Source of the DNA: Bacteroidales bacterium
Lineage (GTDB): Bacteria > Bacteroidota > Bacteroidia > Bacteroidales > UBA932
Reading direction: 5' to 3'
Assembly: GCA_016290385.1 (NCBI GenBank)
Contig: JAEETO010000004.1
Span: 1-63,447, forward strand
Length of the DNA stretch: 63,447 nucleotides
A program made the translations under genes and the position numbers. Under the pieces are notes generated by a model. That model worked only from the letters and a program-made list of their open reading frames with translations. It did not search any database and was not told where the DNA came from. This document shows, in pieces, positions 1-63,447 of this stretch. Every line of letters starts with the position of its first letter. Positions within the stretch are counted from its first letter, which is position 1.

Positions 1-384
1 CATCATCCTGCCGTTGATGATCAACTTTTTGACGGTTACAAGGTGAGCGAAGCGGTGGTCAATACCATCTCGCTCAATTCTTATATCTCGACCGTCAATT
101 CCACAGTGCTGCTCTTCGGCATCGTTTTCGAGATTCCCACGCTGCTGGCGGCGCTTTCGCAGATCGGGCTGATCTCGCGCCAGACCCTCATTTCCGGCTG
201 GAAGTGGGCTGTGCTGGTCATCGCTGTCCTGGCCGCCATCATCACGCCGGCCGATCCGTTCTCCATGCTGATCGCGGCCATCCCGCTCTTCCTGCTCTAT
301 GGCATCAGCATCCTGGTTTGCAAGAAGGAGGAGCCGGAAGAAGATGAGGACGAGGAAGAAGAGAAGAAGGAGGCCACGGCATGA
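1..384 (+). CDS. tatC: TatC, C-terminal part, with an apparent frameshift
   Basis: Carboxy-terminal part of the Sec-independent (Tat) translocase subunit TatC, an inner-membrane protein that receives twin-arginine precursors. The gene begins outside the window. The segment from about 43 reads VSEAVVNTISLNSYIST, typical of the periplasmic loop of Bacteroidetes TatC, followed by two hydrophobic helices and a very acidic Glu/Asp-rich tail. Bases 2-43 continue the protein upstream only in a different frame (IILPLMINFLTV), which hits a TGA at 44-46. One missing base near 35-38 (GGTTAC for an expected GGTTTAC) would restore a continuous protein. The stop overlaps the next start as ATGA (381-384), so the two genes are probably co-translated. 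The family call is firm; whether the slip is real is not. Confidence 0.85.
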   Translation, partial: HHPAVDDQLFDGYKVSEAVVNTISLNSYISTVNSTVLLFGIVFEIPTLLAALSQIGLISRQTLISGWKWAVLVIAVLAAIITPADPFSMLIAAIPLFLLYGISILVCKKEEPEEDEDEEEEKKEATA

Positions 385-2408
385 TTTCTCTTGACGATAT
401 CACGGTTTCCTATGGTGGCTTTACGCTGCTTGACGGGGTAAGCCTGCACATCGGCGACCGCGAGCGGCTGGGCCTGGTGGGCAAGAACGGGGCGGGGAAG
501 AGCACGATGCTCAAGCTCATCATGGAGCTGCAGAGTCCCACTTCGGGCAAGATCACGCGCACGGCGGGCCAGCGCATCGGCTACCTGCCGCAGATCATGG
601 AGCACCATCGCGGCCGCACGGTCCTCGAGGAGGTGATGACGGTCTATGACGAACTGGACCGACTGAACCGGCGCCTGGATGAGATCTCGCAGGAGCTGTC
701 TGAACGGACCGATTATGAATCAGAAGCTTACCACAAGTTAATTGTAGAACTGAATGAGGTAAATGATGCGCTGGTGATTGCCCAGGGCGAGGCGCCGGAA
801 GAGTCGGTGGAGCGCACGTTGACGGGCCTGGGCTTCAAGAAGTCGGAGTTCGGGCGCAAGACGGAGACTTTCTCGCAGGGCTGGAACATGCGCATTGAGT
901 TGGCGAAAATCCTGCTGCGGAAGCCCGACGTGCTCCTGCTCGACGAGCCGACGAACCATCTCGACATCGAGTCGATCCAGTGGCTGGAGGATTATCTGAA
1001 AGGAAGCTACACGGGCTCGCTGGTGTTGATCTCGCATGACCGGCGCTTTCTTGACAACTGCACGACGCGGACCGTCGAGGTGATGCTGGGGCATCTGTAC
1101 GACTACAAAGTTCCTTATTCCCAATATGTTGAGCTCCGCAAGGAGCGCATCGCACAGCAGAAGGCGGCCTACGCGAACCAGCAGCGGATGATTGAAAAGA
1201 CCGAGGAGTTCATCGAGAAGTTCCGCTACAAGCCGACGAAGAGCAACCAGGTGCAGTCCCGCGTGAAGCAGCTGGAGAAGATCGAGCGGATCGAGATTGA
1301 CGAGGAGGATCTCTCAGCCATCCACGTGAAGTTCCCGCCGGCGCCACGCAGCGGCGATGTCGCCTTCGAGGTGAAAGACGCCGTCATTGGGTACGATTCA
1401 CCCGTCATTCCGGGCTTGACCCGGAATCTCGACCGTAAGGTCGTGTTGAACGGAGCGAACCTCATCGTCAAGCGCGGCGAAAAAGTCGCCTTCGTCGGTC
1501 GTAACGGCGAAGGCAAGACGACTATGATGCGCGTCCTGATGGGCGAGTTGGAACCGTTCGCCGGAGAGGCGAAGGTAGGCTACAATGTCGACATCGGTTA
1601 TTACGCGCAGAATCAGGAAGATATACTGGATAAGAAGGCGACGGTCTACGACACGCTGGACCGGATCGCGGTAGGGGACATCCGGACGAAGCTCCGGGAT
1701 ATTCTCGCTGCTTTTCTTTTCAAGGGCGAGGATATTGACAAGAAAGTCGCCGTACTCAGCGGTGGCGAGCGTTCGCGCCTGGCCATGGCCAAGTTGATGC
1801 TGAAAGCGCACAATCTGCTGGCGCTCGATGAGCCGACGAATCACATGGACATCCGTTCCAAGGACATCTTGAAGCAGGCTCTGCAGGCCTATGATGGCAC
1901 GATCATCGTGGTCTCCCACGACCGTGACTTCCTCAACGGCCTGGTTGACAAGGTCTACGAGTTCATCGACGGCCGCGTGAAAGAGCATCTCGGCGGCGTC
2001 GACGACTTCCTCCGTCACAAGAAGGCCGAATCCTTCCGTGACATCGAGGCTGCGCCTTCCGGGAAGGCTGCTGATCCGGGGCGAAATCAGAACCCTCGTG
2101 ACGGCGAGGGCGCCCTGTCACGAGGAACGCTGATTTCTCCACCAGGCCAACGCGCGCAGCCTTCCCGGAAGGCGCAGCCGAAGCCGGACTATCAGCAGCA
2201 GAAGCAGCAGTCCAAAGAAGAGAAGCGCGCCAAGAACCGCCAGAACCTCCTGGAGAAACAGATCGCTGACCTCGAGGCCAGGATGGCCGACATCGAGAAA
2301 GTCCTCGCTGCGCCGACCCCCGACGTTGACATCATGGACCTCACCCGCAACTACCTCGAACTCAAGCGCGACCTCGACGCCAAGATGGAAGAGTGGGCCA
2401 GCTTGTAA
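381..2408 (+). CDS. ABC-F family ATPase
   Basis: Soluble tandem ABC ATPase of the ABC-F class (EttA/Uup-like), which act on ribosomes and have no membrane domain. Domain 1 has Walker A GKNGAGKST at residues 34-42, a signature FSQGW and Walker B LLLDEPTNHLD. A charged linker of about 100 residues follows. Domain 2 has GRNGEGKTT, LSGGERSR and ALDEPTNHMD. The tail ends in a charged coiled coil, as in Uup-type members. Two stretches look foreign: residues translated from the palindrome at 1407-1427 (VIPGLTRNL) just before domain 2, and a Pro/Gly/Arg-rich insert from the large inverted repeat at 2049-2178 in the C-terminal linker. Both keep the frame. The start overlaps the tatC stop by four bases. 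The exact subfamily and any resistance role cannot be read. Confidence 0.93.
   Translation: MISLDDITVSYGGFTLLDGVSLHIGDRERLGLVGKNGAGKSTMLKLIMELQSPTSGKITRTAGQRIGYLPQIMEHHRGRTVLEEVMTVYDELDRLNRRLDEISQELSERTDYESEAYHKLIVELNEVNDALVIAQGEAPEESVERTLTGLGFKKSEFGRKTETFSQGWNMRIELAKILLRKPDVLLLDEPTNHLDIESIQWLEDYLKGSYTGSLVLISHDRRFLDNCTTRTVEVMLGHLYDYKVPYSQYVELRKERIAQQKAAYANQQRMIEKTEEFIEKFRYKPTKSNQVQSRVKQLEKIERIEIDEEDLSAIHVKFPPAPRSGDVAFEVKDAVIGYDSPVIPGLTRNLDRKVVLNGANLIVKRGEKVAFVGRNGEGKTTMMRVLMGELEPFAGEAKVGYNVDIGYYAQNQEDILDKKATVYDTLDRIAVGDIRTKLRDILAAFLFKGEDIDKKVAVLSGGERSRLAMAKLMLKAHNLLALDEPTNHMDIRSKDILKQALQAYDGTIIVVSHDRDFLNGLVDKVYEFIDGRVKEHLGGVDDFLRHKKAESFRDIEAAPSGKAADPGRNQNPRDGEGALSRGTLISPPGQRAQPSRKAQPKPDYQQQKQQSKEEKRAKNRQNLLEKQIADLEARMADIEKVLAAPTPDVDIMDLTRNYLELKRDLDAKMEEWASL
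1407..1427. repeat. Short palindromic repeat inside the ABC-F gene
   Basis: A perfect 8-bp inverted repeat, ATTCCGGG (1407-1414) and CCCGGAAT (1420-1427), around a 5-base loop, preceded by GTC and followed by CTC. Read in frame it encodes VIPGLTRNL, placed just before the second ATPase domain, where family members have no conserved sequence. The form, GTCATTCC...GGAAT, resembles REP-type dispersed palindromes found in many bacterial genomes. A second copy was not found in this window. Confidence 0.6.
2049..2178. repeat. 130-bp nested inverted-repeat insertion in the ABC-F gene
   Basis: The outer arms, 2049-2071 and 2156-2178, are exact 23-bp reverse complements, and each arm is itself nearly palindromic around CTTCCSGGAAG. 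Inside lie a second inverted pair, AAATCAG at 2084-2090 with CTGATTT at 2130-2136, and a third, CCTCGTGAC at 2094-2102 with GTCACGAGG at 2117-2125. The element could fold into one long hairpin or a cruciform. It adds about 43 codons without breaking the reading frame and encodes a low-complexity Pro/Gly/Arg segment. It looks like a MITE- or REPIN-like element tolerated in a flexible linker. Confidence 0.72.
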
Positions 2409-2435
2409 CCCTATGATTTGATTGATTTCACAGAT

Positions 2436-3299
2436 ATGAAGATTCTTAAGTATTCCATTCTGAGCATTTTGCTCATCTGCGTTTCTGTCTCTTCGTTTGC
2501 GCAGCCGCGCTGGCAGATGATGCCGCCGGACGATCCTTCCTATACGATGCAGGAGATTTCCTGCGTGAGCGACGAAAACAAAATCTATGGCGAAGCCTTC
2601 GTTCCCAAGGCTCCCGGCCGGCATCCGGCCGTGATCCTGTCGCACGGCTACAACGGCACGCACCACGGTTTTTATCCGATGGTCGATACCCTGGCCAAGC
2701 TGGGCTATGTATGCTATTGCTATGATTTTGCGGGAGGTTCGCCGCGCAGCCAGAGTGAAGGAAAGACAGAGGCCATGTCCATCTTTACGGAGCGGCAGAA
2801 CCTGATGGACGTGCTGGACATGGTGCGCAGTTGGGACTGTGTCGATCCAGACTGCGTCTTTCTGCTGGGCGAGAGTCAGGGCGGCTGCGTGTCGGCCATC
2901 ACGGCCCCGAAAGTGTCGGACAAGATCCGGGGCATCCTGCTCATCTATCCTGCCCTCTGTATCCCGGACGACGGTTTCGCCCAGTATCCCACGCTGGCCG
3001 ACGTGCCCGACACCGTGTCGATCATGGGCATGACCATCGGCCGATTCTATTATGAGAAATTTTACGACAATTATGACATCTACCAGGACATCGCCGGCTA
3101 TCAGGGCGACGTGCTGATCGTCCACGGAACGGACGACGGCCTGGTGAAGCCCGAGTATTCAGCCAAAGCCTCCAATGTCTACGACCACTGCGAACTGCAT
3201 CTGATTTTCAAGGCCGGCCACGGCTTCTGGAAACCCGAAGACCGGGCATTATACAACCAGTATGTGCTGGACTTCCTCGGCCGTCATCTTTCTGAATAA
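2436..3299 (+). CDS. Secreted alpha/beta hydrolase
   Basis: Predicted exported serine hydrolase of 287 residues, of the dienelactone-hydrolase/BAAT-like kind. The start at 2436 gives a classical signal peptide ending in SFAQ; an upstream TTG in the same frame would only add residues before it. The nucleophile elbow GESQGG puts the serine near residue 147, an oxyanion region SHGYNG lies near residue 70, and the later GTDDG and AGHGFW segments can supply the acid and histidine. The substrate cannot be read. It lies 27 bases after the ABC-F gene and 16 bases before the epimerase gene on the same strand. Confidence 0.85.
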   Translation: MKILKYSILSILLICVSVSSFAQPRWQMMPPDDPSYTMQEISCVSDENKIYGEAFVPKAPGRHPAVILSHGYNGTHHGFYPMVDTLAKLGYVCYCYDFAGGSPRSQSEGKTEAMSIFTERQNLMDVLDMVRSWDCVDPDCVFLLGESQGGCVSAITAPKVSDKIRGILLIYPALCIPDDGFAQYPTLADVPDTVSIMGMTIGRFYYEKFYDNYDIYQDIAGYQGDVLIVHGTDDGLVKPEYSAKASNVYDHCELHLIFKAGHGFWKPEDRALYNQYVLDFLGRHLSE

Positions 3300-3315
3300 T
3301 CTGATTGACAAGGCT

Positions 3316-4176
3316 ATGATCCTTTCCAACGAAATCCTCACCATCGAGGTAGCGCCCCATGGGGCGGAACCGGTCAGCCTGGTCAAGGATGGCCGGGAAT
3401 ATATGTGGAGCGGAGATCCCGCTTTCTGGAACCGCCACGCGCCGATCCTCTTCCCGGCCGTCGGCAAACCGTACAACAACGAGATCCGTATCGGTGGACA
3501 GGTCTATCCGATGAAGCAGCACGGTTTCGCCCGTGACTGTGAGTTCGAAGAGGTGGGGAAGGGCCGGATGCGGATGAAGGATGAACTGCATGACAATTAT
3601 CCTTATCGTTTCTCGCTGGAAGCCGAGTACCGGCTGAAAGGCAGCAGTGTGGAGATTGTCTGGACGATTGAGAATCACGATTCCTGCGATATGTTTGCTC
3701 AGATCGGTGCCCATCCGGGTTTTCTGCTGCCCGACTACAACGAGGCTGACGCCGTGCATGGCTATGTGCGCTATTTCGACAAGGAAGGCCGCCCGGTCAG
3801 CCCCGTCGAGGTTTCGGGCCTGAAAGAGGGAAACCGTGTGCCGCACGAGCACCCTGTGTACTATACAGATGAAACGCCCGTAACGGCCGATACCTTCGCC
3901 CATGACGCCCTGCTCTTCGAGAACGGCCAGGTGGCCATTGCGGAACTCTGCGACAAACAGGGAAAACCTGTTCTGCGCGTCAACTGCCCGCAGGCGGAGG
4001 CCTACGGTATCTGGGCGCCCAACAAGCCCGGCTGCCCCTTCGTCTGCCTCGAGCCCTGGTGCGGCATTACCGACACGTATGGCTACACGGGAGACATCTC
4101 CGGTCGCACATACATCCACCGCATTGCTCCCGGCGGGAAGTATACGTTCACCTACACGATTGAGCTTCTGGGGTAG
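3316..4176 (+). CDS. Aldose 1-epimerase family protein (LacX-like)
   Basis: Cytoplasmic sugar mutarotase-like protein of 286 residues. Family traits visible are the early FPAVGK and KQHGFARD segments, IGAHPGF in the middle and the beta-rich layout; the alignment is closer to LacX-type members than to GalM. These enzymes interconvert anomers of free hexoses. The start at 3316 (MILSNEILTIEV) is chosen because the reading frame upstream lies inside the preceding hydrolase gene. No signal peptide is seen. It converges on the exonuclease gene that ends at 4189. Confidence 0.87.
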   Translation: MILSNEILTIEVAPHGAEPVSLVKDGREYMWSGDPAFWNRHAPILFPAVGKPYNNEIRIGGQVYPMKQHGFARDCEFEEVGKGRMRMKDELHDNYPYRFSLEAEYRLKGSSVEIVWTIENHDSCDMFAQIGAHPGFLLPDYNEADAVHGYVRYFDKEGRPVSPVEVSGLKEGNRVPHEHPVYYTDETPVTADTFAHDALLFENGQVAIAELCDKQGKPVLRVNCPQAEAYGIWAPNKPGCPFVCLEPWCGITDTYGYTGDISGRTYIHRIAPGGKYTFTYTIELLG

Positions 4177-4188
4177 AGCACCCCATTG

Positions 4189-4683
4189 TCAGAGCAACTT
4201 CATCGCAATCACCGCGCACGCTTCGGCGTCAGCCAGGGCGTGGTGGTGGTTGCGGAGCGTATAGCCGCAGGCATCGGCGACGGTCTGGAGCTGGTGGTTG
4301 GCCAGGGAACGGCCGAAGCAACGCCGCGACGCCGCCAGCGTATCATAGAACGAATAGTCAGGATAATCCATCTGATAGACCCGGAAGACGGCTTTCAGGC
4401 AGCCTTCGTCGAAGCGGGCGTTGTGTGCTACCAGCGGCAGCCCCTCGATGCGCGGCGCAATCTGCCGCCATACCTGCGGAAACACCGGCGCATGGTCCGT
4501 ATCCGCCGGCCCCAGCCCGTGCACCCGCTGGCAGAACCAGCGGTAGTACTCCGGTTCCGGCTTGATCAGGCTATAGAACGAATCAACGATCTCCCCGCCG
4601 CGCACCACGACAACCCCTACGCTGCACACACTGCAAGGTTGCTCATTGGCTGTCTCAAAGTCTATCGCCGCGAAGTTGTTCAT
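4189..4683 (-). CDS. DEDDh-type 3'-5' exonuclease
   Basis: Exonuclease of 164 residues of the DnaQ/RNase T superfamily. Exo I is DFET at residues 8-11, Exo II lies around HNARFDEG, and Exo III reads HHALADAEA, giving the His and Asp of the DEDDh type. Only the nuclease domain is present, so it is not a polymerase subunit fusion. The start at 4683 lies in an ATGA overlap with the stop of the upstream PHP phosphatase gene. It is the last gene of a three-gene operon. Whether the substrate is DNA or RNA cannot be told. Confidence 0.88.
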   Translation of the reverse strand: MNNFAAIDFETANEQPCSVCSVGVVVVRGGEIVDSFYSLIKPEPEYYRWFCQRVHGLGPADTDHAPVFPQVWRQIAPRIEGLPLVAHNARFDEGCLKAVFRVYQMDYPDYSFYDTLAASRRCFGRSLANHQLQTVADACGYTLRNHHHALADAEACAVIAMKLL

Positions 4684-5300
4684 GGCAGGATCCCGTCGAA
4701 AAACTCCGCGTAGTGGCGGTTGTGGAGGTCCGTGCCCAGGAAGGTGTACCAGCCTTTTTCGAGGAGCCATTTCGTCCTTTCCATGGCGGGATCTCCATAG
4801 AAGCCTTCCAGGGCGCCCAGATTGCGCTGGAAGCAGGCACCGGCATCGTGCCAGCGGGCGTAGTCATCGGGCGAAGCCCAGAGATAGCGTTCCGGATGGG
4901 CCAGCACAGGCTGGTATCCGTCGGCCAGCAACTGGCGGATTTCGTTTTCCGGCACGATGCCGCCCATCTTTTCGGGTTTACGCAGCGGCAGTTCGATCAG
5001 CAGGTGATCGTCCTGCCACGGCAGCAGTCGCTCCGGTCGCCAGGTTTCGGGAATGAGCCGGTATTCCAGCGAGGGGTGGAGGCGCAGGGCGATGCCACGC
5101 TGGTCCAACTCCAGCTGCAGGGCGGCCACGGCTTGTTCGACGGTTTCTGCCGTATTGGGGTACAGGCGGGTCCGGTGGGAAGTGCAGACCACTTCCGTGT
5201 AGCCATGCGAAACGAACCAGCGGCAGAGGTCCAGCGATTCAACCAGATCGGCCGCGCCATCGTCAAGCCCAGGCAGGATATGGCAGTGGCAGTCGATCAT
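4680..5300 (-). CDS. PHP-family phosphatase, CpsB/CapC-like
   Basis: Metal-dependent phosphatase of the PHP family, similar to bacterial CpsB/YwqE tyrosine phosphatases, 206 residues. It starts HCHILPGLDDG, has TSHRT, a late AHPERY and GTDLHNR, which are the metal-binding and conserved segments of the family. CpsB members often sit with capsule genes; here there are none, and the gene is instead locked between a macro-like protein and an exonuclease by ATGA overlaps at both ends. A tyrosine-phosphatase role is therefore less certain than the fold. It is slightly shorter than usual, mainly at the C-terminus. Confidence 0.85.
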   Translation of the reverse strand: MIDCHCHILPGLDDGAADLVESLDLCRWFVSHGYTEVVCTSHRTRLYPNTAETVEQAVAALQLELDQRGIALRLHPSLEYRLIPETWRPERLLPWQDDHLLIELPLRKPEKMGGIVPENEIRQLLADGYQPVLAHPERYLWASPDDYARWHDAGACFQRNLGALEGFYGDPAMERTKWLLEKGWYTFLGTDLHNRHYAEFFDGILP

Positions 5301-5689
5301 TGGAAACTTTCCGGCAGACAGATATTGGGAACGCCGCGGGCGGCGGTGAAGAGGGGCGCGATCTCCTCGTCGCGGAAACCGGCGATGCCGCAGCCGATGC
5401 GGGTCACGTAGAAATAGAGTTCCGGATGCGCTTTCGCGAAAGTGATGAATTCGTCCACGTAGGGCCGGATGGTCTCCACGCCGCCCTGCATCGTCGGGAT
5501 GCCATAGCTCTGGCCTTGCAGGCCGACACCCTGGCCCATGATGGCGCCGAACTTCCGCCACGCCACATAGGCAGCTCCGCCGCCGTGGCTACCGGCCAGA
5601 TTCGACCCGAAGACGAAGACCTCGTCGGGCCGCAGTTCCGTGATAAAGTCCGGCGTGCCGGCCGGCCGCTCGATTCCGTTGTATTCCAT
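5297..5689 (-). CDS. Macro-domain-like protein (GSNLAG family)
   Basis: A 130-residue soluble protein with FVFGSNLAGSHGGGAA near the start, GQGVGLQGQSYGIPT in the middle, and VTRIGCGIAGFRDEEIAPLF near the end. This pattern recurs in small proteins of phages and Bacteroidetes that resemble ADP-ribose-binding macro domains; that fold assignment is an inference from the glycine-rich loops. The start at 5689 follows a -7 box (TATCTTTG on the minus strand at 5710-5717) by about 20 bases. The stop overlaps the next gene by ATGA. First gene of the macro-PHP-exonuclease operon. Confidence 0.75.
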   Translation of the reverse strand: MEYNGIERPAGTPDFITELRPDEVFVFGSNLAGSHGGGAAYVAWRKFGAIMGQGVGLQGQSYGIPTMQGGVETIRPYVDEFITFAKAHPELYFYVTRIGCGIAGFRDEEIAPLFTAARGVPNICLPESFQ

Positions 5690-5709
5690 GTTCGAGAAAT
5701 GTCTTTGAG

Positions 5710-5717
5710 CAAAGATA
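5710..5717 (-). promoter_or_regulatory. Promoter -7 box for the macro-PHP-exonuclease operon
   Basis: On the minus strand the bases read TATCTTTG, a perfect match to the Bacteroidetes TAnnTTTG element. It lies 20 bases before the start codon at 5689. No clear -33 element was found at the usual distance. Confidence 0.6.
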
Positions 5718-5760
5718 CGCAAAAATGACTAAATTTAAAGGTTGAAATAAACCTGTCCCG

Positions 5761-7206
5761 ATGAAATTCCATTCCTTCCGTCTCCTTTTCCTGTCGCTGC
5801 TCCTGGTGGCGACGGCCGGACTGGCATCCTGCGGCAAGCAGCAGACACCGGCCACGGAAATGCAACTCTGTGTCAATGGTGAAACTTACCATATCGCCCT
5901 GCCGGCCGCGGAGCCCGTCGATCTGATCACACTGAACATCGAATTCGACGCGGAAATCCAGGTGCTGAATGCCCGGGAATTCAAGGAAATCCGGATTGAC
6001 GGCGTGCCGGTAAAGCATGGACGTTGCAAGTTGCCGGTCCCGGAACTGTCGGCGGAAAAGCAGATTGAAATCCGCTATGCTACCAGCGGACAGGAAGGAA
6101 CCATCCTCCTGAACACGCTTAACAGCCGCATTCCCCCGGTCGTGGCCCATGGGAAAGGCGAGCAGCCTGGAGACTTCTACCTGTCGTTCATCTTCCGTCG
6201 CCTCATCCAGAAATACGACAACGACGGCCGTCTGATGTTCTACCGCTTCGATCCAAGCGAAAAGGATGGAACGATGGATGAAAACGGATATTGGGATTTC
6301 AAGAAGCATGTCCTGGACGGCAAGACCTACTACAGCTACCACGCCCCTGACCCGGCCTTCGCCGACCGGGCCTTCACGGGCTACAACCCCGGCATGCGCG
6401 TCCTGCTCGACGGACATTACCATCCGGTGAAAACGATTCATGCCAAGGCCAGCCGAGACGGGCACTTGCCGGACGGCGAGCCCATCGACGGCCACGACTT
6501 CTATTTCTTTTCGCCCGACCATTATATCCTTTCGATGTACACCGAAAGGGAAGTGGCGGGAAAGACCCGCTGCGTGGCCTATCTGCAGGAAGTGAAAGAT
6601 GGGGAAGTGGTCTTTGACTGGTGGAGCAGCGACCATCCGGAGATGGCCGGCTGGGAGAGCCCCGTTTTCGACACCAGCTACGACTGCGTGCATTTCAACT
6701 GCATCCAGGTGTTGCCAGACGGCAACTGGCTCTGCTCGTTCCGGCATCTCTGCTCGGTGGTGAAAATCGACCGCGCAGGCGGAACCGGCGACATCCTCTG
6801 GCGCATAGCGGGCGCGGAACTGCCGGAAGAACAGCGCTTCTACGGCCAGCATTACGCCACGCTTCACGACGACAACTCCCTGACGCTGTTTGACAACGGC
6901 AACGGTCATACGCCGCCGTGTACGCACGTCAAGCGTCTGATTATAGATCCTGCGACAGGTGAAGTCAAAGGTGGCGGCGACATGATCCCGTCAGGCAGTG
7001 ACTATTTCAGCATGGCCTGTGGGGCTGTCGGCTGGTCCGGCGACCATTTCGTCGTCGGCTGGGGCTGGTGTCATCAGGAGCAGGAAAACAACCGGCTTGT
7101 GACGGAACATGACGCCTCAGGCCGCGAGATCTTCGGCCTGCGCCACAATGCGTCCAACTATCTCGTGAACTCCCTTAATTCTTCGTATCGCTGCGTGAAG
7201 TACTAG
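5761..7206 (+). CDS. Arylsulfotransferase (ASST)-family lipoprotein
   Basis: Predicted lipoprotein of 481 residues; the signal peptide ends in LASC with the lipid-carrying cysteine at 24. The body shows the aryl-sulfate sulfotransferase pattern: HYHPVKTIHAKASRDGH, DFYFFSPDHYILSM, then HFNCIQVLPDGNWLCSFRH and FYGQHYATLHDDNSLTLFDNG, consistent with a beta-propeller in which histidines serve catalysis. Known family members move sulfate between phenolic compounds in the periplasm; the donor here is unknown. It diverges from the macro-like operon and its stop overlaps the 3' end of the small gene at 7203. Confidence 0.82.
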   Translation: MKFHSFRLLFLSLLLVATAGLASCGKQQTPATEMQLCVNGETYHIALPAAEPVDLITLNIEFDAEIQVLNAREFKEIRIDGVPVKHGRCKLPVPELSAEKQIEIRYATSGQEGTILLNTLNSRIPPVVAHGKGEQPGDFYLSFIFRRLIQKYDNDGRLMFYRFDPSEKDGTMDENGYWDFKKHVLDGKTYYSYHAPDPAFADRAFTGYNPGMRVLLDGHYHPVKTIHAKASRDGHLPDGEPIDGHDFYFFSPDHYILSMYTEREVAGKTRCVAYLQEVKDGEVVFDWWSSDHPEMAGWESPVFDTSYDCVHFNCIQVLPDGNWLCSFRHLCSVVKIDRAGGTGDILWRIAGAELPEEQRFYGQHYATLHDDNSLTLFDNGNGHTPPCTHVKRLIIDPATGEVKGGGDMIPSGSDYFSMACGAVGWSGDHFVVGWGWCHQEQENNRLVTEHDASGREIFGLRHNASNYLVNSLNSSYRCVKY

Positions 7207-7463
7207 ATCCCGATGTTCTGCAGGCGGATGCGTTTCATCAGGTTTTCGGCTTCGACCTGCCGGTTCTTCATGTTGGCGATCTTGTCCCGGTAGTTGTCGG
7301 GCGTTTCATAGATTTTCCAGCCGCCACAGTCCTTTCCCTCTTCGAGGGCTTCGGCCACGGCCTGGCCGGAAAGGCCGACGGCCTTGGCGAAAGCGTCGAT
7401 CGTGGCGAATTCCTGCGGTTTGCCGTCCTGACCGACGGCGATGATGGGTCTGTTGGTATTCAT
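7203..7463 (-). CDS. Small NUMOD1-like protein
   Basis: An 86-residue protein. The central part (FATIDAFAKAVGLSGQAVAEALEEG followed by CGGWKIYE, here given in two pieces of the same segment: ATIDAFAKAVGLSG and QAVAEALEEG) resembles the NUMOD1-type DNA-binding repeat, in which a short helix-turn-helix is followed by a tryptophan-containing hook. The rest is a basic helical tail. No nuclease domain is attached, so a regulatory or accessory role is possible, but no function can be assigned. The start at 7463 was preferred over one ten codons earlier because that longer form would run towards the rlmB promoter. Confidence 0.65.
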   Translation of the reverse strand: MNTNRPIIAVGQDGKPQEFATIDAFAKAVGLSGQAVAEALEEGKDCGGWKIYETPDNYRDKIANMKNRQVEAENLMKRIRLQNIGI

Positions 7464-7530
7464 CGTTTCGTGGTTTTTTCTATTTGAAACCAAAGTTAAC
7501 CAACAATCGCGTTCCTGCCAAATTTCCCTG

Positions 7531-7561
7531 TTGTTTTTCCTGTAGAAAAAGTATATCTTTG
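7531..7561 (+). promoter_or_regulatory. Bacteroidetes-type promoter of rlmB
   Basis: TTG at 7531-7533 and TATCTTTG at 7554-7561 are separated by 20 bases, an excellent match to the TTTG...TAnnTTTG consensus. The start codon at 7580 lies 18 bases downstream. Confidence 0.75.
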
Positions 7562-7579
7562 TATGTTACGCGAGAAACT

Positions 7580-8329
7580 ATGGACACCGTCAACGATCAA
7601 TACTATCTCTATGGCATGCATCCCGTGACGGATGCCGTGCGGCAGGGCCGCAGATTCGAGAGAATCCTCTTCAAGAAAGGGCTGGAAGGCGAACAGTTCC
7701 GTGCGTTGCTCGAGGAAGTGACGCAACGCAACATCCCGTACCAGTTCGTGCCCGTCGAGAAGATGAACCGGCTCGTCAAAGGCGCACATCAGGGCGTGAT
7801 CGCCTACCTGGCACAGATCGAATACGTTTCCTTCGAAGAGATGGTGGAAGGTGCCCTGTCCCGCAAGGCCAACCCCGTCTTCCTGGTGCTTGACGGCATC
7901 AGCGACGTACGCAACCTGGGCGCCATCGCCCGCAGCGCCGAATGTGCCGGCGTCGACGGCATCGTCGTCCCTGCCAAAGGCAGCGCCGCCATCAACGCCG
8001 ACGCCGTCAAGACCTCCGCCGGGGCACTGCTGCGCGTGCCGGTGGCCCGCGTGGCGAACCTCCGGACGGCGCTCTACTATTTCCGTGACTCCGAATTCCA
8101 GATCGTCGCTGTCAGCGAGAAAGCCGAAGATACGATGTACGACGTCAACCTCCGGAAAGCCAGTGTGCTGGTCATGGGCTCCGAAGGGACCGGCATCTCC
8201 GAACCCGTGCTCAGCCTCTGTACCGTCGGCGCCCGTATCCCGATGGTGGGGGAGACCGGCTCGCTCAACGTGTCGGTGGCTACCGCAGTGATGCTCTTCG
8301 AAGTCGTCCGCCAGAGAAACAACCGTTAA
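7580..8329 (+). CDS. rlmB: 23S rRNA guanosine-2'-O-methyltransferase, TrmH family
   Basis: SPOUT-class methyltransferase of 249 residues. An N-terminal substrate-binding domain (YLYGMHPVTDAVRQG) is followed by the knotted catalytic domain with LDGISDVRNLGAIARSAE (motif 1), VLVMGSEGTGIS (motif 2) and IPMVGETGSLNVSVA (motif 3), the order expected for RlmB/TrmH enzymes that methylate G2251 of 23S rRNA or similar sites. The start at 7580 follows a strong promoter. Which nucleotide is modified cannot be read; the RlmB label rests on length and the N-terminal domain. Confidence 0.88.
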   Translation: MDTVNDQYYLYGMHPVTDAVRQGRRFERILFKKGLEGEQFRALLEEVTQRNIPYQFVPVEKMNRLVKGAHQGVIAYLAQIEYVSFEEMVEGALSRKANPVFLVLDGISDVRNLGAIARSAECAGVDGIVVPAKGSAAINADAVKTSAGALLRVPVARVANLRTALYYFRDSEFQIVAVSEKAEDTMYDVNLRKASVLVMGSEGTGISEPVLSLCTVGARIPMVGETGSLNVSVATAVMLFEVVRQRNNR

Positions 8330-8361
8330 ACAGAATAGTTATCATTTAAAACCTTAGTGAT

Positions 8362-9144
8362 ATGAAAAAGATTTTTCTTGCTCTTGCAGCCTTCCTGCTC
8401 ACCTTTGCCGTAGCAGATGCAGACAACACCGTGAAGAAAACGTATAAGATGGACGGATTCTCCGGCATCCAGGCCGAAGATGCCTTCGAAATCACCGTCG
8501 AGCATTCCGATACCTATAAAATCGAGATAGAAGTTACTGAAGATTTCCTGCCGTATCTTGTGGTGAAGAACCGGGCCGGTGTGCTGGAAATCAGTTTCTC
8601 CAAGCTGCCGCTGAAGGTCAAGCAGAAAAACCGCAACAAAGTGGCGAAAGCCGTCATCAAGCTTCCCGAACTGCACTATGTCGGGCTCTCGGGCGCTTCT
8701 AAACTCAGCTCCAACGACCAGTTTACCAGCCCCATGCAGTCGTTCTCCCTGGAATTGAGCGGTGGCAGCGACGTGACGAACCTCAATATCGAAGCCCCGG
8801 ACGTGGATGTCAAGCTTTCCGGTGCCTCCAAGGCCATCGTCAGTTTCCGTTCGAGCGATGTGAAAGCCGACCTGACGGGCGCCTCCCGGCTGGACGTCGT
8901 CGGCCGGACCACGGATTTCACCGTGCAGTGCAATGGTGCCTCGAAAGTCAATGCCGAGGCCCTCGAAGCCAAAAACGTGGATGTCAAGGCTGCCGGTGCC
9001 TCCTCGGTCCGTGTCTTCCCGACCGAAGAGCTGACAGTGGATTTGGGCGGCGCTTCGAAATGCGTGTACTACGGTGATTCCGAAGACCTGCGGATCAAGA
9101 GCGACAAGATCGGCGGTGCATCGACCCTCAAACGTCACAAATAA
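8362..9144 (+). CDS. GIN-domain (DUF2807) exported protein
   Basis: Exported protein of 260 residues with a signal peptide (MKKIFLALAAFLLTFA) and no lipobox. It begins the mature part with the family's typical GFSGIQAEDAFEITVEHSD and then carries a right-handed beta-helix-like run in which LSGAS, LTGAS, CNGAS, AAGAS, LGGAS and IGGAS recur every 20-25 residues. This is the head-GIN domain seen in many Bacteroidetes surface or periplasmic proteins; the function is not known. It lies 32 bases after rlmB and may share its transcript. Confidence 0.87.
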   Translation: MKKIFLALAAFLLTFAVADADNTVKKTYKMDGFSGIQAEDAFEITVEHSDTYKIEIEVTEDFLPYLVVKNRAGVLEISFSKLPLKVKQKNRNKVAKAVIKLPELHYVGLSGASKLSSNDQFTSPMQSFSLELSGGSDVTNLNIEAPDVDVKLSGASKAIVSFRSSDVKADLTGASRLDVVGRTTDFTVQCNGASKVNAEALEAKNVDVKAAGASSVRVFPTEELTVDLGGASKCVYYGDSEDLRIKSDKIGGASTLKRHK

Positions 9145-9155
9145 GCGCGTCGGCC

Positions 9156-10262
9156 ATGTTCCTGCTCGATTCCCACTGTGACGCTCCGCTGATGCTGGCC
9201 AAGGGCGCCGATTTCGGACATCGCGTGAACATCGGGTGCATGCCCGGCAGTTTTCCCGTATCCCAGATAGACTTCCCCCGGATGAAGAAGGGCGGCGTGA
9301 ACGGCGCCTTCTTCGCCATCTATACCTCCAACTTCCTGACGCCCGACCAGGCGACGCGCCGGGCCCTCGAACTGGTTTCGTATGTCTATGATGCCGTGGA
9401 ACAGAACCCCGACAAGGTGGCCTTCGCCGAAACCCCTGCGCAGGCCCGCCGCAATGCCAAGAACGGCTTGATCTCCATCTTCATGGGCATGGAAAACGGC
9501 GCGCCGATCCAGAAGGACCTGTCGCTGCTGCGCATGTTCAACCGCATGGGCTGCACCTACATGACCCTGACGCACGCCCGCAGCAACGAGATATGCGACT
9601 CCTGCACTTCGCCGAAGCCCGTCTGGAACGGATTGAGCCCCTTCGGCCGGGAAGTGGTGGCCGAGATGAACCGCCTCGGCATGCTCATCGACGTGTCGCA
9701 CATCTCCGACGCTTCCTTCTGGGACGTGCTCAAATATTCCCAGGCTCCGGTGGTGGCGACGCATTCCTGCTGCCGCGCCCTGAGCAAGCATCCTCGCAAC
9801 ATGACCGACGAGATGATCGTGGCCATGGCTGAGAAAGGCGGCGTGATCCAGGTCAATTTCTATCCATCCTTCCTCGATGAGAGCTATGCGGAGAAGGCCG
9901 GTGCGTTGATCGACGAACAGGAAGAAGCCCAGGACGCCTGGCTGCAGAATCCCGCCGATCCGGCCGTCCAGGAGCGGATGCGCAAGGCTATCGAAGCCCT
10001 GCAGGCCCTTCCGCGTCCGTCCTACAAGAAAATCGTGGACCACATCGACCATGTGGTGCAGCTGGTCGGCTTCCGGCACGTGGGACTCGGCAGCGATTTC
10101 GACGGCATCGAAGTCACGCCTGACGGCCTGGAAGACGTGAGCCGGATGCAGAAGATCATCATTGAACTGCGCAAGCGCGGCTATTCCGAATACGAGATCC
10201 GTCACATCGCCGGCGGCAACTTCCTGCGGGTGATGGAACAGGTCCAGCGGATGGCCGAATAG
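9156..10262 (+). CDS. Membrane dipeptidase family (peptidase M19)
   Basis: Zinc dipeptidase-like protein of 368 residues, no signal peptide visible. Metal-site features are DSHCDAP at the start (HxD), the central MGMENG with its glutamate, VATHSCCRAL and HPRNMTDEM in the second half, and GLGSDFDGI near the C-terminus, all characteristic of renal-dipeptidase/M19 enzymes that split dipeptides including D-amino acid ones. It lies 11 bases after the GIN-domain gene and 19 bases before the rhamnosidase gene, suggesting one transcript. Confidence 0.9.
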   Translation: MFLLDSHCDAPLMLAKGADFGHRVNIGCMPGSFPVSQIDFPRMKKGGVNGAFFAIYTSNFLTPDQATRRALELVSYVYDAVEQNPDKVAFAETPAQARRNAKNGLISIFMGMENGAPIQKDLSLLRMFNRMGCTYMTLTHARSNEICDSCTSPKPVWNGLSPFGREVVAEMNRLGMLIDVSHISDASFWDVLKYSQAPVVATHSCCRALSKHPRNMTDEMIVAMAEKGGVIQVNFYPSFLDESYAEKAGALIDEQEEAQDAWLQNPADPAVQERMRKAIEALQALPRPSYKKIVDHIDHVVQLVGFRHVGLGSDFDGIEVTPDGLEDVSRMQKIIIELRKRGYSEYEIRHIAGGNFLRVMEQVQRMAE

Positions 10263-10281
10263 ACCCTCAAATACACTGTCC

Positions 10282-13200
10282 ATGAAAAGATTACTGGTAC
10301 TTCTGGCGGCAAGTTTCCTCTTGTTCGCCTGCGATAAGGAGGCGGTCAAAGACTTCCTTGTGACGGACCTGCAGGTCGATTATATGACTACGCCACTGGG
10401 GATAGATACGCAGTCGCCCCGCTTCAGCTGGAAAATGCAGAGCGACGCCTATGACCAGCATCAGGCGTCGTACCGGATCCTGGTCCGCGAAGCGGATAGC
10501 GGCACGCTGGTGTTTGACTCCGGCGACTGCCATTCCGACGTGTCGGTGGGCGTGGTGTACCGCGGCGAGCAGCTGAAGCCCTGCACGCGATACGACTGGA
10601 CCGTGGAAGTGACCGATGCACAGCAGAAGGTGCAGCAGGCGTCTTCCTGGTTCGAGACCGGTTTGATGGACAGTGGATGGTCGGGTGCCCGCTGGATTTC
10701 GGGCGGACAGCCGCATTTCTCGAAATATCGCACCAACTTCGTGCTGGACTACGACGTGACCCTGCCCGCTGGCAGCAGGGAGGCTGGTTTCCTGTTTGGA
10801 TGGCTGGATGAAACCCATTTTGTGCGGGTGCAGCTGCAGCGGGGCGGCCGGAATCTCGCCCTGGCCATCCGTCATCCGGCTGACAATGGAGAAGTGCTTG
10901 ATTTTCAGGGTTTCGTGAGTAGGGTTTCCGGAGATGCCAACGTCGAAAAACGGCACCATGTCCAACTGCGCGTCGTTGCGATGGACTATGCCAAAGGCTA
11001 CAAGATCTGGCCTGCAGTGGATGGCAGCCTTCTCGTCAAGGAGCCCGTTGTCGTGGAATTGTTCCCCGGACAGGAGTGGCAGCCGTACTGCCGTTTCAAC
11101 CAGGTAGGCTTTGAGCAGCCTGCAGGCACTCCCGCCACCTTCTCCAACCTGACCGTGACGGAGCGGGTGTGGGGGACGACCCTGTATGCGAGCGATGCCG
11201 CTTATGCCATCGCCGGCGGCGAGCGCAAACTCCTGTCGCCGGCTGAGGAAAGCGCTGCCCCGATGTTCCGCAAGTCCTTTGAGGTCAAGAAGAAACTGGT
11301 TTCCGCTCGTCTTTATACCACGGCCCGGGGCATCTACGAATACAAGATCAATGACTTACGCCTGGCTGACGACTGGTTCAATCCCGGCTCGACCGACTAT
11401 CGCTTCCGCCTGCTGTACAACAGCTACGATATCACCCATCTGCTCAAGCCGGGCCACAATGCCGTGGGTGCGATGCTGGGCGCCGGCTGGTACAGTGATT
11501 TCACGGGATATGCAACGGCATGGCAGGACCAGTATGGCACGGAGCTTTCCCTCATGGCGAAGATCCTGCTGAAATATGTCGACGGTACGCAGGAAATCAT
11601 TGTTTCCGACGGCTCCTGGAAGGTTTTCAATGCGGGTCCGATCACCAGCGACAGTTTCCAGAACGGGGAAGATTATGATGCCCGCCGTGAATGTGAAGGC
11701 TGGTCAAACGCCGGATCCAGTGATGAAGGCTGGGTTGCCGCCACGGTGGTGAATCCCCCGGCTGATGAGGTTGAACTGCAATACTACATCGGCTCTCCCA
11801 TCCGGAACAACATCACACTGCATGCAGTCTCCGTGTCTGAGCCCAGGCCGGGTGTCTTCGTCTATGACATGGGACAGAACATGGTGGGAGTGCCGCGCAT
11901 TCATCTGCGGGGCCGCGAAGGTCAGGAAATCACCTTCCGCTATGGCGAGATGATCTATCCGGAAGAAGTGCCGGAAGATCCGCTCCCGCCGTTGACGGCA
12001 GAAGTCTATGAAGCGCGCAAAGGTCTGGTATACAATGAAAATTACCGTGGCGCGCTTGCAACGGACCATTATATCTGCCGGGGCGGACGCCAGGAAGTTT
12101 TCCAGCCCCATTTCACTTTCCACGGATTCCGTTACATTGAAATCCACGGCCTCGACAAGGCCCTGCCGCTGGCGGATGTGGAAGGTCTCGTGCTGGAATC
12201 GGTGGGCAGGCAGCTGAGCGGTTTCGAGTCGTCGAATGCCGACGTGAACCGGCTCTACGAGAACATCGTCTGGGGCCAGCGCGGCAACTTCCTCTCGATT
12301 CCGACCGACTGCCCGCAGCGCGACGAGCGTCTCGGCTGGATGGGTGATGCGCAGGTGTTCGTGCGCGCCGCCACCTACAACATGAACGTCGATCCCTTCT
12401 TCACCCGCTGGTTCCATTCGCTCCGCGACAGCCAGGCCGAGGACGGCAGCTATCCTGATTTCGTGCCCTATGTCGGCGTTCCGCCGCAGGGTGCCCCTAA
12501 GGGCAGGGGAGCCATGGGCTGGATGGAGGCCGGCATCATCATCCCCTGGCAGCTTTATCTCCAGTATGGCGACAGCCAGTTCATCCGGGAACACTACGCC
12601 TCGATGGCCGCCTATATGGACTTCCTGCAGCACCGTGCCGTGAATGACATCCAGCCCGGCAGCGGCTATGGCGACTGGGTGGCGATCGAACATACCAACA
12701 CGCCCCTGACCAATACGGCCTATTACGCCTATGACGCCCTGTTGATGAGCAAGATGGCCGATGCCATCGGAAAATATGCCGACGCAGAACGCTACAAGGC
12801 TTTGTACGAGCGGATCAAGGAGGCTTTCAACCGGGAATTCGTCGGTCCCGACGGCATCACCAGGGAATCGGCGCATGTGCCTCCGTACCACGAATGGATC
12901 GCCGGTGGCGCCGACGCATCGTTCACGGCCAATACCCAGACTTCCTATGTGGTTCCGCTCCAGGCTGAACTCTTCGACGCCGACCATGAGATGCTGGCCG
13001 TCGAGAACCTGGTGGAAAACGTTGCCGCACACGGCTACAGGCTCACGACGGGTTTCATCGGTACCCCATACCTCAATCTCGTCCTCTCGAAACACGACTT
13101 CGACGAAGTGGCTTACCAGCTCTTTGAGCAGACGGACTATCCTTCCTGGCTCTATCCCGTGCTGCAGGGCGCCACGACCATGTGGGAGCGCTGGAACTCC

Positions 13201-13614
13201 TACACCATCAAGCGGGGCTTCGGTCCGGTGGACATGAACTCCTTCAACCACTATTCGTTCGGAGCCATCGAAGAATGGATGTTCTCTTACATGCTGGGCA
13301 TCCAGCCCGTAGAGAGCGATCCGGGCTATCACAGTTTTGTGCTCGCGCCACGTCCCGGCGGCAGTTTCCGTTATGTCCGCGGCCATTATGATACGGTGTA
13401 CGGCCGCATTGAGAGCAGCTGGCGCTGGCTCGATAACTTTGAAGGCATGGAATACGAATTCGTCATCCCTGCCAATACCACAGCCCGGGTGCAGATTCCC
13501 GTTTCGCCCAGTGTCTTCTGCGAAGTGGTGCAGGGCGGCCGGCATGCCCGGGAGACAGGGGAGAGCGGCGTTTACCTGCTTCCTTCCGGTCACTATCGCT
13601 TTATTGTCAAATAA
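10282..13614 (+). CDS. Alpha-L-rhamnosidase lipoprotein, GH78
   Basis: Large lipoprotein (1110 residues; lipobox LFAC, Cys17) of glycoside hydrolase family 78, which release terminal alpha-L-rhamnose from plant glycans and glycosides. An N-terminal fibronectin-like domain (DYMTTPLGIDTQSPRFSW) is followed by the beta-sandwich domains (ARGIYEYKINDLRLAD, GAGWYSDF) and the catalytic (alpha/alpha)6 barrel with DCPQRDERLGWMGDAQVF, where the acidic residues needed for inversion lie. A C-terminal beta domain ends the protein. An unusual insert of about 150 residues around 150-300 (a concanavalin-like or carbohydrate-binding stretch) precedes the main sandwich. Its TAA shares a base with the next ATG. 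Confidence 0.92.
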   Translation: MKRLLVLLAASFLLFACDKEAVKDFLVTDLQVDYMTTPLGIDTQSPRFSWKMQSDAYDQHQASYRILVREADSGTLVFDSGDCHSDVSVGVVYRGEQLKPCTRYDWTVEVTDAQQKVQQASSWFETGLMDSGWSGARWISGGQPHFSKYRTNFVLDYDVTLPAGSREAGFLFGWLDETHFVRVQLQRGGRNLALAIRHPADNGEVLDFQGFVSRVSGDANVEKRHHVQLRVVAMDYAKGYKIWPAVDGSLLVKEPVVVELFPGQEWQPYCRFNQVGFEQPAGTPATFSNLTVTERVWGTTLYASDAAYAIAGGERKLLSPAEESAAPMFRKSFEVKKKLVSARLYTTARGIYEYKINDLRLADDWFNPGSTDYRFRLLYNSYDITHLLKPGHNAVGAMLGAGWYSDFTGYATAWQDQYGTELSLMAKILLKYVDGTQEIIVSDGSWKVFNAGPITSDSFQNGEDYDARRECEGWSNAGSSDEGWVAATVVNPPADEVELQYYIGSPIRNNITLHAVSVSEPRPGVFVYDMGQNMVGVPRIHLRGREGQEITFRYGEMIYPEEVPEDPLPPLTAEVYEARKGLVYNENYRGALATDHYICRGGRQEVFQPHFTFHGFRYIEIHGLDKALPLADVEGLVLESVGRQLSGFESSNADVNRLYENIVWGQRGNFLSIPTDCPQRDERLGWMGDAQVFVRAATYNMNVDPFFTRWFHSLRDSQAEDGSYPDFVPYVGVPPQGAPKGRGAMGWMEAGIIIPWQLYLQYGDSQFIREHYASMAAYMDFLQHRAVNDIQPGSGYGDWVAIEHTNTPLTNTAYYAYDALLMSKMADAIGKYADAERYKALYERIKEAFNREFVGPDGITRESAHVPPYHEWIAGGADASFTANTQTSYVVPLQAELFDADHEMLAVENLVENVAAHGYRLTTGFIGTPYLNLVLSKHDFDEVAYQLFEQTDYPSWLYPVLQGATTMWERWNSYTIKRGFGPVDMNSFNHYSFGAIEEWMFSYMLGIQPVESDPGYHSFVLAPRPGGSFRYVRGHYDTVYGRIESSWRWLDNFEGMEYEFVIPANTTARVQIPVSPSVFCEVVQGGRHARETGESGVYLLPSGHYRFIVK

Positions 13615-14011
13615 TGAAGCAGAAAGAGCAATATTATAAGAAGCTTCACCATTCGCTGTCTTCCAAGATCAGCGGGTGGGTCGTGCTGGCGGCAGCCGTG
13701 CTGCTTTCCATCATGATGGGATATATCTGGAGGGTCTGGTCCCGCGCCATCCGGTACGAGGTCGATAAAGATGCCATGCAGGTCCTGGACAACACGGTGA
13801 TGCGCGTCAACGGCATCCTCGAAGATGCCGAGCTGGCGGCGGCCAACATGTCCTGGCTGATCGAGCGTGACATCGCCGATCCCGACATCATGGTGCCCTA
13901 TGCGGTCCAGACCGTACGCTGGTCGAGCAGATGAAAACAGCCGTCGCCCGCCACGTGAACGGAGCCGAGGCGAGCGACGATCTGACAATGCTTTGCGTGA
14001 AGATTAATTAG
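13614..14011 (+). pseudogene. SpoIIE-type phosphatase gene with its middle deleted
   Basis: The N-terminal open part (13614-13934) encodes a basic start, one transmembrane helix (VVLAAAVLLSIMMGYIW) and the beginning of a periplasmic sensor domain. It breaks at about 13905-13918. From there another frame reads TLVEQMKTAVARHVN...SDDLTMLCVKIN and stops at 14009-14011, which is the characteristic end of a SpoIIE/PP2C serine phosphatase. So both ends of one membrane sensor-phosphatase survive while the middle, normally several hundred residues, is gone and the frames no longer match. The stop overlaps the end of htpG on the other strand, as an intact ancestor would. The start shares a base with the rhamnosidase stop. 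Confidence 0.75.
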
Positions 14012-15873
14012 CCCAGCAGTTCCTCGCTGCGCTTGATGAAGTCGGCGAGGGCTTTTCCTTTCAGCATGCCGTTCGACAGCAGGGCCAGGTCGGCAGCTTG
14101 TTTCAGCAGGGTGTTGTCGGCCGTCAAGGCCTTGACACCGGTTTCGCCCATGATCTTGCGGATGACAGGGTTCTCGGCATTGACCGTGATGTTGAAGCTG
14201 TCGGGCAGCTCGCCGTAGAAGTTCATGCCGCCGCCCAGGGCCGCCATGTCGCGGTAACGACGCATGAATTCGCTCTGCGTGATCAGGATCGGGGCAGCCG
14301 TTTCGCCCAGGTTCTCCACCTTCACGTCATATTTGTTCTCCTTGGGCAGGAGTTCCTCGAAGACGCTGGTCACATACTTGGCGTCGTCTTCTGAAATCTC
14401 GAACTTCGCACGCTCGTCCTTTTCGACCAGCCGGTCGATCGCATCGGCGTCCACACGCTTGAACGTGGCATCTTTCAGCTTGGTCTCCAGCAGGTTCACG
14501 AAGTGCGCGTCGAGCGGGCAGTCGAAGACCAGCACGTCGTAGCCCTTCGCTTTGGCCGCTTCCACGTAAGGGTACTGGGCCACCGGATCCGTGCAGTAGA
14601 GGTACACGGTCTTCTTGTCCTTGTTGGTCTGGGCTTCCTTGATCTTCTCGCCATAGTCCTCATACTTGAAGAAAGCACCTTCCGTGTTCTTGAACAAGGC
14701 GAACTTCAGGGCACGTTCGCAGAATTTCTCGTCGGTCAGCATGCCGTACTCAATGAAGAGCTTCAGGTTGTCCCATTTCTGCTCGAATTCTTCCTTCTTG
14801 TTCTTGGAAATCTCTTCCAGCCGGTCGGCCACCTTTTTGGTAATATAGGTGGAGATCTTCTTGACGTTGGCATCTTCCTGCAGGTAGCTGCGCGACACGT
14901 TGAGCGGGATGTCGGGCGAGTCGATGACGCCGTGCAGCAGGGTCAGGAACTCCGGCACGATGTTCTCCACGGAGTCGGTGACGAACATCTGGTTGCAGTA
15001 GAGCTGGATCTTGTTGCGCGTGACCTCGAGCCGGTCCTTGATCTTCGGGAAGTACAGGATGCCGGTCAGGTTGAACGGATAATCTACGTTGAGGTGGATG
15101 TGGAAGAGGGGGTCTTCCTGCATTGGATAGAGCTTGTTGTAGAAGGTCAGGTAGTCTTCGTCCTTGAGCTCGCTGGGCTTGCGCGTCCACAGGGGCTCAG
15201 TGTCGTTGATGATGTTGTCCTTGTCGGTATCGACATACTTGCCGTCCTTCCACTCTTTCTGTTTGCCCATGCAGATGGGGACCGGCATGAACTTGCAGTA
15301 TTTGTTCAGCAGCGCGCCGACCTTGGCCTCTTCAGCGAATTCTTCGCTGTCCGCGTCGAGGAAGAGGGTGACGGTGGTGCCGCGTTCCGTCTTCTTGCTT
15401 TCGGTCATGGTGAAATCAGGCTCGCCCTTGCATTCCCATTTCACGGCCTTGGCGCCGTCCTGCCAGGAAAGCGTCTCGATGCGCACTTTCTGTGACACCA
15501 TGAAGGCGGAATAGAAGCCCAGGCCGAAATGGCCGATGATGCTGCCGGCCTTGTCTTTGTATTTCTCCAGGAATTCTCCGGCGGAGGAGAAAGCGATCTG
15601 GTTGATGTACTTGTCGACCTCTTCCTCGGTCATGCCGATACCGCGGTCGGTGATGGTGATGGTCTTGGCCTTGCTGTCCACGTCCACATGGATGGTCAGG
15701 TCGCCCAGTTCGCCCTTGAAATCGCCGGTTCCGGCGAGGGCTTTCAGTTTCTGCGTGGCATCGACGGCGTTCGCTACGAGCTCGCGCATGAAGATGTCAT
15801 GGTCAGAATACAAGAATTTTTTGATGACCGGAAAGATATTTTCCGTGGTCACTCCGATTTTTCCTTTCGTCAT
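14008..15873 (-). CDS. htpG: Hsp90-family chaperone HtpG
   Basis: Cytoplasmic ATP-dependent chaperone of 621 residues. The N-terminal GHKL ATPase domain shows ELVANAVDA (the glutamate and asparagine of the Bergerat fold), DRGIGM and GHFGLGFYSAFM; the middle domain has the NVSRSYLQED segment that contacts the ATP, and a C-terminal dimerisation domain follows. The opening sequence GVTTENIFPVIKKFLYSDHDIF is typical for Bacteroidetes (given here as two parts: GVTTENIFPV and IKKFLYSDHDIF). A promoter is seen on the minus strand at 15920-15949. Confidence 0.96.
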   Translation of the reverse strand: MTKGKIGVTTENIFPVIKKFLYSDHDIFMRELVANAVDATQKLKALAGTGDFKGELGDLTIHVDVDSKAKTITITDRGIGMTEEEVDKYINQIAFSSAGEFLEKYKDKAGSIIGHFGLGFYSAFMVSQKVRIETLSWQDGAKAVKWECKGEPDFTMTESKKTERGTTVTLFLDADSEEFAEEAKVGALLNKYCKFMPVPICMGKQKEWKDGKYVDTDKDNIINDTEPLWTRKPSELKDEDYLTFYNKLYPMQEDPLFHIHLNVDYPFNLTGILYFPKIKDRLEVTRNKIQLYCNQMFVTDSVENIVPEFLTLLHGVIDSPDIPLNVSRSYLQEDANVKKISTYITKKVADRLEEISKNKKEEFEQKWDNLKLFIEYGMLTDEKFCERALKFALFKNTEGAFFKYEDYGEKIKEAQTNKDKKTVYLYCTDPVAQYPYVEAAKAKGYDVLVFDCPLDAHFVNLLETKLKDATFKRVDADAIDRLVEKDERAKFEISEDDAKYVTSVFEELLPKENKYDVKVENLGETAAPILITQSEFMRRYRDMAALGGGMNFYGELPDSFNITVNAENPVIRKIMGETGVKALTADNTLLKQAADLALLSNGMLKGKALADFIKRSEELLG

Positions 15874-15919
15874 GGTTATGGTTTTTAATATTTTTCGTTT
15901 CTGGCACAGGTCAAATCAA

Positions 15920-15949
15920 AAAAGATACCAGCGTCCGGAGTGCGACAAA
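15920..15949 (-). promoter_or_regulatory. Probable htpG promoter
   Basis: On the minus strand TTTG (15949-15946) is followed after 18 bases by TATCTTTT (15927-15920), one base off the TAnnTTTG consensus. The start codon of htpG is 47 bases downstream. No CIRCE-type inverted repeat was seen between them. Confidence 0.5.
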
Positions 15950-16085
15950 TTGTCAGTTATTTGGAAAACGGCTTGCAGGAAGCCCTTTCCGCCCTGTAAA
16001 TTTTGCATTTTCTGCCGGTTTTTCGAGATGCTGAAAACTTTGACCAGATAAGTATTCCGAGTTTTTTTTTCGAATCGGGCCGCTT

Positions 16086-16093
16086 TAGTTTTG
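16086..16093 (+). promoter_or_regulatory. -7 box in front of the fimbrial operon
   Basis: TAGTTTTG matches TAnnTTTG and lies 23 bases before the start codon of the first fimbrial-operon gene at 16117. A run of nine T lies 20-25 bases upstream instead of a clear TTG. No invertible-promoter repeats were noticed around it. Confidence 0.5.
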
Positions 16094-16116
16094 CCATCCA
16101 AAACAAACGCAGCCCT

Positions 16117-16701
16117 ATGAAACGCTACCTCTTACCGGCTCTTTTCCTTCTTCTGGCAAGCTCCCTTTCCGCCCAGGTTTTCTCCGTGTCCACCAATGCA
16201 CTGGACTGGGCGAATCTGGGAACGGTCAATGCGCAGGCCGGTCTCGCCCTCAGCCAGCATCTCTCCCTGCATGCCGGCGCCCGCTACAACAACTGGAATT
16301 TCGGCAATGCCGACAAAGGAACCGCATTTCAGAACCGCGCCCGTACGGCGTACCTGGGCGTACGCTTCTGGCCCTGGAACGTATACTCATCCTGGTGGTT
16401 CAGTGCCCGTGCGCAAGTGGAAGAATACAACCGTGGCGGACTGCTCAGGCGCCCGCTGACCGAAGAAGGCGTCGCCGGAGGCGTCGGCCTGGGTGTCGGC
16501 TACAGCCGCATGCTCGACCGCCACTGGAACCTGGACTTCGGCGTGGGCGGATGGTTCGGGAATGCCCTGTATACCCGGTACAGATGCCCGCGCTGCGGGC
16601 GGATCGTTACCCGCGAGGACGGAACGCAGGTCCGCGACCTGACACGCTGGTTCGTGCTTCCTTCCAATGAATGGCAAGTCTCCATCACTTACATATTCTA
16701 G
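16117..16701 (+). CDS. DUF3575 outer-membrane protein, first gene of fimbrial operon
   Basis: Exported protein of 194 residues: signal peptide ending SLSAQ, then alternating hydrophobic strands ending in ...WQVSITYIF, with the terminal aromatic residue typical of outer-membrane barrels. The VSTNALDWANLGTVNAQAGLAL opening (STNALDWANLGTVN then AQAGLAL) and NVYSSWWFSARAQVEEYN segment match DUF3575 proteins, which occur with Mfa/Fim-type fimbrial genes in Bacteroidetes. A CPRCGRI motif in the last third could form a small disulfide or metal knuckle. The start at 16117 places a signal peptide at the N-terminus; longer forms upstream lack one. Confidence 0.83.
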   Translation: MKRYLLPALFLLLASSLSAQVFSVSTNALDWANLGTVNAQAGLALSQHLSLHAGARYNNWNFGNADKGTAFQNRARTAYLGVRFWPWNVYSSWWFSARAQVEEYNRGGLLRRPLTEEGVAGGVGLGVGYSRMLDRHWNLDFGVGGWFGNALYTRYRCPRCGRIVTREDGTQVRDLTRWFVLPSNEWQVSITYIF

Positions 16702-16705
16702 TACC

Positions 16706-18661
16706 ATGGACCGGACGTCATTAATGTTACTGTTGCTGGCCGGGATGCTGGCTGCTTCCTGCGGGACCGCACGGAAGGCGGACCGGCTGCAGGAAAGCCA
16801 GCTGACGGCCGCCCTGGCCATGCCGGAAAGCTGGCAGACGGGTTTTCAGGAAATCGAGTTGCCGCATTTTGCGGAGGACAGCCTCGTCGTCCATGATTTC
16901 ATGGGACGGGAAGTCATCATCATGAACGCGGTGCGCGATGAGGCCAGTGGGGAGATGGTTGCCAACGAGACCCTGAAGGCCGCTCGCGTGACGGCACGCT
17001 TCCGCAACGTGGCGGAGCGGCATGGCAAGATCGATCTGGCCTTCCAGGTCATCGTGCCCGCCGCCATGCAGGACAGTCGCTGGCAGGTCCGTTTCCATCC
17101 CCGGATGAACGTGCTGGATGAGGAAGTGGCGCTCGATGACATCCTGATCACCGGAAAAGACTTCAGAAAAACACAGTTGCGCGGCTATCAGCAATACGAA
17201 CGCTTCCTGCGCAGCATTGTCACCGATACCACCCGTTTCATCGACATGCACCAGCTGGAAATCTGGATCAAGCGCAACCTGCCCCGGCTCTATGCCCTTC
17301 GCCGGGACAGCACAGAGGTATCCGATGCGCAGTTCGCATCCATCTTTGGCGTGAGCGAACGGCAGGCCGTGGATTATTACACCTATGGCTGGCTGGTGCG
17401 CCGCAACGAACGCCGTATCCGTGACAAGGACAAGATGTTCCGCCGCTATGTGAAGGTTCCTGTGCAGACGGATCACCTGCGCCTGGACACACTGATGGTC
17501 AATGAGGCAGGGGAGTTCGTGTACAATTATGTGCAGACGCTGCAGACGCGCCCGAAACTGCGCAAGGTGGATATCCGGCTCGCCGGCGAGGTCTGCGAAC
17601 AGGAGAAGGTAGTCTATACCGTACCGGAAAGTGAGCCGCTGACCTTCTATATCAGTTCGCTGAGTGCCTTTGTCGACGGAAGGGAACGCTACCTCGACCA
17701 GATCGTTTCCCGCCGGGTGGACGTGCAGCGGGAAGCGCGGCTGCTCTTCGAAGTGGGGGACGACCGGGTCCGGGAAGAACTGGGAGAAAACCTGCAGGAA
17801 ATCCTGCAGATCCGTGCGACCCTGGCCTCTTTGCTGGAGAACGAGTCTTTCGACCTCGACAGCATCGTCGTAACGGCCCATGCCTCGCCGGAAGGGTCGT
17901 GGAAGGCCAACGATGCGCTCTCGCAGCGCCGCAGCGAAAGTGTCGGGCGTTATTTCGAACGGTTCATGCAGCAGTTTGCCGATTCTGCCGACCGTGCGGC
18001 CGGTGTCTTCATCAACCTCGACGGAAGCCGCGCCGCCGCGCCCGTACGCCCCGGCATCCGTTTCAGCAGCCATGCCGTGCCCGAGAACTGGGACCAGCTC
18101 GACCGTCTGGTCGAAGCCGATTCCCTGTTGACCCTCATCCAGAAAGCGCGGTACCGGGAGCGCCGCCTCGAGCCTGATCCCGACCGTCGCGAGGAGGCCA
18201 TGCGGGCTGACGATTATTATCCCTATCTGAGAGATTTCCTGTATCCGCGCCTGCGCGTAGTGTCCTTCGATTTCCGGCTGCACCGGCGTGACATGGCACA
18301 GGACACCATCCATACGACGGTGCTGGATACAAGTTATATGGCTGGCGTCCAGGCCATCCGCGACCGTGACTATCAACGTGCGCTGACCTTGTTGCGTCCC
18401 TATGCGGATTTCAATACAGCCATCGCTTACTGCTGTCTGGACTACAACGCGAGTGCCCGTTCGATCCTGGAAACCCTCGACCGCAGCGCCGAAGTGAATT
18501 ATATGCTGGCCCTTGTCTATGCGCGGCAGGGAGATGAACGCAGTGCCGTGGAATGTTATCTCCATGCCTGCAGCCAGAACGACCGCTTCGTCCATCGCGG
18601 TAACCTGGACCCGGAGATCAGCGCGCTGATCCGCAAATACGATCTGAACCATGAATCCTGA
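16706..18661 (+). CDS. OmpA/DUF3868-like fimbrial-locus lipoprotein
   Basis: Lipoprotein of 651 residues (lipobox AASC, Cys19). The first 200 residues include a beta-rich stretch RFHPRMNVLDEEVALDDI and a helical part, as in proteins accompanying Bacteroidetes fimbriae. Residues around 330-470 resemble an OmpA-like peptidoglycan-binding domain: FDLDSIVVTAHASPEGSW, then LSQRRSESVGRYFE. A C-terminal helical part (LLRPYADFNTAIAYCCLDYN, then MLALVYARQGDERSAVECY) looks like TPR-type repeats. It lies four bases after the DUF3575 gene. A role in anchoring or assembling fimbriae in the outer membrane is inferred from context. Confidence 0.72.
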   Translation: MDRTSLMLLLLAGMLAASCGTARKADRLQESQLTAALAMPESWQTGFQEIELPHFAEDSLVVHDFMGREVIIMNAVRDEASGEMVANETLKAARVTARFRNVAERHGKIDLAFQVIVPAAMQDSRWQVRFHPRMNVLDEEVALDDILITGKDFRKTQLRGYQQYERFLRSIVTDTTRFIDMHQLEIWIKRNLPRLYALRRDSTEVSDAQFASIFGVSERQAVDYYTYGWLVRRNERRIRDKDKMFRRYVKVPVQTDHLRLDTLMVNEAGEFVYNYVQTLQTRPKLRKVDIRLAGEVCEQEKVVYTVPESEPLTFYISSLSAFVDGRERYLDQIVSRRVDVQREARLLFEVGDDRVREELGENLQEILQIRATLASLLENESFDLDSIVVTAHASPEGSWKANDALSQRRSESVGRYFERFMQQFADSADRAAGVFINLDGSRAAAPVRPGIRFSSHAVPENWDQLDRLVEADSLLTLIQKARYRERRLEPDPDRREEAMRADDYYPYLRDFLYPRLRVVSFDFRLHRRDMAQDTIHTTVLDTSYMAGVQAIRDRDYQRALTLLRPYADFNTAIAYCCLDYNASARSILETLDRSAEVNYMLALVYARQGDERSAVECYLHACSQNDRFVHRGNLDPEISALIRKYDLNHES

Positions 18662-18674
18662 AATGCACCCTACG

Positions 18675-19628
18675 ATGAAACATGTCTTGAATACACTGTT
18701 GCCGGCCCTGCTCATCCTTGCATCCGGCTGTAATCCGGTCGAGCCCTGTCTGGCCTGCCGGGAGGAACCACGGCTGCGCCGCCTGGAACTGACGCTGTCG
18801 GCCGCTACCAAGGGGAGCGCGGAGCCGTTGATTTCAGACATCCAGGTGACACGCTGCCAGCTCTATGTTTTCAGCCGGAACGGCAACCTGGTGAACTGCT
18901 ACCAGTCATCCGACGGCCGCTTCGACTTTTACCTGACCGATGAGACCTACGATTTCGTGGCGGTCGCCAACAAGGAAGACCTGCCCGTCGCGGGCATCAC
19001 CCGGCAGGAACTCGGCCGTACGGAGACGACGCTTGCGGAGAATGCAGAAGGAGGCCTTGTGATGGTCGGCTGTCTCGACAGCCACATCATCGAGTCGGAC
19101 GAGAAGATCACCGTGGAAATGAAGCGCCTGGTCGCCAAGGTCAGCTATGTGCTGCATACGGATTTCACGGGCCCGCTGGCGGCGGATCCGTTCCAGGTGG
19201 AAGATGTGTACCTGACCAATGTCGTGGGAAGCAGCCCCCTGGCCCTGACCGACTCGCTGCCTGCTTCCGATGCGTTGTGGTACAATCGGATGAACTGGGA
19301 GGACCGGGGCGATGAACCCGCCGCACTCCTGCGGGGAGGCCCCAGCTTCTACGCACTTCCCAACGCTTCACCAGACAACCATGACAAGGAGAAGTGGGGG
19401 AGCCGTTGCACCCGCTTCGTAGTAAAGGCCACATTGGCCGGCCGGACCACCTACTACCCCGTAACCCTGGAGAAAGTACAGGCCAACCACCACTATCACA
19501 TCGACCTGACCATTGCCGGCTTCGGCGTGGACCATCCGGAAGACCGCCCGGATGACTACAAGGATTTCCAGGCGCAGGTATCCGTCGCTCCCTGGAAAGC
19601 CGGAGGAGACTTTCGGGGGAATTTTTAG
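18675..19628 (+). CDS. Fimbrillin-like lipoprotein 1
   Basis: Lipoprotein of 317 residues (SGC lipobox, Cys19). It has the two-domain fimbrillin plan: an N-terminal beta domain with QLYVFSRNGNLV and FVAVANKEDL, and a C-terminal domain ending in a conserved last strand (AQVSVAPWKAGGDF). In Mfa1/FimA-type pili such proteins are cut and polymerised by donor-strand exchange at the cell surface. The cysteine-rich start (PCLAC) is unusual. Three ATG codons are possible (18651, 18663, 18675); the last is chosen because it gives a normal signal peptide, while the first two overlap the preceding gene. Confidence 0.75.
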   Translation: MKHVLNTLLPALLILASGCNPVEPCLACREEPRLRRLELTLSAATKGSAEPLISDIQVTRCQLYVFSRNGNLVNCYQSSDGRFDFYLTDETYDFVAVANKEDLPVAGITRQELGRTETTLAENAEGGLVMVGCLDSHIIESDEKITVEMKRLVAKVSYVLHTDFTGPLAADPFQVEDVYLTNVVGSSPLALTDSLPASDALWYNRMNWEDRGDEPAALLRGGPSFYALPNASPDNHDKEKWGSRCTRFVVKATLAGRTTYYPVTLEKVQANHHYHIDLTIAGFGVDHPEDRPDDYKDFQAQVSVAPWKAGGDFRGNF

Positions 19629-19655
19629 AAACACCAACACCAAAACCTTTATATC

Positions 19656-20717
19656 ATGAACAAAATCTTACTTTTTGCCGCATGCGCCTGTTTCTGTATG
19701 ACCGCATGCCAGGCAGGCCTGGATTCCGCGTCGGAATCCGAAACCGGATCGTTGATCGTTTCACTGACCACAGGAGGCTCGCCGGCCGTCAAGTCGGTGA
19801 CGGATGTCGTGGGAAAAGAAAGCTATCTCAAAGATGTACAAGTATTTATCTTTAAGACGGACGGATCGCTCTACCAGCGGGAAGTGTTCCCGGAAAATAC
19901 GGCTGTCCATGCGATAAGCGGGGTGAAATCCGGCTATTACAAACTGGCTGCCGTGGCCAATGCGCCGGCCATGACCGGCATCCAGACGCAGTCTGAACTG
20001 GAGCAGCAGGCCATCGCCCTGTCGCTCAATGACCCGCAAGTCGGCTTCCTCATGTACGGAGCGACGGAAAATAACGTGATGGTGAGCGGCAGCAACGATT
20101 CGCCCGCCACTGTCACGATCGACCTGACACGACATGTCAGCCGGGTCCGCCTGACGACCGTGCAGAACAACTTGCCGTCTGATTGCGGTTCTCTGAAAGT
20201 GGAAGGCGTGTTTCTGGAAAACGGCCTGGGAAGCTGGACGCTCCTGGCCTCCGCAGCCCCGACGGTCTATGTAAATTACGCCGGCCGCAAGTCGGGAAAG
20301 AACACGTCGACCAGTGAAGCCGATTTCATCACCAAGGCGTCCGATGCCGAAAGTGCCGCACTGACCTTCCAGGCCGTAGACAGGACTGTCAGCCGCAGCG
20401 AGACTCCTGAAAGCTTCAACCTGCCGCTCTACAGCTTTCCGAACCCGCTGGCCATGTCGGACGATCATTTCGGAGCAACCGCTGAATCATCCTGTACGCG
20501 TCTGGTCCTCCGGGCCTCCTATGGCTCCCCGTCGGAAAGCTGGTATTATCCCGTGACGATTCCGTCCATGGAACGAAACACCAGCTATGACGTATCATTC
20601 GTGATTTCCGGTCCGGGCTCGAAAGATCCGAACCAGCAGGTCTCGAACGGTAACCTGTCCGTAGAAGTCCGTGTCGTCGCTTGGCGTGAGGGCGCCAGCT
20701 ATTCGGGGGATTTCTGA
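19656..20717 (+). CDS. Fimbrillin-like lipoprotein 2
   Basis: Lipoprotein of 353 residues (TAC lipobox, Cys18) with the fimbrillin layout: SLIVSLTTGG, then KDVQVFIFKTDGSLYQREVF and YKLAAVANAP in the N-terminal domain, and a C-terminal domain with SWYYPVTIPSMERNTSYDV ending in a last strand VRVVAWREGASYSGDF. Paralogous to the neighbours on both sides, especially the next one. Probably a major or accessory pilus subunit exported by the lipoprotein route. The start has a conventional position 27 bases after the previous gene. Confidence 0.8.
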   Translation: MNKILLFAACACFCMTACQAGLDSASESETGSLIVSLTTGGSPAVKSVTDVVGKESYLKDVQVFIFKTDGSLYQREVFPENTAVHAISGVKSGYYKLAAVANAPAMTGIQTQSELEQQAIALSLNDPQVGFLMYGATENNVMVSGSNDSPATVTIDLTRHVSRVRLTTVQNNLPSDCGSLKVEGVFLENGLGSWTLLASAAPTVYVNYAGRKSGKNTSTSEADFITKASDAESAALTFQAVDRTVSRSETPESFNLPLYSFPNPLAMSDDHFGATAESSCTRLVLRASYGSPSESWYYPVTIPSMERNTSYDVSFVISGPGSKDPNQQVSNGNLSVEVRVVAWREGASYSGDF

Positions 20718-21820
20718 TGAAAAAGGCTCGTGCCCAGCGCTGGCTGCCGGGTGCATGGCTGCTGCTCGCTCTGGCGGCGGCAGCCTGTACCCAGTGGCAG
20801 CCGATGGCCGGGGAGGGTGCGCTGACCATCGTCATTCCCGGCTCAGGCAGTACCACGAAAGCTGCCTCCGACATTACGCCCTTTTCGTATGAAGTGGCCG
20901 TCAACCGGTTGCAGCTGCTCCTCTTCAGGGATGACGGCACGCGTTGCGACTATCTGTCGCTGGATGCTTCGTCCGTCAGCCTGCCTTACACGAAACAATA
21001 TCCGTCGCTGGGTGCAGGAACCTACCGGATCTATGCGGTGGCCAATGGCCCGGATCTGCGTGCCGTGACCACGGAGAGGGCACTGTCGGGTACGGCTGTC
21101 AGCCTGGCAGACTGTGGATTGACGGATGCTACGGGTTTCGTGATGATGGGAAGCTCCGGGGTACAGGTCCGTTCCGGAGAAACCAGCCAGGCGAATCTCC
21201 CCATGAGCCGTTTTGCGGCGCGGGTGCGGGTGACTTCCATCCGGAACCGTCTGCCCGCGGGATATGCTGCGGGCGGAGCGATGGTCATCAAAGGGATATT
21301 CCTGATCAATGCCCGGGAGACCTGGACGCTGGACGGGGCCGGAACGCCTTCGGGCTGGCTGAACCTCGGCGGCCGGGAAGCGGGAAAAGCATCTTCGACA
21401 TTACGCCAGGACTATATCAGCACCGTGGAACAGGTTCCGGCCGCGTACCGTTCCCATTTGTTCAGGACCCTGTCTGTCTCCCTGGCCCGGAACCAGGAAT
21501 ACAATCCCCCGGATGCCTGTTTTTACAGTTTTCCCAACGACGTGACCGTTGACCATACGGGTCCTGATGCAACGCCGGAAAGCGGTGCGGCAACCCGGCT
21601 GGTGGTCCTGGCTACCGTGAACGGCGCGGACTGGTGGTATCCGGTCACCTTGCTGAAAGACGGAATCGGCCTCGAACGCAACACGACCTGCGATATTACC
21701 CTGACCATCTGTGCCAGCGGCTCCGCCGATCCCAACGAACCCGTTGCGGAAGCCCGTCTGGTGGCGACCCTTTCCCGCACGGCCTGGGATACGGGGTCCA
21801 GTTATAGCGAACCCCTTTAA
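20717..21820 (+). CDS. Fimbrillin-like lipoprotein 3
   Basis: Lipoprotein of 367 residues (AAAC lipobox, Cys24) and a close structural paralogue of the preceding gene: VNRLQLLLFRDDGTRCDYLS, YRIYAVANGPDLR, then GFVMMGSSGVQV and a C-terminal WWYPVTLLKDGIGLERNTTC (in order) with the final SRTAWDTGSSYSEPL strand. The start ATG shares its A with the TGA of the previous gene (TGATG), so translation is likely coupled. Two or three distinct pilins in one operon suggest a shaft plus accessory or tip subunits; which is which cannot be read. Confidence 0.78.
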   Translation: MKKARAQRWLPGAWLLLALAAAACTQWQPMAGEGALTIVIPGSGSTTKAASDITPFSYEVAVNRLQLLLFRDDGTRCDYLSLDASSVSLPYTKQYPSLGAGTYRIYAVANGPDLRAVTTERALSGTAVSLADCGLTDATGFVMMGSSGVQVRSGETSQANLPMSRFAARVRVTSIRNRLPAGYAAGGAMVIKGIFLINARETWTLDGAGTPSGWLNLGGREAGKASSTLRQDYISTVEQVPAAYRSHLFRTLSVSLARNQEYNPPDACFYSFPNDVTVDHTGPDATPESGAATRLVVLATVNGADWWYPVTLLKDGIGLERNTTCDITLTICASGSADPNEPVAEARLVATLSRTAWDTGSSYSEPL

Positions 21821-21831
21821 TCTACGACAAC

Positions 21832-22653
21832 ATGAAATATCATTTTATCCGCTTCCTTTTCGGCTGTTTCCTGCTTTGTGCAGGCATCGGTTGCACCGTG
21901 CGTGAAGACCGGTTCCCTTGTCCCTGCTATCTGGACATTGACTACCGGGCGTTGCTTGCCGCCAACCCGGCCCTCGATACGTCGGGCAGGGTGGATGTAC
22001 TTCTGCTGGAAGACGGCGACCGGTGGACGACCCAGCATCCTTTGGAACAATGCCCCGAAATGGAGGAAATCGCAGTGGAGAAAAGCCACGTGCAGGTAGT
22101 GGCGCTCGTACATGACAAGCCCTGGCAGGACTTCCTCGCGGAAGGAACGCGGGTAAGCTATGAGGCCGGGAACGAGATGGATGCCCTTTATGCTTTTTCT
22201 GAGTGGGTGGATTGCACCGATGAGGAAGCCTGTTGCGTGCTGTATCCCCACAAGCAGTTTTCGATGATCCGGTTTACCGACGAAGCTGACGGCGCCATCT
22301 GCCGTCAGTACAATATGGTGATCCGCGGTACGACCTGTGGTTTTGACGCCGCCGATTTTTCGGCCATCGAGGGAGAGTACCTTTATACGGTGCAGGAAGA
22401 TGACGGCGAGGGCCGCATCTGTGTGCGTATTCCCCGCCAGATACGGAGCGACCTGCTGCTGGAATTCTGGGAGAAAGACGAGCACCGGCTCCTTTTTTCC
22501 AGCCCTGTCGGAGTGTATCTGTTTGCCGCCGGGTATGATCCCGCTGCCATCGACCTGCCCGATTTCTCCCTGCGGATCGATTTCCGCGATGCCCTGCTGT
22601 ATCTGCGTATCGCCGACTGGCAGGACGAATACATCTACAGTCTCTATGATTAA
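21832..22653 (+). CDS. FimB/Mfa2-family fimbrial anchor lipoprotein
   Basis: Lipoprotein of 273 residues (IGC lipobox, Cys21). The stretch FPCPCYLDIDY just after the lipid cysteine and the following VDVLLLEDGDRW are hallmarks of FimB/Mfa2-type anchors, which hold the base of the pilus in the outer membrane and limit its length. The remainder is a beta-sandwich pattern ending in LRIADWQDEYIYSLYD. It lies 11 bases after the third fimbrillin. The protein is unusually rich in cysteine (CPC, CCV, RGTTCG). Confidence 0.83.
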   Translation: MKYHFIRFLFGCFLLCAGIGCTVREDRFPCPCYLDIDYRALLAANPALDTSGRVDVLLLEDGDRWTTQHPLEQCPEMEEIAVEKSHVQVVALVHDKPWQDFLAEGTRVSYEAGNEMDALYAFSEWVDCTDEEACCVLYPHKQFSMIRFTDEADGAICRQYNMVIRGTTCGFDAADFSAIEGEYLYTVQEDDGEGRICVRIPRQIRSDLLLEFWEKDEHRLLFSSPVGVYLFAAGYDPAAIDLPDFSLRIDFRDALLYLRIADWQDEYIYSLYD

Positions 22654-22665
22654 AAAGGAAGAAAC

Positions 22666-25600
22666 ATGAAACGATCCTGTTATCTCCTTCTCATCCTGGC
22701 AGGATGGATGGCGGCACTGTCCGGCTGCCAGTCCCCCCTGGCCGGGGAATCCGGCCGCCGTTCCGGCGAACAGACGCTGGAAACGGCACTTTCCGTCATG
22801 CCGGCTGTCGATCCCCACCGGACCAAAAGCAGTTACACCGGGACGGACGATGCCGTCAGCAACTGGAACCTGCTGGTCTTCGAGGGCGGTGTCCTGCATG
22901 CAAAATACTATCAGGACTCGGGCAGTGACCTGAGCCTGGCCGTCATGACCGACCGTCCGTACAGTTATTTTGCCCTGGCAAACGTCGGTGACCAGACGGG
23001 CCGTTTCGCGGTCGGAACGACGACCCTCGACGAAATGGCCGCGCTGCGCATCGACGCAACGATCGCCAACGGCCTTCCGATGGCCTGGCAGAGTGATGGC
23101 GCCATTGCCTTTTCCAGGCGGCAGCTGGCCGGAGGGCAGAAGCTTCCTGTCCAGCTGACCCGCCTGGCCGGGCGCTACGACATTGTCGTCGATCCGTCCG
23201 GCCTGACAGAGTGGACGTTCACGGCCACGAGCCTGTCCCTGCACGGGGTATCCAGCGTGATGCCGTTTGCCGGCCGCTCCCGTGCCGCAGCAAGCTCCGT
23301 GGTGGCGGACGCCGCCACGGAGGAGGACCTGGCCGCGCTCAACGCAGGGCTGCCCGCCACATATTATCCTTTGGAAAACTGCCTGGGAACGCTGCTGCCG
23401 GCGGGTGGCAGCCCCTGGAACAAGATACCGGCCAACATCCCTTCCGGCACTTATCCCAGCTATATCGAGATCGGCGGCATTCTCCGGATGACAGACGGCA
23501 GCCAGCTGGAAAAGGCGGTAACTTGCCGTTTCTGCCTTGGCGAAAATGCCACCGACAATTTCGACGTGGTCCGCAACCGGACCCATACCGTGACGCTGGT
23601 GCTGAGCGACGCCGCGATGTCAGGTACCAGCACCCACTGGAAATTGGAAACGGGTTCCTTCACGGACACCCGTTCCCTTGCCTTTACACACGAAACCATT
23701 GAACTTCCGGCGGGCGGATCGGTCGAAGAGGCCATTCTTCGCACGCCGGCGGGCTTGAAATATATTGTCGAGGCCGATGACGCCCTGGTCAGGGCAGGGG
23801 TGACGCTTTCCGGTCATGCCTGGGGTGACGTCTGCAACAACGATGTCCTGACCCTGACGGCACCTGCCGGGGTTGGCTATCTGACAGGCACGCTCCGGCT
23901 GAAGACCCTCGACGGCAGCAAGACAGCTTCTGCGACGCTGGTCGTCGGGACCAGGCCGCGCATCCTGACCGGCCTGCGCATGGAACCTGCTGAAGTCTAC
24001 CTGCCTGCTTTCGGGAATGATTTGTGGGCATCCGGCTATTCCCAGACCTACTATGCCCAAAGTACGGCCAGACAGTTCCGTCTGTATGCCATTTATGACG
24101 ATGGCACGGAGGCAGATGTCAGCACAGCGGCGGAATGGTCGGGAAACCACTTCGTCGCCTGGTGGGCAGATGACTACTATCACATGCTCAACGTCTATGC
24201 ACCCTCTTCCTGTGGCGGAGAAGTCTACGTATATCGTCTTTATTATACCAGCTCGACCGGCAGTGAGGTCTGGATGGGACCGGATTATCTGGAAGATGAG
24301 GATTATCTGTATTACTTCTGGGAAGCCGATCTCGTGTCGCAGAACGCTCCTCAAGCGTTGCTTTCGGCAAGCTATACGGAAAAAGGCGTCACAAAGACGG
24401 CGGAGGCCTACGGCGTGCTCACGAATCCGGCCAAGCCGTTGCGGCTGGACATCACGCCTGGATCCTGCGAGGCATTTACCGATGGATCCCGTGTCACTTT
24501 CTCGGCCATCTGTACCCTGGATGACGGAACGACTGAAAATGTCACAGGCAAGGCTGTCTGGTCTTCGGACGGCCTGGTGACAAGCGAAGGGAACGGTGTG
24601 TTCATGACCGGGTATCAGGCAGGAACGACGAAGGTCCGTGCGACCTATACGGCCAAGGGTGTCACAACACAGGCCGAGGCCAGCCTGGTCCTTCGTGAAC
24701 GCACTGTCTCACAGATAGAATTGAATGTGAAAGACGGGGATGAATGGCTTTGGGACCGCAAGGAAGTCTCCCTGAACTCCAGCCAGACCTGGCGCTTGCG
24801 TGTCGTGTATGAAGACCAGACGGTCGCTTACATCTACGACGGTTTCACGCTGACGAGTTCCCGTCCGTCCGTGGTACTTGCATCCGGTAGCTCGAGCCAG
24901 GCCGTCGCCTTGGGAACGGCGGTGGTTACGGCATCTTTCAAGGGATTGACCAGCAATGGCGTAACCATCGATGTTACGGAACATAATTATAGCTACGATC
25001 TCGTAGTGGCACCGTCCATGCCCGAGTTGGAATGGAATGAGACCCGCAGTTTCAAGGCCCTTCTCTATCGCTATGACAACGATGTGGTGGATCCCACATA
25101 TGGGACGAACGGATATATTGACGTTTCGGCACAGGCGGCATGGGAAGTCAGTAATGAACTGCTTGCCGTTGCATCCTGGAATGCGGGCTCGCGGGCCCTC
25201 TCCGCCAACAATACGAGCTCCAGCGCTGTAACGGGCAGGATATGGGCCAGTTATGACGGGTATTCCAATTATTCCCTGGTTAAGGTCGCTGCGAAAACGG
25301 ATCCCGTCAACCCGCCGGGCCCGACTCCTGCACTTTCTGTCAGTCCCACGGAACTGACCTGGGAGGCAGACGCTTCCGGTTCTTCGTCCGCCAGGACGTT
25401 CAGGATTATCAGCAATGTTTCCTGGACCATCAGTGGAAAAGGCAGCCACTGGAGCATAAGCCCCGAAAGCGGTTCGGGCGATGCGACGGTCACCGTCTTC
25501 CCGACGACGACCAACACTTCAACGGACGACCTTGAAACCACGCTCACCATTTCCGGCACGGATGTCTCCAGCCGGACGGTTACACTGAGGCATCGGGGAA

Positions 25601-26787
25601 AGAATGACCAGCCGGAGATCCGCTACAAGATTGTGACCAGCGTGATTGACGACAGCATCGAAGTGGGCGGGACGACGACGGCTTCGGCTGTGCTGTATGC
25701 CAGTACCGACGGTGGAAACAGCTATCCCACGGTCGTAAGCACGCAGGCATCCTCGTTCAGCAACGAGGCATCCGGTTCGCATGTATCGATTTCCGGGAAC
25801 ACCGTCACAGGTGTTTCGGCCGGCAGTGCGCTGATCCGGGGCCATTTCAGCGGTTATGCGGCAGACGTGCATACGGATGCCTCGCTGACCGTTGCGGCGG
25901 CGCCGATACCTGAGACCAAATACCTGAATGCCAGTCCTTTGTCCCTGTCATGGAGCTGGGATGCCTACGGCTCCGGCGAAGGAAAGGACGTCAGCATCAA
26001 TTCCAACACCAGTTGGACGGTCCTGTCGTGTCCGGATGACTTCGGCTGGTCGAAGACCGCCACATCGGTGACAATCTGGCCGCTTGCCGCCAATGAGAGT
26101 TTCTCCGGAGCAATCACCGGTGTGCTGGTGTTGCGGGGGGATGGCGTCGAGGATGTTTCCATCAGCCTGCAGCAAGGCAAGAGGACGCGCCAGCTGACCG
26201 GAATCCGCTTTGATGCTGCTTCCTATGAACTGGTCAGCATCGTCTCCGGAAGTCTGCGCTACTGGCAACCGTTCTCGGTGACGGCCCTCTACAGCGACGG
26301 CTCCGGCAGTGATGTTACCCGATCATGTAGTTATTCCGACCAGGGAAGCCTGTCTGTCGATGCCTCGGCCGGGCGCCTGACGGCGACGGCGGCCTGCAGC
26401 GGAAAGACGGTCACGGCCACGTATGAAGGCATGACGGCAACGGCCACCTATGCGGCTGAAGCGCTGGAATGTCCGGAGTCGCTCACCATCGGTTCCCTGG
26501 AATCCCAGGAAGATCCCGACCGGAATTTCGTGATCCGGAAAGTATCCGTCACGGTCTCCACGGCCTTTGCGAGCGGGACGACCAGCCGGGAACAGGTCAG
26601 TTCGGTTGATTGTTCGACATCCAGCTTGATCGAGGCGCAGGGATATGTCTCCGGCAGTGGCTGGCAGTTCCGTTTCACGGCGGCAGGAACCGGCTCCGTT
26701 ACTTTCTCCTATACGCTGAACGGCCAGACTGTCAGCAGTACGATCAATCTGCGTTGCGATGCAAACGGGAAAGTCCGCAAACAGTAA
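22666..26787 (+). CDS. Giant fimbrial-locus surface lipoprotein with Ig-like and BACON repeats
   Basis: Lipoprotein of 1373 residues (SGC lipobox, Cys21), last gene of the fimbrial operon, 12 bases after the FimB-type gene. The first ~330 residues resemble the fimbrillin/DUF4906 plan (NWNLLVFEGGVLHAKYY, YSYFALANVGD). Then follow several bacterial Ig-like (Big_2-type) modules, for example DITPGSCEAFTDGSRVTF and TKVRATYTAKGVTTQAEASL, and two BACON-like modules (LSVSPTELTWEADASGSSSA with NVSWTIS, and LNASPLSLSWSWDAYGSGEG with NTSWTVL). A final Ig-like part closes the protein. Its layout suits a tip adhesin or stalk; binding target unknown. Composition is dominated by Ser, Thr, Gly and Ala. Confidence 0.75.
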   Translation: MKRSCYLLLILAGWMAALSGCQSPLAGESGRRSGEQTLETALSVMPAVDPHRTKSSYTGTDDAVSNWNLLVFEGGVLHAKYYQDSGSDLSLAVMTDRPYSYFALANVGDQTGRFAVGTTTLDEMAALRIDATIANGLPMAWQSDGAIAFSRRQLAGGQKLPVQLTRLAGRYDIVVDPSGLTEWTFTATSLSLHGVSSVMPFAGRSRAAASSVVADAATEEDLAALNAGLPATYYPLENCLGTLLPAGGSPWNKIPANIPSGTYPSYIEIGGILRMTDGSQLEKAVTCRFCLGENATDNFDVVRNRTHTVTLVLSDAAMSGTSTHWKLETGSFTDTRSLAFTHETIELPAGGSVEEAILRTPAGLKYIVEADDALVRAGVTLSGHAWGDVCNNDVLTLTAPAGVGYLTGTLRLKTLDGSKTASATLVVGTRPRILTGLRMEPAEVYLPAFGNDLWASGYSQTYYAQSTARQFRLYAIYDDGTEADVSTAAEWSGNHFVAWWADDYYHMLNVYAPSSCGGEVYVYRLYYTSSTGSEVWMGPDYLEDEDYLYYFWEADLVSQNAPQALLSASYTEKGVTKTAEAYGVLTNPAKPLRLDITPGSCEAFTDGSRVTFSAICTLDDGTTENVTGKAVWSSDGLVTSEGNGVFMTGYQAGTTKVRATYTAKGVTTQAEASLVLRERTVSQIELNVKDGDEWLWDRKEVSLNSSQTWRLRVVYEDQTVAYIYDGFTLTSSRPSVVLASGSSSQAVALGTAVVTASFKGLTSNGVTIDVTEHNYSYDLVVAPSMPELEWNETRSFKALLYRYDNDVVDPTYGTNGYIDVSAQAAWEVSNELLAVASWNAGSRALSANNTSSSAVTGRIWASYDGYSNYSLVKVAAKTDPVNPPGPTPALSVSPTELTWEADASGSSSARTFRIISNVSWTISGKGSHWSISPESGSGDATVTVFPTTTNTSTDDLETTLTISGTDVSSRTVTLRHRGKNDQPEIRYKIVTSVIDDSIEVGGTTTASAVLYASTDGGNSYPTVVSTQASSFSNEASGSHVSISGNTVTGVSAGSALIRGHFSGYAADVHTDASLTVAAAPIPETKYLNASPLSLSWSWDAYGSGEGKDVSINSNTSWTVLSCPDDFGWSKTATSVTIWPLAANESFSGAITGVLVLRGDGVEDVSISLQQGKRTRQLTGIRFDAASYELVSIVSGSLRYWQPFSVTALYSDGSGSDVTRSCSYSDQGSLSVDASAGRLTATAACSGKTVTATYEGMTATATYAAEALECPESLTIGSLESQEDPDRNFVIRKVSVTVSTAFASGTTSREQVSSVDCSTSSLIEAQGYVSGSGWQFRFTAAGTGSVTFSYTLNGQTVSSTINLRCDANGKVRKQ

Positions 26788-26792
26788 GTCTG

Positions 26793-26828
26793 CGGGACGT
26801 CCGGCCAGAACAGTTGCTTGACGTCCCG
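26793..26828 (+). terminator. Possible hairpin after the fimbrial operon
   Basis: CGGGACGTC at 26793-26801 and GACGTCCCG at 26820-26828 form a perfect 9-bp inverted repeat with an 18-base loop, six bases after the stop of the last fimbrial gene. No T-run follows directly, so a Rho-independent terminator is only a weak possibility. Confidence 0.35.
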
Positions 26829-26831
26829 TCA

Positions 26832-26874
26832 GATACGGATAATTGGCATTTTTGCCGGAAAATCCGTATCTTTA
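26832..26874 (+). promoter_or_regulatory. Promoter of the YfcC-type carrier, framed by an inverted repeat
   Basis: TTG at 26843-26845 and TATCTTTA at 26867-26874 form a 21-base-spaced Bacteroidetes-like promoter. GATACGGAT (26832-26840) and ATCCGTATC (26862-26870) are perfect 9-bp reverse complements, and the right arm overlaps the -7 box. The GTG start at 26881 is only six bases past the box, so the mRNA may be nearly leaderless. The repeat could be an operator, or the stem of a terminator for the operon upstream. Confidence 0.5.
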
Positions 26875-26880
26875 GGCCTT

Positions 26881-28206
26881 GTGAAATTCAGGGTCCCGAA
26901 TACGTACGTCATCATTGCCATGCTCATCGCGCTTTGCGCGGTAGCGACCTGGTTCGTGCCGGGAGGACAATATGTGACGTCGGAAGACGGGACCCTGGTT
27001 TACGAACCGGTCGGATCCGTGCCACAGACCTGGCAGGTATTTTCCGCCATCTACCACGGTTTCGTGAAGCAGGCCGGCATCATCATCTTCATTCTGGTGG
27101 TGGGCGGCGCCTTCTGGCTGCTGAACGCCACCGGTGCCGTATCTGCGGGTATCAGCCGCTTCATCCGGCGTGTGGGCCGGTATGACAAGCTGGTGCTGGT
27201 TGCGCTGACCCTGCTCTTTTCGCTCGCCGGCGCCGTTTTCGGCATGAGTGAGGAGACCATTCCCTTTATCGGCATCGTGGTGCCGCTCGTCGTCTCGATG
27301 GGCTACGATGCCTTCATGGGCATGCTCATCGTCTATGTGGCGGCCAATGTCGGTTTCTCCAGCGCCTTCCTCAATCCTTTCACGGTAGGCATCGCGCAGG
27401 GGATGGCGGGCCTGCCGCTGTTTTCGGGCATGAACTACCGGCTTTTCTGCTGGGGACTGCTGACGCTGCTGATGGTCTTGTTCGTCGTCTTGTATGCGCG
27501 TCGTACCCGTCGCGTGCCCGAAGCAACTGTTGTTGAAACGGCGGAGGCTCCCGAACTGACTGCCCGGCAGAAATGGATCCTGCTCGTGCTGCTGGCCACG
27601 GTGGTCCTGCTCATCGTGGGTGTGACCTGCTGGGACTGGTACATGCCTGAAATCACCGGTCTTTTCCTGCTGATGGGCATCGTCTGCGGGATCATCGCCG
27701 GTTTCGGTGCCAACCGCATCGCAGATGAGTTGATTGCGGGCGCAAAAGACATTCTTTCCGCTGCGCTGGTGGTGGGCTTCGCCTCCGGCATCGTAGTCAT
27801 CCTGCAGGACGGCCGCATCGTGGACAGCATCCTCCATTCCCTCCAGAACGGCCTGGACGGCACGAGCCCCGTGGCTTCGCTTTCTGCCATGTACGGCATC
27901 CAGGCCCTCATCAATTTCCTGATACCCAGCGCGACGGCCAAGGCTGCCATCACGATTCCCATCATGGCACCTTTTGCCGACCTGGTGGGCGTGTCTCGCC
28001 AGGCCATGGTGCTGGCCTTCCAGTTCGGTGACGGTTTCACCAACATGATCACTCCGACCTCCGGCGTACTTGTCGCCGCCCTGGCCATGGCCCGCGTCCC
28101 GTACGAGAAATGGGTGAAATGGGTATGGAAGGGAGTGGTCGTGCTGCTGGTGCTGGGCTTCCTGCTGTTGCTGCCCACGGTCTTGTTTTCCATTGAAGGT
28201 TTTTAA
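26881..28206 (+). CDS. YfcC/DcuC-type membrane carrier
   Basis: Polytopic inner-membrane protein of 441 residues with about 11-12 hydrophobic segments. The opening VKFRVPNTYVIIAMLIALCA, then ATWFVPGGQY, and the internal SEETIPFIGIVVPLVV and FLIPSATAKAAITIPIMAP (in two loops) mark the YfcC family of the C4-dicarboxylate-carrier-like superfamily (PF03606). Related proteins are proposed to move C4-dicarboxylates, amino acids or peptides; the substrate is open. GTG at 26881 is chosen because family members begin exactly there; it lies directly behind a promoter box. Followed 12 bases later by an esterase lipoprotein, so the pair may be an uptake-and-release unit. Confidence 0.85.
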   Translation: MKFRVPNTYVIIAMLIALCAVATWFVPGGQYVTSEDGTLVYEPVGSVPQTWQVFSAIYHGFVKQAGIIIFILVVGGAFWLLNATGAVSAGISRFIRRVGRYDKLVLVALTLLFSLAGAVFGMSEETIPFIGIVVPLVVSMGYDAFMGMLIVYVAANVGFSSAFLNPFTVGIAQGMAGLPLFSGMNYRLFCWGLLTLLMVLFVVLYARRTRRVPEATVVETAEAPELTARQKWILLVLLATVVLLIVGVTCWDWYMPEITGLFLLMGIVCGIIAGFGANRIADELIAGAKDILSAALVVGFASGIVVILQDGRIVDSILHSLQNGLDGTSPVASLSAMYGIQALINFLIPSATAKAAITIPIMAPFADLVGVSRQAMVLAFQFGDGFTNMITPTSGVLVAALAMARVPYEKWVKWVWKGVVVLLVLGFLLLLPTVLFSIEGF

Positions 28207-28218
28207 ATGTCATACGAT

Positions 28219-29448
28219 ATGAAACATGCATGGATTGTGGCCCTTGCGGGCTGTTGTTTGCTGGCGGCCTGTACGCCGGAGATCGAAACGCCCACGGGGG
28301 CTTCCTTTCCCGACAAGGGCTGGCTTTTCACGGGACCGGCTCCCTATACTCTGACGACCAGGGTGGAAGCGGCCCCCGGACCGGCTTCGTTCCAGCTGGT
28401 GACGGACCTTTCGCTGATGGCGGAGAATCCGGAAGTAATTCTTTCAAAGGATGTTACAATAGCTCCGGACAGCACCCTGACCGTGCCGCTGGGCAAGCTG
28501 CAGCCGGGCTTCTACGAGGTGCGGCTGCGTGATTCCATCCGCTGGAACATCGGCGTGCGACCCGACGCGGTCGTCAGCTTGCCGGACGCCCAGCCCGATT
28601 TCGACGCGTTCTGGGAACAGACCCTTGCCGAGATGGACCAGATTCCGCTGGAGGCAGTCTGGACCGAGATTCCGGAGTTCTCCAATGAGAAACGTACCTG
28701 CTACGAAGTGCGCTATCCTTCCTGGGGCGGCGGCATTGCGGGTGGCATCATCTCCATTCCCGTGGCAGAGGGCAAGTTTCCTGTATGTCTCCAGTACATG
28801 GGTTACGGGGCGCCGGTGTACTATTTTGATCCGAACGCTGCGGCGGACCGGATTGAATATGCGGTGAGCATCCGCGACCAGGGCATTTTCAAAGGTGACC
28901 AGGACCGCTGGATCGACCGCGGGCTGGGTGCCAGGGAGACCTTCTATTACAGAGGCGCTTTCGCCGATGCCAAGCGGGCCGTGGATTTCGTCGCTTCCCT
29001 CGACAAGGCCGATACCGACCACATCGTCGCGCTGGGCGAGAGCCAGGGCGGCGCGCTGACCTTTGTCGCCGCGGCGCTGGACGACCGCATCAAGGCCATC
29101 GGCCCGGCCGTTCCTTTCCTGGGCGACTATCCCGATTATGCGAAGATCGTATACTGGCCCGTGCACGAAGTGTTCGAGCAGGCCGACAAGGAAGAGATCG
29201 ACCGTGCGGAGCTCTTCAGGATGCTCTCGTATTTCGACGTGAAGAATTTTGCGCCGCGTATCCAATGCCCCGTCTATATGGCTTTCGGCCTGCAGGATCC
29301 GACCTGTCCGCCGCATACCAATTTCTCCATTTACAACAATCTGGGGACCAAGGACAAACGTTACTATTGCGTGCCGGACTGCGGACATGCCATGTGGCAG
29401 GTCCCCGCATGGGCTGCCGAACGCGACGCTTTCCTGTCCGCCTTTTAG
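28219..29448 (+). CDS. Acetylxylan-esterase-like lipoprotein (CE7 type)
   Basis: Lipoprotein of 409 residues (AAC lipobox, Cys18). After an N-terminal beta domain of about 100 residues comes the CE7/AXE1 core: QPDFDAFWEQTLAEM, YEVRYPSWGGGIAGGIISIP (20 residues), VCLQYMGYG, the nucleophile elbow GESQGG, the acid in AFGLQDPTCPP and the histidine in PDCGHAMW. CE7 enzymes remove acetyl groups from xylo-oligosaccharides and related esters. An in-frame ATG four codons earlier at 28207 is also possible. Probably transcribed with the preceding carrier gene. Confidence 0.87.
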   Translation: MKHAWIVALAGCCLLAACTPEIETPTGASFPDKGWLFTGPAPYTLTTRVEAAPGPASFQLVTDLSLMAENPEVILSKDVTIAPDSTLTVPLGKLQPGFYEVRLRDSIRWNIGVRPDAVVSLPDAQPDFDAFWEQTLAEMDQIPLEAVWTEIPEFSNEKRTCYEVRYPSWGGGIAGGIISIPVAEGKFPVCLQYMGYGAPVYYFDPNAAADRIEYAVSIRDQGIFKGDQDRWIDRGLGARETFYYRGAFADAKRAVDFVASLDKADTDHIVALGESQGGALTFVAAALDDRIKAIGPAVPFLGDYPDYAKIVYWPVHEVFEQADKEEIDRAELFRMLSYFDVKNFAPRIQCPVYMAFGLQDPTCPPHTNFSIYNNLGTKDKRYYCVPDCGHAMWQVPAWAAERDAFLSAF

Positions 29449-29458
29449 GCTTTTTTCC

Positions 29459-29466
29459 TATATTTG
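29459..29466 (+). promoter_or_regulatory. -7 box of the S46 peptidase gene
   Basis: TATATTTG is a perfect TAnnTTTG match, 24 bases before the start at 29491 and 10 bases after the stop of the esterase gene. The -33 region is not clear. Confidence 0.55.
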
Positions 29467-29490
29467 TTGCCAATTACTCAATTCATCATC

Positions 29491-31617
29491 ATGAAAAGAA
29501 TTCTCGTACTTTTCGCTGCACTGACCCTTTCCCTGAGTGCAGTCGCTGATGAGGGCATGTGGTTGCTGCCGCTCATCCAGCAAATGAACAAAAAAGACCT
29601 GAAGGCGGCAGGCTGCAAACTGACCCCGCAGGAAATCTACAACATCAACAAATCGTCGCTCAAGGATGCCATCGTCCAGTTCGGCGGCGGCTGCACCGGC
29701 GAGATGATCTCCAACCAGGGCCTCCTGGTGACCAACCACCACTGCGGTTACGGCAGTATCCAGGGCCTCTCCACCGACGAGCACAACTACCTCATGGACG
29801 GCTACTGGGCCAATGAGCGTGCCGAGGAGATTCCTGTTCCGGGCCTGAGCGTCACCTTCCTGGTGTCGATGGAAGATGTCACGGCGCAGGTAGAGTCAGC
29901 TGACGATCCGGACAAGACCCGTCGCGAGATCATCGCGGCTGCCACGGAGAAGAACCCGGGCTGCCGTGCCGTCGTGACAGGCTTCTACAATGACAACATC
30001 TATTACCTGATCATATACCGCACGTACCGTGATGTCCGTTTCGTGGGCGCTCCGCCGGCCTCGATGGGTAAATTCGGCGGTGAGACCGACAACTGGATGT
30101 GGCCCCGCCACACCTGCGACTTCTCGATGTTCCGCGTTTACGCCGACAAGAACAACATGCCGGCCGACTACGATGTTGACAACGTGCCATACCGTCCCGC
30201 CCAGAGCCTGAAGATCTCGCTCAAGGGACCGCAGGAGAATGACTTCGCCATGATTCTGGGCTATCCTGGCCGTACGCAGCGCTACCAGACGGCAGCCCAG
30301 CTCGAGCAGATGATCGCCACCAACCGCATCCGCATCGACGCCCGCACCGTGCGTCAGGACCTGATGTGGGAAGCCATGTGCGCCGACCCGTCCGTCCAGC
30401 TGAAGTATGCCGACACGTACGCCGGCAGCGCCAACGGCTGGAAGAAGTGGCAGGGTGAGGAACTCGCCTTCAAGAACCTGAACATCATCGGCCGCGAAGA
30501 AGAGAAGGAAGCTGCGCTGAAGGAATGGATTGCAGCCGACCCGGCCCGCGCCGAACGCTACGGCACACCGATCGAGGATATCGCCGCCTATGTGGCCAGG
30601 AATGACGCCTCCACCCGCGCCGTCACCCTCATCTCCGAGGCTCCCAGCCGGATCGAGCTGCTGAGTTTGTTCTCCTCCCTGGTCAACACTTACGGACGTG
30701 CACACCAAAAAGACAGTACGGTCACGATGAAAAGTGTCGTTCCGCGCCTTCAGCCCAGTTATCGCGACTATGTGGCTGAACTGGACCGCAAGGAAGCCAT
30801 CGCACTGCTCGAGTTCTACCGCAACAACGCCAAGCCCGAAGACTTCCTGGAAATCCCGGGTGAAGACTTCGCCACGATGGACATTCCGGCTTATGTGAAC
30901 AAGCTCTTCGACGAAAGCGTGCTCACTTCCTACGAAAAGTTGTCCAGCGCCACGGAAGAGCAGCTCCAGAACGACCCGGCCGCCGGGCTGATGGCTTCCA
31001 TTACCGGACCGCTGATGAAGCATTATATGGCCCTTTATGGCAGCGCAATGCGTCCCGGTCCGGGCGGACGCCCCGCTGTCGACGAGAACGAGGCCAAGTA
31101 CAACAAGGCCCGCAAGAATTTCGCAGCCGCCCTCATGGAATGGCAGAAAGGCCAGGCTATGTATCCGGACGCCAACTCCACGATGCGTCTGACCTACGGC
31201 CACGTGCTGCCGTATTCGCCGAAAGACGGCCTCAGCTACTGGTACTACACCACCGCCAAGGGCCTGCTGGAGAAGGAAGATCCCACCAATCCGGAATTCA
31301 TCCTTCCGGCCAAGGTGAAGGAGCTGGTACTCGCCGGTGATTTTGGCCGCTGGGCCGATGCCGACGGCACGCTGCACACCTGCTTCCTCACCAACAACGA
31401 CATCACGGGCGGCAACTCCGGTTCGCCGGTGCTCGATGCCAGGGGCAACCTCATCGGCCTGGCCTTCGACGGCAACTGGGAGAGCATGAGTTCCGACGTG
31501 ATGTTCGAGCCTGAACTCCAGCGTTGCATCTGCGTCGATATCCGCTACGTCCTCTGGATGGTGGAGAAGTTCGGCGGCGCGACCAACATCATCAACGAGC
31601 TGACCCTCGTGAAATAA
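29491..31617 (+). CDS. S46-family dipeptidyl-peptidase, DPP7-like
   Basis: Periplasmic serine dipeptidyl-peptidase of 708 residues with a signal peptide ending in SAVA/DEGMWLLP. Catalytic histidine lies in VTNHHCGYGS, the aspartate probably in the YRTYRDVRFVGAPP region, and the serine in TGGNSGSPV. In this family the residue in LAFDxNW decides the P1 pocket: Gly in DPP7 (hydrophobic P1), Arg in DPP11 (Asp/Glu P1). Here it is Gly (LAFDGNW), so DPP7-type specificity is inferred. Such enzymes feed peptides to asaccharolytic or mixed-diet Bacteroidales. Own promoter upstream and a strong terminator downstream. Confidence 0.92.
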   Translation: MKRILVLFAALTLSLSAVADEGMWLLPLIQQMNKKDLKAAGCKLTPQEIYNINKSSLKDAIVQFGGGCTGEMISNQGLLVTNHHCGYGSIQGLSTDEHNYLMDGYWANERAEEIPVPGLSVTFLVSMEDVTAQVESADDPDKTRREIIAAATEKNPGCRAVVTGFYNDNIYYLIIYRTYRDVRFVGAPPASMGKFGGETDNWMWPRHTCDFSMFRVYADKNNMPADYDVDNVPYRPAQSLKISLKGPQENDFAMILGYPGRTQRYQTAAQLEQMIATNRIRIDARTVRQDLMWEAMCADPSVQLKYADTYAGSANGWKKWQGEELAFKNLNIIGREEEKEAALKEWIAADPARAERYGTPIEDIAAYVARNDASTRAVTLISEAPSRIELLSLFSSLVNTYGRAHQKDSTVTMKSVVPRLQPSYRDYVAELDRKEAIALLEFYRNNAKPEDFLEIPGEDFATMDIPAYVNKLFDESVLTSYEKLSSATEEQLQNDPAAGLMASITGPLMKHYMALYGSAMRPGPGGRPAVDENEAKYNKARKNFAAALMEWQKGQAMYPDANSTMRLTYGHVLPYSPKDGLSYWYYTTAKGLLEKEDPTNPEFILPAKVKELVLAGDFGRWADADGTLHTCFLTNNDITGGNSGSPVLDARGNLIGLAFDGNWESMSSDVMFEPELQRCICVDIRYVLWMVEKFGGATNIINELTLVK

Positions 31618-31634
31618 GGGAAAGCTGGTTGCAA

Positions 31635-31670
31635 AAAAAATAGGAGCGGTTCGGGCCGCTCCTATTTTTT
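31635..31670. terminator. Bidirectional Rho-independent terminator
   Basis: TAGGAGCGG (31641-31649) and CCGCTCCTA (31656-31664) form a perfect stem around a 6-base TTCGGG loop, with A-run before and T-run after, so it can end transcription from both the S46 peptidase gene and the minus-strand genes. Confidence 0.85.
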
Positions 31671-31671
31671 G

Positions 31672-31767
31672 TTATTTCTTTTTGGGTGGCGTATAGTTCA
31701 TGCGGACCTTCTCGTAGCCGACATCGCCATTCTTGTCGATTTTGATGCGGACCAGATAGTGATTTTG
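31672..31767 (-). pseudogene. 3' remnant of an unidentified gene
   Basis: Between the esterase stop and the terminator the minus strand stays open and reads HYLVRIKIDKNGDVGYEKV, RMNYTPPKKK, then TAA at 31674-31672. This looks like the natural C-terminal end of a Bacteroidetes protein sitting directly before its terminator, with the rest missing. It is in the same frame as the tandem esterase gene, just past its TAA, so it is either a leftover of a deleted gene or a former extension of the esterase cut off by a stop. The family is not recognised. Confidence 0.45.
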
Positions 31768-31773
31768 TTTGGA

Positions 31774-33492
31774 TTAACGGAAGGCCTGCAGGAAGTCCGC
31801 AATGCGGTCCAGCCAGTTGTAGCTGCCCGTGCCGGGGGAGGCGGTCTGCTGGAAACAGTGTTCGCGGGTGGCCAGGGTATGCAATTCGGCCTGGATGCCC
31901 ATGGCCCGCAGCTGCTCCCAGACTTTCACGGAATTCATGGCCGCATAGCCGTCGGCGTCGCCGTGCAGGAACAGCATCGGAGCCGTATCCAGGTCAAAGG
32001 AAAACTCCGGTACGAGCAGCGCCGAGTCATCGTTGCCGCCCGTCTTGTTGTAGCCGTCAGCGCCGTCCGTCAGGGCGTAGGCGGGATAGATGCCGATGCC
32101 CCATTGGACCTTGCAGGAAAGTGTATCGAGGTCATCGACAGGCCAGTATGACCTGTGCCGAGAAGAAGTCACGCCCATGAGCGTGAGATGGCCGCCGGCC
32201 GATGAACCCATGATGCCGATCCGGTCCGGATCGAGTCCGTAGGCAGAAGCCTGGCTGCGTACCAGCCGGATGGCCCGCTGCAGATCCTGCCAAGCCGATG
32301 TGTGCTTGGCCAGCCCTTCCGGCCGGGGCGTACGGTATTTCATTGTGACGACCGTCATGCCCAGTGCGTTGAGGTATCGGCGGGCCGGAGCTACTTCGAA
32401 ACCTTCCGTACCGTTGCCCACATAGGCGCCGCCGGAATAGATGATCTGGATGGCATCGGTTGTCCGGTGTTCTGGAATGAACCACTCCAGATAGGGCGTA
32501 CACTGTTTCTCCTGGAAATCGGGCATCTTGCCATCGGGCCAGACATTTTCCTTGTGATAGGAAGTCGGTACCAGATCCTCGGGAAAACGGTCCATCAAGG
32601 CCACTTCCGGCTCCGGTCCGCCCAGATAACCCATCTGGGTCATGAATTCGATGCCGCGCTCGAAACCGAAGGCGCCGTGTCCCTTCCCGGGATAAAGATG
32701 CAGTTCGGCCGGCACGCCCATCTGTCGCAATTTCCTGTATACCAGTGTGGAACCGTTAGGGGAGTAGGGGTCCTTGCCTCCGTGGTGCAGGCTCATCGGG
32801 CAGGTTTTCGCATCGAAGGCGAAGACGCTGCTCAGCGTGACGTCAGTACCGTATCCTTCGCGGGTCGCCGGTGTTCCGTCTTCAGCGTCGCTCGTGACGT
32901 AGGCTGGCGCATTGACGATGGCCCAGTTGATGTGGCAGGGAATCGAATCGTAGTAATCCACGCTGGCATAGGCCTGTGTCTGGGAGCTGGTCGCCAGCAG
33001 CAGGGCCAGGTGCGAACCGGCCGACATGGAGACCACACCGATTTTCTCCGGATCGAAGCCCCTGGCTTCCGCCTGGCTGCGGACCAGGCGGACGGCACGC
33101 TGGCCGTCTTCCCAGGCCGTCTGGTAGATGGGAAGCCCTTCCGGCCGGGGGGTGCGATACACGAAATTCACGCATTGTACGCCGCGTCGCGTCAGTTCCT
33201 CTTTCCAGTATCGGATGAGTCCCACGTCGCAGCAGCATTCGTAGGAACCGCCGGAAATGAGAATCATGCAGACGTCTTTCCGGACGGAATCGGCAGGCGC
33301 CGGGAACCATTCGAGGTAGGGGATGCGGTGCGCGTCGGGCAGGAAACCCGGCGCATCGGCCTCGTCGGTCATTGCAGCGATCTGGCCGGGTTGTGCATCC
33401 GGCATCCGCCCCGCGGGCCAGATGTATTCGCGCTGCTGGGCCGTGAGCGGGAGGCAGCAGCAGAGCAGGAATAGGATCAGAAAGCGTTTCAT
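31774..33492 (-). CDS. Tandem two-domain alpha/beta-hydrolase (esterase)
   Basis: Exported protein of 572 residues with a signal peptide (MKRFLILFLLCCCLPLTAQ) and two copies of an esterase/lipase domain of the BD-FAE/axeA1-like kind. Copy 1: PYLEWFPAP, LISGGSYECC, YRTPRPEGLP, elbow VSMSAGSH, LYPGKGHGAFGF. Copy 2: PYLEWFIPE, IYSGGAYVGN, YRTPRPEGLA, elbow GSSAGGH, HGDADGYAAMNSV, REHC near the end. The elbow of copy 1 has SxSxG instead of GxSxG but keeps the serine. Both may be active, perhaps on different acyl or acetyl esters of plant cell walls. The start at 33492 gives the signal peptide; 10 bases separate it from the AlaX-like gene. Confidence 0.85.
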   Translation of the reverse strand: MKRFLILFLLCCCLPLTAQQREYIWPAGRMPDAQPGQIAAMTDEADAPGFLPDAHRIPYLEWFPAPADSVRKDVCMILISGGSYECCCDVGLIRYWKEELTRRGVQCVNFVYRTPRPEGLPIYQTAWEDGQRAVRLVRSQAEARGFDPEKIGVVSMSAGSHLALLLATSSQTQAYASVDYYDSIPCHINWAIVNAPAYVTSDAEDGTPATREGYGTDVTLSSVFAFDAKTCPMSLHHGGKDPYSPNGSTLVYRKLRQMGVPAELHLYPGKGHGAFGFERGIEFMTQMGYLGGPEPEVALMDRFPEDLVPTSYHKENVWPDGKMPDFQEKQCTPYLEWFIPEHRTTDAIQIIYSGGAYVGNGTEGFEVAPARRYLNALGMTVVTMKYRTPRPEGLAKHTSAWQDLQRAIRLVRSQASAYGLDPDRIGIMGSSAGGHLTLMGVTSSRHRSYWPVDDLDTLSCKVQWGIGIYPAYALTDGADGYNKTGGNDDSALLVPEFSFDLDTAPMLFLHGDADGYAAMNSVKVWEQLRAMGIQAELHTLATREHCFQQTASPGTGSYNWLDRIADFLQAFR

Positions 33493-33502
33493 GGTGCAGG
33501 TT

Positions 33503-33964
33503 TTATCCCGTGACTTTCCAGCGTACGCGCCAGCGGCCGTTTTCGTAGTCATGGCTGAGAATCTGGAAGGTGCCGCATTCCGCCGTGTTTTTGACGTGGG
33601 CACCGATGCAGGCACAGGCGTCGTAATCGCCCACGCGCACGATGCGCAGCGTCGGGGAAGCGTCTTCGGGCAGTTTGCTCAGGTCGACGATGGCTGCGGC
33701 TTCCTCGCGCGGCAGGAAGTCGATGGTCACGTCGAGTCCCTGGCCGATCACCTCATTGACCTTTGCCTCGATCTGTGTCACCTGTGCATCGGTCGGACAG
33801 GCGTCCAGGTAATAATCGCATTTCGATTTCTTCCGTTCGATGTGTGCATTGCGCGAGCGCGGACAATGGAACATCCGCACCATCGTTGCGTTCAGGATAT
33901 GCTCCGCCGTGTGCATGGGCGGATACTCTTCCTTGTTGTGGGCGTTGAGAACAGGCTCTTCCAT
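33503..33964 (-). CDS. AlaX-type alanyl-tRNA editing protein
   Basis: Free-standing editing domain of 153 residues related to the second additional domain of threonyl- and alanyl-tRNA synthetases. The zinc site is visible as HTAEH near residue 18 and CACIGAH near residue 118 (HxxxH plus CxxxH). Such proteins remove Ser or Gly wrongly attached to tRNA-Ala. No synthetase core is present. It lies one base after the small upstream gene and ten bases before the tandem esterase, so the three may be co-transcribed. Confidence 0.87.
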   Translation of the reverse strand: MEEPVLNAHNKEEYPPMHTAEHILNATMVRMFHCPRSRNAHIERKKSKCDYYLDACPTDAQVTQIEAKVNEVIGQGLDVTIDFLPREEAAAIVDLSKLPEDASPTLRIVRVGDYDACACIGAHVKNTAECGTFQILSHDYENGRWRVRWKVTG

Positions 33965-33965
33965 A

Positions 33966-34217
33966 TCAAGATTGTTTTATGTTGGAGGCACGGACCAGGC
34001 CGTGGCGGAGGGAGTGGATTCCGTGACCGTCGTTCATGTCTGTGTACTGGCAAGTGTGCGGACTGCGCTCCCGATAACCGTTTCCCGGGATGTCCTTGTA
34101 GCGAAGCAGCGAAAGCTCATAATTCAAGACCTTGACGCTATCCTGTAAAGCTTCTATGTCCTGGTCGGATATCCGCGAAGTGAACGTATCCTTCAACCAA
34201 CTTAAAATATTAATCAT
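33966..34217 (-). CDS. Small protein of unknown function
   Basis: An 83-residue soluble protein with an amphipathic start (MINILSWLKDTFTSRISDQD) and a polar, His-rich C-terminal half. No family recognised. Reasons to accept it: it begins just after a minus-strand TACTTTTG box at 34235-34242, fills the space between that promoter and the AlaX-like gene, and its stop lies one base before that gene's start. It could be a regulatory leader or simply a short housekeeping protein. Confidence 0.5.
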   Translation of the reverse strand: MINILSWLKDTFTSRISDQDIEALQDSVKVLNYELSLLRYKDIPGNGYRERSPHTCQYTDMNDGHGIHSLRHGLVRASNIKQS

Positions 34218-34234
34218 TTCGTATGAATCTTTTA

Positions 34235-34242
34235 CAAAAGTA
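34235..34242 (-). promoter_or_regulatory. -7 box for the 83-residue protein and AlaX-like gene
   Basis: Minus strand TACTTTTG matches TAnnTTTG; the start codon at 34217 is 17 bases downstream. It diverges from the ubiB box at 34261-34268, only 18 bases away. Confidence 0.5.
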
Positions 34243-34260
34243 CGGAAAAAACCTGAACGA

Positions 34261-34268
34261 TAGATTTG
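34261..34268 (+). promoter_or_regulatory. -7 box of the UbiB-family gene
   Basis: TAGATTTG matches TAnnTTTG and lies 10 bases before the ATG at 34279, which leaves a leader of only a few bases. The gene may be translated from a nearly leaderless mRNA. Confidence 0.5.
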
Positions 34269-34278
34269 GCATTTTACA

Positions 34279-35706
34279 ATGATTTTGTTAAGTTTGAAAA
34301 ATCAATCACGAAATACCGTACTTGTGTCCAATTTTGTTACAGCGCTTATCAAGCAGCGGCGAGATGCCAAGAAGGCCGAGCCGGATACCAACGGAAGACT
34401 GAAGGAAATCATTGCCATCCTGAAAAAGTTCAATTACGACCGCGGCATCACGCCGGAGATCACAGTACGGATCCTGCAGGACCTGGGACCTACCTACGTG
34501 AAGATCGGACAGATCGCCTCCCAGCAGACGGACTATCTTCCCCGTGAGTACTGTGATGCCCTGGCTTCGCTGCGCTCGAAAGTGGCGCCCATGGATATTG
34601 CGACCGTCCGGGCCCAGATCGAAAAGTATCTGGGCAAGCCCGTGGACGAACTGTACGCTTCTTTCGACGAAAAGCCTCTGGGATCGGCTTCCATTGCCCA
34701 GGTCCACAAGGCGACGCTGTCCGATGGTACCGTCGTGGCCGTCAAGGTCCGTCGTCCAGGCATCGTGGACACGGTCGCGCGCGACTTTGCCCTCATCGAG
34801 AAGATCCTTCACAAGTTCGTCAAGAAGCCTGTGGGTGGCATCGACCTCGAGAGCTTTATCGTGGAACTCGAGAAAACCTCGATGGCGGAACTGGACCTGA
34901 CCAACGAAGCGAACAACCTGGACCGTTTCTGGAACAACAACAGCGGGCGCGAGCATGTCAAAAGTCCCAGATGCTATCGGGAACTCACCTGCGAGGCCGT
35001 ACTCACCGAGAGTTTTGTATCAGGCAAGGAGGTCAGTGACACGGAATATCTTGACACGCTTGGCGATGATGAGCGCGAACGCATCGCCAACCTGGTTGCC
35101 GACAACTTCGCTTCACAGGTTCTCACGGACGGCTTCTATCACGCCGATCCCCACTCGGGCAACGTGCTGATCCAGGATGATGGCATCGAATGGATCGACT
35201 TCGGCATGATGGGCATCTTGAGTTCGAAGCATCGCCAGCTTCTGATTGACATCGTAACCAGCGTGGTGATGCACGATGCCTACGGTCTCAAGCGGGCGGT
35301 GATGCAGGTCGCACGGCCGAAGGGTGAGATCGACCACGGCGCCATGCTCGAGATGTGCGAAGGCATGTGCAGCCAGTTCTCCGGGACGGATTTCGGTGAT
35401 TTTGAGCTGGGCGACCTCATGGACAGCATTCTCGATTCCCTTCAGGAGCAGAATTACGATGTCGACCCCTTCCTCACCAACCTGGCGCGCGGTATCATCG
35501 CCGTGGAGGGTACTGTCAAGACCCTCAGCCCGAAGGTGAACATCCTGAACGCCTTCATGACGAAGGTGAATATCGGGATGGACATCGACCTGAGCAAACT
35601 GGACAAGGACAGCCTCAAGGACCTGAACCCGGACATCGCCCTGAAACTGATGCAACTTGCCAAGGGTATCACCGAATCCTCGGCCTGTTCTTCGGCCAGC
35701 GCCTGA
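34279..35706 (+). CDS. ABC1/UbiB-family kinase-like protein, C-terminal membrane part deleted
   Basis: Atypical kinase/ATPase of the UbiB/AarF/ABC1 family, linked to quinone synthesis and lipid handling at the membrane. Family motifs: LGPTYVKIGQIASQQTDYLP (KxGQ), GSASIAQVH, AELDLTNEANNL, FYHADPHSGNVL and WIDFGMMG. Its 475 residues lack the usual C-terminal transmembrane helices. Near 35670-35680 the frame breaks: another frame continues ILGLFFGQRLIREMKKDK and stops at 35730-35732, which is the expected end of the family and overlaps the NUDIX start as GTGA. The middle of the tail is therefore deleted with a frame change, and the open frame ends at 35706 in a short Ser/Ala-rich stretch. The kinase core is complete. 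Confidence 0.82.
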   Translation: MILLSLKNQSRNTVLVSNFVTALIKQRRDAKKAEPDTNGRLKEIIAILKKFNYDRGITPEITVRILQDLGPTYVKIGQIASQQTDYLPREYCDALASLRSKVAPMDIATVRAQIEKYLGKPVDELYASFDEKPLGSASIAQVHKATLSDGTVVAVKVRRPGIVDTVARDFALIEKILHKFVKKPVGGIDLESFIVELEKTSMAELDLTNEANNLDRFWNNNSGREHVKSPRCYRELTCEAVLTESFVSGKEVSDTEYLDTLGDDERERIANLVADNFASQVLTDGFYHADPHSGNVLIQDDGIEWIDFGMMGILSSKHRQLLIDIVTSVVMHDAYGLKRAVMQVARPKGEIDHGAMLEMCEGMCSQFSGTDFGDFELGDLMDSILDSLQEQNYDVDPFLTNLARGIIAVEGTVKTLSPKVNILNAFMTKVNIGMDIDLSKLDKDSLKDLNPDIALKLMQLAKGITESSACSSASA

Positions 35707-35728
35707 TCCGGGAAATGAAGAAGGACAA

Positions 35729-36130
35729 GTGAAGAGAATAGAAGTCGTTGCCGCCATCATCCGCAAAGGAGATGCTATCTTCGCGACGCAGCGGGGATAT
35801 GGGGATTTCAAGGACTGGTGGGAATTCCCGGGCGGGAAAATGGAGCCCGGAGAGACACCTGAGGAAGCCCTGGTCCGTGAAATCCGGGAAGAGCTGTCGG
35901 CGGATATCAGCATCGACAAATTCCTCTACACCGTCGATTACGATTATCCCGCGTTCCACCTCACGATGCACTGCTACATGTGCTCACTGCTATGCGAAGC
36001 GCTGCATCTCAATGAGCATGAGGCTGCGCGCTGGCTGAAGGCTGATGAGATCCACAGCGTAAACTGGCTGCCCGCGGATGATGTTCTCCTTCCGAGGATT
36101 GTGCAAGAACTTGAGAACTGTGTCTTTTAG
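35729..36130 (+). CDS. NUDIX hydrolase, MutT-like
   Basis: NUDIX hydrolase of 133 residues. The Nudix box GGKMEPGETPEEALVREIRE, with EELSAD directly after, matches GX5EX7REUXEEXGU except that the last glycine is replaced. The surrounding sequence (KRIEVVAAIIRKGDAIFATQ, then FKDWWEFPGG) is that of MutT-type enzymes that hydrolyse 8-oxo-dGTP. GTG at 35729 is chosen because it starts the conserved KRIEVVAAI and overlaps the ancestral stop of the UbiB gene (GTGA). Confidence 0.88.
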   Translation: MKRIEVVAAIIRKGDAIFATQRGYGDFKDWWEFPGGKMEPGETPEEALVREIREELSADISIDKFLYTVDYDYPAFHLTMHCYMCSLLCEALHLNEHEAARWLKADEIHSVNWLPADDVLLPRIVQELENCVF

Positions 36131-36135
36131 AACCG

Positions 36136-38394
36136 CTAGATATCAAAGGATTTCTTGCAAGGTGCATGGTACTTGAATGCAGGCCAGCCGGGGTCGCCGT
36201 TACGGCAGAAGGCGGTCCAGGCGTCGAGCATCTGTTCGGAAAGCTGATGATCGGCCTCAGTGAAGGGCCGCCAGCTGCGGTCGAGCGTGCCGAACATGTA
36301 CCAGAGCTCTGCGGAATGGAAGGCGCCGGCCCGAGAAGCGGGATGCGCCTCATCAGTAGGCAGCTCGTGAAGGAACTCGTATTCGTACACAGGGAATCCC
36401 AATGAATCGCGGATGGCGCAGAAACGGTCGACGGAGTCTCCTCCCAGACCGGCCATGTCATCTTTGTTGTAGCCGATCAGGATGGGGACCTGCGCCATCG
36501 TGCCATTGAAAAGCGCTTCGTCGAAAGTCTCGGTGAGCACTTTTCCGTCGAGGTGGGGCCAGAACCAGCCGCCCGCCGCAAGGAGCGTCTCCGGAGCGGC
36601 GGCCCTCAGGTCGGCAAGCGTCTCCAGACCGGCCTTGTCCATCACTTCCTTGCCCTGGGCGTCGTAGGTAGCTTGTGTGATTTCCCCGTCGGAAACGAGC
36701 CCCCGCGATCCCAGGCCTCCGCCGCTCTGGATGATGGCACCGGCGATCAGGTCCCGCGACAGGGGAGAGACCAGCAGGTTCTTGACGCTCATGGCACCGG
36801 CACTCTGGCCGAAAATGGTGATCCGGGAAGGGTCGCCGCCAAACGCGCCGATGTTTTCGCTGACCCATTGCAGGGCGGCAATCTGGTCCATCGTGCCATA
36901 ATTGCCCGATTGCCCCTGCTCCTCCGTGAGTTCCGGATGCGACAGGAAGCCCAGGGCGCCGAGCCGGTAGTTGATCGTCACCAGGATGACGCCGCGGCGG
37001 GCCCATTCTTCTCCGTCCATCGTCACCTCATAGCCATAGCCGTTCATGTAGGCGCCGCCGTGAATCCACATGGCGACGGGCAGTTTGGAGTCCGGCTTGC
37101 CGAGGGTGGAGGCCGGCGCCCAGATATTCAGGTACAGGCAGTCTTCGCTTTCCTCCGGTGTGCCTTCCCAGTAGAATTCGTCTCCGTAGAAGGTCCCGGG
37201 CTTGTTGCCGGGTTGCGGAGCGATGGGACCGAAAGTGTCGCAGACGCGCACTCCTTCCCAGGGTGTGACGGGCTGTGGTGACTGCCAGCGTAGTTCGCCG
37301 ACCGGCGCTGCGGCATAGGGAATACCTTTGAAAACCATTACGCCCGGTGTTTGGGCGGGAACACCTTGGACTTTGCCGCCTTCGACGGTCAGGACGGGAT
37401 TTTGGGACTGGCAGGCCGCCAAGACCAGTGTCAGTATCAGGAGCGGCAGAGCGGACAATTTTTTACCGGGGAAGAAGCGGGGCACGCTGCGGCAGTAATC
37501 CGCGTATTCGGGGTACTTGCCGCCGCTGATTTCTTCGGCCAGCGAGGAACTGCCCTGAAAGAGGACGATCAGCAGCAGGGCGCCGATGATGCTCCAGTTA
37601 AGGATGCCCATGCCGGCACCGATGGAGAAGATATAGAATGCCACCCAGGTGCCCTGTTCCGCGAAATAATTGGGATGCCGGCTCCGGCTCCATAAACCCG
37701 TGGTATTGAAGCCTTTATTATAGGGCGCGGGCAGGTCTTCAAGTTTCTGCCCGGCGTTGATCATCGCCCACTTCTTCGTCTGGAAGGCCCATTGCTGCTC
37801 GTCGGCAACGGTTTCCCAGATGATGAAGCCCAGCATCAGGGTGGCGGCGATGCCGTCCACCAAACCAAAAGGCTTGTCGGAGCCCATGGAAACCAGGGCT
37901 GGGAAGGTAGTCATCAGCACCAGGGCGTTCTGGTAAATGGAGATGAATCCCAGATCGAAGAGCGCCCAGGCCCAGCGCTTCCTGAAGGCCGGGCCGGAGC
38001 GGACGATGGCCCAACGGTAATCTTCCGTTCCTTCCCAGAACTTGAGACGGTAGGCTCCTTTGCGTGCGAAGTTGTAGGTGAGCCGGATGCCCCAGATCGT
38101 AGCCAGGACGGCCATGACTACCAGTCGAAGGCTCATGCCGCCCTTTGCGGCGATGATCCAGGTGTAGGCGATGGGCAGCAGGCTCCAGAGTTTGTCCATC
38201 TGGCTGTTGTTGCCGGTGGCTTCGCCCACGATGAAACAGTAGGCCGCACTGCAGGCCGCGATGATGCCCAGAATCTTGAGCGTTTCCAGTTGTGTGGCGT
38301 CCAGCCGCGGACCAACGGTGAAATAGAGGATCGGGCAGACAATGATGGACAGCACCAGCAGCGTGGCCATCAGCGGTATATTCATTTTCTTCAT
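36136..38394 (-). CDS. In-frame fusion: DUF1295 membrane reductase plus type-B carboxylesterase
   Basis: A 752-residue product of two unrelated parts. Residues 1-~310: membrane protein of the DUF1295 family (steroid 5-alpha-reductase/ICMT-like fold) with 6-8 hydrophobic segments and GLWSRSRHPNYFAEQGTW and YCRSVPRFFPGK, the normal C-terminus. Then directly KLSALPLLILTLVLAAC, which is a lipoprotein signal peptide, and a type-B carboxylesterase: GIPYAAAPVGELRW, SEDCLYLNIWAP, elbow FGQSAGA, and GAFHSAELWYMFG with the catalytic histidine. The join is at GGTAAAAAATTG (around 37460-37470), where the stop of gene 1 and start of gene 2 would be expected, so a small indel in the A-run may have fused them. 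The ATG at 38385 is an alternative start. Confidence 0.82.
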   Translation of the reverse strand: MKKMNIPLMATLLVLSIIVCPILYFTVGPRLDATQLETLKILGIIAACSAAYCFIVGEATGNNSQMDKLWSLLPIAYTWIIAAKGGMSLRLVVMAVLATIWGIRLTYNFARKGAYRLKFWEGTEDYRWAIVRSGPAFRKRWAWALFDLGFISIYQNALVLMTTFPALVSMGSDKPFGLVDGIAATLMLGFIIWETVADEQQWAFQTKKWAMINAGQKLEDLPAPYNKGFNTTGLWSRSRHPNYFAEQGTWVAFYIFSIGAGMGILNWSIIGALLLIVLFQGSSSLAEEISGGKYPEYADYCRSVPRFFPGKKLSALPLLILTLVLAACQSQNPVLTVEGGKVQGVPAQTPGVMVFKGIPYAAAPVGELRWQSPQPVTPWEGVRVCDTFGPIAPQPGNKPGTFYGDEFYWEGTPEESEDCLYLNIWAPASTLGKPDSKLPVAMWIHGGAYMNGYGYEVTMDGEEWARRGVILVTINYRLGALGFLSHPELTEEQGQSGNYGTMDQIAALQWVSENIGAFGGDPSRITIFGQSAGAMSVKNLLVSPLSRDLIAGAIIQSGGGLGSRGLVSDGEITQATYDAQGKEVMDKAGLETLADLRAAAPETLLAAGGWFWPHLDGKVLTETFDEALFNGTMAQVPILIGYNKDDMAGLGGDSVDRFCAIRDSLGFPVYEYEFLHELPTDEAHPASRAGAFHSAELWYMFGTLDRSWRPFTEADHQLSEQMLDAWTAFCRNGDPGWPAFKYHAPCKKSFDI

Positions 38395-38398
38395 GATA

Positions 38399-38406
38399 CA
38401 AAAATA
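38399..38406 (-). promoter_or_regulatory. -7 box of the DUF1295-carboxylesterase gene
   Basis: Minus strand TATTTTTG matches TAnnTTTG. It ends only four bases before the ATG at 38394, which suggests a leaderless transcript or use of the second ATG at 38385. Confidence 0.45.
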
Positions 38407-38457
38407 GCTATTTCTGCCAAAAAAATAGCATAAACGAGGAGGTTAAAGATTTCTTGT

Positions 38458-38465
38458 TAACTTTG
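38458..38465 (+). promoter_or_regulatory. -7 box of the GH63-like gene
   Basis: TAACTTTG matches TAnnTTTG; 24 bases separate it from the GTG at 38490. Initiation codons before about 38471 would lie upstream of the transcription start and are therefore unlikely. Confidence 0.55.
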
Positions 38466-38489
38466 CATAAGACCTTTTTCGTGACCAGG

Positions 38490-39743
38490 GTGAAACGATT
38501 TCTCATATTGTCCATGATGACTGCCATCTTCCTTTCCAACGGTTGCAAGCCGCAACCATCCGTCACCGACGAGGAACTTCAGACTGTCCTTACCCAACTC
38601 TCCGATGAATTCACCCGTATCTCGCCGCGCGTCGTCCGTCCGGCCGAAGGATTCCTCAAGTACCCCTACCTGATTCCGGCGGGGTTCTACCAGCAGATGT
38701 GGGATTGGGACGGCTACTTCATGGGCACCTGGTTCATCGGGAAGGGCCGGCCCGAGTACATGCAGTACTGGGCCTTGAACTTCCTGGAAGGCATGGATGA
38801 AAACGGATACGTGGCGGGATGCATGACTACAGAAGGTCCGCGGGTAAAGCGTGGTACCTTCTTCATGAAACCTTTCCTGTCGCAGGGCGTGCTGCGCGCC
38901 AGCCAGGCCATGGGTGACTTCGAATGGGTACGGCCTTATTACGAGCGGCTCTGCCGCGTGCTGGCCTATCGCGACGCGACCCAGCGCGACGAAGCTACGG
39001 GCCTCTATTTTTGGGAGATGGCCTTCCAGAGCGGCGCCGACAATAACCCTGCGTTGAACTATTTCTCGGATGACCGGCGCTCCTTCCTGGCCTGCGACTG
39101 TTCCGCGATGCAGCTGCTGGAGTTCCGCGCACAGGCCGAAATCGCCAACGCCCTCGGCCTGAAGGAAGAAGCCAAGACCTGGAATGCACGCGCTGAAGCG
39201 TTGGCCGGCGCCATCCAGCACCTGCTCTGGTGTGCCGAAGACCAGTGCTACTACAACGTGGACCGCGAGACCGGCGACTTTTACCGCCGCGTCAGCTATT
39301 CGAGCTTCTGGCCGCTCTATGCCGGACTCGCCCCGGAAGCAGACGGACAGGCCATGATCCGGCGCTACCTGCTCAGCGGGCAGCACATGCGTTCGCCGCA
39401 CGGCCTCCGTTCCCTTTCCGCATCCGACCCCGATTACAACAACAAGAACATCATCCTTCCTTTCTCGAACTGGCAGGGACCCATCTGGATTCCCGCACTG
39501 GTGGTCTATGCCGGCGGCATGCTGAACTACGGGTTCAAGGAGGAGCTCCGACCCATCGCCGTGCAGACGGCCCGCCTGCTTTTGAAAGACCTTGATACAT
39601 TCGACACGATGCATGAGAACTACCATGCCGAGACCGGTGAAGGGCTGGCTCCGGCGCCCGACTATGTCGATGCCGACGGACGCTTTATCGGCTTCATCAG
39701 TTGGAATCTATGCGCGGAAAGTGTTCTGCGCAGCTGCCGGTAA
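38490..39743 (+). CDS. GH63/trehalase-like glycoside hydrolase lipoprotein
   Basis: Lipoprotein of 417 residues (SNGC lipobox, Cys19) with an (alpha/alpha)6-barrel glycosidase of the GH37/GH63-like group. Motifs: QQMWDWDGYFMGTWFIGKG near residue 65, where the second Asp of WDWD is the usual acid, SYSSFWPLYAGLAPE, NWQGPIWIPALVVYAGG, and ENYHAETGEGLAPAPDY, whose Glu is the usual base. It lacks the extra domains of large GH63 proteins. The substrate could be an alpha-glucoside; not resolved. GTG at 38490 is chosen because it lies behind the promoter box and gives a normal lipoprotein signal. Confidence 0.8.
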   Translation: MKRFLILSMMTAIFLSNGCKPQPSVTDEELQTVLTQLSDEFTRISPRVVRPAEGFLKYPYLIPAGFYQQMWDWDGYFMGTWFIGKGRPEYMQYWALNFLEGMDENGYVAGCMTTEGPRVKRGTFFMKPFLSQGVLRASQAMGDFEWVRPYYERLCRVLAYRDATQRDEATGLYFWEMAFQSGADNNPALNYFSDDRRSFLACDCSAMQLLEFRAQAEIANALGLKEEAKTWNARAEALAGAIQHLLWCAEDQCYYNVDRETGDFYRRVSYSSFWPLYAGLAPEADGQAMIRRYLLSGQHMRSPHGLRSLSASDPDYNNKNIILPFSNWQGPIWIPALVVYAGGMLNYGFKEELRPIAVQTARLLLKDLDTFDTMHENYHAETGEGLAPAPDYVDADGRFIGFISWNLCAESVLRSCR

Positions 39744-39788
39744 CGGTGTGAATTTTGATTTTTTTCCTTTATACGGAGCAGAAAGTTT

Positions 39789-39932
39789 ATGTTAGTATCG
39801 AATGTCTCTTTGTGGGGTGCAGCCATCGTAGCGTGTTTTGTGCTTGTTGGATCGATCGTCCTTGGCTTCTTCGACAGGAAGATGCTGCGGCGCGTGCTGG
39901 CTGGCGTGATTGCGTTATTGATGATTAAATAG
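39789..39932 (+). CDS. Small membrane protein, 47 residues
   Basis: A short frame starting ATG at 39789 and ending TAG at 39932. It encodes a first hydrophobic helix (GAAIVACFVLVGSIVLGFF), a turn with basic residues (DRKMLRR) and a second hydrophobic helix (VLAGVIALLMIK). This is a helical-hairpin membrane peptide. It sits 45 bases after the glycosidase and six bases before the SGNH lipoprotein gene on the same strand. No family is recognised; small hydrophobic proteins of this kind include toxins and subunit stabilisers. Confidence 0.5.
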   Translation: MLVSNVSLWGAAIVACFVLVGSIVLGFFDRKMLRRVLAGVIALLMIK

Positions 39933-39938
39933 TATGGT

Positions 39939-40874
39939 ATGAAAAAGAACGAACTGCTACTCATCCTGGCGGCTGTACTGCTTGTGGTTTCCTGTGGAAC
40001 CCCGAAAATCTCCTTCCTGGGTGATTCCTATACTACCTTCGAAGGATACATCCCGGAAGGGAATCTCGTATGGTATTACTGTCCGCCTGACACATCCCTC
40101 ACCGACGTGTCTTCCGTAGATCAGACCTGGTGGCACCAGGTCGTAACAAAGGGCGGGTATAAGCTGGACGCCAACGAATCCTATAGCGGGGCCACTATTT
40201 CTTACACTGGGTACGACGGCCTGGATTTTACCGACCGCTCCTTTATTACGCGCCTTCCCCGTGTGGGCAGTCCGGACGTGCTGGTCATCCTGGGCGGGAC
40301 CAACGACTCCTGGGCGGGAGCCCCGGTGGGCGAATTCAAGTATGAGGATTTCCAGACAGAGGATCTGTACTATTATCGACCCGCTCTGGCCAAACTGCTC
40401 CAGGATGCGAAGCAACGGTATCCCAAGGCCCGGCTGCTATTTGTCATGAACTCCGAGTTGCGTGAAGACATCACCGAATCCTCCCAGGAGATCTGCGCGC
40501 ATTATGGCGTTCCTTTCCTCCAGCTTCACGATATCGAGAAGAAAGCCGGCCATCCCAACGTTGAAGGCATGAAAAGCATTGCCACACAGGTACTTTCTGT
40601 CCTGGAATATTCTTTTAAAACCAAAGAAATGAAAACACTCGTAGCCTATTTCTCTGCCACTGGCACGACCGAGGCCGTGGCCAAGGACCTGGCCCAAGTG
40701 GCCGGCGCCACCCTCTATGAAATCAAACCCGAAGTGAAGTACACCTCCGCTGACCTGGACTGGCGCGACAAGCAGTTCCATGCCCAGTATCCGGCCATCA
40801 ACTGGAAGCCAGGCAAGCTGCTGAATAACGCCTCGAAGAAAACGTTGCAGGATTGGGTTGCGAGTAATAGGTAG
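39939..40874 (+). CDS. Chimera: SGNH hydrolase lipoprotein plus shortened flavodoxin
   Basis: 311 residues. Residues 1-~228: lipoprotein (VSC lipobox, Cys19) of the SGNH/GDSL esterase class with [19 protein letters not shown] and the histidine in GHPNVEGM. From residue 231 (ATG at 40629) the chain reads [20 protein letters not shown], a typical flavodoxin start with its FMN phosphate loop, continues to DLDWRDKQ, then jumps to [20 protein letters not shown], the normal flavodoxin end. About 70-90 residues, including the rest of the FMN site, are missing, so no functional flavodoxin is expected. The sequence before 40629 (TTTTAAAACCAAAGAA) looks like an old stop and ribosome site, so fusion may come from a base lost in the T-run. 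Confidence 0.75.
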
Positions 40875-40881
40875 AAGCCGG

Positions 40882-40895
40882 TAAATTCGGATTTA
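40882..40895. repeat. 14-bp near-palindrome, copy 1
   Basis: TAAATTCGGATTTA, a near-palindrome, just after the SGNH-flavodoxin gene. The identical 14 bases occur at 62648-62661, also in an intergenic space next to a gene end. Related but inexact forms are TAAATCGAGATTTA near 61422 and TAAATCGGAAT near 57367. Confidence 0.4.
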
Positions 40896-40900
40896 TGGTC

Positions 40901-40924
40901 TGCAGTCAAGATAACTTGCAGTCA
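40901..40924 (+). repeat. Direct repeat upstream of the phosphotransferase gene
   Basis: TGCAGTCA at 40901-40908 and again at 40917-40924, 16 bases apart, followed each time by similar AGATAA/GATAG bases. They lie 24-47 bases before the ATG at 40948 and could be a binding site for a regulator. Confidence 0.35.
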
Positions 40925-40947
40925 GATAGCGATATAAATAATTGCCT

Positions 40948-41805
40948 ATGCAAGCGTATCCACAAGTGGATTTGTCGGCCTGGACGCAAGTGGGCGAAGG
41001 CTATAACGGACAGGCTTTCGTCTCGGACGCACATCCAGGGAAACTGCTCAAGCTCGTGCACGGCACCCTGGCATCGGCCGAAAAGGTTGAACAGGAATTC
41101 TATGCCTCGCAGGCGGCGTTTGAGGCCGGTCTGCCCACGCCCCGGCTATATGAAATCGTACGGAACGGCCAGGAGCACGGCTATATTTCGGAAAAGATAG
41201 AAGGCAAGATATCCTTCTCCCGCCTTTGTGCCGATGCTCCGGAGCGTATCCCCGAATATGCCGCTCTGATGGCCCGATACGGCCACGAACTGCACGCACA
41301 TCCTCTATCTGTGAGTCGCTATGTTCCTTCTCTCAAAACTCTTATGCGGGAGGCCGTAGCCTTTGCTCCCTTTGTGACGCAGGCCCAGAGAAACCGTCTG
41401 GCCTCCCTGGTGGAGGAAATGGCCGATACGGCCACCGCCGTGCATGGAGACTTCCAGCCGGGGAACCTGATCCTGTCTCATGACAAGCCCTACTGGATAG
41501 ACTTGGGCTGGCTGTGCGTGGGGGACCCGGTGATAGACCTGGCCCATCTCTATAAGATGATGATGGAAGACAGTGTCATTCCCGCAGTACAGGACCTGAC
41601 CCATATGACCCGGGAGCAGATGATATCCTTCTGGCAGGCATTCGCCCAAGCTTATACGGGACAGGCCGATCTCTCGGCCCTGGAGAAGAAACTGCGCCCT
41701 TACGCCGCCCTGGATGTAGTGCGCACCTATTTCTTCCATCCCTATGACAATCCCCAGTTCCTTGCCTTCTGCAGGGGACGGATGGATGCGAATTTGGATT
41801 ACTGA
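40948..41805 (+). CDS. APH-like phosphotransferase (TIGR02172 type)
   Basis: Kinase-fold protein of 285 residues of the aminoglycoside/choline-phosphotransferase superfamily. The catalytic loop is AVHGDFQPGNLIL (HGDxxxxN) and the metal site is WIDLGWLCVGDPVIDLAHL. The opening GEGYNGQAFV and ISEKIEGKISFSRL segment match a paralogous family common in gut anaerobes (TIGR02172-like) whose small-molecule substrate is not established. Resistance is not implied. Its 3' end overlaps the convergent GH3 gene by seven bases. Confidence 0.78.
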   Translation: MQAYPQVDLSAWTQVGEGYNGQAFVSDAHPGKLLKLVHGTLASAEKVEQEFYASQAAFEAGLPTPRLYEIVRNGQEHGYISEKIEGKISFSRLCADAPERIPEYAALMARYGHELHAHPLSVSRYVPSLKTLMREAVAFAPFVTQAQRNRLASLVEEMADTATAVHGDFQPGNLILSHDKPYWIDLGWLCVGDPVIDLAHLYKMMMEDSVIPAVQDLTHMTREQMISFWQAFAQAYTGQADLSALEKKLRPYAALDVVRTYFFHPYDNPQFLAFCRGRMDANLDY

Positions 41806-44090
41806 ACCGATATCCGGACCATTTGGGTATCGCGACTGTCGGGACCGATAAGGATCTCATAGTCACCATTCTCGCAGGCCCATTGCAGTTCGTGATTGTA
41901 ATAGGACAACGTTTCTTCATCCAGCTGGAAGTCTACGGAGACGGACTGTCCGGCGGGGATGAAAACCTTCCGGAATCCCTTGAGCTCCTTCACGGGACGG
42001 GTGGAAGTGCTGTGGATAGCATGGATGTACAGCTGGACGGTTTCCATGCCGTCGCGATACCCGGTGTTGGTCACGGTGACCGAAGCGGTGACATGGCCAC
42101 CGTGCGGCATTTCGTCAGCGCTCAAGCTTACGTCAGAATAGGAGAACGTTGTGTAGCTCAAACCGTATCCGAAGGGATATAGCGGCCCGTTCAGTTCGTC
42201 GATGTAGCAGCTGGTGAACTTGCGGTAGGGGACATCGTCGGGATGAGGACGTCCTGTGTTCTTATGATTGTAGTACAGCGGCAGCTGGCCCACCGAACGG
42301 GGGAAGCTGGTCGTCAGCTTGGCCGAAGGGTTTGCGTCGCCGAAGAGCACGTCGGCAACGGCGTGGCCGCCCTCGATGCCTGGGCTCCAGACGGTCAGGA
42401 TGGCGTCGGCGAGCGGCTCGATATCCGTCAGGACCAGCGGCCGTCCCGTAACCAGTACGACGACCAAAGGTTTTCCTGTGGCTTTCACGGCCTTCAGTAA
42501 CTCTATCTGGCTGTCCGGGATCGTGATGTCGGAACGCGAAGCGCCTTCGCCGTTCATTCCGGCGATCTCGCCGACACAGGCCACTACCACATCTGCTGTG
42601 ATCGCCTTCATGACGGCCTCAGCGACCAGCAGTTTCTGGGGCCTCTCATGAACAGGCGGGATAGGAACGCCCGGGGCGAACATACGGATCAGCCCGTAGC
42701 GAACGGCATCCTCGATGGCGGCATCACCGTAGAGCCAGCTGCCTTCGGCATAGCTGGCCGGTGTGACTTCGGAGATGCCCTGCCAGAGTGTCACGCTCTC
42801 GTCGTTATGCGAAGATGTCGCCCACGTGCCAGCCATGGCAGCCGCATCCTTAGCCAGCGGTCCCACCACGGCGATTTTCGCGCCTTTCCGAAGTGGCAGC
42901 GTACCATCGTTCTTCAAGAGCACCTGGCACTCTTGGGCCACCTTGCGGGCGAAGGAGCGGTTCTCAAGCGTGAACACCTCGCTGGCGTAACGCTCCTCGG
43001 AGAAATAACGATACGGGTTGTCAAAGAGGCCGAGCCGGTACTTGGCCTCCAGGATGCGGCGGCAGGCCCGGTCGATGTCGGCCTTGGTGATGCGGCCTTC
43101 CTCCAATGATTTCTTGAGCGTCCCCACATAGCCGTCGCTGTTCATGTCCATGTCCAGTCCCGCCTGCAGTGAACGCGCGCTTACCTCCTGCAGGTCGCCG
43201 ATGCCGTGAGCCGTCTCTTCCAGGATGGCTGTAGCGTCGCTGACGATGAACCCGTCGAAACCCCAGCCCTTCCGGAGCACATCGTCCATCAGCCATTCGT
43301 TCATGCTGGCCGGGATGCCCTCGAACTCGTTGAAGGAGCTCATGTAGCTGCCCGCGCCGGCCTCGCATGCTGCCTTATAGGGGTTCATGTAGCCGTTCAT
43401 GGCCTCCTGCCGGCTCAGGAACACGGAGTTGTAATCCCGTCCGGCCTCGGCGCCGCCATACAGGGCATAGTGCTTGACGCAGGCCATCACCTCGTCGACG
43501 TCGAATACTTCGTCACGGCCTTGATAGCCATAGACCATCGCCTTTGCAATCTCTCCACCCAGGTACGGATCTTCACCGGCACCCTCGGCGATGCGGCCCC
43601 AGCGTGCATCGCGGCAGATATCCACCATGGGGCTGAATACCCAGTTGATGCCGCAGGCCGTCGCCTCACGGGCCGCCACCCTTGCCGTCTTCTCGATGAG
43701 TTCCATGTTCCAGGATGTGGCCAGGCCGAGCGGAATGGGGAAGACCGTCTGGTGCCCGTGGATGACGTCCATGCCGAAGATCAGGGGAATGCCGGCACCG
43801 CTCTGCAGGGCGATGTCCTGATACTGTCGCATCAGAGCAGGGTTGCTGCTGCCATAGATGCCGCCCAGCAAGCCTTCGCGCAGCAATTTGGCGTTCTCGT
43901 CGTTGTCCATCACCCTTTCAGCTGAGATGAAACCGGGTGCGGAATGGAGGTTCAGCTGGCCGATCTTCTGCTCCAGCGTCATGCGGGACATCAGGTCGTC
44001 GATATAGCGGTCCATGGGGGACTTGGATGTACAGGCCGAGAATGCCAGCAGCAGAATCAGGCAGAGGAAGATATGAGGGATATGTTTCAT
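41799..44090 (-). CDS. Beta-glucosidase-type lipoprotein, GH3
   Basis: Lipoprotein of 763 residues (SAC lipobox, Cys20) of glycoside hydrolase family 3, close to BglX. Domain 1 (TIM barrel) has IFGMDVIHGHQTVFPIPLGL, KHYALYGGAEAGRDYN and the nucleophile Asp in GFIVSDATAI. Domain 2 supplies the acid/base Glu in GMNGEGASRSDI. A C-terminal fibronectin-III-like domain (VTVTNTGYRDGMETVQLYIH, then PVKELKGFRKVFI) follows. Such enzymes remove terminal beta-glucose or related units from plant glycans in the periplasm. A weak -7 box (TATCTTTA, minus strand) lies at 44106-44113. Confidence 0.93.
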   Translation of the reverse strand: MKHIPHIFLCLILLLAFSACTSKSPMDRYIDDLMSRMTLEQKIGQLNLHSAPGFISAERVMDNDENAKLLREGLLGGIYGSSNPALMRQYQDIALQSGAGIPLIFGMDVIHGHQTVFPIPLGLATSWNMELIEKTARVAAREATACGINWVFSPMVDICRDARWGRIAEGAGEDPYLGGEIAKAMVYGYQGRDEVFDVDEVMACVKHYALYGGAEAGRDYNSVFLSRQEAMNGYMNPYKAACEAGAGSYMSSFNEFEGIPASMNEWLMDDVLRKGWGFDGFIVSDATAILEETAHGIGDLQEVSARSLQAGLDMDMNSDGYVGTLKKSLEEGRITKADIDRACRRILEAKYRLGLFDNPYRYFSEERYASEVFTLENRSFARKVAQECQVLLKNDGTLPLRKGAKIAVVGPLAKDAAAMAGTWATSSHNDESVTLWQGISEVTPASYAEGSWLYGDAAIEDAVRYGLIRMFAPGVPIPPVHERPQKLLVAEAVMKAITADVVVACVGEIAGMNGEGASRSDITIPDSQIELLKAVKATGKPLVVVLVTGRPLVLTDIEPLADAILTVWSPGIEGGHAVADVLFGDANPSAKLTTSFPRSVGQLPLYYNHKNTGRPHPDDVPYRKFTSCYIDELNGPLYPFGYGLSYTTFSYSDVSLSADEMPHGGHVTASVTVTNTGYRDGMETVQLYIHAIHSTSTRPVKELKGFRKVFIPAGQSVSVDFQLDEETLSYYNHELQWACENGDYEILIGPDSRDTQMVRISVQ

Positions 44091-44197
44091 GGTGCAATTT
44101 TGAGATAAAGATAAGAAAAAATCACTTAGCTTACAGTGTGCTGTCGCGGCGAAAGTAGGGGATGTACGCGAACTGCGTTATTTTGTGCTCTATTTTG

Positions 44198-44205
44198 TAT
44201 TTTTG
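44198..44205 (+). promoter_or_regulatory. -7 box of hrpB
   Basis: TATTTTTG matches TAnnTTTG and lies 12 bases before the ATG at 44218. A second, shifted TATTTTG lies seven bases upstream. The leader would be very short. Confidence 0.5.
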
Positions 44206-44217
44206 TAATTTACAACA

Positions 44218-46701
44218 ATGATTGACATCAAACCGATATCCCACCTCCCGGCTTTCGTCATCGCCGAAGATCTGAACCGCCGCCTCGAGACCGCGTCGGC
44301 TGTGGTGGTGACGGCTCCTCCGGGAGCCGGCAAGTCGACGGTGCTGCCACTGACGATGCTCCAGGCGCTGCCGGATGGGGAGGGAAAGATCGTGATGCTT
44401 GAGCCGCGGCGTATTGCCGCGCGGCAGATTGCAGAGCGGATGGCGTCGTTGCTGGGTGAGCAGGTGGGGGAGACGGTCGGATACCGTATTCGTTTCGAGA
44501 GCCGCACGAGCCGTCGCACGCGCATCGAGGTGGTGACGGAAGGCATCCTGACGCGGATGATGGTCGCGGATCCCGGACTTGAAGGCGTGGCCATCCTGGT
44601 CTTCGACGAATTTCACGAGCGCAGCCTTCAGACAGACCTGGCGCTGGCGCTGGCCCGCGAGGCCCAGTGTATCCTGCGGCCTGACCTTCGGTTGGTGCTG
44701 ATGTCCGCCACCATCGACGCCACGGGTATATGCGCTGCGCTGGGGGCCGAGGCTGTCAGCTGCGAAGGCAGAATGTATCCGGTAGAGGTTCGGCATGAAG
44801 GCGACGTGACCCCCGAGAATATCGTTGAGGCCACCGTGAAGATGATACGGATGGCGCACAAGGAGCGCGAAGGCGACATCCTGGCGTTCCTGCCGGGCGA
44901 GGGTGAGATACGCAGCTGTGTCGAGGCGCTCAGCAATTCGCTGGGCTTGACGCACGTCTGCCCGTTGTATGGCATGCTCTCCATGGAAGAGCAGCACCGC
45001 GCCATTGCGCCGAGCCGCCCGGGCGAACGGAAGGTTGTGCTGGCCACGCCCATCGCTGAGACCTCCCTGACCATAGAAGGCGTCCGCATCGTGGTGGATG
45101 CGGGCTACTGCCGCAAGCCGGTGTTCGACGGACGCACGGCGCTGGAACACCTGGAAACCGTGCGTATCAGCCGGGATATGGCGGCCCAGCGCAGCGGCCG
45201 TGCCGGCCGCGTGGCGCCGGGCGTCTGTTACCGCCTGTGGAGCAAGGCCACCGAGAGCCGCATGGCGGAGCTGCGTCAGCCTGAGGTCCTGGAGGCCGAC
45301 CTTGCGCCGCTGGTACTGCAGGTCGCGGCTTGGGGCGAGTCGCATCCCGAACGCCTGCAGTGGCTTACGCCGCCGCCCGCCGCGTCGCTCAAGGCAGCGC
45401 AGACCTTGCTGGTGGCTCTCGGCGCCATCGCTCCAGACGGTCGCATTACACCACACGGCCAGGCGATGGCCAAACTCCCTTGCCATCCTCGTGTAGCGCA
45501 ACTGCTGCTGACGGCGGTGGACGAAAGCCAGCAGGCGCTGGCTGCCGACATCGCGGCGCTGCTGGAGGAAAAGGATCCGCTGGCCGCCGAACAGGATCCG
45601 GACATCACGCTCCGCATCGAGGCGCTCCGCCAGGCACGCGCCAGCGGACATCCCGGCTATTGGGCACGGATGGCCCGCATCGCGGCGCAGTATCGTGCCA
45701 TGGTAGGCGTTCCGGAAGACAACGGACGTGCAGATGCCTACACAATCGGCCAACTCGTGGCCGCGGCCTATCTGGAGCGTGCGGCCCGGTCCTGGAAGGA
45801 GGGACATGGCCGCTTCTGCCTGGCCAGTGGCGACATCGTCGCCATGGAAGAGATCAGCCCGCTCAATGGCGCTGAATGGTTGGCCGTAGCCAGCGTCCAC
45901 GTCCGTGCCGGTGGCGTAGGTCGCATCTTCCTCGCGGCGCCCGTTACAAAAGACGATCTGTTGCCGATGGCGACAGTCCGTGACAATATCTATTGGGACG
46001 CCAAGGCCGGCGTCGTCGTTGCCCGCAGGGCATGGCGGCTGGGCGTCCATCTGTTGGACGAGAAGCCGCTTTCTGACTTGAAGCGCGAGGAAGTGGTGCG
46101 CGTGATATGCGAGGCAACACTCAAGGACGGCCGCTCCATGTTCGATTTCAATGACGCCGTGGAGAACATTCAGCGTCGTATAACCACTGTCGCTGCCTGG
46201 CATCCGGAGCTTGATCTTCCGGACGTGTCGACGGATGCTGTGCTGCAGCGGGCAGGGGAGTGGCTGCCGACCCATATCGGCAAGGCCTCGTCGGCTGCCC
46301 AACTCAGGAAGCTGGAGATGGACGCTGTCATCTGGGGCCTGCTCAGCTACGACCAGCAGCAAGCCGTCGAACGCATCGCACCGACGCATGTCGTAGTCCC
46401 GACAGGCAGCCGCATCCGGCTGGAGTATCGGCAGGGCGCCGAGGCCCCGGTGCTGCGTGTCCACCTGCAGGAGTGTTTCGGCCTGCTCGACACACCCCGC
46501 GTCGACGGCGGGAAGCGACCTGTGCTGATGGAGCTGCTCTCACCAGGCTACAAGCCCGTGCAACTCACCAGCGACCTGCGCAGCTTCTGGAACGAGGCCT
46601 ATTTTGAGGTCCGGAAGGAACTCCGCCGCCGCTACCCCAAACACGCCTGGCCCGATGACCCCCTGGCCGCTGATCCAGTTAGGGGTGTGAAGCGGAGATA
46701 A
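44218..46701 (+). CDS. hrpB: DEAH-type ATP-dependent helicase HrpB
   Basis: Superfamily 2 helicase of 827 residues. Walker A TAPPGAGKST at about residues 32-41, PRRIAARQIAERM (motif Ia), DEFHERS (motif II), LMSATID (III), LATPIAETSLTIEGVRIVVD (V), QRSGRAGRV (VI), then the helicase-associated region and the HrpB-specific C-terminus ending in KHAWPDDP, where family members end in the same words. The cellular RNA target of HrpB is not well defined. The opposite strand stays open for 777 codons across this gene, which is a composition effect. Confidence 0.93.
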   Translation: MIDIKPISHLPAFVIAEDLNRRLETASAVVVTAPPGAGKSTVLPLTMLQALPDGEGKIVMLEPRRIAARQIAERMASLLGEQVGETVGYRIRFESRTSRRTRIEVVTEGILTRMMVADPGLEGVAILVFDEFHERSLQTDLALALAREAQCILRPDLRLVLMSATIDATGICAALGAEAVSCEGRMYPVEVRHEGDVTPENIVEATVKMIRMAHKEREGDILAFLPGEGEIRSCVEALSNSLGLTHVCPLYGMLSMEEQHRAIAPSRPGERKVVLATPIAETSLTIEGVRIVVDAGYCRKPVFDGRTALEHLETVRISRDMAAQRSGRAGRVAPGVCYRLWSKATESRMAELRQPEVLEADLAPLVLQVAAWGESHPERLQWLTPPPAASLKAAQTLLVALGAIAPDGRITPHGQAMAKLPCHPRVAQLLLTAVDESQQALAADIAALLEEKDPLAAEQDPDITLRIEALRQARASGHPGYWARMARIAAQYRAMVGVPEDNGRADAYTIGQLVAAAYLERAARSWKEGHGRFCLASGDIVAMEEISPLNGAEWLAVASVHVRAGGVGRIFLAAPVTKDDLLPMATVRDNIYWDAKAGVVVARRAWRLGVHLLDEKPLSDLKREEVVRVICEATLKDGRSMFDFNDAVENIQRRITTVAAWHPELDLPDVSTDAVLQRAGEWLPTHIGKASSAAQLRKLEMDAVIWGLLSYDQQQAVERIAPTHVVVPTGSRIRLEYRQGAEAPVLRVHLQECFGLLDTPRVDGGKRPVLMELLSPGYKPVQLTSDLRSFWNEAYFEVRKELRRRYPKHAWPDDPLAADPVRGVKRR

Positions 46702-46810
46702 TGCACGAAGAAAACGTGGCTATCAGGTTCTGGCAGGTGTTCTTGAGGGCTTATTCCGGAGGAGACCGTCCCCTGGTCGAGTGCCTGTTTAAATAGGCAA
46801 ATTGTATCGA

Positions 46811-47971
46811 TTATTTGTTTGCTATTGCTGCTTTGAACATTTCGATAAGGGCCTCCGCCGACTTGTCGATATTGTACTTTTTCATTGACTCGGAGTAACG
46901 CTTTCCCTCTTCCCAGCGTTCTTTGGGATGGGAAAGCCACCAGTCTATTTTCTCGGCCAGTTCCTTTTCATTCTTCTCGTGGAAAACGCTGCGATCGGAC
47001 AACGCGAACTGCGAGGTCCCGCTGTGCTTGCCTTGGGCAATCACTGGCACGGCAGCCTGCTGCATAGCTTCCATGATGGAAAGCCCTTCCACTTCGATGG
47101 TGGCGCAGTGAACGCAGAGGTCGGCCCCGGCGGCAAGGGCACGAAGCTCGTCCCTCGTACAGAACTTGAATTTCGGTTTATATTTCACTACGCCATCTTC
47201 GTACAGTTTCATAGCCATACGTATATATTTCTTCCCCTTTGGCCCCTGCCCCGCAAATTGGAGCTGAATGCGGTCGGCAAACGCCGAATGGCGGATGGCC
47301 CTGATAAGGGTAGGTTGGTCTTTCTCAACAGAAAGCCGGCTGATATAAAGCACGTTCAGTGGACGAGCAGGGTCCAGATAGTCTTCCGGAGGTACTTCCG
47401 GGCGGATACAGGTGTCCGGAACCACACCATTGGAGATAACGTGGAGCTTGGACTTGAAGTGGTGATGCTCAAGCCTTTCGCGCACATTCTCAGTGGGACA
47501 CTGCAAATGGGAGCAATGATTGAAAACAAGATCTCTCCACGCATTGAGAAGCAGATAGTTGGCAACTTTGCTCCAGCCAAGAGCCAGGGAGCAGAAGACG
47601 TTCTCCGGATGCAGGTGGTAGGTTCCGGTAACGGGCTTCCCCAGCCGTCGGGCTATCCTGCATGCTCTCGCTTCAAGTACCATAGGCTCCTCCATATGCA
47701 CCACATCGGCCCACCGCATGGCCTCTTCGATGATCTTCTTGTCTGTGGAAGCGAAGTTATAACCTTGCGCATCAATGATGGGCTGGAAAACAGGAAAATG
47801 AAACCACTTGAGTTCGTAATCCGGTTTCGGCCCGGCTGGGTCACCATTAGGTCCCGCAACAACGCGAACTTCCTGCCCGGCATCGCGAAGAGCCTGTACA
47901 GTTCGGCGCGCCGATGCAGAAAGGCCGTTTCCCATCCCGTAATAATTATTCAGAATAAAAAGAATTTTCAT
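46811..47971 (-). CDS. Glycosyltransferase family 4
   Basis: GT-B fold glycosyltransferase of 386 residues, cytoplasmic or membrane-associated. N-terminal part: MKILFILNNYYGMGNGLSAS, ADVVHMEEP; C-terminal part: VLYISRLSVEKDQPTLIRAI, FAGQGPKGKKY, and the sugar-nucleotide site VEGLSIMEAMQQAAVPVIA with the EX7E pattern. Probably adds a hexose to a lipid or cell-surface glycan; donor and acceptor unknown. No capsule or LPS genes are next to it. The start at 47971 is preferred because the N-terminal strand KILFIL begins there; a -7 box TAATTTTG (minus strand) lies at 47999-48006. Confidence 0.9.
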   Translation of the reverse strand: MKILFILNNYYGMGNGLSASARRTVQALRDAGQEVRVVAGPNGDPAGPKPDYELKWFHFPVFQPIIDAQGYNFASTDKKIIEEAMRWADVVHMEEPMVLEARACRIARRLGKPVTGTYHLHPENVFCSLALGWSKVANYLLLNAWRDLVFNHCSHLQCPTENVRERLEHHHFKSKLHVISNGVVPDTCIRPEVPPEDYLDPARPLNVLYISRLSVEKDQPTLIRAIRHSAFADRIQLQFAGQGPKGKKYIRMAMKLYEDGVVKYKPKFKFCTRDELRALAAGADLCVHCATIEVEGLSIMEAMQQAAVPVIAQGKHSGTSQFALSDRSVFHEKNEKELAEKIDWWLSHPKERWEEGKRYSESMKKYNIDKSAEALIEMFKAAIANK

Positions 47972-47998
47972 CAGTTTTTCTCTTGCGAAAAAGATTTG

Positions 47999-48006
47999 CA
48001 AAATTA
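47999..48006 (-). promoter_or_regulatory. -7 box of the GT4 gene
   Basis: Minus strand TAATTTTG matches TAnnTTTG, 27 bases before the start codon at 47971. Confidence 0.5.
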
Positions 48007-48093
48007 CTCCAATTTAATGGCATGATTGTTCGCATAAATTCCCAAATGTTGTTCAATTTTTCCGATAATTTAACCTGGGGAAGAAAAATTGCT

Positions 48094-48101
48094 TAATTTT
48101 G
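48094..48101 (+). promoter_or_regulatory. -7 box in front of the AraC-SDR-5AR-OYE operon
   Basis: TAATTTTG matches TAnnTTTG and lies 18 bases before the ATG at 48120, which is itself preceded by AAGGA. No second promoter was found between the genes downstream to about 52640, so this may drive the whole operon. Confidence 0.55.
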
Positions 48102-48119
48102 CGGAAATTGGTGCAAGGA

Positions 48120-49049
48120 ATGTATCACAACGAAAAGCTCAATCAGAAGCGCCTGGACGACCTCCAGATGTCACGTATCGATCTTTCGTGTACAGAATGG
48201 TTTGAGCAATTCAGGGAAGACATCCTTATCCTCCACAACCCCCGCTTCAGAGGCGATTGGGAGCCATATAAGCTCAAACAGGTCCTTCTTGTCCTTTGTA
48301 ACGGAGGTGACGTCTATGGGGCTATCAACTTACACCCCATACATCTTCAAAAAGATTCCCTGCTCATCGCACTTCCTTCCCAGATTGCGGAATCCAATAA
48401 TGTGGACGAGAGTTTTAAAGGAACGTTTTTGCTGATGTCGGAGCATTTCCTGTCCCGCATCAACATCGGTGATATTTATCTGTTTCATAAGCACGTAGAG
48501 AATAACCCCGTTTATAAACTGGATGAAAGGACTGCCACAACATTCCGTTCGCTTATAGAACTGGTGCACAATATAATACTAAGTGAAGATAACAGCTCCG
48601 GCACGGAGGAGATGTTCAGCCTGATTTCAAGGTTGTTCTACATCTTGATAAGCAGGATTATCAACCCTTCTTCCAACGCTCAGGAAACGGGGCAGCGCCA
48701 CAGTGAAGTTATGATGCAGTTTTTGCAGCTGCTTAGGCAACATTATCGGGATCACCGTGATGTTGGTTTTTATGCCGACAAGATGAGTATTTCGGCTAAA
48801 TACATGACCACTCTTGTCAAGAAAGCCAGCGGGAAATCGGCCATTCAGTGGATAGAAGATTACGTCATTCTTGACGCCAAAGCGCAATTGTCCTCGACCG
48901 TGAATACAATTCAGCAGATTGCGTTTGAACTGAATTTCCCCAGCCAGTCCCTGTTCGGGCGCTATTTCAAACGAGCTGTGGGAATGTCTCCTTCGGACTA
49001 CCGGATCTCCTTACGGCAAACCCACATGCTTGAAACGCGGTCCTATTGA
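48120..49049 (+). CDS. AraC-family regulator of the putative steroid operon
   Basis: Transcription factor of 309 residues. The first ~180 residues form a cupin-like sensor part (LSCTEWFEQFREDILILHN, then HPIHLQKDSLLIALP), the last ~100 hold two helix-turn-helix units: VGFYADKMSISAKYMTTLVK and IQQIAFELNFPSQSLFGRYF, ending GMSPSDYRISL. In Bacteroidetes this class often controls the adjoining genes in response to a small molecule. The AT content is higher than in the surrounding genes. It is followed after 8 bases by the first dehydrogenase, so it lies in the operon it probably controls. Confidence 0.87.
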   Translation: MYHNEKLNQKRLDDLQMSRIDLSCTEWFEQFREDILILHNPRFRGDWEPYKLKQVLLVLCNGGDVYGAINLHPIHLQKDSLLIALPSQIAESNNVDESFKGTFLLMSEHFLSRINIGDIYLFHKHVENNPVYKLDERTATTFRSLIELVHNIILSEDNSSGTEEMFSLISRLFYILISRIINPSSNAQETGQRHSEVMMQFLQLLRQHYRDHRDVGFYADKMSISAKYMTTLVKKASGKSAIQWIEDYVILDAKAQLSSTVNTIQQIAFELNFPSQSLFGRYFKRAVGMSPSDYRISLRQTHMLETRSY

Positions 49050-49057
49050 TCGAAAGA

Positions 49058-49825
49058 ATGACGGCACTGATAACAGGCGGAAGCTCCGGGATGGGCTTGG
49101 AATATGCACGGCAGCTGGCTGGCCGGGGCTATGATCTGGTTCTGGTCAGTAACCGGCAGGACGAACTGGACGCTGCCGCGGAAACGTTGCGCGCAGAATT
49201 TCCGGTCAATGTCCGGACACGTTACCAGGATCTGTCCGTTCCGGATGCCGCTGACATCCTGTTCGAATGGTGTACGCAGGAAGAGGACTTGCTGCCCGAT
49301 GTCGTCATCAACAACGCAGGCATGTTCTTTTTTAAGGAACTGCAGACGGAAGACCTCGACAAGGTCCAGTCCATGATCAATCTGCATGTGGTTACGATGA
49401 CCCGGATGAGCGTGCTCTTCGGCAATGCCATGAAGCGACGGGGGAGTGGCTACCTTCTCAATGTGTCGTCCATGGCCGCTCGGATTCCCGCGCCGGGCAT
49501 CACCGTCTATTCTGCCACAAAAGCCTATCTCAGGAGTTTTGGCCGCTCGCTTTCGTATGAACTGAAACCCTATGGCGTGGGCGTTACGACCGTCTGTCCG
49601 GCGGCCATCGCTACGTCGCTTTACAGTTTGGCCGAAGACAAGATGCGGCTGGGCGTACGCCTGGGCATTATCAAGACCCCGCAATGGCTGGTGAAGCGGG
49701 CCTTGCGCGCCATGTTCCGCCGCCGGCGCGTTGTCAGTCCCGGTTTCATGAATGTATGGCTTCCGGCACTGATTGCGTTGCTGCCCGGTTCAGTGGTCGC
49801 CTTTCTCTGGAAAAAGATCAAATGA
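49058..49825 (+). CDS. Short-chain dehydrogenase 1 (hydroxysteroid-dehydrogenase-like)
   Basis: Classical SDR of 255 residues. Cofactor motif TGGSSGMG at residues 6-13, NNAG near residue 88, catalytic Ser in LNVSSMA and Tyr/Lys in YSATKAYL, then VCPAAIATSL. It ends with a basic and hydrophobic C-terminus (VWLPALIALLPGSVVAFLWK), typical of membrane-associated 17-beta-HSD/HSD12-like SDRs. Its stop overlaps the next start (ATGA), giving tight coupling to the steroid 5-alpha-reductase homologue. A 3-hydroxysteroid dehydrogenase role is a reasonable inference from position, not proven by sequence. Confidence 0.88.
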   Translation: MTALITGGSSGMGLEYARQLAGRGYDLVLVSNRQDELDAAAETLRAEFPVNVRTRYQDLSVPDAADILFEWCTQEEDLLPDVVINNAGMFFFKELQTEDLDKVQSMINLHVVTMTRMSVLFGNAMKRRGSGYLLNVSSMAARIPAPGITVYSATKAYLRSFGRSLSYELKPYGVGVTTVCPAAIATSLYSLAEDKMRLGVRLGIIKTPQWLVKRALRAMFRRRRVVSPGFMNVWLPALIALLPGSVVAFLWKKIK

Positions 49826-50592
49826 TGTTCTCTCCGCACACATTCAATATCTTCCTGGCGGTGATGGCTGCTATTGCGGTGGTGGTGTTTATCGCGCTTT
49901 TCCGCGTGAATGCCGGATATGGAAAATTCTATACGCCCAAGTGGGGCCCTTCGCTCGACAACCATGTGGGCTGGATCCTGATGGAGGCGCCGGTTTTCGT
50001 GGCGATGCTGCTGCTCTGGTGGTTTTCCGACCGGCGCAACGACGTGGTCCGGCTGGTCTTCCTGGTCCTGTTTGAGAGCCACTATTTCCACCGCTCGTTC
50101 ATCTTCCCGCTGCAGCTGCGCGGACACAGCCGGATGCCGCTGTCCATTGTGCTGATGGGCATGGTGTTCAATACGCTGAACGCCCTGATGCAGGGCGGCT
50201 GGATCTTCTACGTCTCTCCGGTGGACCGGTATCCCTTGTCCTGGCTGACCAGCGTACCTTTCCTGTGCGGCACGGCGATTTTCTTGGCCGGAATGTTCAT
50301 TAACATCCAGTCCGACAGCATTATACGTCACTTACGGAAGCCCGGCGATACGGCACACTATCTGCCCCGCGGCGGTATGTTCCGCTATGTGACCAGCGCC
50401 AATTATTTCGGGGAATTCCTTGAATGGACGGGCTTCGCGATCCTCACCTGGTCGTGGGCGGGTGCGGTCTTCGCGCTCTGGACCTTCGCCAACCTGGCGC
50501 CGCGCGCTGCGCGCATCCATGATCTTTATCGCCGAGAATTCCCCGGACAGCTTGATCCGCGCACCAAGCGCATGATTCCCTTTCTCTATTGA
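49822..50592 (+). CDS. Steroid 5-alpha-reductase family protein
   Basis: Membrane protein of 256 residues with about seven hydrophobic helices, matching SRD5A-type 3-oxo-5-alpha-steroid 4-dehydrogenases along its length. The N-terminal loop GWILMEAPVFVA corresponds to the QELPSF motif of the animal enzymes: the catalytic Glu is kept, the Gln is Met. The NADPH-binding end reads INIQSDSIIRHLRKPGDT, LPRGGMFRYVTSANYFGEF, EWTGFAILTW, and closes with DPRTKRMIPFLY. The enzymes reduce the delta-4 double bond of 3-oxo steroids with NADPH. Eukaryotic homologues also reduce polyprenols, so a lipid substrate is the main alternative. Starts in an ATGA overlap. Confidence 0.87.
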   Translation: MMFSPHTFNIFLAVMAAIAVVVFIALFRVNAGYGKFYTPKWGPSLDNHVGWILMEAPVFVAMLLLWWFSDRRNDVVRLVFLVLFESHYFHRSFIFPLQLRGHSRMPLSIVLMGMVFNTLNALMQGGWIFYVSPVDRYPLSWLTSVPFLCGTAIFLAGMFINIQSDSIIRHLRKPGDTAHYLPRGGMFRYVTSANYFGEFLEWTGFAILTWSWAGAVFALWTFANLAPRAARIHDLYRREFPGQLDPRTKRMIPFLY

Positions 50593-50593
50593 T

Positions 50594-51829
50594 ATGATTG
50601 AATCTCCGATATTCACGCCTTTCAACATCGGCCCCGTAACGCTACGGAACCGGATTATCCGCTCTGCGGCGTTCGAGAACATGGCATATGGCAACAGCCC
50701 GTCGCAGGACTTGTACGACTACCATTTGGCCGTAGCCCGGGGCGGGGTGGGGATGACCACGCTGGCCTACGCGTCCGTCAACCAGAGCGGCCTGTCGTTC
50801 AAAGGACAGCTCTGGATGCGCGAGGCCATTGTCCCAGAGCTGAAACGGATTACCGATGCGGTGCATGCCGCCGGTGCGAAATGCTCCATCCAGCTGGGAC
50901 ACTGCGGCAACATGACGCACCGCTCCACTTGCGGCTGTATGCCCGTAGGTGCCTCGGGCGGCTTCAACCTGTACTCGCCGACCTTCGTCCGTGGCCTCAA
51001 GCTTCCCGAGATCGATGCGCTGGTGGAAGATTTCGGACATGCCGTAGAGCTGGCGCGGGAAGCTGGTTTCGACTGCGTAGAGATCCATGCTGGACACGGT
51101 TATCTCATTAGTCAGTTCCTGTCGCCCTATACCAACCATCGCCGCGATGCATACGGCGGTTCGCTTGAAAACCGGATGCGGTTGATGCAGCGCGTGATCC
51201 GACGCGTCATGGAAGCGGCGGGCGACGATATGGGCGTACTCGTGAAAATGAATATGTACGATGGCTTCCGCGGGGGCATGCAGGAGGATGAGTGCCTGGA
51301 GGTAGCCCGGGAACTGGAACGGCTGGGCGTACATGCCATCGTGCTATCAGCGGGCTTCGTGAGCAAAGCTCCGATGGAAGTCATGCGCGGCGCCATGCCG
51401 CTCCGCACGATGGCCCACTATGTTCCCCGTCTCCAATACATGTGGTTCAAGCCCTTGCTTTTGCTGGCCGGAAGGAAGCTCATACCGACCGTCCCTTACC
51501 GGGAAGCCTATTTTCTGGAAGATGCGCTGAAGTTCCGCGCCGCGGTCAAGCTGCCGCTGATCTACGTGGGCGGAATGGTCTCCCGGCAGAAGATGGAAGA
51601 AGTGCTCGCTCAGGGTTTCGAAGGCATCCAGATGGCCCGGGCATTGATCAGGGATACCGATTTTGTCAACAAACTTCGCAGCGGCGAAATCGACAGGAGC
51701 CCCTGCGGCCATTCCAATTACTGTATCGGGCGAATGTATACCCTGGAAATGAAATGCAACCGCTGCGTAGCCGACCTGCCGGAGCGGCTGCGCCGGGAGG
51801 TGGAAGCAGCGGAGGTGCGATGGAAATGA
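50594..51829 (+). CDS. Old Yellow Enzyme-type NADH:flavin oxidoreductase
   Basis: FMN-dependent TIM-barrel reductase of 411 residues, one base after the preceding gene. Motifs: FTPFNIGPVTLRNRIIRSAA, then GVGMTTLAYASV, IQLGHCGNM, the signature HAGHGYLISQFLSPYTNHR with YGGSLENRMRL, and the FMN-phosphate end GFEGIQMARALIRD. The C-terminal cysteine region (SPCGHSNYC and KCNRC) resembles but does not equal the iron-sulfur motif of BaiCD/FadH relatives, and the FAD/NAD domain of those enzymes is absent. Family members reduce enone double bonds, including 3-oxo-delta-4 steroids to 5-beta products. Here that is inferred from family and neighbours. The last codons overlap the next gene. Confidence 0.87.
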   Translation: MIESPIFTPFNIGPVTLRNRIIRSAAFENMAYGNSPSQDLYDYHLAVARGGVGMTTLAYASVNQSGLSFKGQLWMREAIVPELKRITDAVHAAGAKCSIQLGHCGNMTHRSTCGCMPVGASGGFNLYSPTFVRGLKLPEIDALVEDFGHAVELAREAGFDCVEIHAGHGYLISQFLSPYTNHRRDAYGGSLENRMRLMQRVIRRVMEAAGDDMGVLVKMNMYDGFRGGMQEDECLEVARELERLGVHAIVLSAGFVSKAPMEVMRGAMPLRTMAHYVPRLQYMWFKPLLLLAGRKLIPTVPYREAYFLEDALKFRAAVKLPLIYVGGMVSRQKMEEVLAQGFEGIQMARALIRDTDFVNKLRSGEIDRSPCGHSNYCIGRMYTLEMKCNRCVADLPERLRREVEAAEVRWK

Positions 51830-52632
51830 AAGGGAGGATCATCGTTACCGGCGCCACGGGCAGCATGGGATCCGCTGCGGCAGAGGCTCTGGCCAGCCAG
51901 GGGATTCCTATCCTGATGGCTTGTCGTAATCTGGAGAAGGCTGCAGCAGTGCGGGCGGATATCCTCCGTCGGGTTCCCGGCGCAGATCTGGAGGTCCAGC
52001 CGCTGGACCTGGCTTCGATGGCATCCGTGCGGGCTTTCGCAGAAGGAGTGGAAACTGGCTCGGTCGCGGCACTCTTCAACAACGCTGGCGTCATATCGAA
52101 AGGCTTCCGCCTGACGGAAGATGGATTAGAGAATACTTTCTCTGTCAATTACTTCGGCCCTTGGCTGCTGACGCAGCTCCTGCTGCCGAAACTGCCGCAG
52201 GATGCGCATATCGTGAATATGGTGTCGCTGACCTGCCGTTATGTATCGCTGAACGAAGTAAGTTTGCAGCCGACCGAAAAAGAATTCAGCCAGCTGGGTA
52301 CCTATGCCCGGGCCAAGCGCGCGTTGCTGTCGTTCTCTCTGGAGCTGGCACGGCGCTATCCGGAGTTGCGCGTCAATCTGGCCGACCCGGGCATCGTTGC
52401 TTCAGACATGATCGATCTGGGCCACTGGTACGACCCGCTGGCCGACGCGCTGTTCAAGCCACTGTGCAAGTCACCGCAGGCCGGTGTCCGTCCGGCGCTG
52501 CGCGCCCTTGTGGAAGAAAAGCACAACCGCTACTATATAGGAAAAAAGAGCAAGGACATCCCGCGCCGGTATATCGACCCTTCGCTGGACGAAAGAATCT
52601 GGGAGGAGACCCGGCGGCTCATTAATTTGTAA
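51820..52632 (+). CDS. Short-chain dehydrogenase 2
   Basis: SDR of 270 residues. Cofactor motif TGATGSMG near residues 9-16, FNNAGV near residue 87, the NTFSVNYFGPWLLTQ segment, Ser in VNMVSLTC, and catalytic Tyr-Lys in YARAKRAL. It resembles retinol/protochlorophyllide-type (extended loop) SDRs. It overlaps the end of the OYE gene by ten bases and has a good ribosome site (GGAGG at 51811-51815) before the ATG at 51820; ATG at 51826 is an alternative. Unlike SDR 1 it has no hydrophobic tail. Substrate probably the same small molecule as its neighbours. Confidence 0.87.
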   Translation: MEMKGRIIVTGATGSMGSAAAEALASQGIPILMACRNLEKAAAVRADILRRVPGADLEVQPLDLASMASVRAFAEGVETGSVAALFNNAGVISKGFRLTEDGLENTFSVNYFGPWLLTQLLLPKLPQDAHIVNMVSLTCRYVSLNEVSLQPTEKEFSQLGTYARAKRALLSFSLELARRYPELRVNLADPGIVASDMIDLGHWYDPLADALFKPLCKSPQAGVRPALRALVEEKHNRYYIGKKSKDIPRRYIDPSLDERIWEETRRLINL

Positions 52633-52649
52633 TAGAAAAACGTTTGATA

Positions 52650-53402
52650 ATGATGAAAAAAGTTTTGATTATCATAGCTGTCCTATTTGTTTGTCCGGTA
52701 ATCCAGGCACAGCAAGTATACAACATGAGCATGGACGAGTGGTCCAAACAGGGATCATCCTGGAATCCTTTCCCGAAAGGCGCCACAGACGAGCAACGTG
52801 TGTGGGACAGCGCCAACCGCGGTATGAAGGTTTTGGGCATCAATACCACCATGCCGGAATACGAACACGTGGCTGTACCCGGGCCGGGCAAGGCGGCTGC
52901 AAAGATTGTGAGCCGGAACATAACCTGGTGCTTTGCTGCCGGTAGTCTTTATACCGGACATTTTTATCGCGTTGTAAAATTCTCCGGGATAGAAATGGAT
53001 AACGGAACGCCATTTACAGGTCGCCCCAAGAGCCTGTCAGGATATTATCACTATCTGCCCGGCGTCATCAATTATGCCAAAGAGCCTTATGTCTCCAGGA
53101 AGGGAGAAACAGACAACGGCCAGATTGAAGTGGCCCTGTATGACTGGCCCGAGGTGCTGCACCTGGTCACAAATGATGGCGTCTATAACCCGGAAGCCGA
53201 TCCTCATCTGATTGGAAGGGGCGTGCTGACACTGACACAGGCGACCGACGGCTATGTCCATTTTGAGATCCCCATCGAATACAGGAGGGACGCCACACCC
53301 ACCTATGTGGGAATCTGCATCCTTTCCAGCGCATTGGGCGAGTACTATACCGGCAGCAGCCATACGGTTTTGTACGTTGACGAACTCCAGTTCAATTATT
53401 GA
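52650..53402 (+). CDS. PCMD-domain exported protein
   Basis: Exported protein of 250 residues with a signal peptide ending in IQAQQ. After a linker (MSMDEWSKQGSSWNPFPKG) comes a beta-sandwich with TGHFYRVVKFSGI, NGTPFTGRPKSLSGYYHYLP, TYVGICILSSALGEYYTGSS and LYVDELQFNY, the marks of the PCMD (putative carbohydrate metabolism) domain found in Bacteroidetes surface proteins. It lies 17 bases behind SDR 2 and could be co-transcribed, but a link to steroid metabolism is not shown. ATG at 52653 is an equal alternative. Confidence 0.8.
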   Translation: MMKKVLIIIAVLFVCPVIQAQQVYNMSMDEWSKQGSSWNPFPKGATDEQRVWDSANRGMKVLGINTTMPEYEHVAVPGPGKAAAKIVSRNITWCFAAGSLYTGHFYRVVKFSGIEMDNGTPFTGRPKSLSGYYHYLPGVINYAKEPYVSRKGETDNGQIEVALYDWPEVLHLVTNDGVYNPEADPHLIGRGVLTLTQATDGYVHFEIPIEYRRDATPTYVGICILSSALGEYYTGSSHTVLYVDELQFNY

Positions 53403-53443
53403 ATGGGTCAATCGATTGCGCCATCCAGTCGGGCGTCCTGCCT

Positions 53444-54229
53444 CTACTTCACATTGTAAGTGTGAATGGAAAGACCTTGTGCTGAGGGCAGGTAGTTGAT
53501 GCCCCACCAGCAGATCTGCAGGCAGACGAAACTCACCAGCAGGATGACGCAGGCACTCTGCCACTCATTGGGCTTGGCCTTCCGCAGGTGCAGGTACACC
53601 AGATAGCACAGCCAGGTGGCGGCGGCCCAGGTTTCCTTGGGATCCCAGGCCCAGTAGGTTCCCCAGGCTTCCTTGGCCCACAGAGCGCCGAAGAGCATCC
53701 CGAAAGTCAGGAACGCGAGGCCGACATACACAAGGTTGTCTGTGAGATTGATCTCTTTTTCCGTGGTCTTGTCTTTCCGTATCAGCATATAGACCGCCAT
53801 GATGGTCGCCGCGCCCAGCAGGGCATAGGAGAACATGTAGACAATCACGTGCGGGGCGAACCAGGGGCTCTGCAGGGCAGGCATCAGGCTCTTGGAGTGG
53901 ATGCCCGGCTTGAAAAGATTGACACAAATGAAAACGAAAGACAGTAGCGTGCTGAAACTAAGGATCCATTTGTAGCGCCAGCGGCTGTAAACAATGATGC
54001 CGGCTACCGGCAGGAAGAAGGAGTACCAGAGCCGTGTTTCGCCCATCGTCCGCAGGGGCGGACGCTCCAGCGAAATCCACATTCCCAGAATAAATGCGAA
54101 GAAGACGGTGATGCCGGCCAGCGTGCAGGCAAATGCCAGCGGCTTGCGCTCTTTCCACGCGAAGAAGGCGCCTGCAACCCAGAGAAGCACCGCTCCCAGT
54201 GCGAACCAGATAAATGAATCCCAACTCAT
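53444..54229 (-). CDS. ccsA: Cytochrome c maturation protein CcsA/ResC
   Basis: Inner-membrane heme handling protein of system II cytochrome c maturation, 261 residues with about eight helices. The tryptophan-rich WWD motif is visible as WGTYWAWDPKETWA, and conserved histidines lie in APHVIVYMFSYALLG and near the end in SIHTYN. It starts in an ATGA overlap with the stop of the ResB-like gene. Fourth gene of the nrfHA-resB-ccsA operon; it attaches heme to the many CxxCH sites of NrfH and NrfA together with ResB. Confidence 0.93.
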   Translation of the reverse strand: MSWDSFIWFALGAVLLWVAGAFFAWKERKPLAFACTLAGITVFFAFILGMWISLERPPLRTMGETRLWYSFFLPVAGIIVYSRWRYKWILSFSTLLSFVFICVNLFKPGIHSKSLMPALQSPWFAPHVIVYMFSYALLGAATIMAVYMLIRKDKTTEKEINLTDNLVYVGLAFLTFGMLFGALWAKEAWGTYWAWDPKETWAAATWLCYLVYLHLRKAKPNEWQSACVILLVSFVCLQICWWGINYLPSAQGLSIHTYNVK

Positions 54230-55113
54230 GATCGTACAGGTTTAGGAGCCATGAACAGCATCAGGCACAGCGCGCCGGCAATCATCATGAAGATGCCCAG
54301 GTACACCCAGAAAATCCAGGGATCCCGCACCAGCTGGAATACGCTGTAGGGACTTTCAGTGCCGTATCTCACATCGTAGCCATACTGGTAGATCTTCCAG
54401 CCGTTCACTTTCAGGGGCTTGTTCACTTCCACCGTACCGCGGACCTTCTTGCCGTCCTCCGTATAGACGGTGATATCCGACGCGAAACGCTTGGGCGTGC
54501 CGTCGTCATATTCCTCCAGGGTGAACTTGTGCAGCTCGATGGCCAGGCCCGGCTCGTGTACCATTCCGTCATTATCTACCGCCCGCCACTCAGGCTCTCC
54601 CGTGAAGGCAGTGAGCTGCAGGCTCTGGATATCGGCATTGCCCAGCGTAGCGGAGACAATAGCTACGACGACGCCCAGATGATTCAGGATAAAGGGGATT
54701 TCGCGCACTTTCCAGCGCAGCAGATGGTTCAGCGCGGCCAGGGCTGATATCACCATCATCCAGGTCCAGATGAGCACGAATGGCCAGAAGCGGAGCATCT
54801 GGCTGAGCCACGGGATTCCACCCATGCGAACCTGTGGCAGCAGCCCCATCAGGATGGTGAGCGCCGCTGCATAAATGAGGCATGGAACCGCTGCTCCCGC
54901 ATGCATCATCCATTCGATGGCATACACTTTCCTGCGCAAAGCATACAGGATGCCGACTGCCGCCAGCAGCAGGACAAGCAGAATCAGATTGACCGGCCAC
55001 GCCATCAGGCTCCAGTTGATGGGGCCCAGTGAAATCTGAAGCAGCAGCCCCACAACAAGAAGGCCTCCTCCGATGAGGAAGCCCTCCTTCATGCTCCAGG
55101 GTTTAGCCCACAT
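54226..55113 (-). CDS. resB: Cytochrome c maturation protein ResB-like
   Basis: Membrane protein of 295 residues with three or four N-terminal helices, a periplasmic part and one C-terminal helix. The periplasmic part contains GEPEWRAVDNDGMVHEPGLA and VNKPLKVNGWKIYQYGYDV, typical of ResB/CcsB, which deliver reduced apocytochrome for heme attachment. It is shorter than plant or Bacillus ResB but of the size usual in Bacteroidetes nrf operons. Two bases separate it from nrfA; it overlaps ccsA. Confidence 0.88.
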   Translation of the reverse strand: MWAKPWSMKEGFLIGGGLLVVGLLLQISLGPINWSLMAWPVNLILLVLLLAAVGILYALRRKVYAIEWMMHAGAAVPCLIYAAALTILMGLLPQVRMGGIPWLSQMLRFWPFVLIWTWMMVISALAALNHLLRWKVREIPFILNHLGVVVAIVSATLGNADIQSLQLTAFTGEPEWRAVDNDGMVHEPGLAIELHKFTLEEYDDGTPKRFASDITVYTEDGKKVRGTVEVNKPLKVNGWKIYQYGYDVRYGTESPYSVFQLVRDPWIFWVYLGIFMMIAGALCLMLFMAPKPVRS

Positions 55114-55115
55114 AC

Positions 55116-56621
55116 TTAGTATTCAAGCAATTTGCCGTTTTCCTTGTCGATGGACAGCCACTGGGGGACAATCTCTTTCATGAACTTGTCCTTCTTTTCG
55201 GTCATGTCCTTCATGTCCAGGCCGATGTATGCCTGCGCTTTGGCCTTGGTGGAGATGTCGGGCATCGGCACTTCGCCGGTGAAGCCGTGCTTGGCCAGGA
55301 CCTTGGCAATCTTCAGGCGGGCTTGGCCGGCGTAGTCGATTCCGTCGCCCATCAGGCGGAGCACCTCCTGCGGTGCATGGAAGGAAGCACCATGCGAAGC
55401 CACGGCATAGTCCCAGCGCCACTGGCTCTTGCGGATGTCCTGCAGGGCGTCCTTCATCTCAGCATCCGTCGCACCCTTGTCCCAGGCGAACTTGGCCTCA
55501 ATGTGGGACTTGGCGAGCAGGTCTTCCAGGCGGTCGCGGACCTCCAGGCACTTCTCCTGACGCTCTTCGACGTTCTTGCGGAGGGTCTCCTCGCTTTCGC
55601 GGTGGCACACCAGGCAGGTGCGGTCCATCTTGGCCAGCGGGCTTTGGATGTGGTGGTCGGAGTACTTCACGCCGCCATCGGCCACGTAAGGCATGTGGCA
55701 GTCGGCGCAGGTGACGCCGCGCTGGCCGTGGATGCCCTGCAGCGAGGTTTCATAGCCGGGATGCTGGGCCTTGAGAATAGGAGCCTTGGACAGTTTGTGG
55801 ATGTAATCGGCATAGCCCATCTCGTCATAGTATTTCTCGGCATCTTCCAACGTGAGACCGTATTTCCAAGGGAAGGTGAGGTACTGGTCTTTCTCAGGCG
55901 TCTCGGGATAGTCATGGAAATAGTATTCGACATGGCACTGAGCGCACACCAGCGAGCGCATCTCGTTGTGCGTGGCCTTGTCCACGTCCTTGCCCATGCT
56001 GGCAAAGGCTTCGCGCAGGGCGGGACGGGAGATATGCAGGTCCATGGTCTCGCTGTCGTGGCAGTCGCTGCAGCCGATGGGGTTCACCACGTCGGCGCCC
56101 CACTTGGCCCAGTTGGCCTTGTAGAACTCAGCCGGGCCGACTTCCTCCATCAGGCGCGGCACGTCCGGGCCCTTGCAGGTCCAGCAGGTGCCGGGTTGGT
56201 TGGAACCGTCGTACAGCGTGGTAGGAGAGCCGGTGCGAAGGATCTCACGATGGTCCTCCAGGGCGTGGAAGTGCCCGCGGGGTGAATTATAGTCCCAGGA
56301 GAAAGCGTAGCCGGCCCACAGCACGACCATGTTGGGACGCTCTGCCAGAACGTCCTGGATGTCCGAAGACATATATTTGGAGCGGAAATCCGTCTCCTCA
56401 GTGGCCTTCCAGGTCTCATACTCCCGCGGGAAGTCGCTCTTGAACTTCTGGTTTTGGGCCACGATGCCCTTCATCGGATTCTTGCGGTTGTTGAAGATGC
56501 TTGCTACCTCAGCCCGGCGTTCCATCAGCGAGGAGACCAGTAGGCCCAGGAGGAAGACGATGACCATGCAGCCGCCGAAAATCAGCCAGGCGTGAATGGG
56601 TTTCAGTTTCTTTTCGCTCAT
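55116..56621 (-). CDS. nrfA: Ammonia-forming nitrite reductase NrfA
   Basis: Pentaheme cytochrome c nitrite reductase of 501 residues with an N-terminal signal anchor (AWLIFGGCMVIVFLLGLLVS). The five heme sites are the lysine-ligated CWTCK, then CSDCH, CAQCH, CADCH and CLVCH. The active-site region CAQCHVEYYF and KAQHPGYETSLQGIHGQRG segment provide the Tyr, His and Arg expected at the distal side. It reduces nitrite to ammonium with six electrons delivered by NrfH. Second gene of the operon; 12 bases after nrfH. Confidence 0.96.
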   Translation of the reverse strand: MSEKKLKPIHAWLIFGGCMVIVFLLGLLVSSLMERRAEVASIFNNRKNPMKGIVAQNQKFKSDFPREYETWKATEETDFRSKYMSSDIQDVLAERPNMVVLWAGYAFSWDYNSPRGHFHALEDHREILRTGSPTTLYDGSNQPGTCWTCKGPDVPRLMEEVGPAEFYKANWAKWGADVVNPIGCSDCHDSETMDLHISRPALREAFASMGKDVDKATHNEMRSLVCAQCHVEYYFHDYPETPEKDQYLTFPWKYGLTLEDAEKYYDEMGYADYIHKLSKAPILKAQHPGYETSLQGIHGQRGVTCADCHMPYVADGGVKYSDHHIQSPLAKMDRTCLVCHRESEETLRKNVEERQEKCLEVRDRLEDLLAKSHIEAKFAWDKGATDAEMKDALQDIRKSQWRWDYAVASHGASFHAPQEVLRLMGDGIDYAGQARLKIAKVLAKHGFTGEVPMPDISTKAKAQAYIGLDMKDMTEKKDKFMKEIVPQWLSIDKENGKLLEY

Positions 56622-56633
56622 ATCGTTTGTTTT

Positions 56634-57251
56634 TTATTTTCCGTGAAGATGTCCGTGGGGAGAATGGTGGCCGATGGCTTTCTGCAGCCATTCGGGTACC
56701 GGAGAATCCGGGAAGGGAACCTTGGCATCCGGTGTGGCCGAGAGGCTGTTCTTCCCGCCATGCGGGACGTCCCGGTGGCAGTCCCAGCAAGCCTTGCCAT
56801 CGCCCTCCTGCGTCATCTTGAAATCCATCTTGCCCAGCTTGACCATTTCTGTGGTGAGTTCCGTATGGCAACGGATGCAGTTATTCATGATGACCTGTGC
56901 GCTGGGGTCCTTGGCGGCGGGTACCTGCGGTTCGCTGAATGAGAGGAAGGCCGCCGTGTGCTTCATGCCGTCCAGACCCTTGAAGGCATACTTGCGCGCC
57001 ATGTTCTCGTGCGGGACATGACAATCGTTGCAAGTGGCTACGGCACCTTCACCCCGGCCATGTGAGGAGTGGTTCCAGGTGGCGTAGTACGGCTGCATGA
57101 TATGGCAGTTCACGCAGGCCGATGGGTCATCTCCCAAGTACGTTGTGAAACGCAGCATATACAGGAAGAGACATCCGCCGCCCACAAAAGCGCCAGCCAG
57201 GCATATCAGGATAACTTTTTGCCAAAGTTTCAACTTGATGGGGGACGCCAT
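56634..57251 (-). CDS. nrfH: Nitrite reductase small subunit NrfH
   Basis: Membrane-bound tetraheme quinol dehydrogenase of 205 residues that passes electrons from menaquinol to NrfA. One N-terminal transmembrane helix (VILICLAGAFVGGGCLFLYM) is followed by CVNCH, CNDCH, CIRCH and CWDCH. The end is His-rich (GHHSPHGHLHGK), an extra that might bind metal. A near-perfect Bacteroidetes promoter lies directly upstream. First gene of the nrf operon. Confidence 0.94.
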   Translation of the reverse strand: MASPIKLKLWQKVILICLAGAFVGGGCLFLYMLRFTTYLGDDPSACVNCHIMQPYYATWNHSSHGRGEGAVATCNDCHVPHENMARKYAFKGLDGMKHTAAFLSFSEPQVPAAKDPSAQVIMNNCIRCHTELTTEMVKLGKMDFKMTQEGDGKACWDCHRDVPHGGKNSLSATPDAKVPFPDSPVPEWLQKAIGHHSPHGHLHGK

Positions 57252-57276
57252 AAAAAGTCGAAATTGTTGATTTCTA

Positions 57277-57308
57277 CAAATTTAACGATTCTTTTTCTCT
57301 TCTCCAAA
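57277..57308 (-). promoter_or_regulatory. Consensus promoter of the nrf operon
   Basis: Minus strand TTTG (57308-57305), then 20 bases, then TAAATTTG (57284-57277). This is the best promoter match in the window. The nrfH start at 57251 lies 25 bases downstream. No FNR-like TTGAT...ATCAA palindrome was seen nearby. Confidence 0.8.
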
Positions 57309-57390
57309 TTATATTGGCCGGCCACTAGCCATGGGCCGGGCTGGGGGATGTCGCGGAAGTCGTACCTAAATCGGAATATAACAAAGAAGT

Positions 57391-57420
57391 CCCCCGGTTT
57401 CCAGAAATGGAAAGCCGGGG
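57391..57420 (-). terminator. Terminator after the ferritin-like/winged-helix pair
   Basis: A stem of CCCCGG-TTTCC with GGAAA-CCGGGG (one extra base in the right arm) around a short loop, between the end of the 58-residue gene and the nrf promoter. On the minus strand it is followed by ACTTCTTTGTTAT, a T-rich run, as expected for a terminator that shields nrf. Confidence 0.65.
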
Positions 57421-57456
57421 AACTGTTGTTCAGGCAACGCCACGTGTTTTGAAGGC

Positions 57457-57633
57457 TTACTTCTGGGCGGGCTCCCATTTGCAGCGGACGGGGGAGACGA
57501 TAGCGCCTTCCTTCTTCAGTTCGGCGAAGACTTTGTCTACGTCCTTGCGGTCCAGACCGGTGATTTCTGCAATCTTGCCGGCGTTCACGGGTGCGCCGAA
57601 TTCGCGCATGGCTTTTAATACTTGCTCTTTCAT
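57457..57633 (-). CDS. 58-residue winged-helix-like protein
   Basis: Short frame from ATG 57633 to TAA 57457. It reads MKEQVLKAMREFGAPVNAGK, IAEITGLDRKDVDKVFAELK, KEGAIVSPVRCKWEPAQK: a helix, a turn with a second and third helix, then a beta wing, the pattern of a minimal winged helix DNA-binding domain. It starts three bases after the ferritin-like gene's stop, so the two are co-transcribed. A regulator of the iron/nitrite genes is possible. Similar short proteins occur next to ferritin-like genes in anaerobes, as I recall, but this was not checked. Confidence 0.7.
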   Translation of the reverse strand: MKEQVLKAMREFGAPVNAGKIAEITGLDRKDVDKVFAELKKEGAIVSPVRCKWEPAQK

Positions 57634-57636
57634 GGT

Positions 57637-58098
57637 TTACATCATTGCGGTTAAGAAATTCTCGTATCCGAGTTTATCAATGTAGTTAAGGTACTGTGCC
57701 TCCCAGGCCATGTGGTCTTTCTCGCCGTCAATCCATTTCTGGATAAGCTTCTGGGTGGGATAGTCATCGGCGAAGGCCTGTGCCAGTTCGCTCATCATCT
57801 TTACGGCCTCGGGGTTGTAGTCTGACTCGATCTGTTGCTTAGGGTCGTCATAGAAGGGGAATTCGATGGTCTTCATAGCCTCCTGGAGATCGGCGGGCTT
57901 GCAGCCGAGTTCAACCAATCGGTTAAGGACTTCTTCAGCCTCATCCCATTCTTCTTCGGCTTCCTCCTTCCACTTGTCGGCCAGTTTATTCCAGCCGTTC
58001 AGACGGCAGTAGGCCGAAAAAGCGAAATGCTGTTTGCTGTTTCCAAACCATACTGCTCCATAGTAGGCAAACTGTTTCAATGCTTCTTCTTTTGTCAT
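57637..58098 (-). CDS. Ferritin-like/rubrerythrin-like protein
   Basis: All-helical protein of 153 residues. The first helix has AYYGAVWFGNSKQHFAFSAY, the second KWKEEAEEEWDEAEEVLNRL (ExxE-type acidic run), the later ones YPTQKLIQKWIDGEKDHMAW with the Glu and His of a diiron site. This fits a divergent ferritin-like four-helix bundle used for iron storage or peroxide defence. The start at 58098 follows a -7 box (TAACTTTG on the minus strand, 58148-58155). Iron-binding residues are plausible but not complete enough to prove a diiron centre. Confidence 0.7.
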   Translation of the reverse strand: MTKEEALKQFAYYGAVWFGNSKQHFAFSAYCRLNGWNKLADKWKEEAEEEWDEAEEVLNRLVELGCKPADLQEAMKTIEFPFYDDPKQQIESDYNPEAVKMMSELAQAFADDYPTQKLIQKWIDGEKDHMAWEAQYLNYIDKLGYENFLTAMM

Positions 58099-58147
58099 AA
58101 CGATATAGGTTTTTAGGGAATGATCTTTCGTCTTTTGATGACACAAA

Positions 58148-58155
58148 CAAAGTTA
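58148..58155 (-). promoter_or_regulatory. -7 box of the ferritin-like operon
   Basis: Minus strand TAACTTTG matches TAnnTTTG, 49 bases before the start codon at 58098. Confidence 0.55.
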
Positions 58156-58185
58156 CGCTTTTCCGCTGAAGAATCTGTGAGCAAG

Positions 58186-58215
58186 ACGAAACAAAAACCG
58201 ATAGATACGAAACAA
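58186..58215 (+). promoter_or_regulatory. Direct-repeat operator candidate between two divergent genes
   Basis: ACGAAACAA occurs at 58186-58194 and again at 58207-58215, exactly 21 bases (two helix turns) apart, and the second ends 16 bases before the -7 box of the AraC-type gene. This is the arrangement expected for AraC-family half sites, and the gene it precedes encodes such a protein. It also faces the ferritin-like promoter on the other side. Confidence 0.5.
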
Positions 58216-58231
58216 TCTATATTTTTATATG

Positions 58232-58239
58232 TATCTTTG
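58232..58239 (+). promoter_or_regulatory. -7 box of the second AraC-type gene
   Basis: TATCTTTG matches TAnnTTTG; the ATG at 58267 is 27 bases downstream. Confidence 0.6.
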
Positions 58240-58266
58240 TGAAGTATCAAAGAACACAAAGACGCT

Positions 58267-59145
58267 ATGTATACAATCTCAGACACTTGGATGGGGGAAT
58301 ACGGAAAGTCCCGCTACAGGGATTGGGACGGCAAGTTCTTAAGCTTTGAGGCTGACAAGGAAACATATATGCGCACGAATACGTTGCCCGGGACGGTAGC
58401 CACATATGCTTTTATCATTGTCCTGAGAGGCAGTTCCACCCTTCTCTACAGTGGACGGGAGATAACGATAAAAAGAAACCATTTGTTTATCTATATGCCC
58501 GGTTTCCCTATCAGTGTGAAGGATGTGTCCGACGACTATGCCGGCCTCTGTCTCGTGGCCGACGAATCCTTCACTGTGGGAACGCCATCCATCCGAAATG
58601 CCGTCCGTTCTGCGCTGCTTCCCATCTTCGAGATGCGTCAGCCTGTTGTGAATCTCTCCCCGGAAGAAAGCGCACGGCTCAGCAAACTGATTCGTATAGC
58701 CGAAGACTATCTCATCTCCGAGAATCCCATGCGTCAGGAAATGCTAAAGAGCCTATACGCAATCTTTCTGATGGATCTTTCATCCATTCTTTCCAGACAG
58801 ACCAAGCGCGGCGGGTTCGGGAAAAGGACGGAAGAGTTGTTCATGAATTTCATGGACTTGCTTCCTAATCATTTTGTCCGGGAACACGGCATTGAATTCT
58901 ACGCCGATGCCTTGAACGTCACGCCCACCTATCTCTCCCGTGCTGTCCGGCAGGTCTCCGGAAGAACCGTCGTGGAGTATATCAACCGATTGTTGCTGAT
59001 GGAGGCCATCTGGCTGCTTGAAAGTACATCCCTAAGCATCGACGAGATCGCCGAAAAGATCAACTATGCCGACTCCACCACCTTCGGGCGCTTCTTCTTC
59101 CGTATGAAAGGCGTTACGCCCAGAGAGTATAGGAAGAGATTGTAG
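58267..59145 (+). CDS. AraC-family transcriptional regulator 2
   Basis: Regulator of 292 residues. An N-terminal cupin-type sensor domain (YAFIIVLRGSSTLLYSGREI, FIYMPGFPISVKD) is followed by a helical linker and a double helix-turn-helix: IEFYADALNVTPTYLSRAVR and IDEIAEKINYADSTTFGRFF, ending GVTPREYRKRL. A direct repeat lies upstream of its own promoter, so autoregulation is possible. It diverges from the ferritin-like pair and the nrf operon, which may be targets. More AT-rich than the core genes. Confidence 0.88.
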   Translation: MYTISDTWMGEYGKSRYRDWDGKFLSFEADKETYMRTNTLPGTVATYAFIIVLRGSSTLLYSGREITIKRNHLFIYMPGFPISVKDVSDDYAGLCLVADESFTVGTPSIRNAVRSALLPIFEMRQPVVNLSPEESARLSKLIRIAEDYLISENPMRQEMLKSLYAIFLMDLSSILSRQTKRGGFGKRTEELFMNFMDLLPNHFVREHGIEFYADALNVTPTYLSRAVRQVSGRTVVEYINRLLLMEAIWLLESTSLSIDEIAEKINYADSTTFGRFFFRMKGVTPREYRKRL

Positions 59146-59201
59146 GAATCAGACAGGGTTTGTTCCTCTTCGAATCGGCATTTTAATACGGACAAAATCT
59201 C

Positions 59202-59209
59202 TATCTTTG
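59202..59209 (+). promoter_or_regulatory. -7 box of the HD-domain gene
   Basis: TATCTTTG, a perfect TAnnTTTG, 19 bases before the ATG at 59229. Confidence 0.6.
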
Positions 59210-59228
59210 TGCAGATAAACCAATCACA

Positions 59229-59804
59229 ATGGAGAATCACATTTCTAGGGAAGCAGCCCTTGCGCTGCTGAGAAAATACAATAAGGAAGCATTTCACATT
59301 CATCATGCCCTGACAGTGGAAGGGGTGATGCGTTGGTACGCAAAACAACTGGGCTATGGAGACGAGGAGGATTTCTGGGGCATCGTGGGCCTGTTGCACG
59401 ATATTGACTTTGAAATGTATCCGGAAGAACATTGCATCAAGGCGCCTGAACTGCTGCGTGAAGGAGGTGTTGGTGAAGAAATGATCCATGCCATCTGCAG
59501 CCACGCCTACGGTATGCATGTGGATGTAAAACCAGAGCACATCATGGAGAAAGTGCTCTTCGCAACTGACGAACTGACCGGGCTGATCGGCGCCGCCGCG
59601 CTGATGCGTCCGTCGAAAAGCGTCCAGGACATGGAACTCAAATCCCTCAAGAAGAAGTACAAGACGAAAGGCTTTGCCGCCGGCTGCTCACGCGAGGTGA
59701 TCGAGCAGGGAGCGGAAATGCTCGGCTGGCCTCTGGATGAGGTGCTGCAAAAGACCCTCGACGCCATGAAATTTATTGATGTTACAGCAGGCATCCATAG
59801 CTGA
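59229..59804 (+). CDS. HD-domain phosphohydrolase
   Basis: Protein of 191 residues with the HD metal site: HHALTVEGVMRWYAK, GIVGLLHDIDFE (the HD pair), then ICSHAYGMHVD and LFATDELTGLIGA with the last Asp. Members split phosphate esters of nucleotides; this compact family in Firmicutes and Bacteroidetes has no established substrate. Its end overlaps the next gene by 26 bases, so the two are translated from one message. Confidence 0.85.
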   Translation: MENHISREAALALLRKYNKEAFHIHHALTVEGVMRWYAKQLGYGDEEDFWGIVGLLHDIDFEMYPEEHCIKAPELLREGGVGEEMIHAICSHAYGMHVDVKPEHIMEKVLFATDELTGLIGAAALMRPSKSVQDMELKSLKKKYKTKGFAAGCSREVIEQGAEMLGWPLDEVLQKTLDAMKFIDVTAGIHS

Positions 59805-60300
59805 TTACGCGTCCGTTCTGTCGTTCTATGACGACGTGATGGAGCATACTCCCGGGATTGGGCGTTATGCCCGATGGCAGAAGGGGAAGCACCCGACGGC
59901 CGAGGGCATAAAGGCATATATCCAGGAAGGAAGCCTGTATCTATATAAGGAGCAGGATGCAATCATCGGCGCAATGGCGCTGACGATGTATCAGTGCGAA
60001 GATTACCATGCCATAGCGTGGTCGAAGGAAGTACCCGATAGCGAGGTGGCCGTGATTCATATCCTGGCAGTAAGTCCTGAATGTCAGGGACGAGGCATTG
60101 GAGCAGAGATGGTCCGGGCGGCTATCCTGCTTGCGCAGGACAAAGGCATGAAGGCCATCCGCCTGGATGCCACGGCGTCCAATACGCCTGGCCACAGGCT
60201 TTACGAGCGTCTGGGCTTCGCGTATCGCGGCATGCAGCACCTCTATGCCGACAAAAACGGCTGGCTGGACTTCTATTTCTTTGAATTTGTCGGCGATTGA
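59779..60300 (+). CDS. GNAT-family N-acetyltransferase
   Basis: Acetyltransferase of 173 residues. Motif A is HILAVSPECQGRGIGAEMVR, where Q/RxxGxG/A binds the pyrophosphate of acetyl-CoA; SNTPGHRLYERLGFAYRG is the usual C-terminal part. The acceptor cannot be read. The start ATG at 59779 lies inside the end of the HD-domain gene; this overlap is longer than usual, but the sensible N-terminus (MLQQASIADYASVLSFYDDV) begins there. Confidence 0.87.
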   Translation: MLQQASIADYASVLSFYDDVMEHTPGIGRYARWQKGKHPTAEGIKAYIQEGSLYLYKEQDAIIGAMALTMYQCEDYHAIAWSKEVPDSEVAVIHILAVSPECQGRGIGAEMVRAAILLAQDKGMKAIRLDATASNTPGHRLYERLGFAYRGMQHLYADKNGWLDFYFFEFVGD

Positions 60301-60353
60301 TATGACCGCTTCCCTGTCATTGGAGGCGGCCTTTTCGTGGGGTCGGCCAGATT

Positions 60354-60419
60354 AGTAGGGAGAAATAATTGGGAAAGTAGGGAGAAAGTGTTATTTTTGT
60401 GTCGAAAAGTAGGGAGAAA
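60354..60419 (+). promoter_or_regulatory. Fic promoter with three AGTAGGGAGAAA boxes
   Basis: The 12-base word AGTAGGGAGAAA occurs at 60354-60365, 60376-60387 and 60408-60419, spaced by 22 and 32 bases (two and three helix turns). A TATTTTTG -7 box at 60392-60399 lies between copies 2 and 3, and copy 3 abuts the ATG at 60420, where its GGGAGAAA may also serve as ribosome site. Two more copies lie inside the fic gene near its 3' end (about 61224-61236 and 61245-61257). Confidence 0.6.
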
Positions 60420-61424
60420 ATGGCAAAAATTGATCAACTGATTGGCCTGATCGGGCGCTATAAAGAACTCGGGATTGACGCTCAGATAGATTACGAGAAG
60501 TTCTATCTATACTCCATCATAACTCACTCTACCGCTATCGAGGGCTCCACCGTTACAGAAATAGAAAACCAGTTGCTGTTCGATGAGGGAATTTCAGCCA
60601 AGGGTAAGACCATCATTGAGCAGATGATGAATCTTGACTTGAAACGGGCTTACGAAGAGAGCATCAGGCTGGCAAAGGTAAAGACCCCGATTACTGTCGA
60701 TGTGCTGAAAACCTTATCAAAGCTGGTGATGCAGAATACTGGCTCTATCTATAAAACGGCGCTGGGAGAATTCTCATCCGCAAGTGGAGACCTGCGTCTG
60801 GTAAATGTGTCGGCTGGAGTAGGAGGGAAATCTTATATGAGTTACCAGAAAGTCCCTGCCAAGCTGCAGGAGTTCTGTGACTGGCTCAATGCGCAGCGTG
60901 CCAAGAAAATGTCCATGGCAGAGCGATATAACCTCAGTTTCGAAGCCCACTACCGTCTGGTTACCATCCATCCCTGGGCCGATGGAAACGGTAGAATGGC
61001 CCGGCTCATCATGAACCACATTCAGTTTGAATTCTCTCTTGTACCGAGCAAAGTATTGAAAGAAGACAGAGGTGACTATATCAATGCTTTGATTGCCACG
61101 AGAGAATCTGATGACATCTCCATCTTCCAGGATTTCATGACGGAAGAGATGACAAAAACGATCACTACTGATATCAATGCCTATCTTAAATCCACAGAAG
61201 ATGGTGGGGAGAAAACCGATAATGGTAGGGAGAAAAAGGTAAAAAGTAGGGAGAAAATCCTCTCGCTGCTGCAGGTCTACCCCGATTATTCCGCTAAGAA
61301 ACTCTCTGATGAGATTGGTATCACAGAAAAGGCCATTGAGAAACAACTGGCCAAGTTGAAGGCCGAGGGCCGTGTCAAGAGAGAAGGCCCGGACAAGGGC
61401 GGAAGATGGATTGTAGTTCGCTAA
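60420..61424 (+). CDS. Class II Fic protein with C-terminal winged helix
   Basis: AMP-transferring (or related) Fic protein of 334 residues. The inhibitory motif S/TxxxEG is visible as STAIEG at residues 37-42, which is class II; the Fic core motif is HPWADGNGRMAR from His184, with Trp where Phe is usual. After an acidic/basic linker the C-terminus holds a winged helix (AKKLSDEIGITEKAIEKQLA, then LKAEGRVKREGPDKGGRW). The combination fits proteins that modify a target and also bind DNA. The linker's GREK/SREK repeats are encoded by copies of the same boxes found at the promoter. No antitoxin gene is needed because inhibition is built in. Confidence 0.9.
   Translation: MAKIDQLIGLIGRYKELGIDAQIDYEKFYLYSIITHSTAIEGSTVTEIENQLLFDEGISAKGKTIIEQMMNLDLKRAYEESIRLAKVKTPITVDVLKTLSKLVMQNTGSIYKTALGEFSSASGDLRLVNVSAGVGGKSYMSYQKVPAKLQEFCDWLNAQRAKKMSMAERYNLSFEAHYRLVTIHPWADGNGRMARLIMNHIQFEFSLVPSKVLKEDRGDYINALIATRESDDISIFQDFMTEEMTKTITTDINAYLKSTEDGGEKTDNGREKKVKSREKILSLLQVYPDYSAKKLSDEIGITEKAIEKQLAKLKAEGRVKREGPDKGGRWIVVR
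61224..61257 (+). repeat. Two internal copies of the promoter box within fic
   Basis: GGTAGGGAGAAAA (61224-61236) and AGTAGGGAGAAAA (61245-61257), 21 bases apart, in frame as GREK and SREK. A degenerate copy GGTGGGGAGAAAA lies at about 61203-61215, also 21 bases upstream. Spacing equals two helix turns, like the first pair at the promoter. Confidence 0.6.
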
Positions 61425-61541
61425 ATCGAGATTTATCGATGTTCAGGTTTCGTTTTCGTCTACCCCACAGGGGCCAATTGACAAATAACGCAAGGCTTTG
61501 ATAAATTGCTTTTTTGCGGATCTTGTTTGAAAACTCTGTAG

Positions 61542-61549
61542 TATATTTG
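61542..61549 (+). promoter_or_regulatory. -7 box of the RhuM-Fic gene
   Basis: TATATTTG matches TAnnTTTG, 17 bases before the ATG at 61567. The space from 61425 contains otherwise only AT-rich sequence with an imperfect inverted repeat (CAATTGACAAA at about 61475 against TTTGATAAATTG at about 61497). Confidence 0.55.
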
Positions 61550-61566
61550 TCTAAAACTCGATAGAT

Positions 61567-62589
61567 ATGGAGACGAAAGATGTAGACAACAGAGGTGAAA
61601 TCATTCTCTATCAGACGGAGGATGGATTGACACAGATTGATGTCAAACTGGAAAATGAGACGGTGTGGCTTTCGCAACAGCAGATGGCCGACTTGTTTCA
61701 ACGCGATAGAACGGTCGTTTCAAGGCACATTAGTGACATTTTCCGGGAAGGGGAATTGTCGCGAGAATTGGTATGTGCAAAAAATGCACATACCACTCGC
61801 CATGGGGCTATGCCCGGGAAAACACAACGATCTGAACGAACACTTTATAATCTTGATGTAATCATTTCGGTTGGCTATCGGGTAAAATCGCAGCGGGGTA
61901 CTCAATTTAGGATTTGGGCCAACAAGATTCTGAAAGAGTATTTGGTCAAGGGCTACGTCCTTCGAAACAATCTTTCCCAGCAGAAGTACGAAGAACTCAA
62001 GCAACTGATCTTTGTGATGGGCAGGACGATGAATTATCCTGAACTCAAAGAATCAGATGCCGCACAAATCAAATCAATCTTTGATGTTGTGCAAGATTAC
62101 ACGTATGCACTGGACACGCTGGATAGCTACGATTACCAGACACTGAAGATCGAGAAGACCACCTGTCCGGAACGGTTCCACGCCACGTACGAAAATGCGA
62201 TGGCTGTCATTCAGGAGTTGAAGACAAAATTTGGTGAGAGCTCCTTATTCGGCAATGAAAAAGACCAGTCATTCCATAGTTCCATCGGTCAGATCTACCA
62301 GACCTGGGATGGCCAGGAGCTTTATCCTTCTATTGAGGAAAAGGCTGCGATGCTGCTTTATTTGGTGACGAAGAACCATAGTTTCAGCGACGGAAACAAG
62401 CGAATTGCTGCCACGCTGTTCCTTTGGTTTATGGAGAACAACGGGATTCTTTACGGTCAAGATGGAAGAAAACGCATAGCTGATAACGCCCTTGTTGCGC
62501 TGACGCTGATGATAGCCGAGAGCCGGATGGATGAAATGGACACCATGCTCAAGTTGACCGTCAGCTTGATCAATTCCCGGAACGAGTAA
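61567..62589 (+). CDS. RhuM-family protein with Fic/Doc domain
   Basis: Protein of 340 residues. The N-terminal part is RhuM-like: VWLSQQQMADLFQRDRTVVS (a helix-turn-helix) and LDVIISVGYRVKSQRGTQFR, typical of proteins on pathogenicity and mobile islands. The C-terminal part is a Fic/Doc domain with NHSFSDGNKRIAATLFLWF, a good FIC core (HxFxDGNKR). The loop between, VCAKNAHTTRHGAMPGKTQR, is longer than in relatives. It may modify a host protein or nucleotide target; no antitoxin gene is adjacent. A second Fic gene lies directly upstream. Confidence 0.87.
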   Translation: METKDVDNRGEIILYQTEDGLTQIDVKLENETVWLSQQQMADLFQRDRTVVSRHISDIFREGELSRELVCAKNAHTTRHGAMPGKTQRSERTLYNLDVIISVGYRVKSQRGTQFRIWANKILKEYLVKGYVLRNNLSQQKYEELKQLIFVMGRTMNYPELKESDAAQIKSIFDVVQDYTYALDTLDSYDYQTLKIEKTTCPERFHATYENAMAVIQELKTKFGESSLFGNEKDQSFHSSIGQIYQTWDGQELYPSIEEKAAMLLYLVTKNHSFSDGNKRIAATLFLWFMENNGILYGQDGRKRIADNALVALTLMIAESRMDEMDTMLKLTVSLINSRNE

Positions 62590-62647
62590 TTTTTTTTACG
62601 GTCAGATATCGGAATTTTTCTGGATCTTCTACCGGAATTAACTTCGA

Positions 62648-62661
62648 TAAATTCGGATTTA
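62648..62661. repeat. 14-bp near-palindrome, copy 2
   Basis: TAAATTCGGATTTA, identical to 40882-40895. It lies between the convergent ends of the RhuM-Fic gene and the alpha/beta-hydrolase gene. Confidence 0.4.
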
Positions 62662-62691
62662 CCAGTGTCTGGAGAATCGAATAGCGCGTAG

Positions 62692-63447
62692 TTATAGATG
62701 CCTGTTCAGGAAGGTGGTTACTGTTTCAATTAGACGAGTTTTATCGCCATTTAGCAGATGGCCTTCGCCTTTTAGAACGTGTAATTCGCTGGTTTTATAC
62801 GCTTCGTGGTAGTGCTCGCTATATTTGAGCGGCACGATCTTGTCTTTATCCCCATGAATCAGACAGACCGGTCCTGAATATTGTGCGGACACCTCATAAA
62901 TGGGCAGTTTCTGGGCTTCCAGGATAAAACTGCGTCCCAGTTTGTGGAAAAAGACATTGACATATTCCGGCGGATTGGATGCATCATATTTTGCATGCAT
63001 GCACCTTCCCGCAATCGCATCGTCTTTCAGCACAGCTGCCGGAGCCAATTGAACGACACATTTGGGTCTGTCCGGTCTGCTTTCCAATTCGCCTGCCAGC
63101 ATGCCTGCCACAACGCCACCCTGGGAATGGCCAATCAATGCTATATCTGTCACAAAGGGTAAGTTGCGGGCATACGCCAATACCGCTTTTGCATCCGCTA
63201 TCTCGCTGGAGATGGTCATGTCCATGAATCTCCCTTCGCTTTTTCCGTGCGCGTCAAAATCAAATCGGATGGATGCGATCCCGGCCTTGGCAAGGGCCTT
63301 TGCAATGGCAGGCATCGGATACATCTCCTTCTTTGACATAAACCCATGCATCAAGATGGCCATGGGACACTTGTCTTTTGAAGGATCAAACGAATCGGGA
63401 AGTGTGAGCGTAAAAGAAATTCCTCCCTGGGAACCAAATACTTCGTA
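62692..63447 (-). CDS. Alpha/beta-hydrolase (cinnamoyl-esterase-like), partial
   Basis: Serine hydrolase whose start lies beyond the window. The visible 251 residues open with YEVFGSQGGISFTLTLPDSF and continue into the core: AILMHGFMSKKEMYPM (oxyanion region), FDAHGKSEGRF, nucleophile elbow IGHSQGGVVAG, acid in IHGDKDKIVP and histidine in KGEGHLLNG. This resembles cinnamoyl or feruloyl esterases and bile-salt or acyl hydrolases of gut bacteria. No signal peptide can be judged. Convergent with the RhuM-Fic gene. Confidence 0.85.
   Translation of the reverse strand, partial: YEVFGSQGGISFTLTLPDSFDPSKDKCPMAILMHGFMSKKEMYPMPAIAKALAKAGIASIRFDFDAHGKSEGRFMDMTISSEIADAKAVLAYARNLPFVTDIALIGHSQGGVVAGMLAGELESRPDRPKCVVQLAPAAVLKDDAIAGRCMHAKYDASNPPEYVNVFFHKLGRSFILEAQKLPIYEVSAQYSGPVCLIHGDKDKIVPLKYSEHYHEAYKTSELHVLKGEGHLLNGDKTRLIETVTTFLNRHL

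Follow-up and report, generated by a model that had tools for sequence, protein, structure and literature searches.

A putative steroid A-ring redox operon of Bacteroidales, with relatives mainly from ruminant stomachs and a linked PCMD-family protein

Introduction

Which compounds would be reduced by a compact gene cluster that encodes a membrane 5-alpha-reductase (5AR), an OYE-type reductase (OYE) and two short-chain dehydrogenases (SDR1 and SDR2), and does the exported PCMD-family protein encoded at its end take part? The cluster is located in the window, i.e. the whole stretch of 63,447 nucleotides that was analysed, from a Bacteroidales assembly of 2.36 Mb in 154 contigs (83.5% complete). 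A sequence-only reading had proposed a steroid or bile-acid redox operon under the control of a ligand-sensing AraC protein, in which SDR2 and PCMD would extend the known gene set. The present analysis suggests that the cluster is probably an operon for steroid A-ring redox chemistry, of the 5AR-5BR-HSDH kind known from Bacteroidales, in a lineage whose closest loci are mainly from ruminant stomachs, with a plant steroid as the likelier substrate and a PCMD protein that may handle steroids.

Gene organization of the locus

The features of the cluster are listed in Table 1. An open reading frame and spacing check on the DNA confirmed the packing on one strand from AraC through PCMD, including the gaps and overlaps given in the sequence-only reading, and the promoter box noted ahead of AraC is also present. 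The box TAATTTTG is of the Bacteroidota -7 type. TANNTTTG sites were observed 27 times across the window versus 13.5 expected, and no clear -33 TTG was seen by eye upstream of AraC. The alternative TTG start listed for AraC (48099) overlaps the -7 box. SDR2 has a second in-frame ATG at 51826, which would leave an ATGA overlap with OYE if used. Scans of the window with Rfam (at gathering thresholds) and for tRNAs gave zero matches.

Table 1. Features of the cluster in the window
Feature	Position	Strand	Evidence and context
-7 promoter box TAATTTTG	48094..48101	+	18 bases 5' of the AraC ATG
AraC	48120..49049	+	ATG start; HTH_18 3e-19 (Pfam)
SDR1	49058..49825	+	adh_short 2.4e-36; gap to AraC of 8 bases
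5AR	49822..50592	+	Steroid_dh 5.1e-43; ATGA in common with SDR1
OYE	50594..51829	+	Oxidored_FMN 2.3e-56; gap to 5AR of 1 base
OYE motif C371-x-H373-x-N375-Y-C377-x10-C388	51704..51757	+	alignment conservation
SDR2	51820..52632	+	adh_short 5.2e-24; 10-base overlap with OYE
PCMD	52650..53402	+	PCMD 1.5e-33; gap to SDR2 of 17 bases

Enzymes of the operon

Comparison of the 5AR with PDB entries returned two steroid 5-alpha-reductases as the best matches, 7c83 (E 2.7e-51) and the human SRD5A2 structure 7bw1 (E 6.9e-40), followed by 22of, a probable very-long-chain enoyl-CoA reductase (E 1.8e-6). Given this ranking, a reading of the 5AR as a polyprenol or enoyl reductase is not favoured. The residues E55 and Y88, conserved to at least 97% over 121 aligned rows, align with the active-site Glu and Tyr (E57 and Y91) of human SRD5A2. 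By its sequence, the 5AR is assigned to the membrane steroid 5-alpha-reductases of the SRD5A2 and PbSRD5A type. The enzyme types named in the sequence-only reading are supported, and the catalytic residues are intact. SDR1 contains the YxxxK motif as Y151 and K155, together with a C-terminal tail that is hydrophobic by eye, and is a putative 3-hydroxysteroid dehydrogenase. In SDR2, the second short-chain dehydrogenase, the motif consists of Y162 and K166. The Pfam match of AraC is limited to the C-terminal HTH.

The OYE is a protein of 411 aa in which Pfam finds only the FMN domain, and no FAD/NAD(P) domain. It appears to be an Fe-S-type enzyme that ends after the Fe-S region, and is a candidate 5-beta-reductase. 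The canonical cluster motif of Fe-S OYEs, CX2CX3CX11C, comprises four cysteines; it does not occur here, and the arrangement C-x-H-x-N-x-C-x10-C is found instead in 35 of 35 rows. The residues C371, H373, N375, C377 and C388 are invariant in these rows and at least 97% conserved in 114 rows, and might form an Fe-S or metal site of three Cys and one His. The predicted fold aligns across the motif region, where the model confidence is low (block means 53 and 56). Against the BaiCD model (NCBIfam NF041087), the OYE scored 189.7 bits (E 6.6e-56); the equivalog cut-off is 825 bits, and this score rules out the OYE as a BaiCD equivalog.

Conservation of the gene order

Named genomes were scanned with the 5AR, and 62 of the best 80 of 397 loci had enough flank to be examined (18 were dropped). 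The same-strand chain at these close loci includes 5AR at 62, OYE at 61, SDR1 at 54, SDR2 at 48, PCMD at 35 and AraC at 2, and the pairing of 5AR with OYE exceeds chance. A further 20 loci, taken among the stronger of the matches in 60 genomes of other families in the order, were fetched and one was dropped; the 19 examined have OYE in the chain at 17, SDR2 at 13, SDR1 at 10 and PCMD at none; two of them have a divergent PCMD just upstream. Within the same family, 20 loci were fetched out of 82 non-own genomes and one was dropped, and the chain of the other 19 contains OYE at 16, SDR2 at 7, SDR1 at 6 and PCMD at 2. These chain counts over the three locus samples indicate that 5AR-OYE is the core and that SDR2 is a widespread member. 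The 5AR itself has a patchy distribution: within the family, 83 of 199 genomes carry it.

The cluster is conserved across relatives, and the two genes put forward as additions to the known set hold up at the close loci, SDR2 as a conserved member and PCMD as a real operon partner. The proposal that a ligand-sensing AraC controls the system in general is weakened. The AraC gene is inverted at a third close locus (L032), and is local to the nearest relatives rather than a conserved operon member; the candidate role of a conserved ligand sensor was rejected on its chain count.

The gene composition, as had been suggested, matches the known Bacteroidota cluster of 5AR, NADH:flavin oxidoreductase and 3beta-HSDH; Li et al. 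2021 is reportedly also a source on this bile-acid 5AR/5BR/3beta-HSDH cluster. In its account of Sato et al. 2021, PMC10382948 describes a cluster in which the 5AR is joined by a predicted 3beta-HSDH and by an NADH:flavin oxidoreductase. Strains of P. merdae, O. laneus and B. dorei converted 3-oxo-delta-4 LCA to isoalloLCA, and alloLCA derivatives were no longer formed after disruption of the 5AR in P. merdae (PMC10382948). The operon core is therefore not new, since the 5AR-OYE-SDR kind was previously described from Parabacteroides, Odoribacter and Bacteroides (PMC10382948).

The PCMD protein

The window PCMD scored 117 bits against a Pfam gathering cut-off of 28 (PF13201), and is the sole PF13201 match in its own, incomplete genome. 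Judged by eye, it has a signal peptide ending in ..QAQQ and no lipobox Cys. Its AlphaFold model (32 rows) has a mean pLDDT of 48, too low for use. At the close loci, PCMD is found at several positions of the chain; it is absent from the chain at 27 of the 62, and lies nearby at three of those (L038, L099 and L106). The PCMDs of the relatives are longer, at about 305-324 aa, and the two that were tested match PF13201 at E 4.9e-18 and 3.2e-21. Most often they directly follow SDR1; others are last in the operon, precede SDR1 or 5AR, or lie upstream in divergent orientation. The short window PCMD shares 21-30% identity with the aligned long forms and groups separately on a long branch, and may therefore be a replacement. 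In a tree of 73 PCMD sequences, the main clade comprises the PCMDs of 5AR operons; L163/L164, L142/L143 and the window group are placed elsewhere, the last in a position that depends on a very long branch. Two label changes are needed relative to the other labelled rows. Since well-supported branches force only one of them, a single origin of the link between PCMD and 5AR is possible.

Elsewhere in the order, 37 PCMDs were found in 36 loci, taken among the matches listed with open frames of about 300-410 aa (those of 582 and 801 aa were omitted). Nine of these directly follow the sulfotransferase of an APS kinase-CysD-CysN-sulfotransferase cluster, three are beside a relative of SDR1 (all in one family, f139), one is beside a GT4 gene, and 24 adjoin no tested steroid gene. 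Searched from the sulfotransferase side, a PCMD was present within a flank of about 1.5 kb or less at 9 of 20 close relatives versus 0 of 10 distant ones. In the tree, the nine sulfotransferase-linked rows are interspersed with nine unlinked ones, all to one side of a supported branch. In one genome (L150), about 6.3 kb separate the sulfotransferase and the 5AR operon. The genes BT_0412-BT_0416 of Bacteroides thetaiotaomicron were reported to produce cholesterol sulfate (PMC9417993), and the APS kinase-CysD-CysN-sulfotransferase cluster agrees with their described gene content; the term PCMD is absent from the main text of that paper. The sulfotransferase is likened here to BT_0416 on the basis of which genes surround it and how they are arranged, rather than of its sequence.

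Co-occurrence was tested in 247 genomes, with thresholds (5AR E<1e-70, sulfotransferase E<1e-140, PCMD subfamily E<1e-80) that were set after the lists had been seen and removed 31 of 63, 13 of 33 and 2 of 40 matched genomes, respectively. The long PCMD subfamily is present in 38 genomes, a strong 5AR in 32 and a strong sulfotransferase in 20. Of the 42 genomes with 5AR or sulfotransferase, 34 have the long PCMD, versus 4 of the 205 that lack both (a Fisher p of about 1e-29, a value that overstates the evidence because the genomes are related); by gene, the counts are 25 of 32 for 5AR and 19 of 20 for the sulfotransferase. The own genome was scored as PCMD-negative with a 5AR, since the long-form model does not match its short PCMD.

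It is a real possibility, although we lean against it, that PCMD has a carbohydrate or surface-glycan function and is a mere neighbour, with the co-occurrence arising from gut habitat. The name of PF13201 refers to carbohydrate metabolism, the closest solved relatives bear the title of putative glycoside hydrolase (4jrl), many PCMDs lie within open frames of 500-1000 aa, and the 24 PCMDs without a tested steroid gene next door would also fit. Moreover, the CBAH control (E<=1e-20) tracks 5AR or sulfotransferase too (26/42 vs 15/205), as well as PCMD (26/38 vs 15/209), and gut habitat is a confounder of the co-occurrence. However, the link persists inside both bile-salt-hydrolase strata: 5AR or sulfotransferase is found in 24 of 26 PCMD-positive versus 2 of 15 PCMD-negative genomes among those with CBAH, and in 10 of 12 versus 6 of 194 among those without. 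PCMD also adjoins two different steroid-type clusters, in separate parts of the tree. The genomic company of the secreted PCMD points to steroids, and we infer a steroid-handling role from this company. No literature linking PCMD to steroids was met in a limited search. If the role is true, it would provide a function for an unassigned family of signal-peptide proteins, and would suggest a periplasmic step in the uptake or release of steroids by gut Bacteroidales.

Habitat and candidate substrates

Among the best 80 of 397 loci, 39 have RGIG titles that name a site: omasum 17, rumen 14, reticulum 4, abomasum 3 and duodenum 1. The other 41 include 17 rumen-type names (16 RUG and one Rumen_Coassembly) and four horse-associated ones (sampled from horse faeces or with a horse-derived bacterial name), the rest having no site named. 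No title in these 80 is Parabacteroides, Odoribacter or Bacteroides. The bias towards stomach sites may be just the habitat of the genus. In 25 same-genus genomes (51-98% complete), no CBAH match above 52 bits was found, i.e. no strong bile-salt hydrolase. Weak CBAH matches above the Pfam cut-off are present in 14 of the 25, the own genome included; a divergent hydrolase is possible because of these matches and the incomplete genomes.

The ruminant stomach chambers lie upstream of bile entry, and these account for 38 of the 39 named sites; together with the low CBAH scores in all 25 same-genus genomes, this argues against an iso-allo operon with secondary bile acids as the natural substrate, which we regard as unlikely. 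Such an operon would be consistent with the one duodenal and four horse-associated loci, with the strong CBAH (E<=1e-20) in 19 of 32 strong-5AR genomes of the order, and with a core gene set that is the same as in the isoalloLCA-making cluster of P. merdae, O. laneus and B. dorei (PMC10382948). Because of the stomach-chamber relatives and the absence of a strong CBAH match in the genus, dietary steroids are a better guess than bile acids, and the earlier proposal of a bile acid as substrate is weakened for the source organism.

A plant-derived steroid, such as a sapogenin or a phytosterol-derived ketone, appears more likely than a bile acid. Rumen microbes reportedly release sapogenins from plant saponins by hydrolysis and convert them, by oxidation, reduction and epimerisation, to smilagenone, smilagenin, epismilagenin and tigogenin (PMC10385484, PMC5535167). 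These products would fit reduction of the delta-4 bond on either face plus reduction of the 3-ketone; the route would need a separate enzyme for the delta-5 to delta-4 step. No literature assigning genes to rumen sapogenin reduction was met in the search made, and the operon, if the plant-steroid reading is true, would offer candidate genes. Conjugated epismilagenin, which arises from this chemistry, was described to block bile flow in grazing animals and to lead to photosensitisation (PMC5535167). The substrate might also be a steroid hormone; a link between 5AR genes and the DHT/testosterone ratio was described for O. splanchnicus, B. uniformis and P. distasonis (PMC12589954). Dairy-cow intestinal genomes were reported without the 3alpha- and 3beta-HSDH orthology groups searched (PMC9750977). 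That study speaks neither for nor against the operon, because it sampled the intestine and no 5AR is among its 15 groups.

An endogenous lipid (polyprenol, enoyl lipid or quinone) is a highly improbable substrate, since the broad Steroid_dh family, the third PDB match of the 5AR and the promiscuity of SDRs and OYEs are outweighed by two best matches that are 33 and 45 orders of magnitude stronger, by a 5AR-OYE-SDR set described for steroids, and by a patchy 5AR distribution unlike that of core metabolism.

In the favoured reading of a steroid A-ring redox operon, hydrophobic 3-oxo-delta-4 steroids would enter the cell, the membrane 5AR would form 5-alpha products with NADPH, and the OYE would reduce (or re-form) the delta-4 bond on the 5-beta side. 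The exported PCMD might bind the steroid or hand it over in the periplasm. The substrates and the direction of each reaction are predictions from gene content. A wider proposal, rather doubtful as a whole, is that the secreted PCMD subfamily is a general periplasmic steroid handler of Bacteroidales, serving both 5AR operons and BT_0416-type clusters, and that the operon carries out the saturation and 3-epimerisation of sapogenins in ruminants.

Comparison with known systems

The OYE and the BaiCD and BaiH enzymes of bile-acid dehydroxylating Firmicutes have a common OYE family model and probably the same reaction type. However, the BaiCD model has 642 positions, and the OYE is distinguished by its shorter length, its lack of a recognised FAD/NAD(P) domain and its motif, which replaces the canonical four cysteines. 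An OYE-family 5beta-reductase of Clostridium is treated in PMC12238238.

The window PCMD has a recognisable PCMD domain like the solved PF13201 proteins 4jrl, 4het, 3hbz and 3s30; whereas those proteins have an extra N-terminal part and glycoside hydrolase titles, it contains little beyond the domain. The likeness to the BT_0411-BT_0416 cholesterol sulfonation cluster is that, among 20 clusters with the corresponding gene content, 9 have a long-subfamily PCMD directly 3' of the sulfotransferase; the own genome differs in having no such sulfotransferase at E<=1e-60.

The closest known system is the cluster of Parabacteroides merdae, Odoribacter laneus and Bacteroides dorei, compared here by description, which likewise combines a membrane 5AR, an OYE-type reductase and an SDR. 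The window cluster differs in its order (SDR1-5AR-OYE-SDR2-PCMD) and in its closest loci, which come from ruminant stomachs. Compared with the known steroid-redox core, it has two added genes, the second dehydrogenase SDR2 and the signal-peptide protein PCMD.

Genes and motif of the operon neighbourhood

Features in and around the operon
Feature	Position	Strand	Remark
GH3 enzyme	41799-44090	-	4 kb upstream of the operon
HrpB-type ATP-dependent helicase	44218-46701	+	
GT4 glycosyltransferase	46811-48001	-	divergent from the operon
C-x-H-x-N-x-C-x10-C motif (OYE residues 371-388)	51704-51757	+	invariant
CcsB-like, ResB-like, cytochrome c552 and NapC/NirT-type cytochrome genes	53444-57251	-	convergent with the operon

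The old yellow enzyme (OYE) with this motif is of the short Fe-S type; the motif is possibly a three-Cys/one-His cluster site, without an FAD domain to feed it. The genes at 53444-57251 are convergent with the operon end and form a nitrite ammonification-like cluster, with the cytochrome c552 of the NrfA type (E 1.6e-176). The GT4 was also found close to the operon at a few near-relative loci, and a relative adjoins a PCMD gene at locus L187. The GH3 enzyme might have a link, though an unspecific one, to saponin deglycosylation.

A PCMD-subfamily fragment with an internal stop was found in another genome (G010:C1:1054647-1055033). The search of this genome for the 5-alpha-reductase (5AR) gave no match; the two genes were possibly lost together.

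One contig of another genome (L150, 5097-16998) carries both a 5AR-OYE-SDR1-SDR2 operon and, about 6.3 kb apart, a sulfotransferase/CysN cluster.
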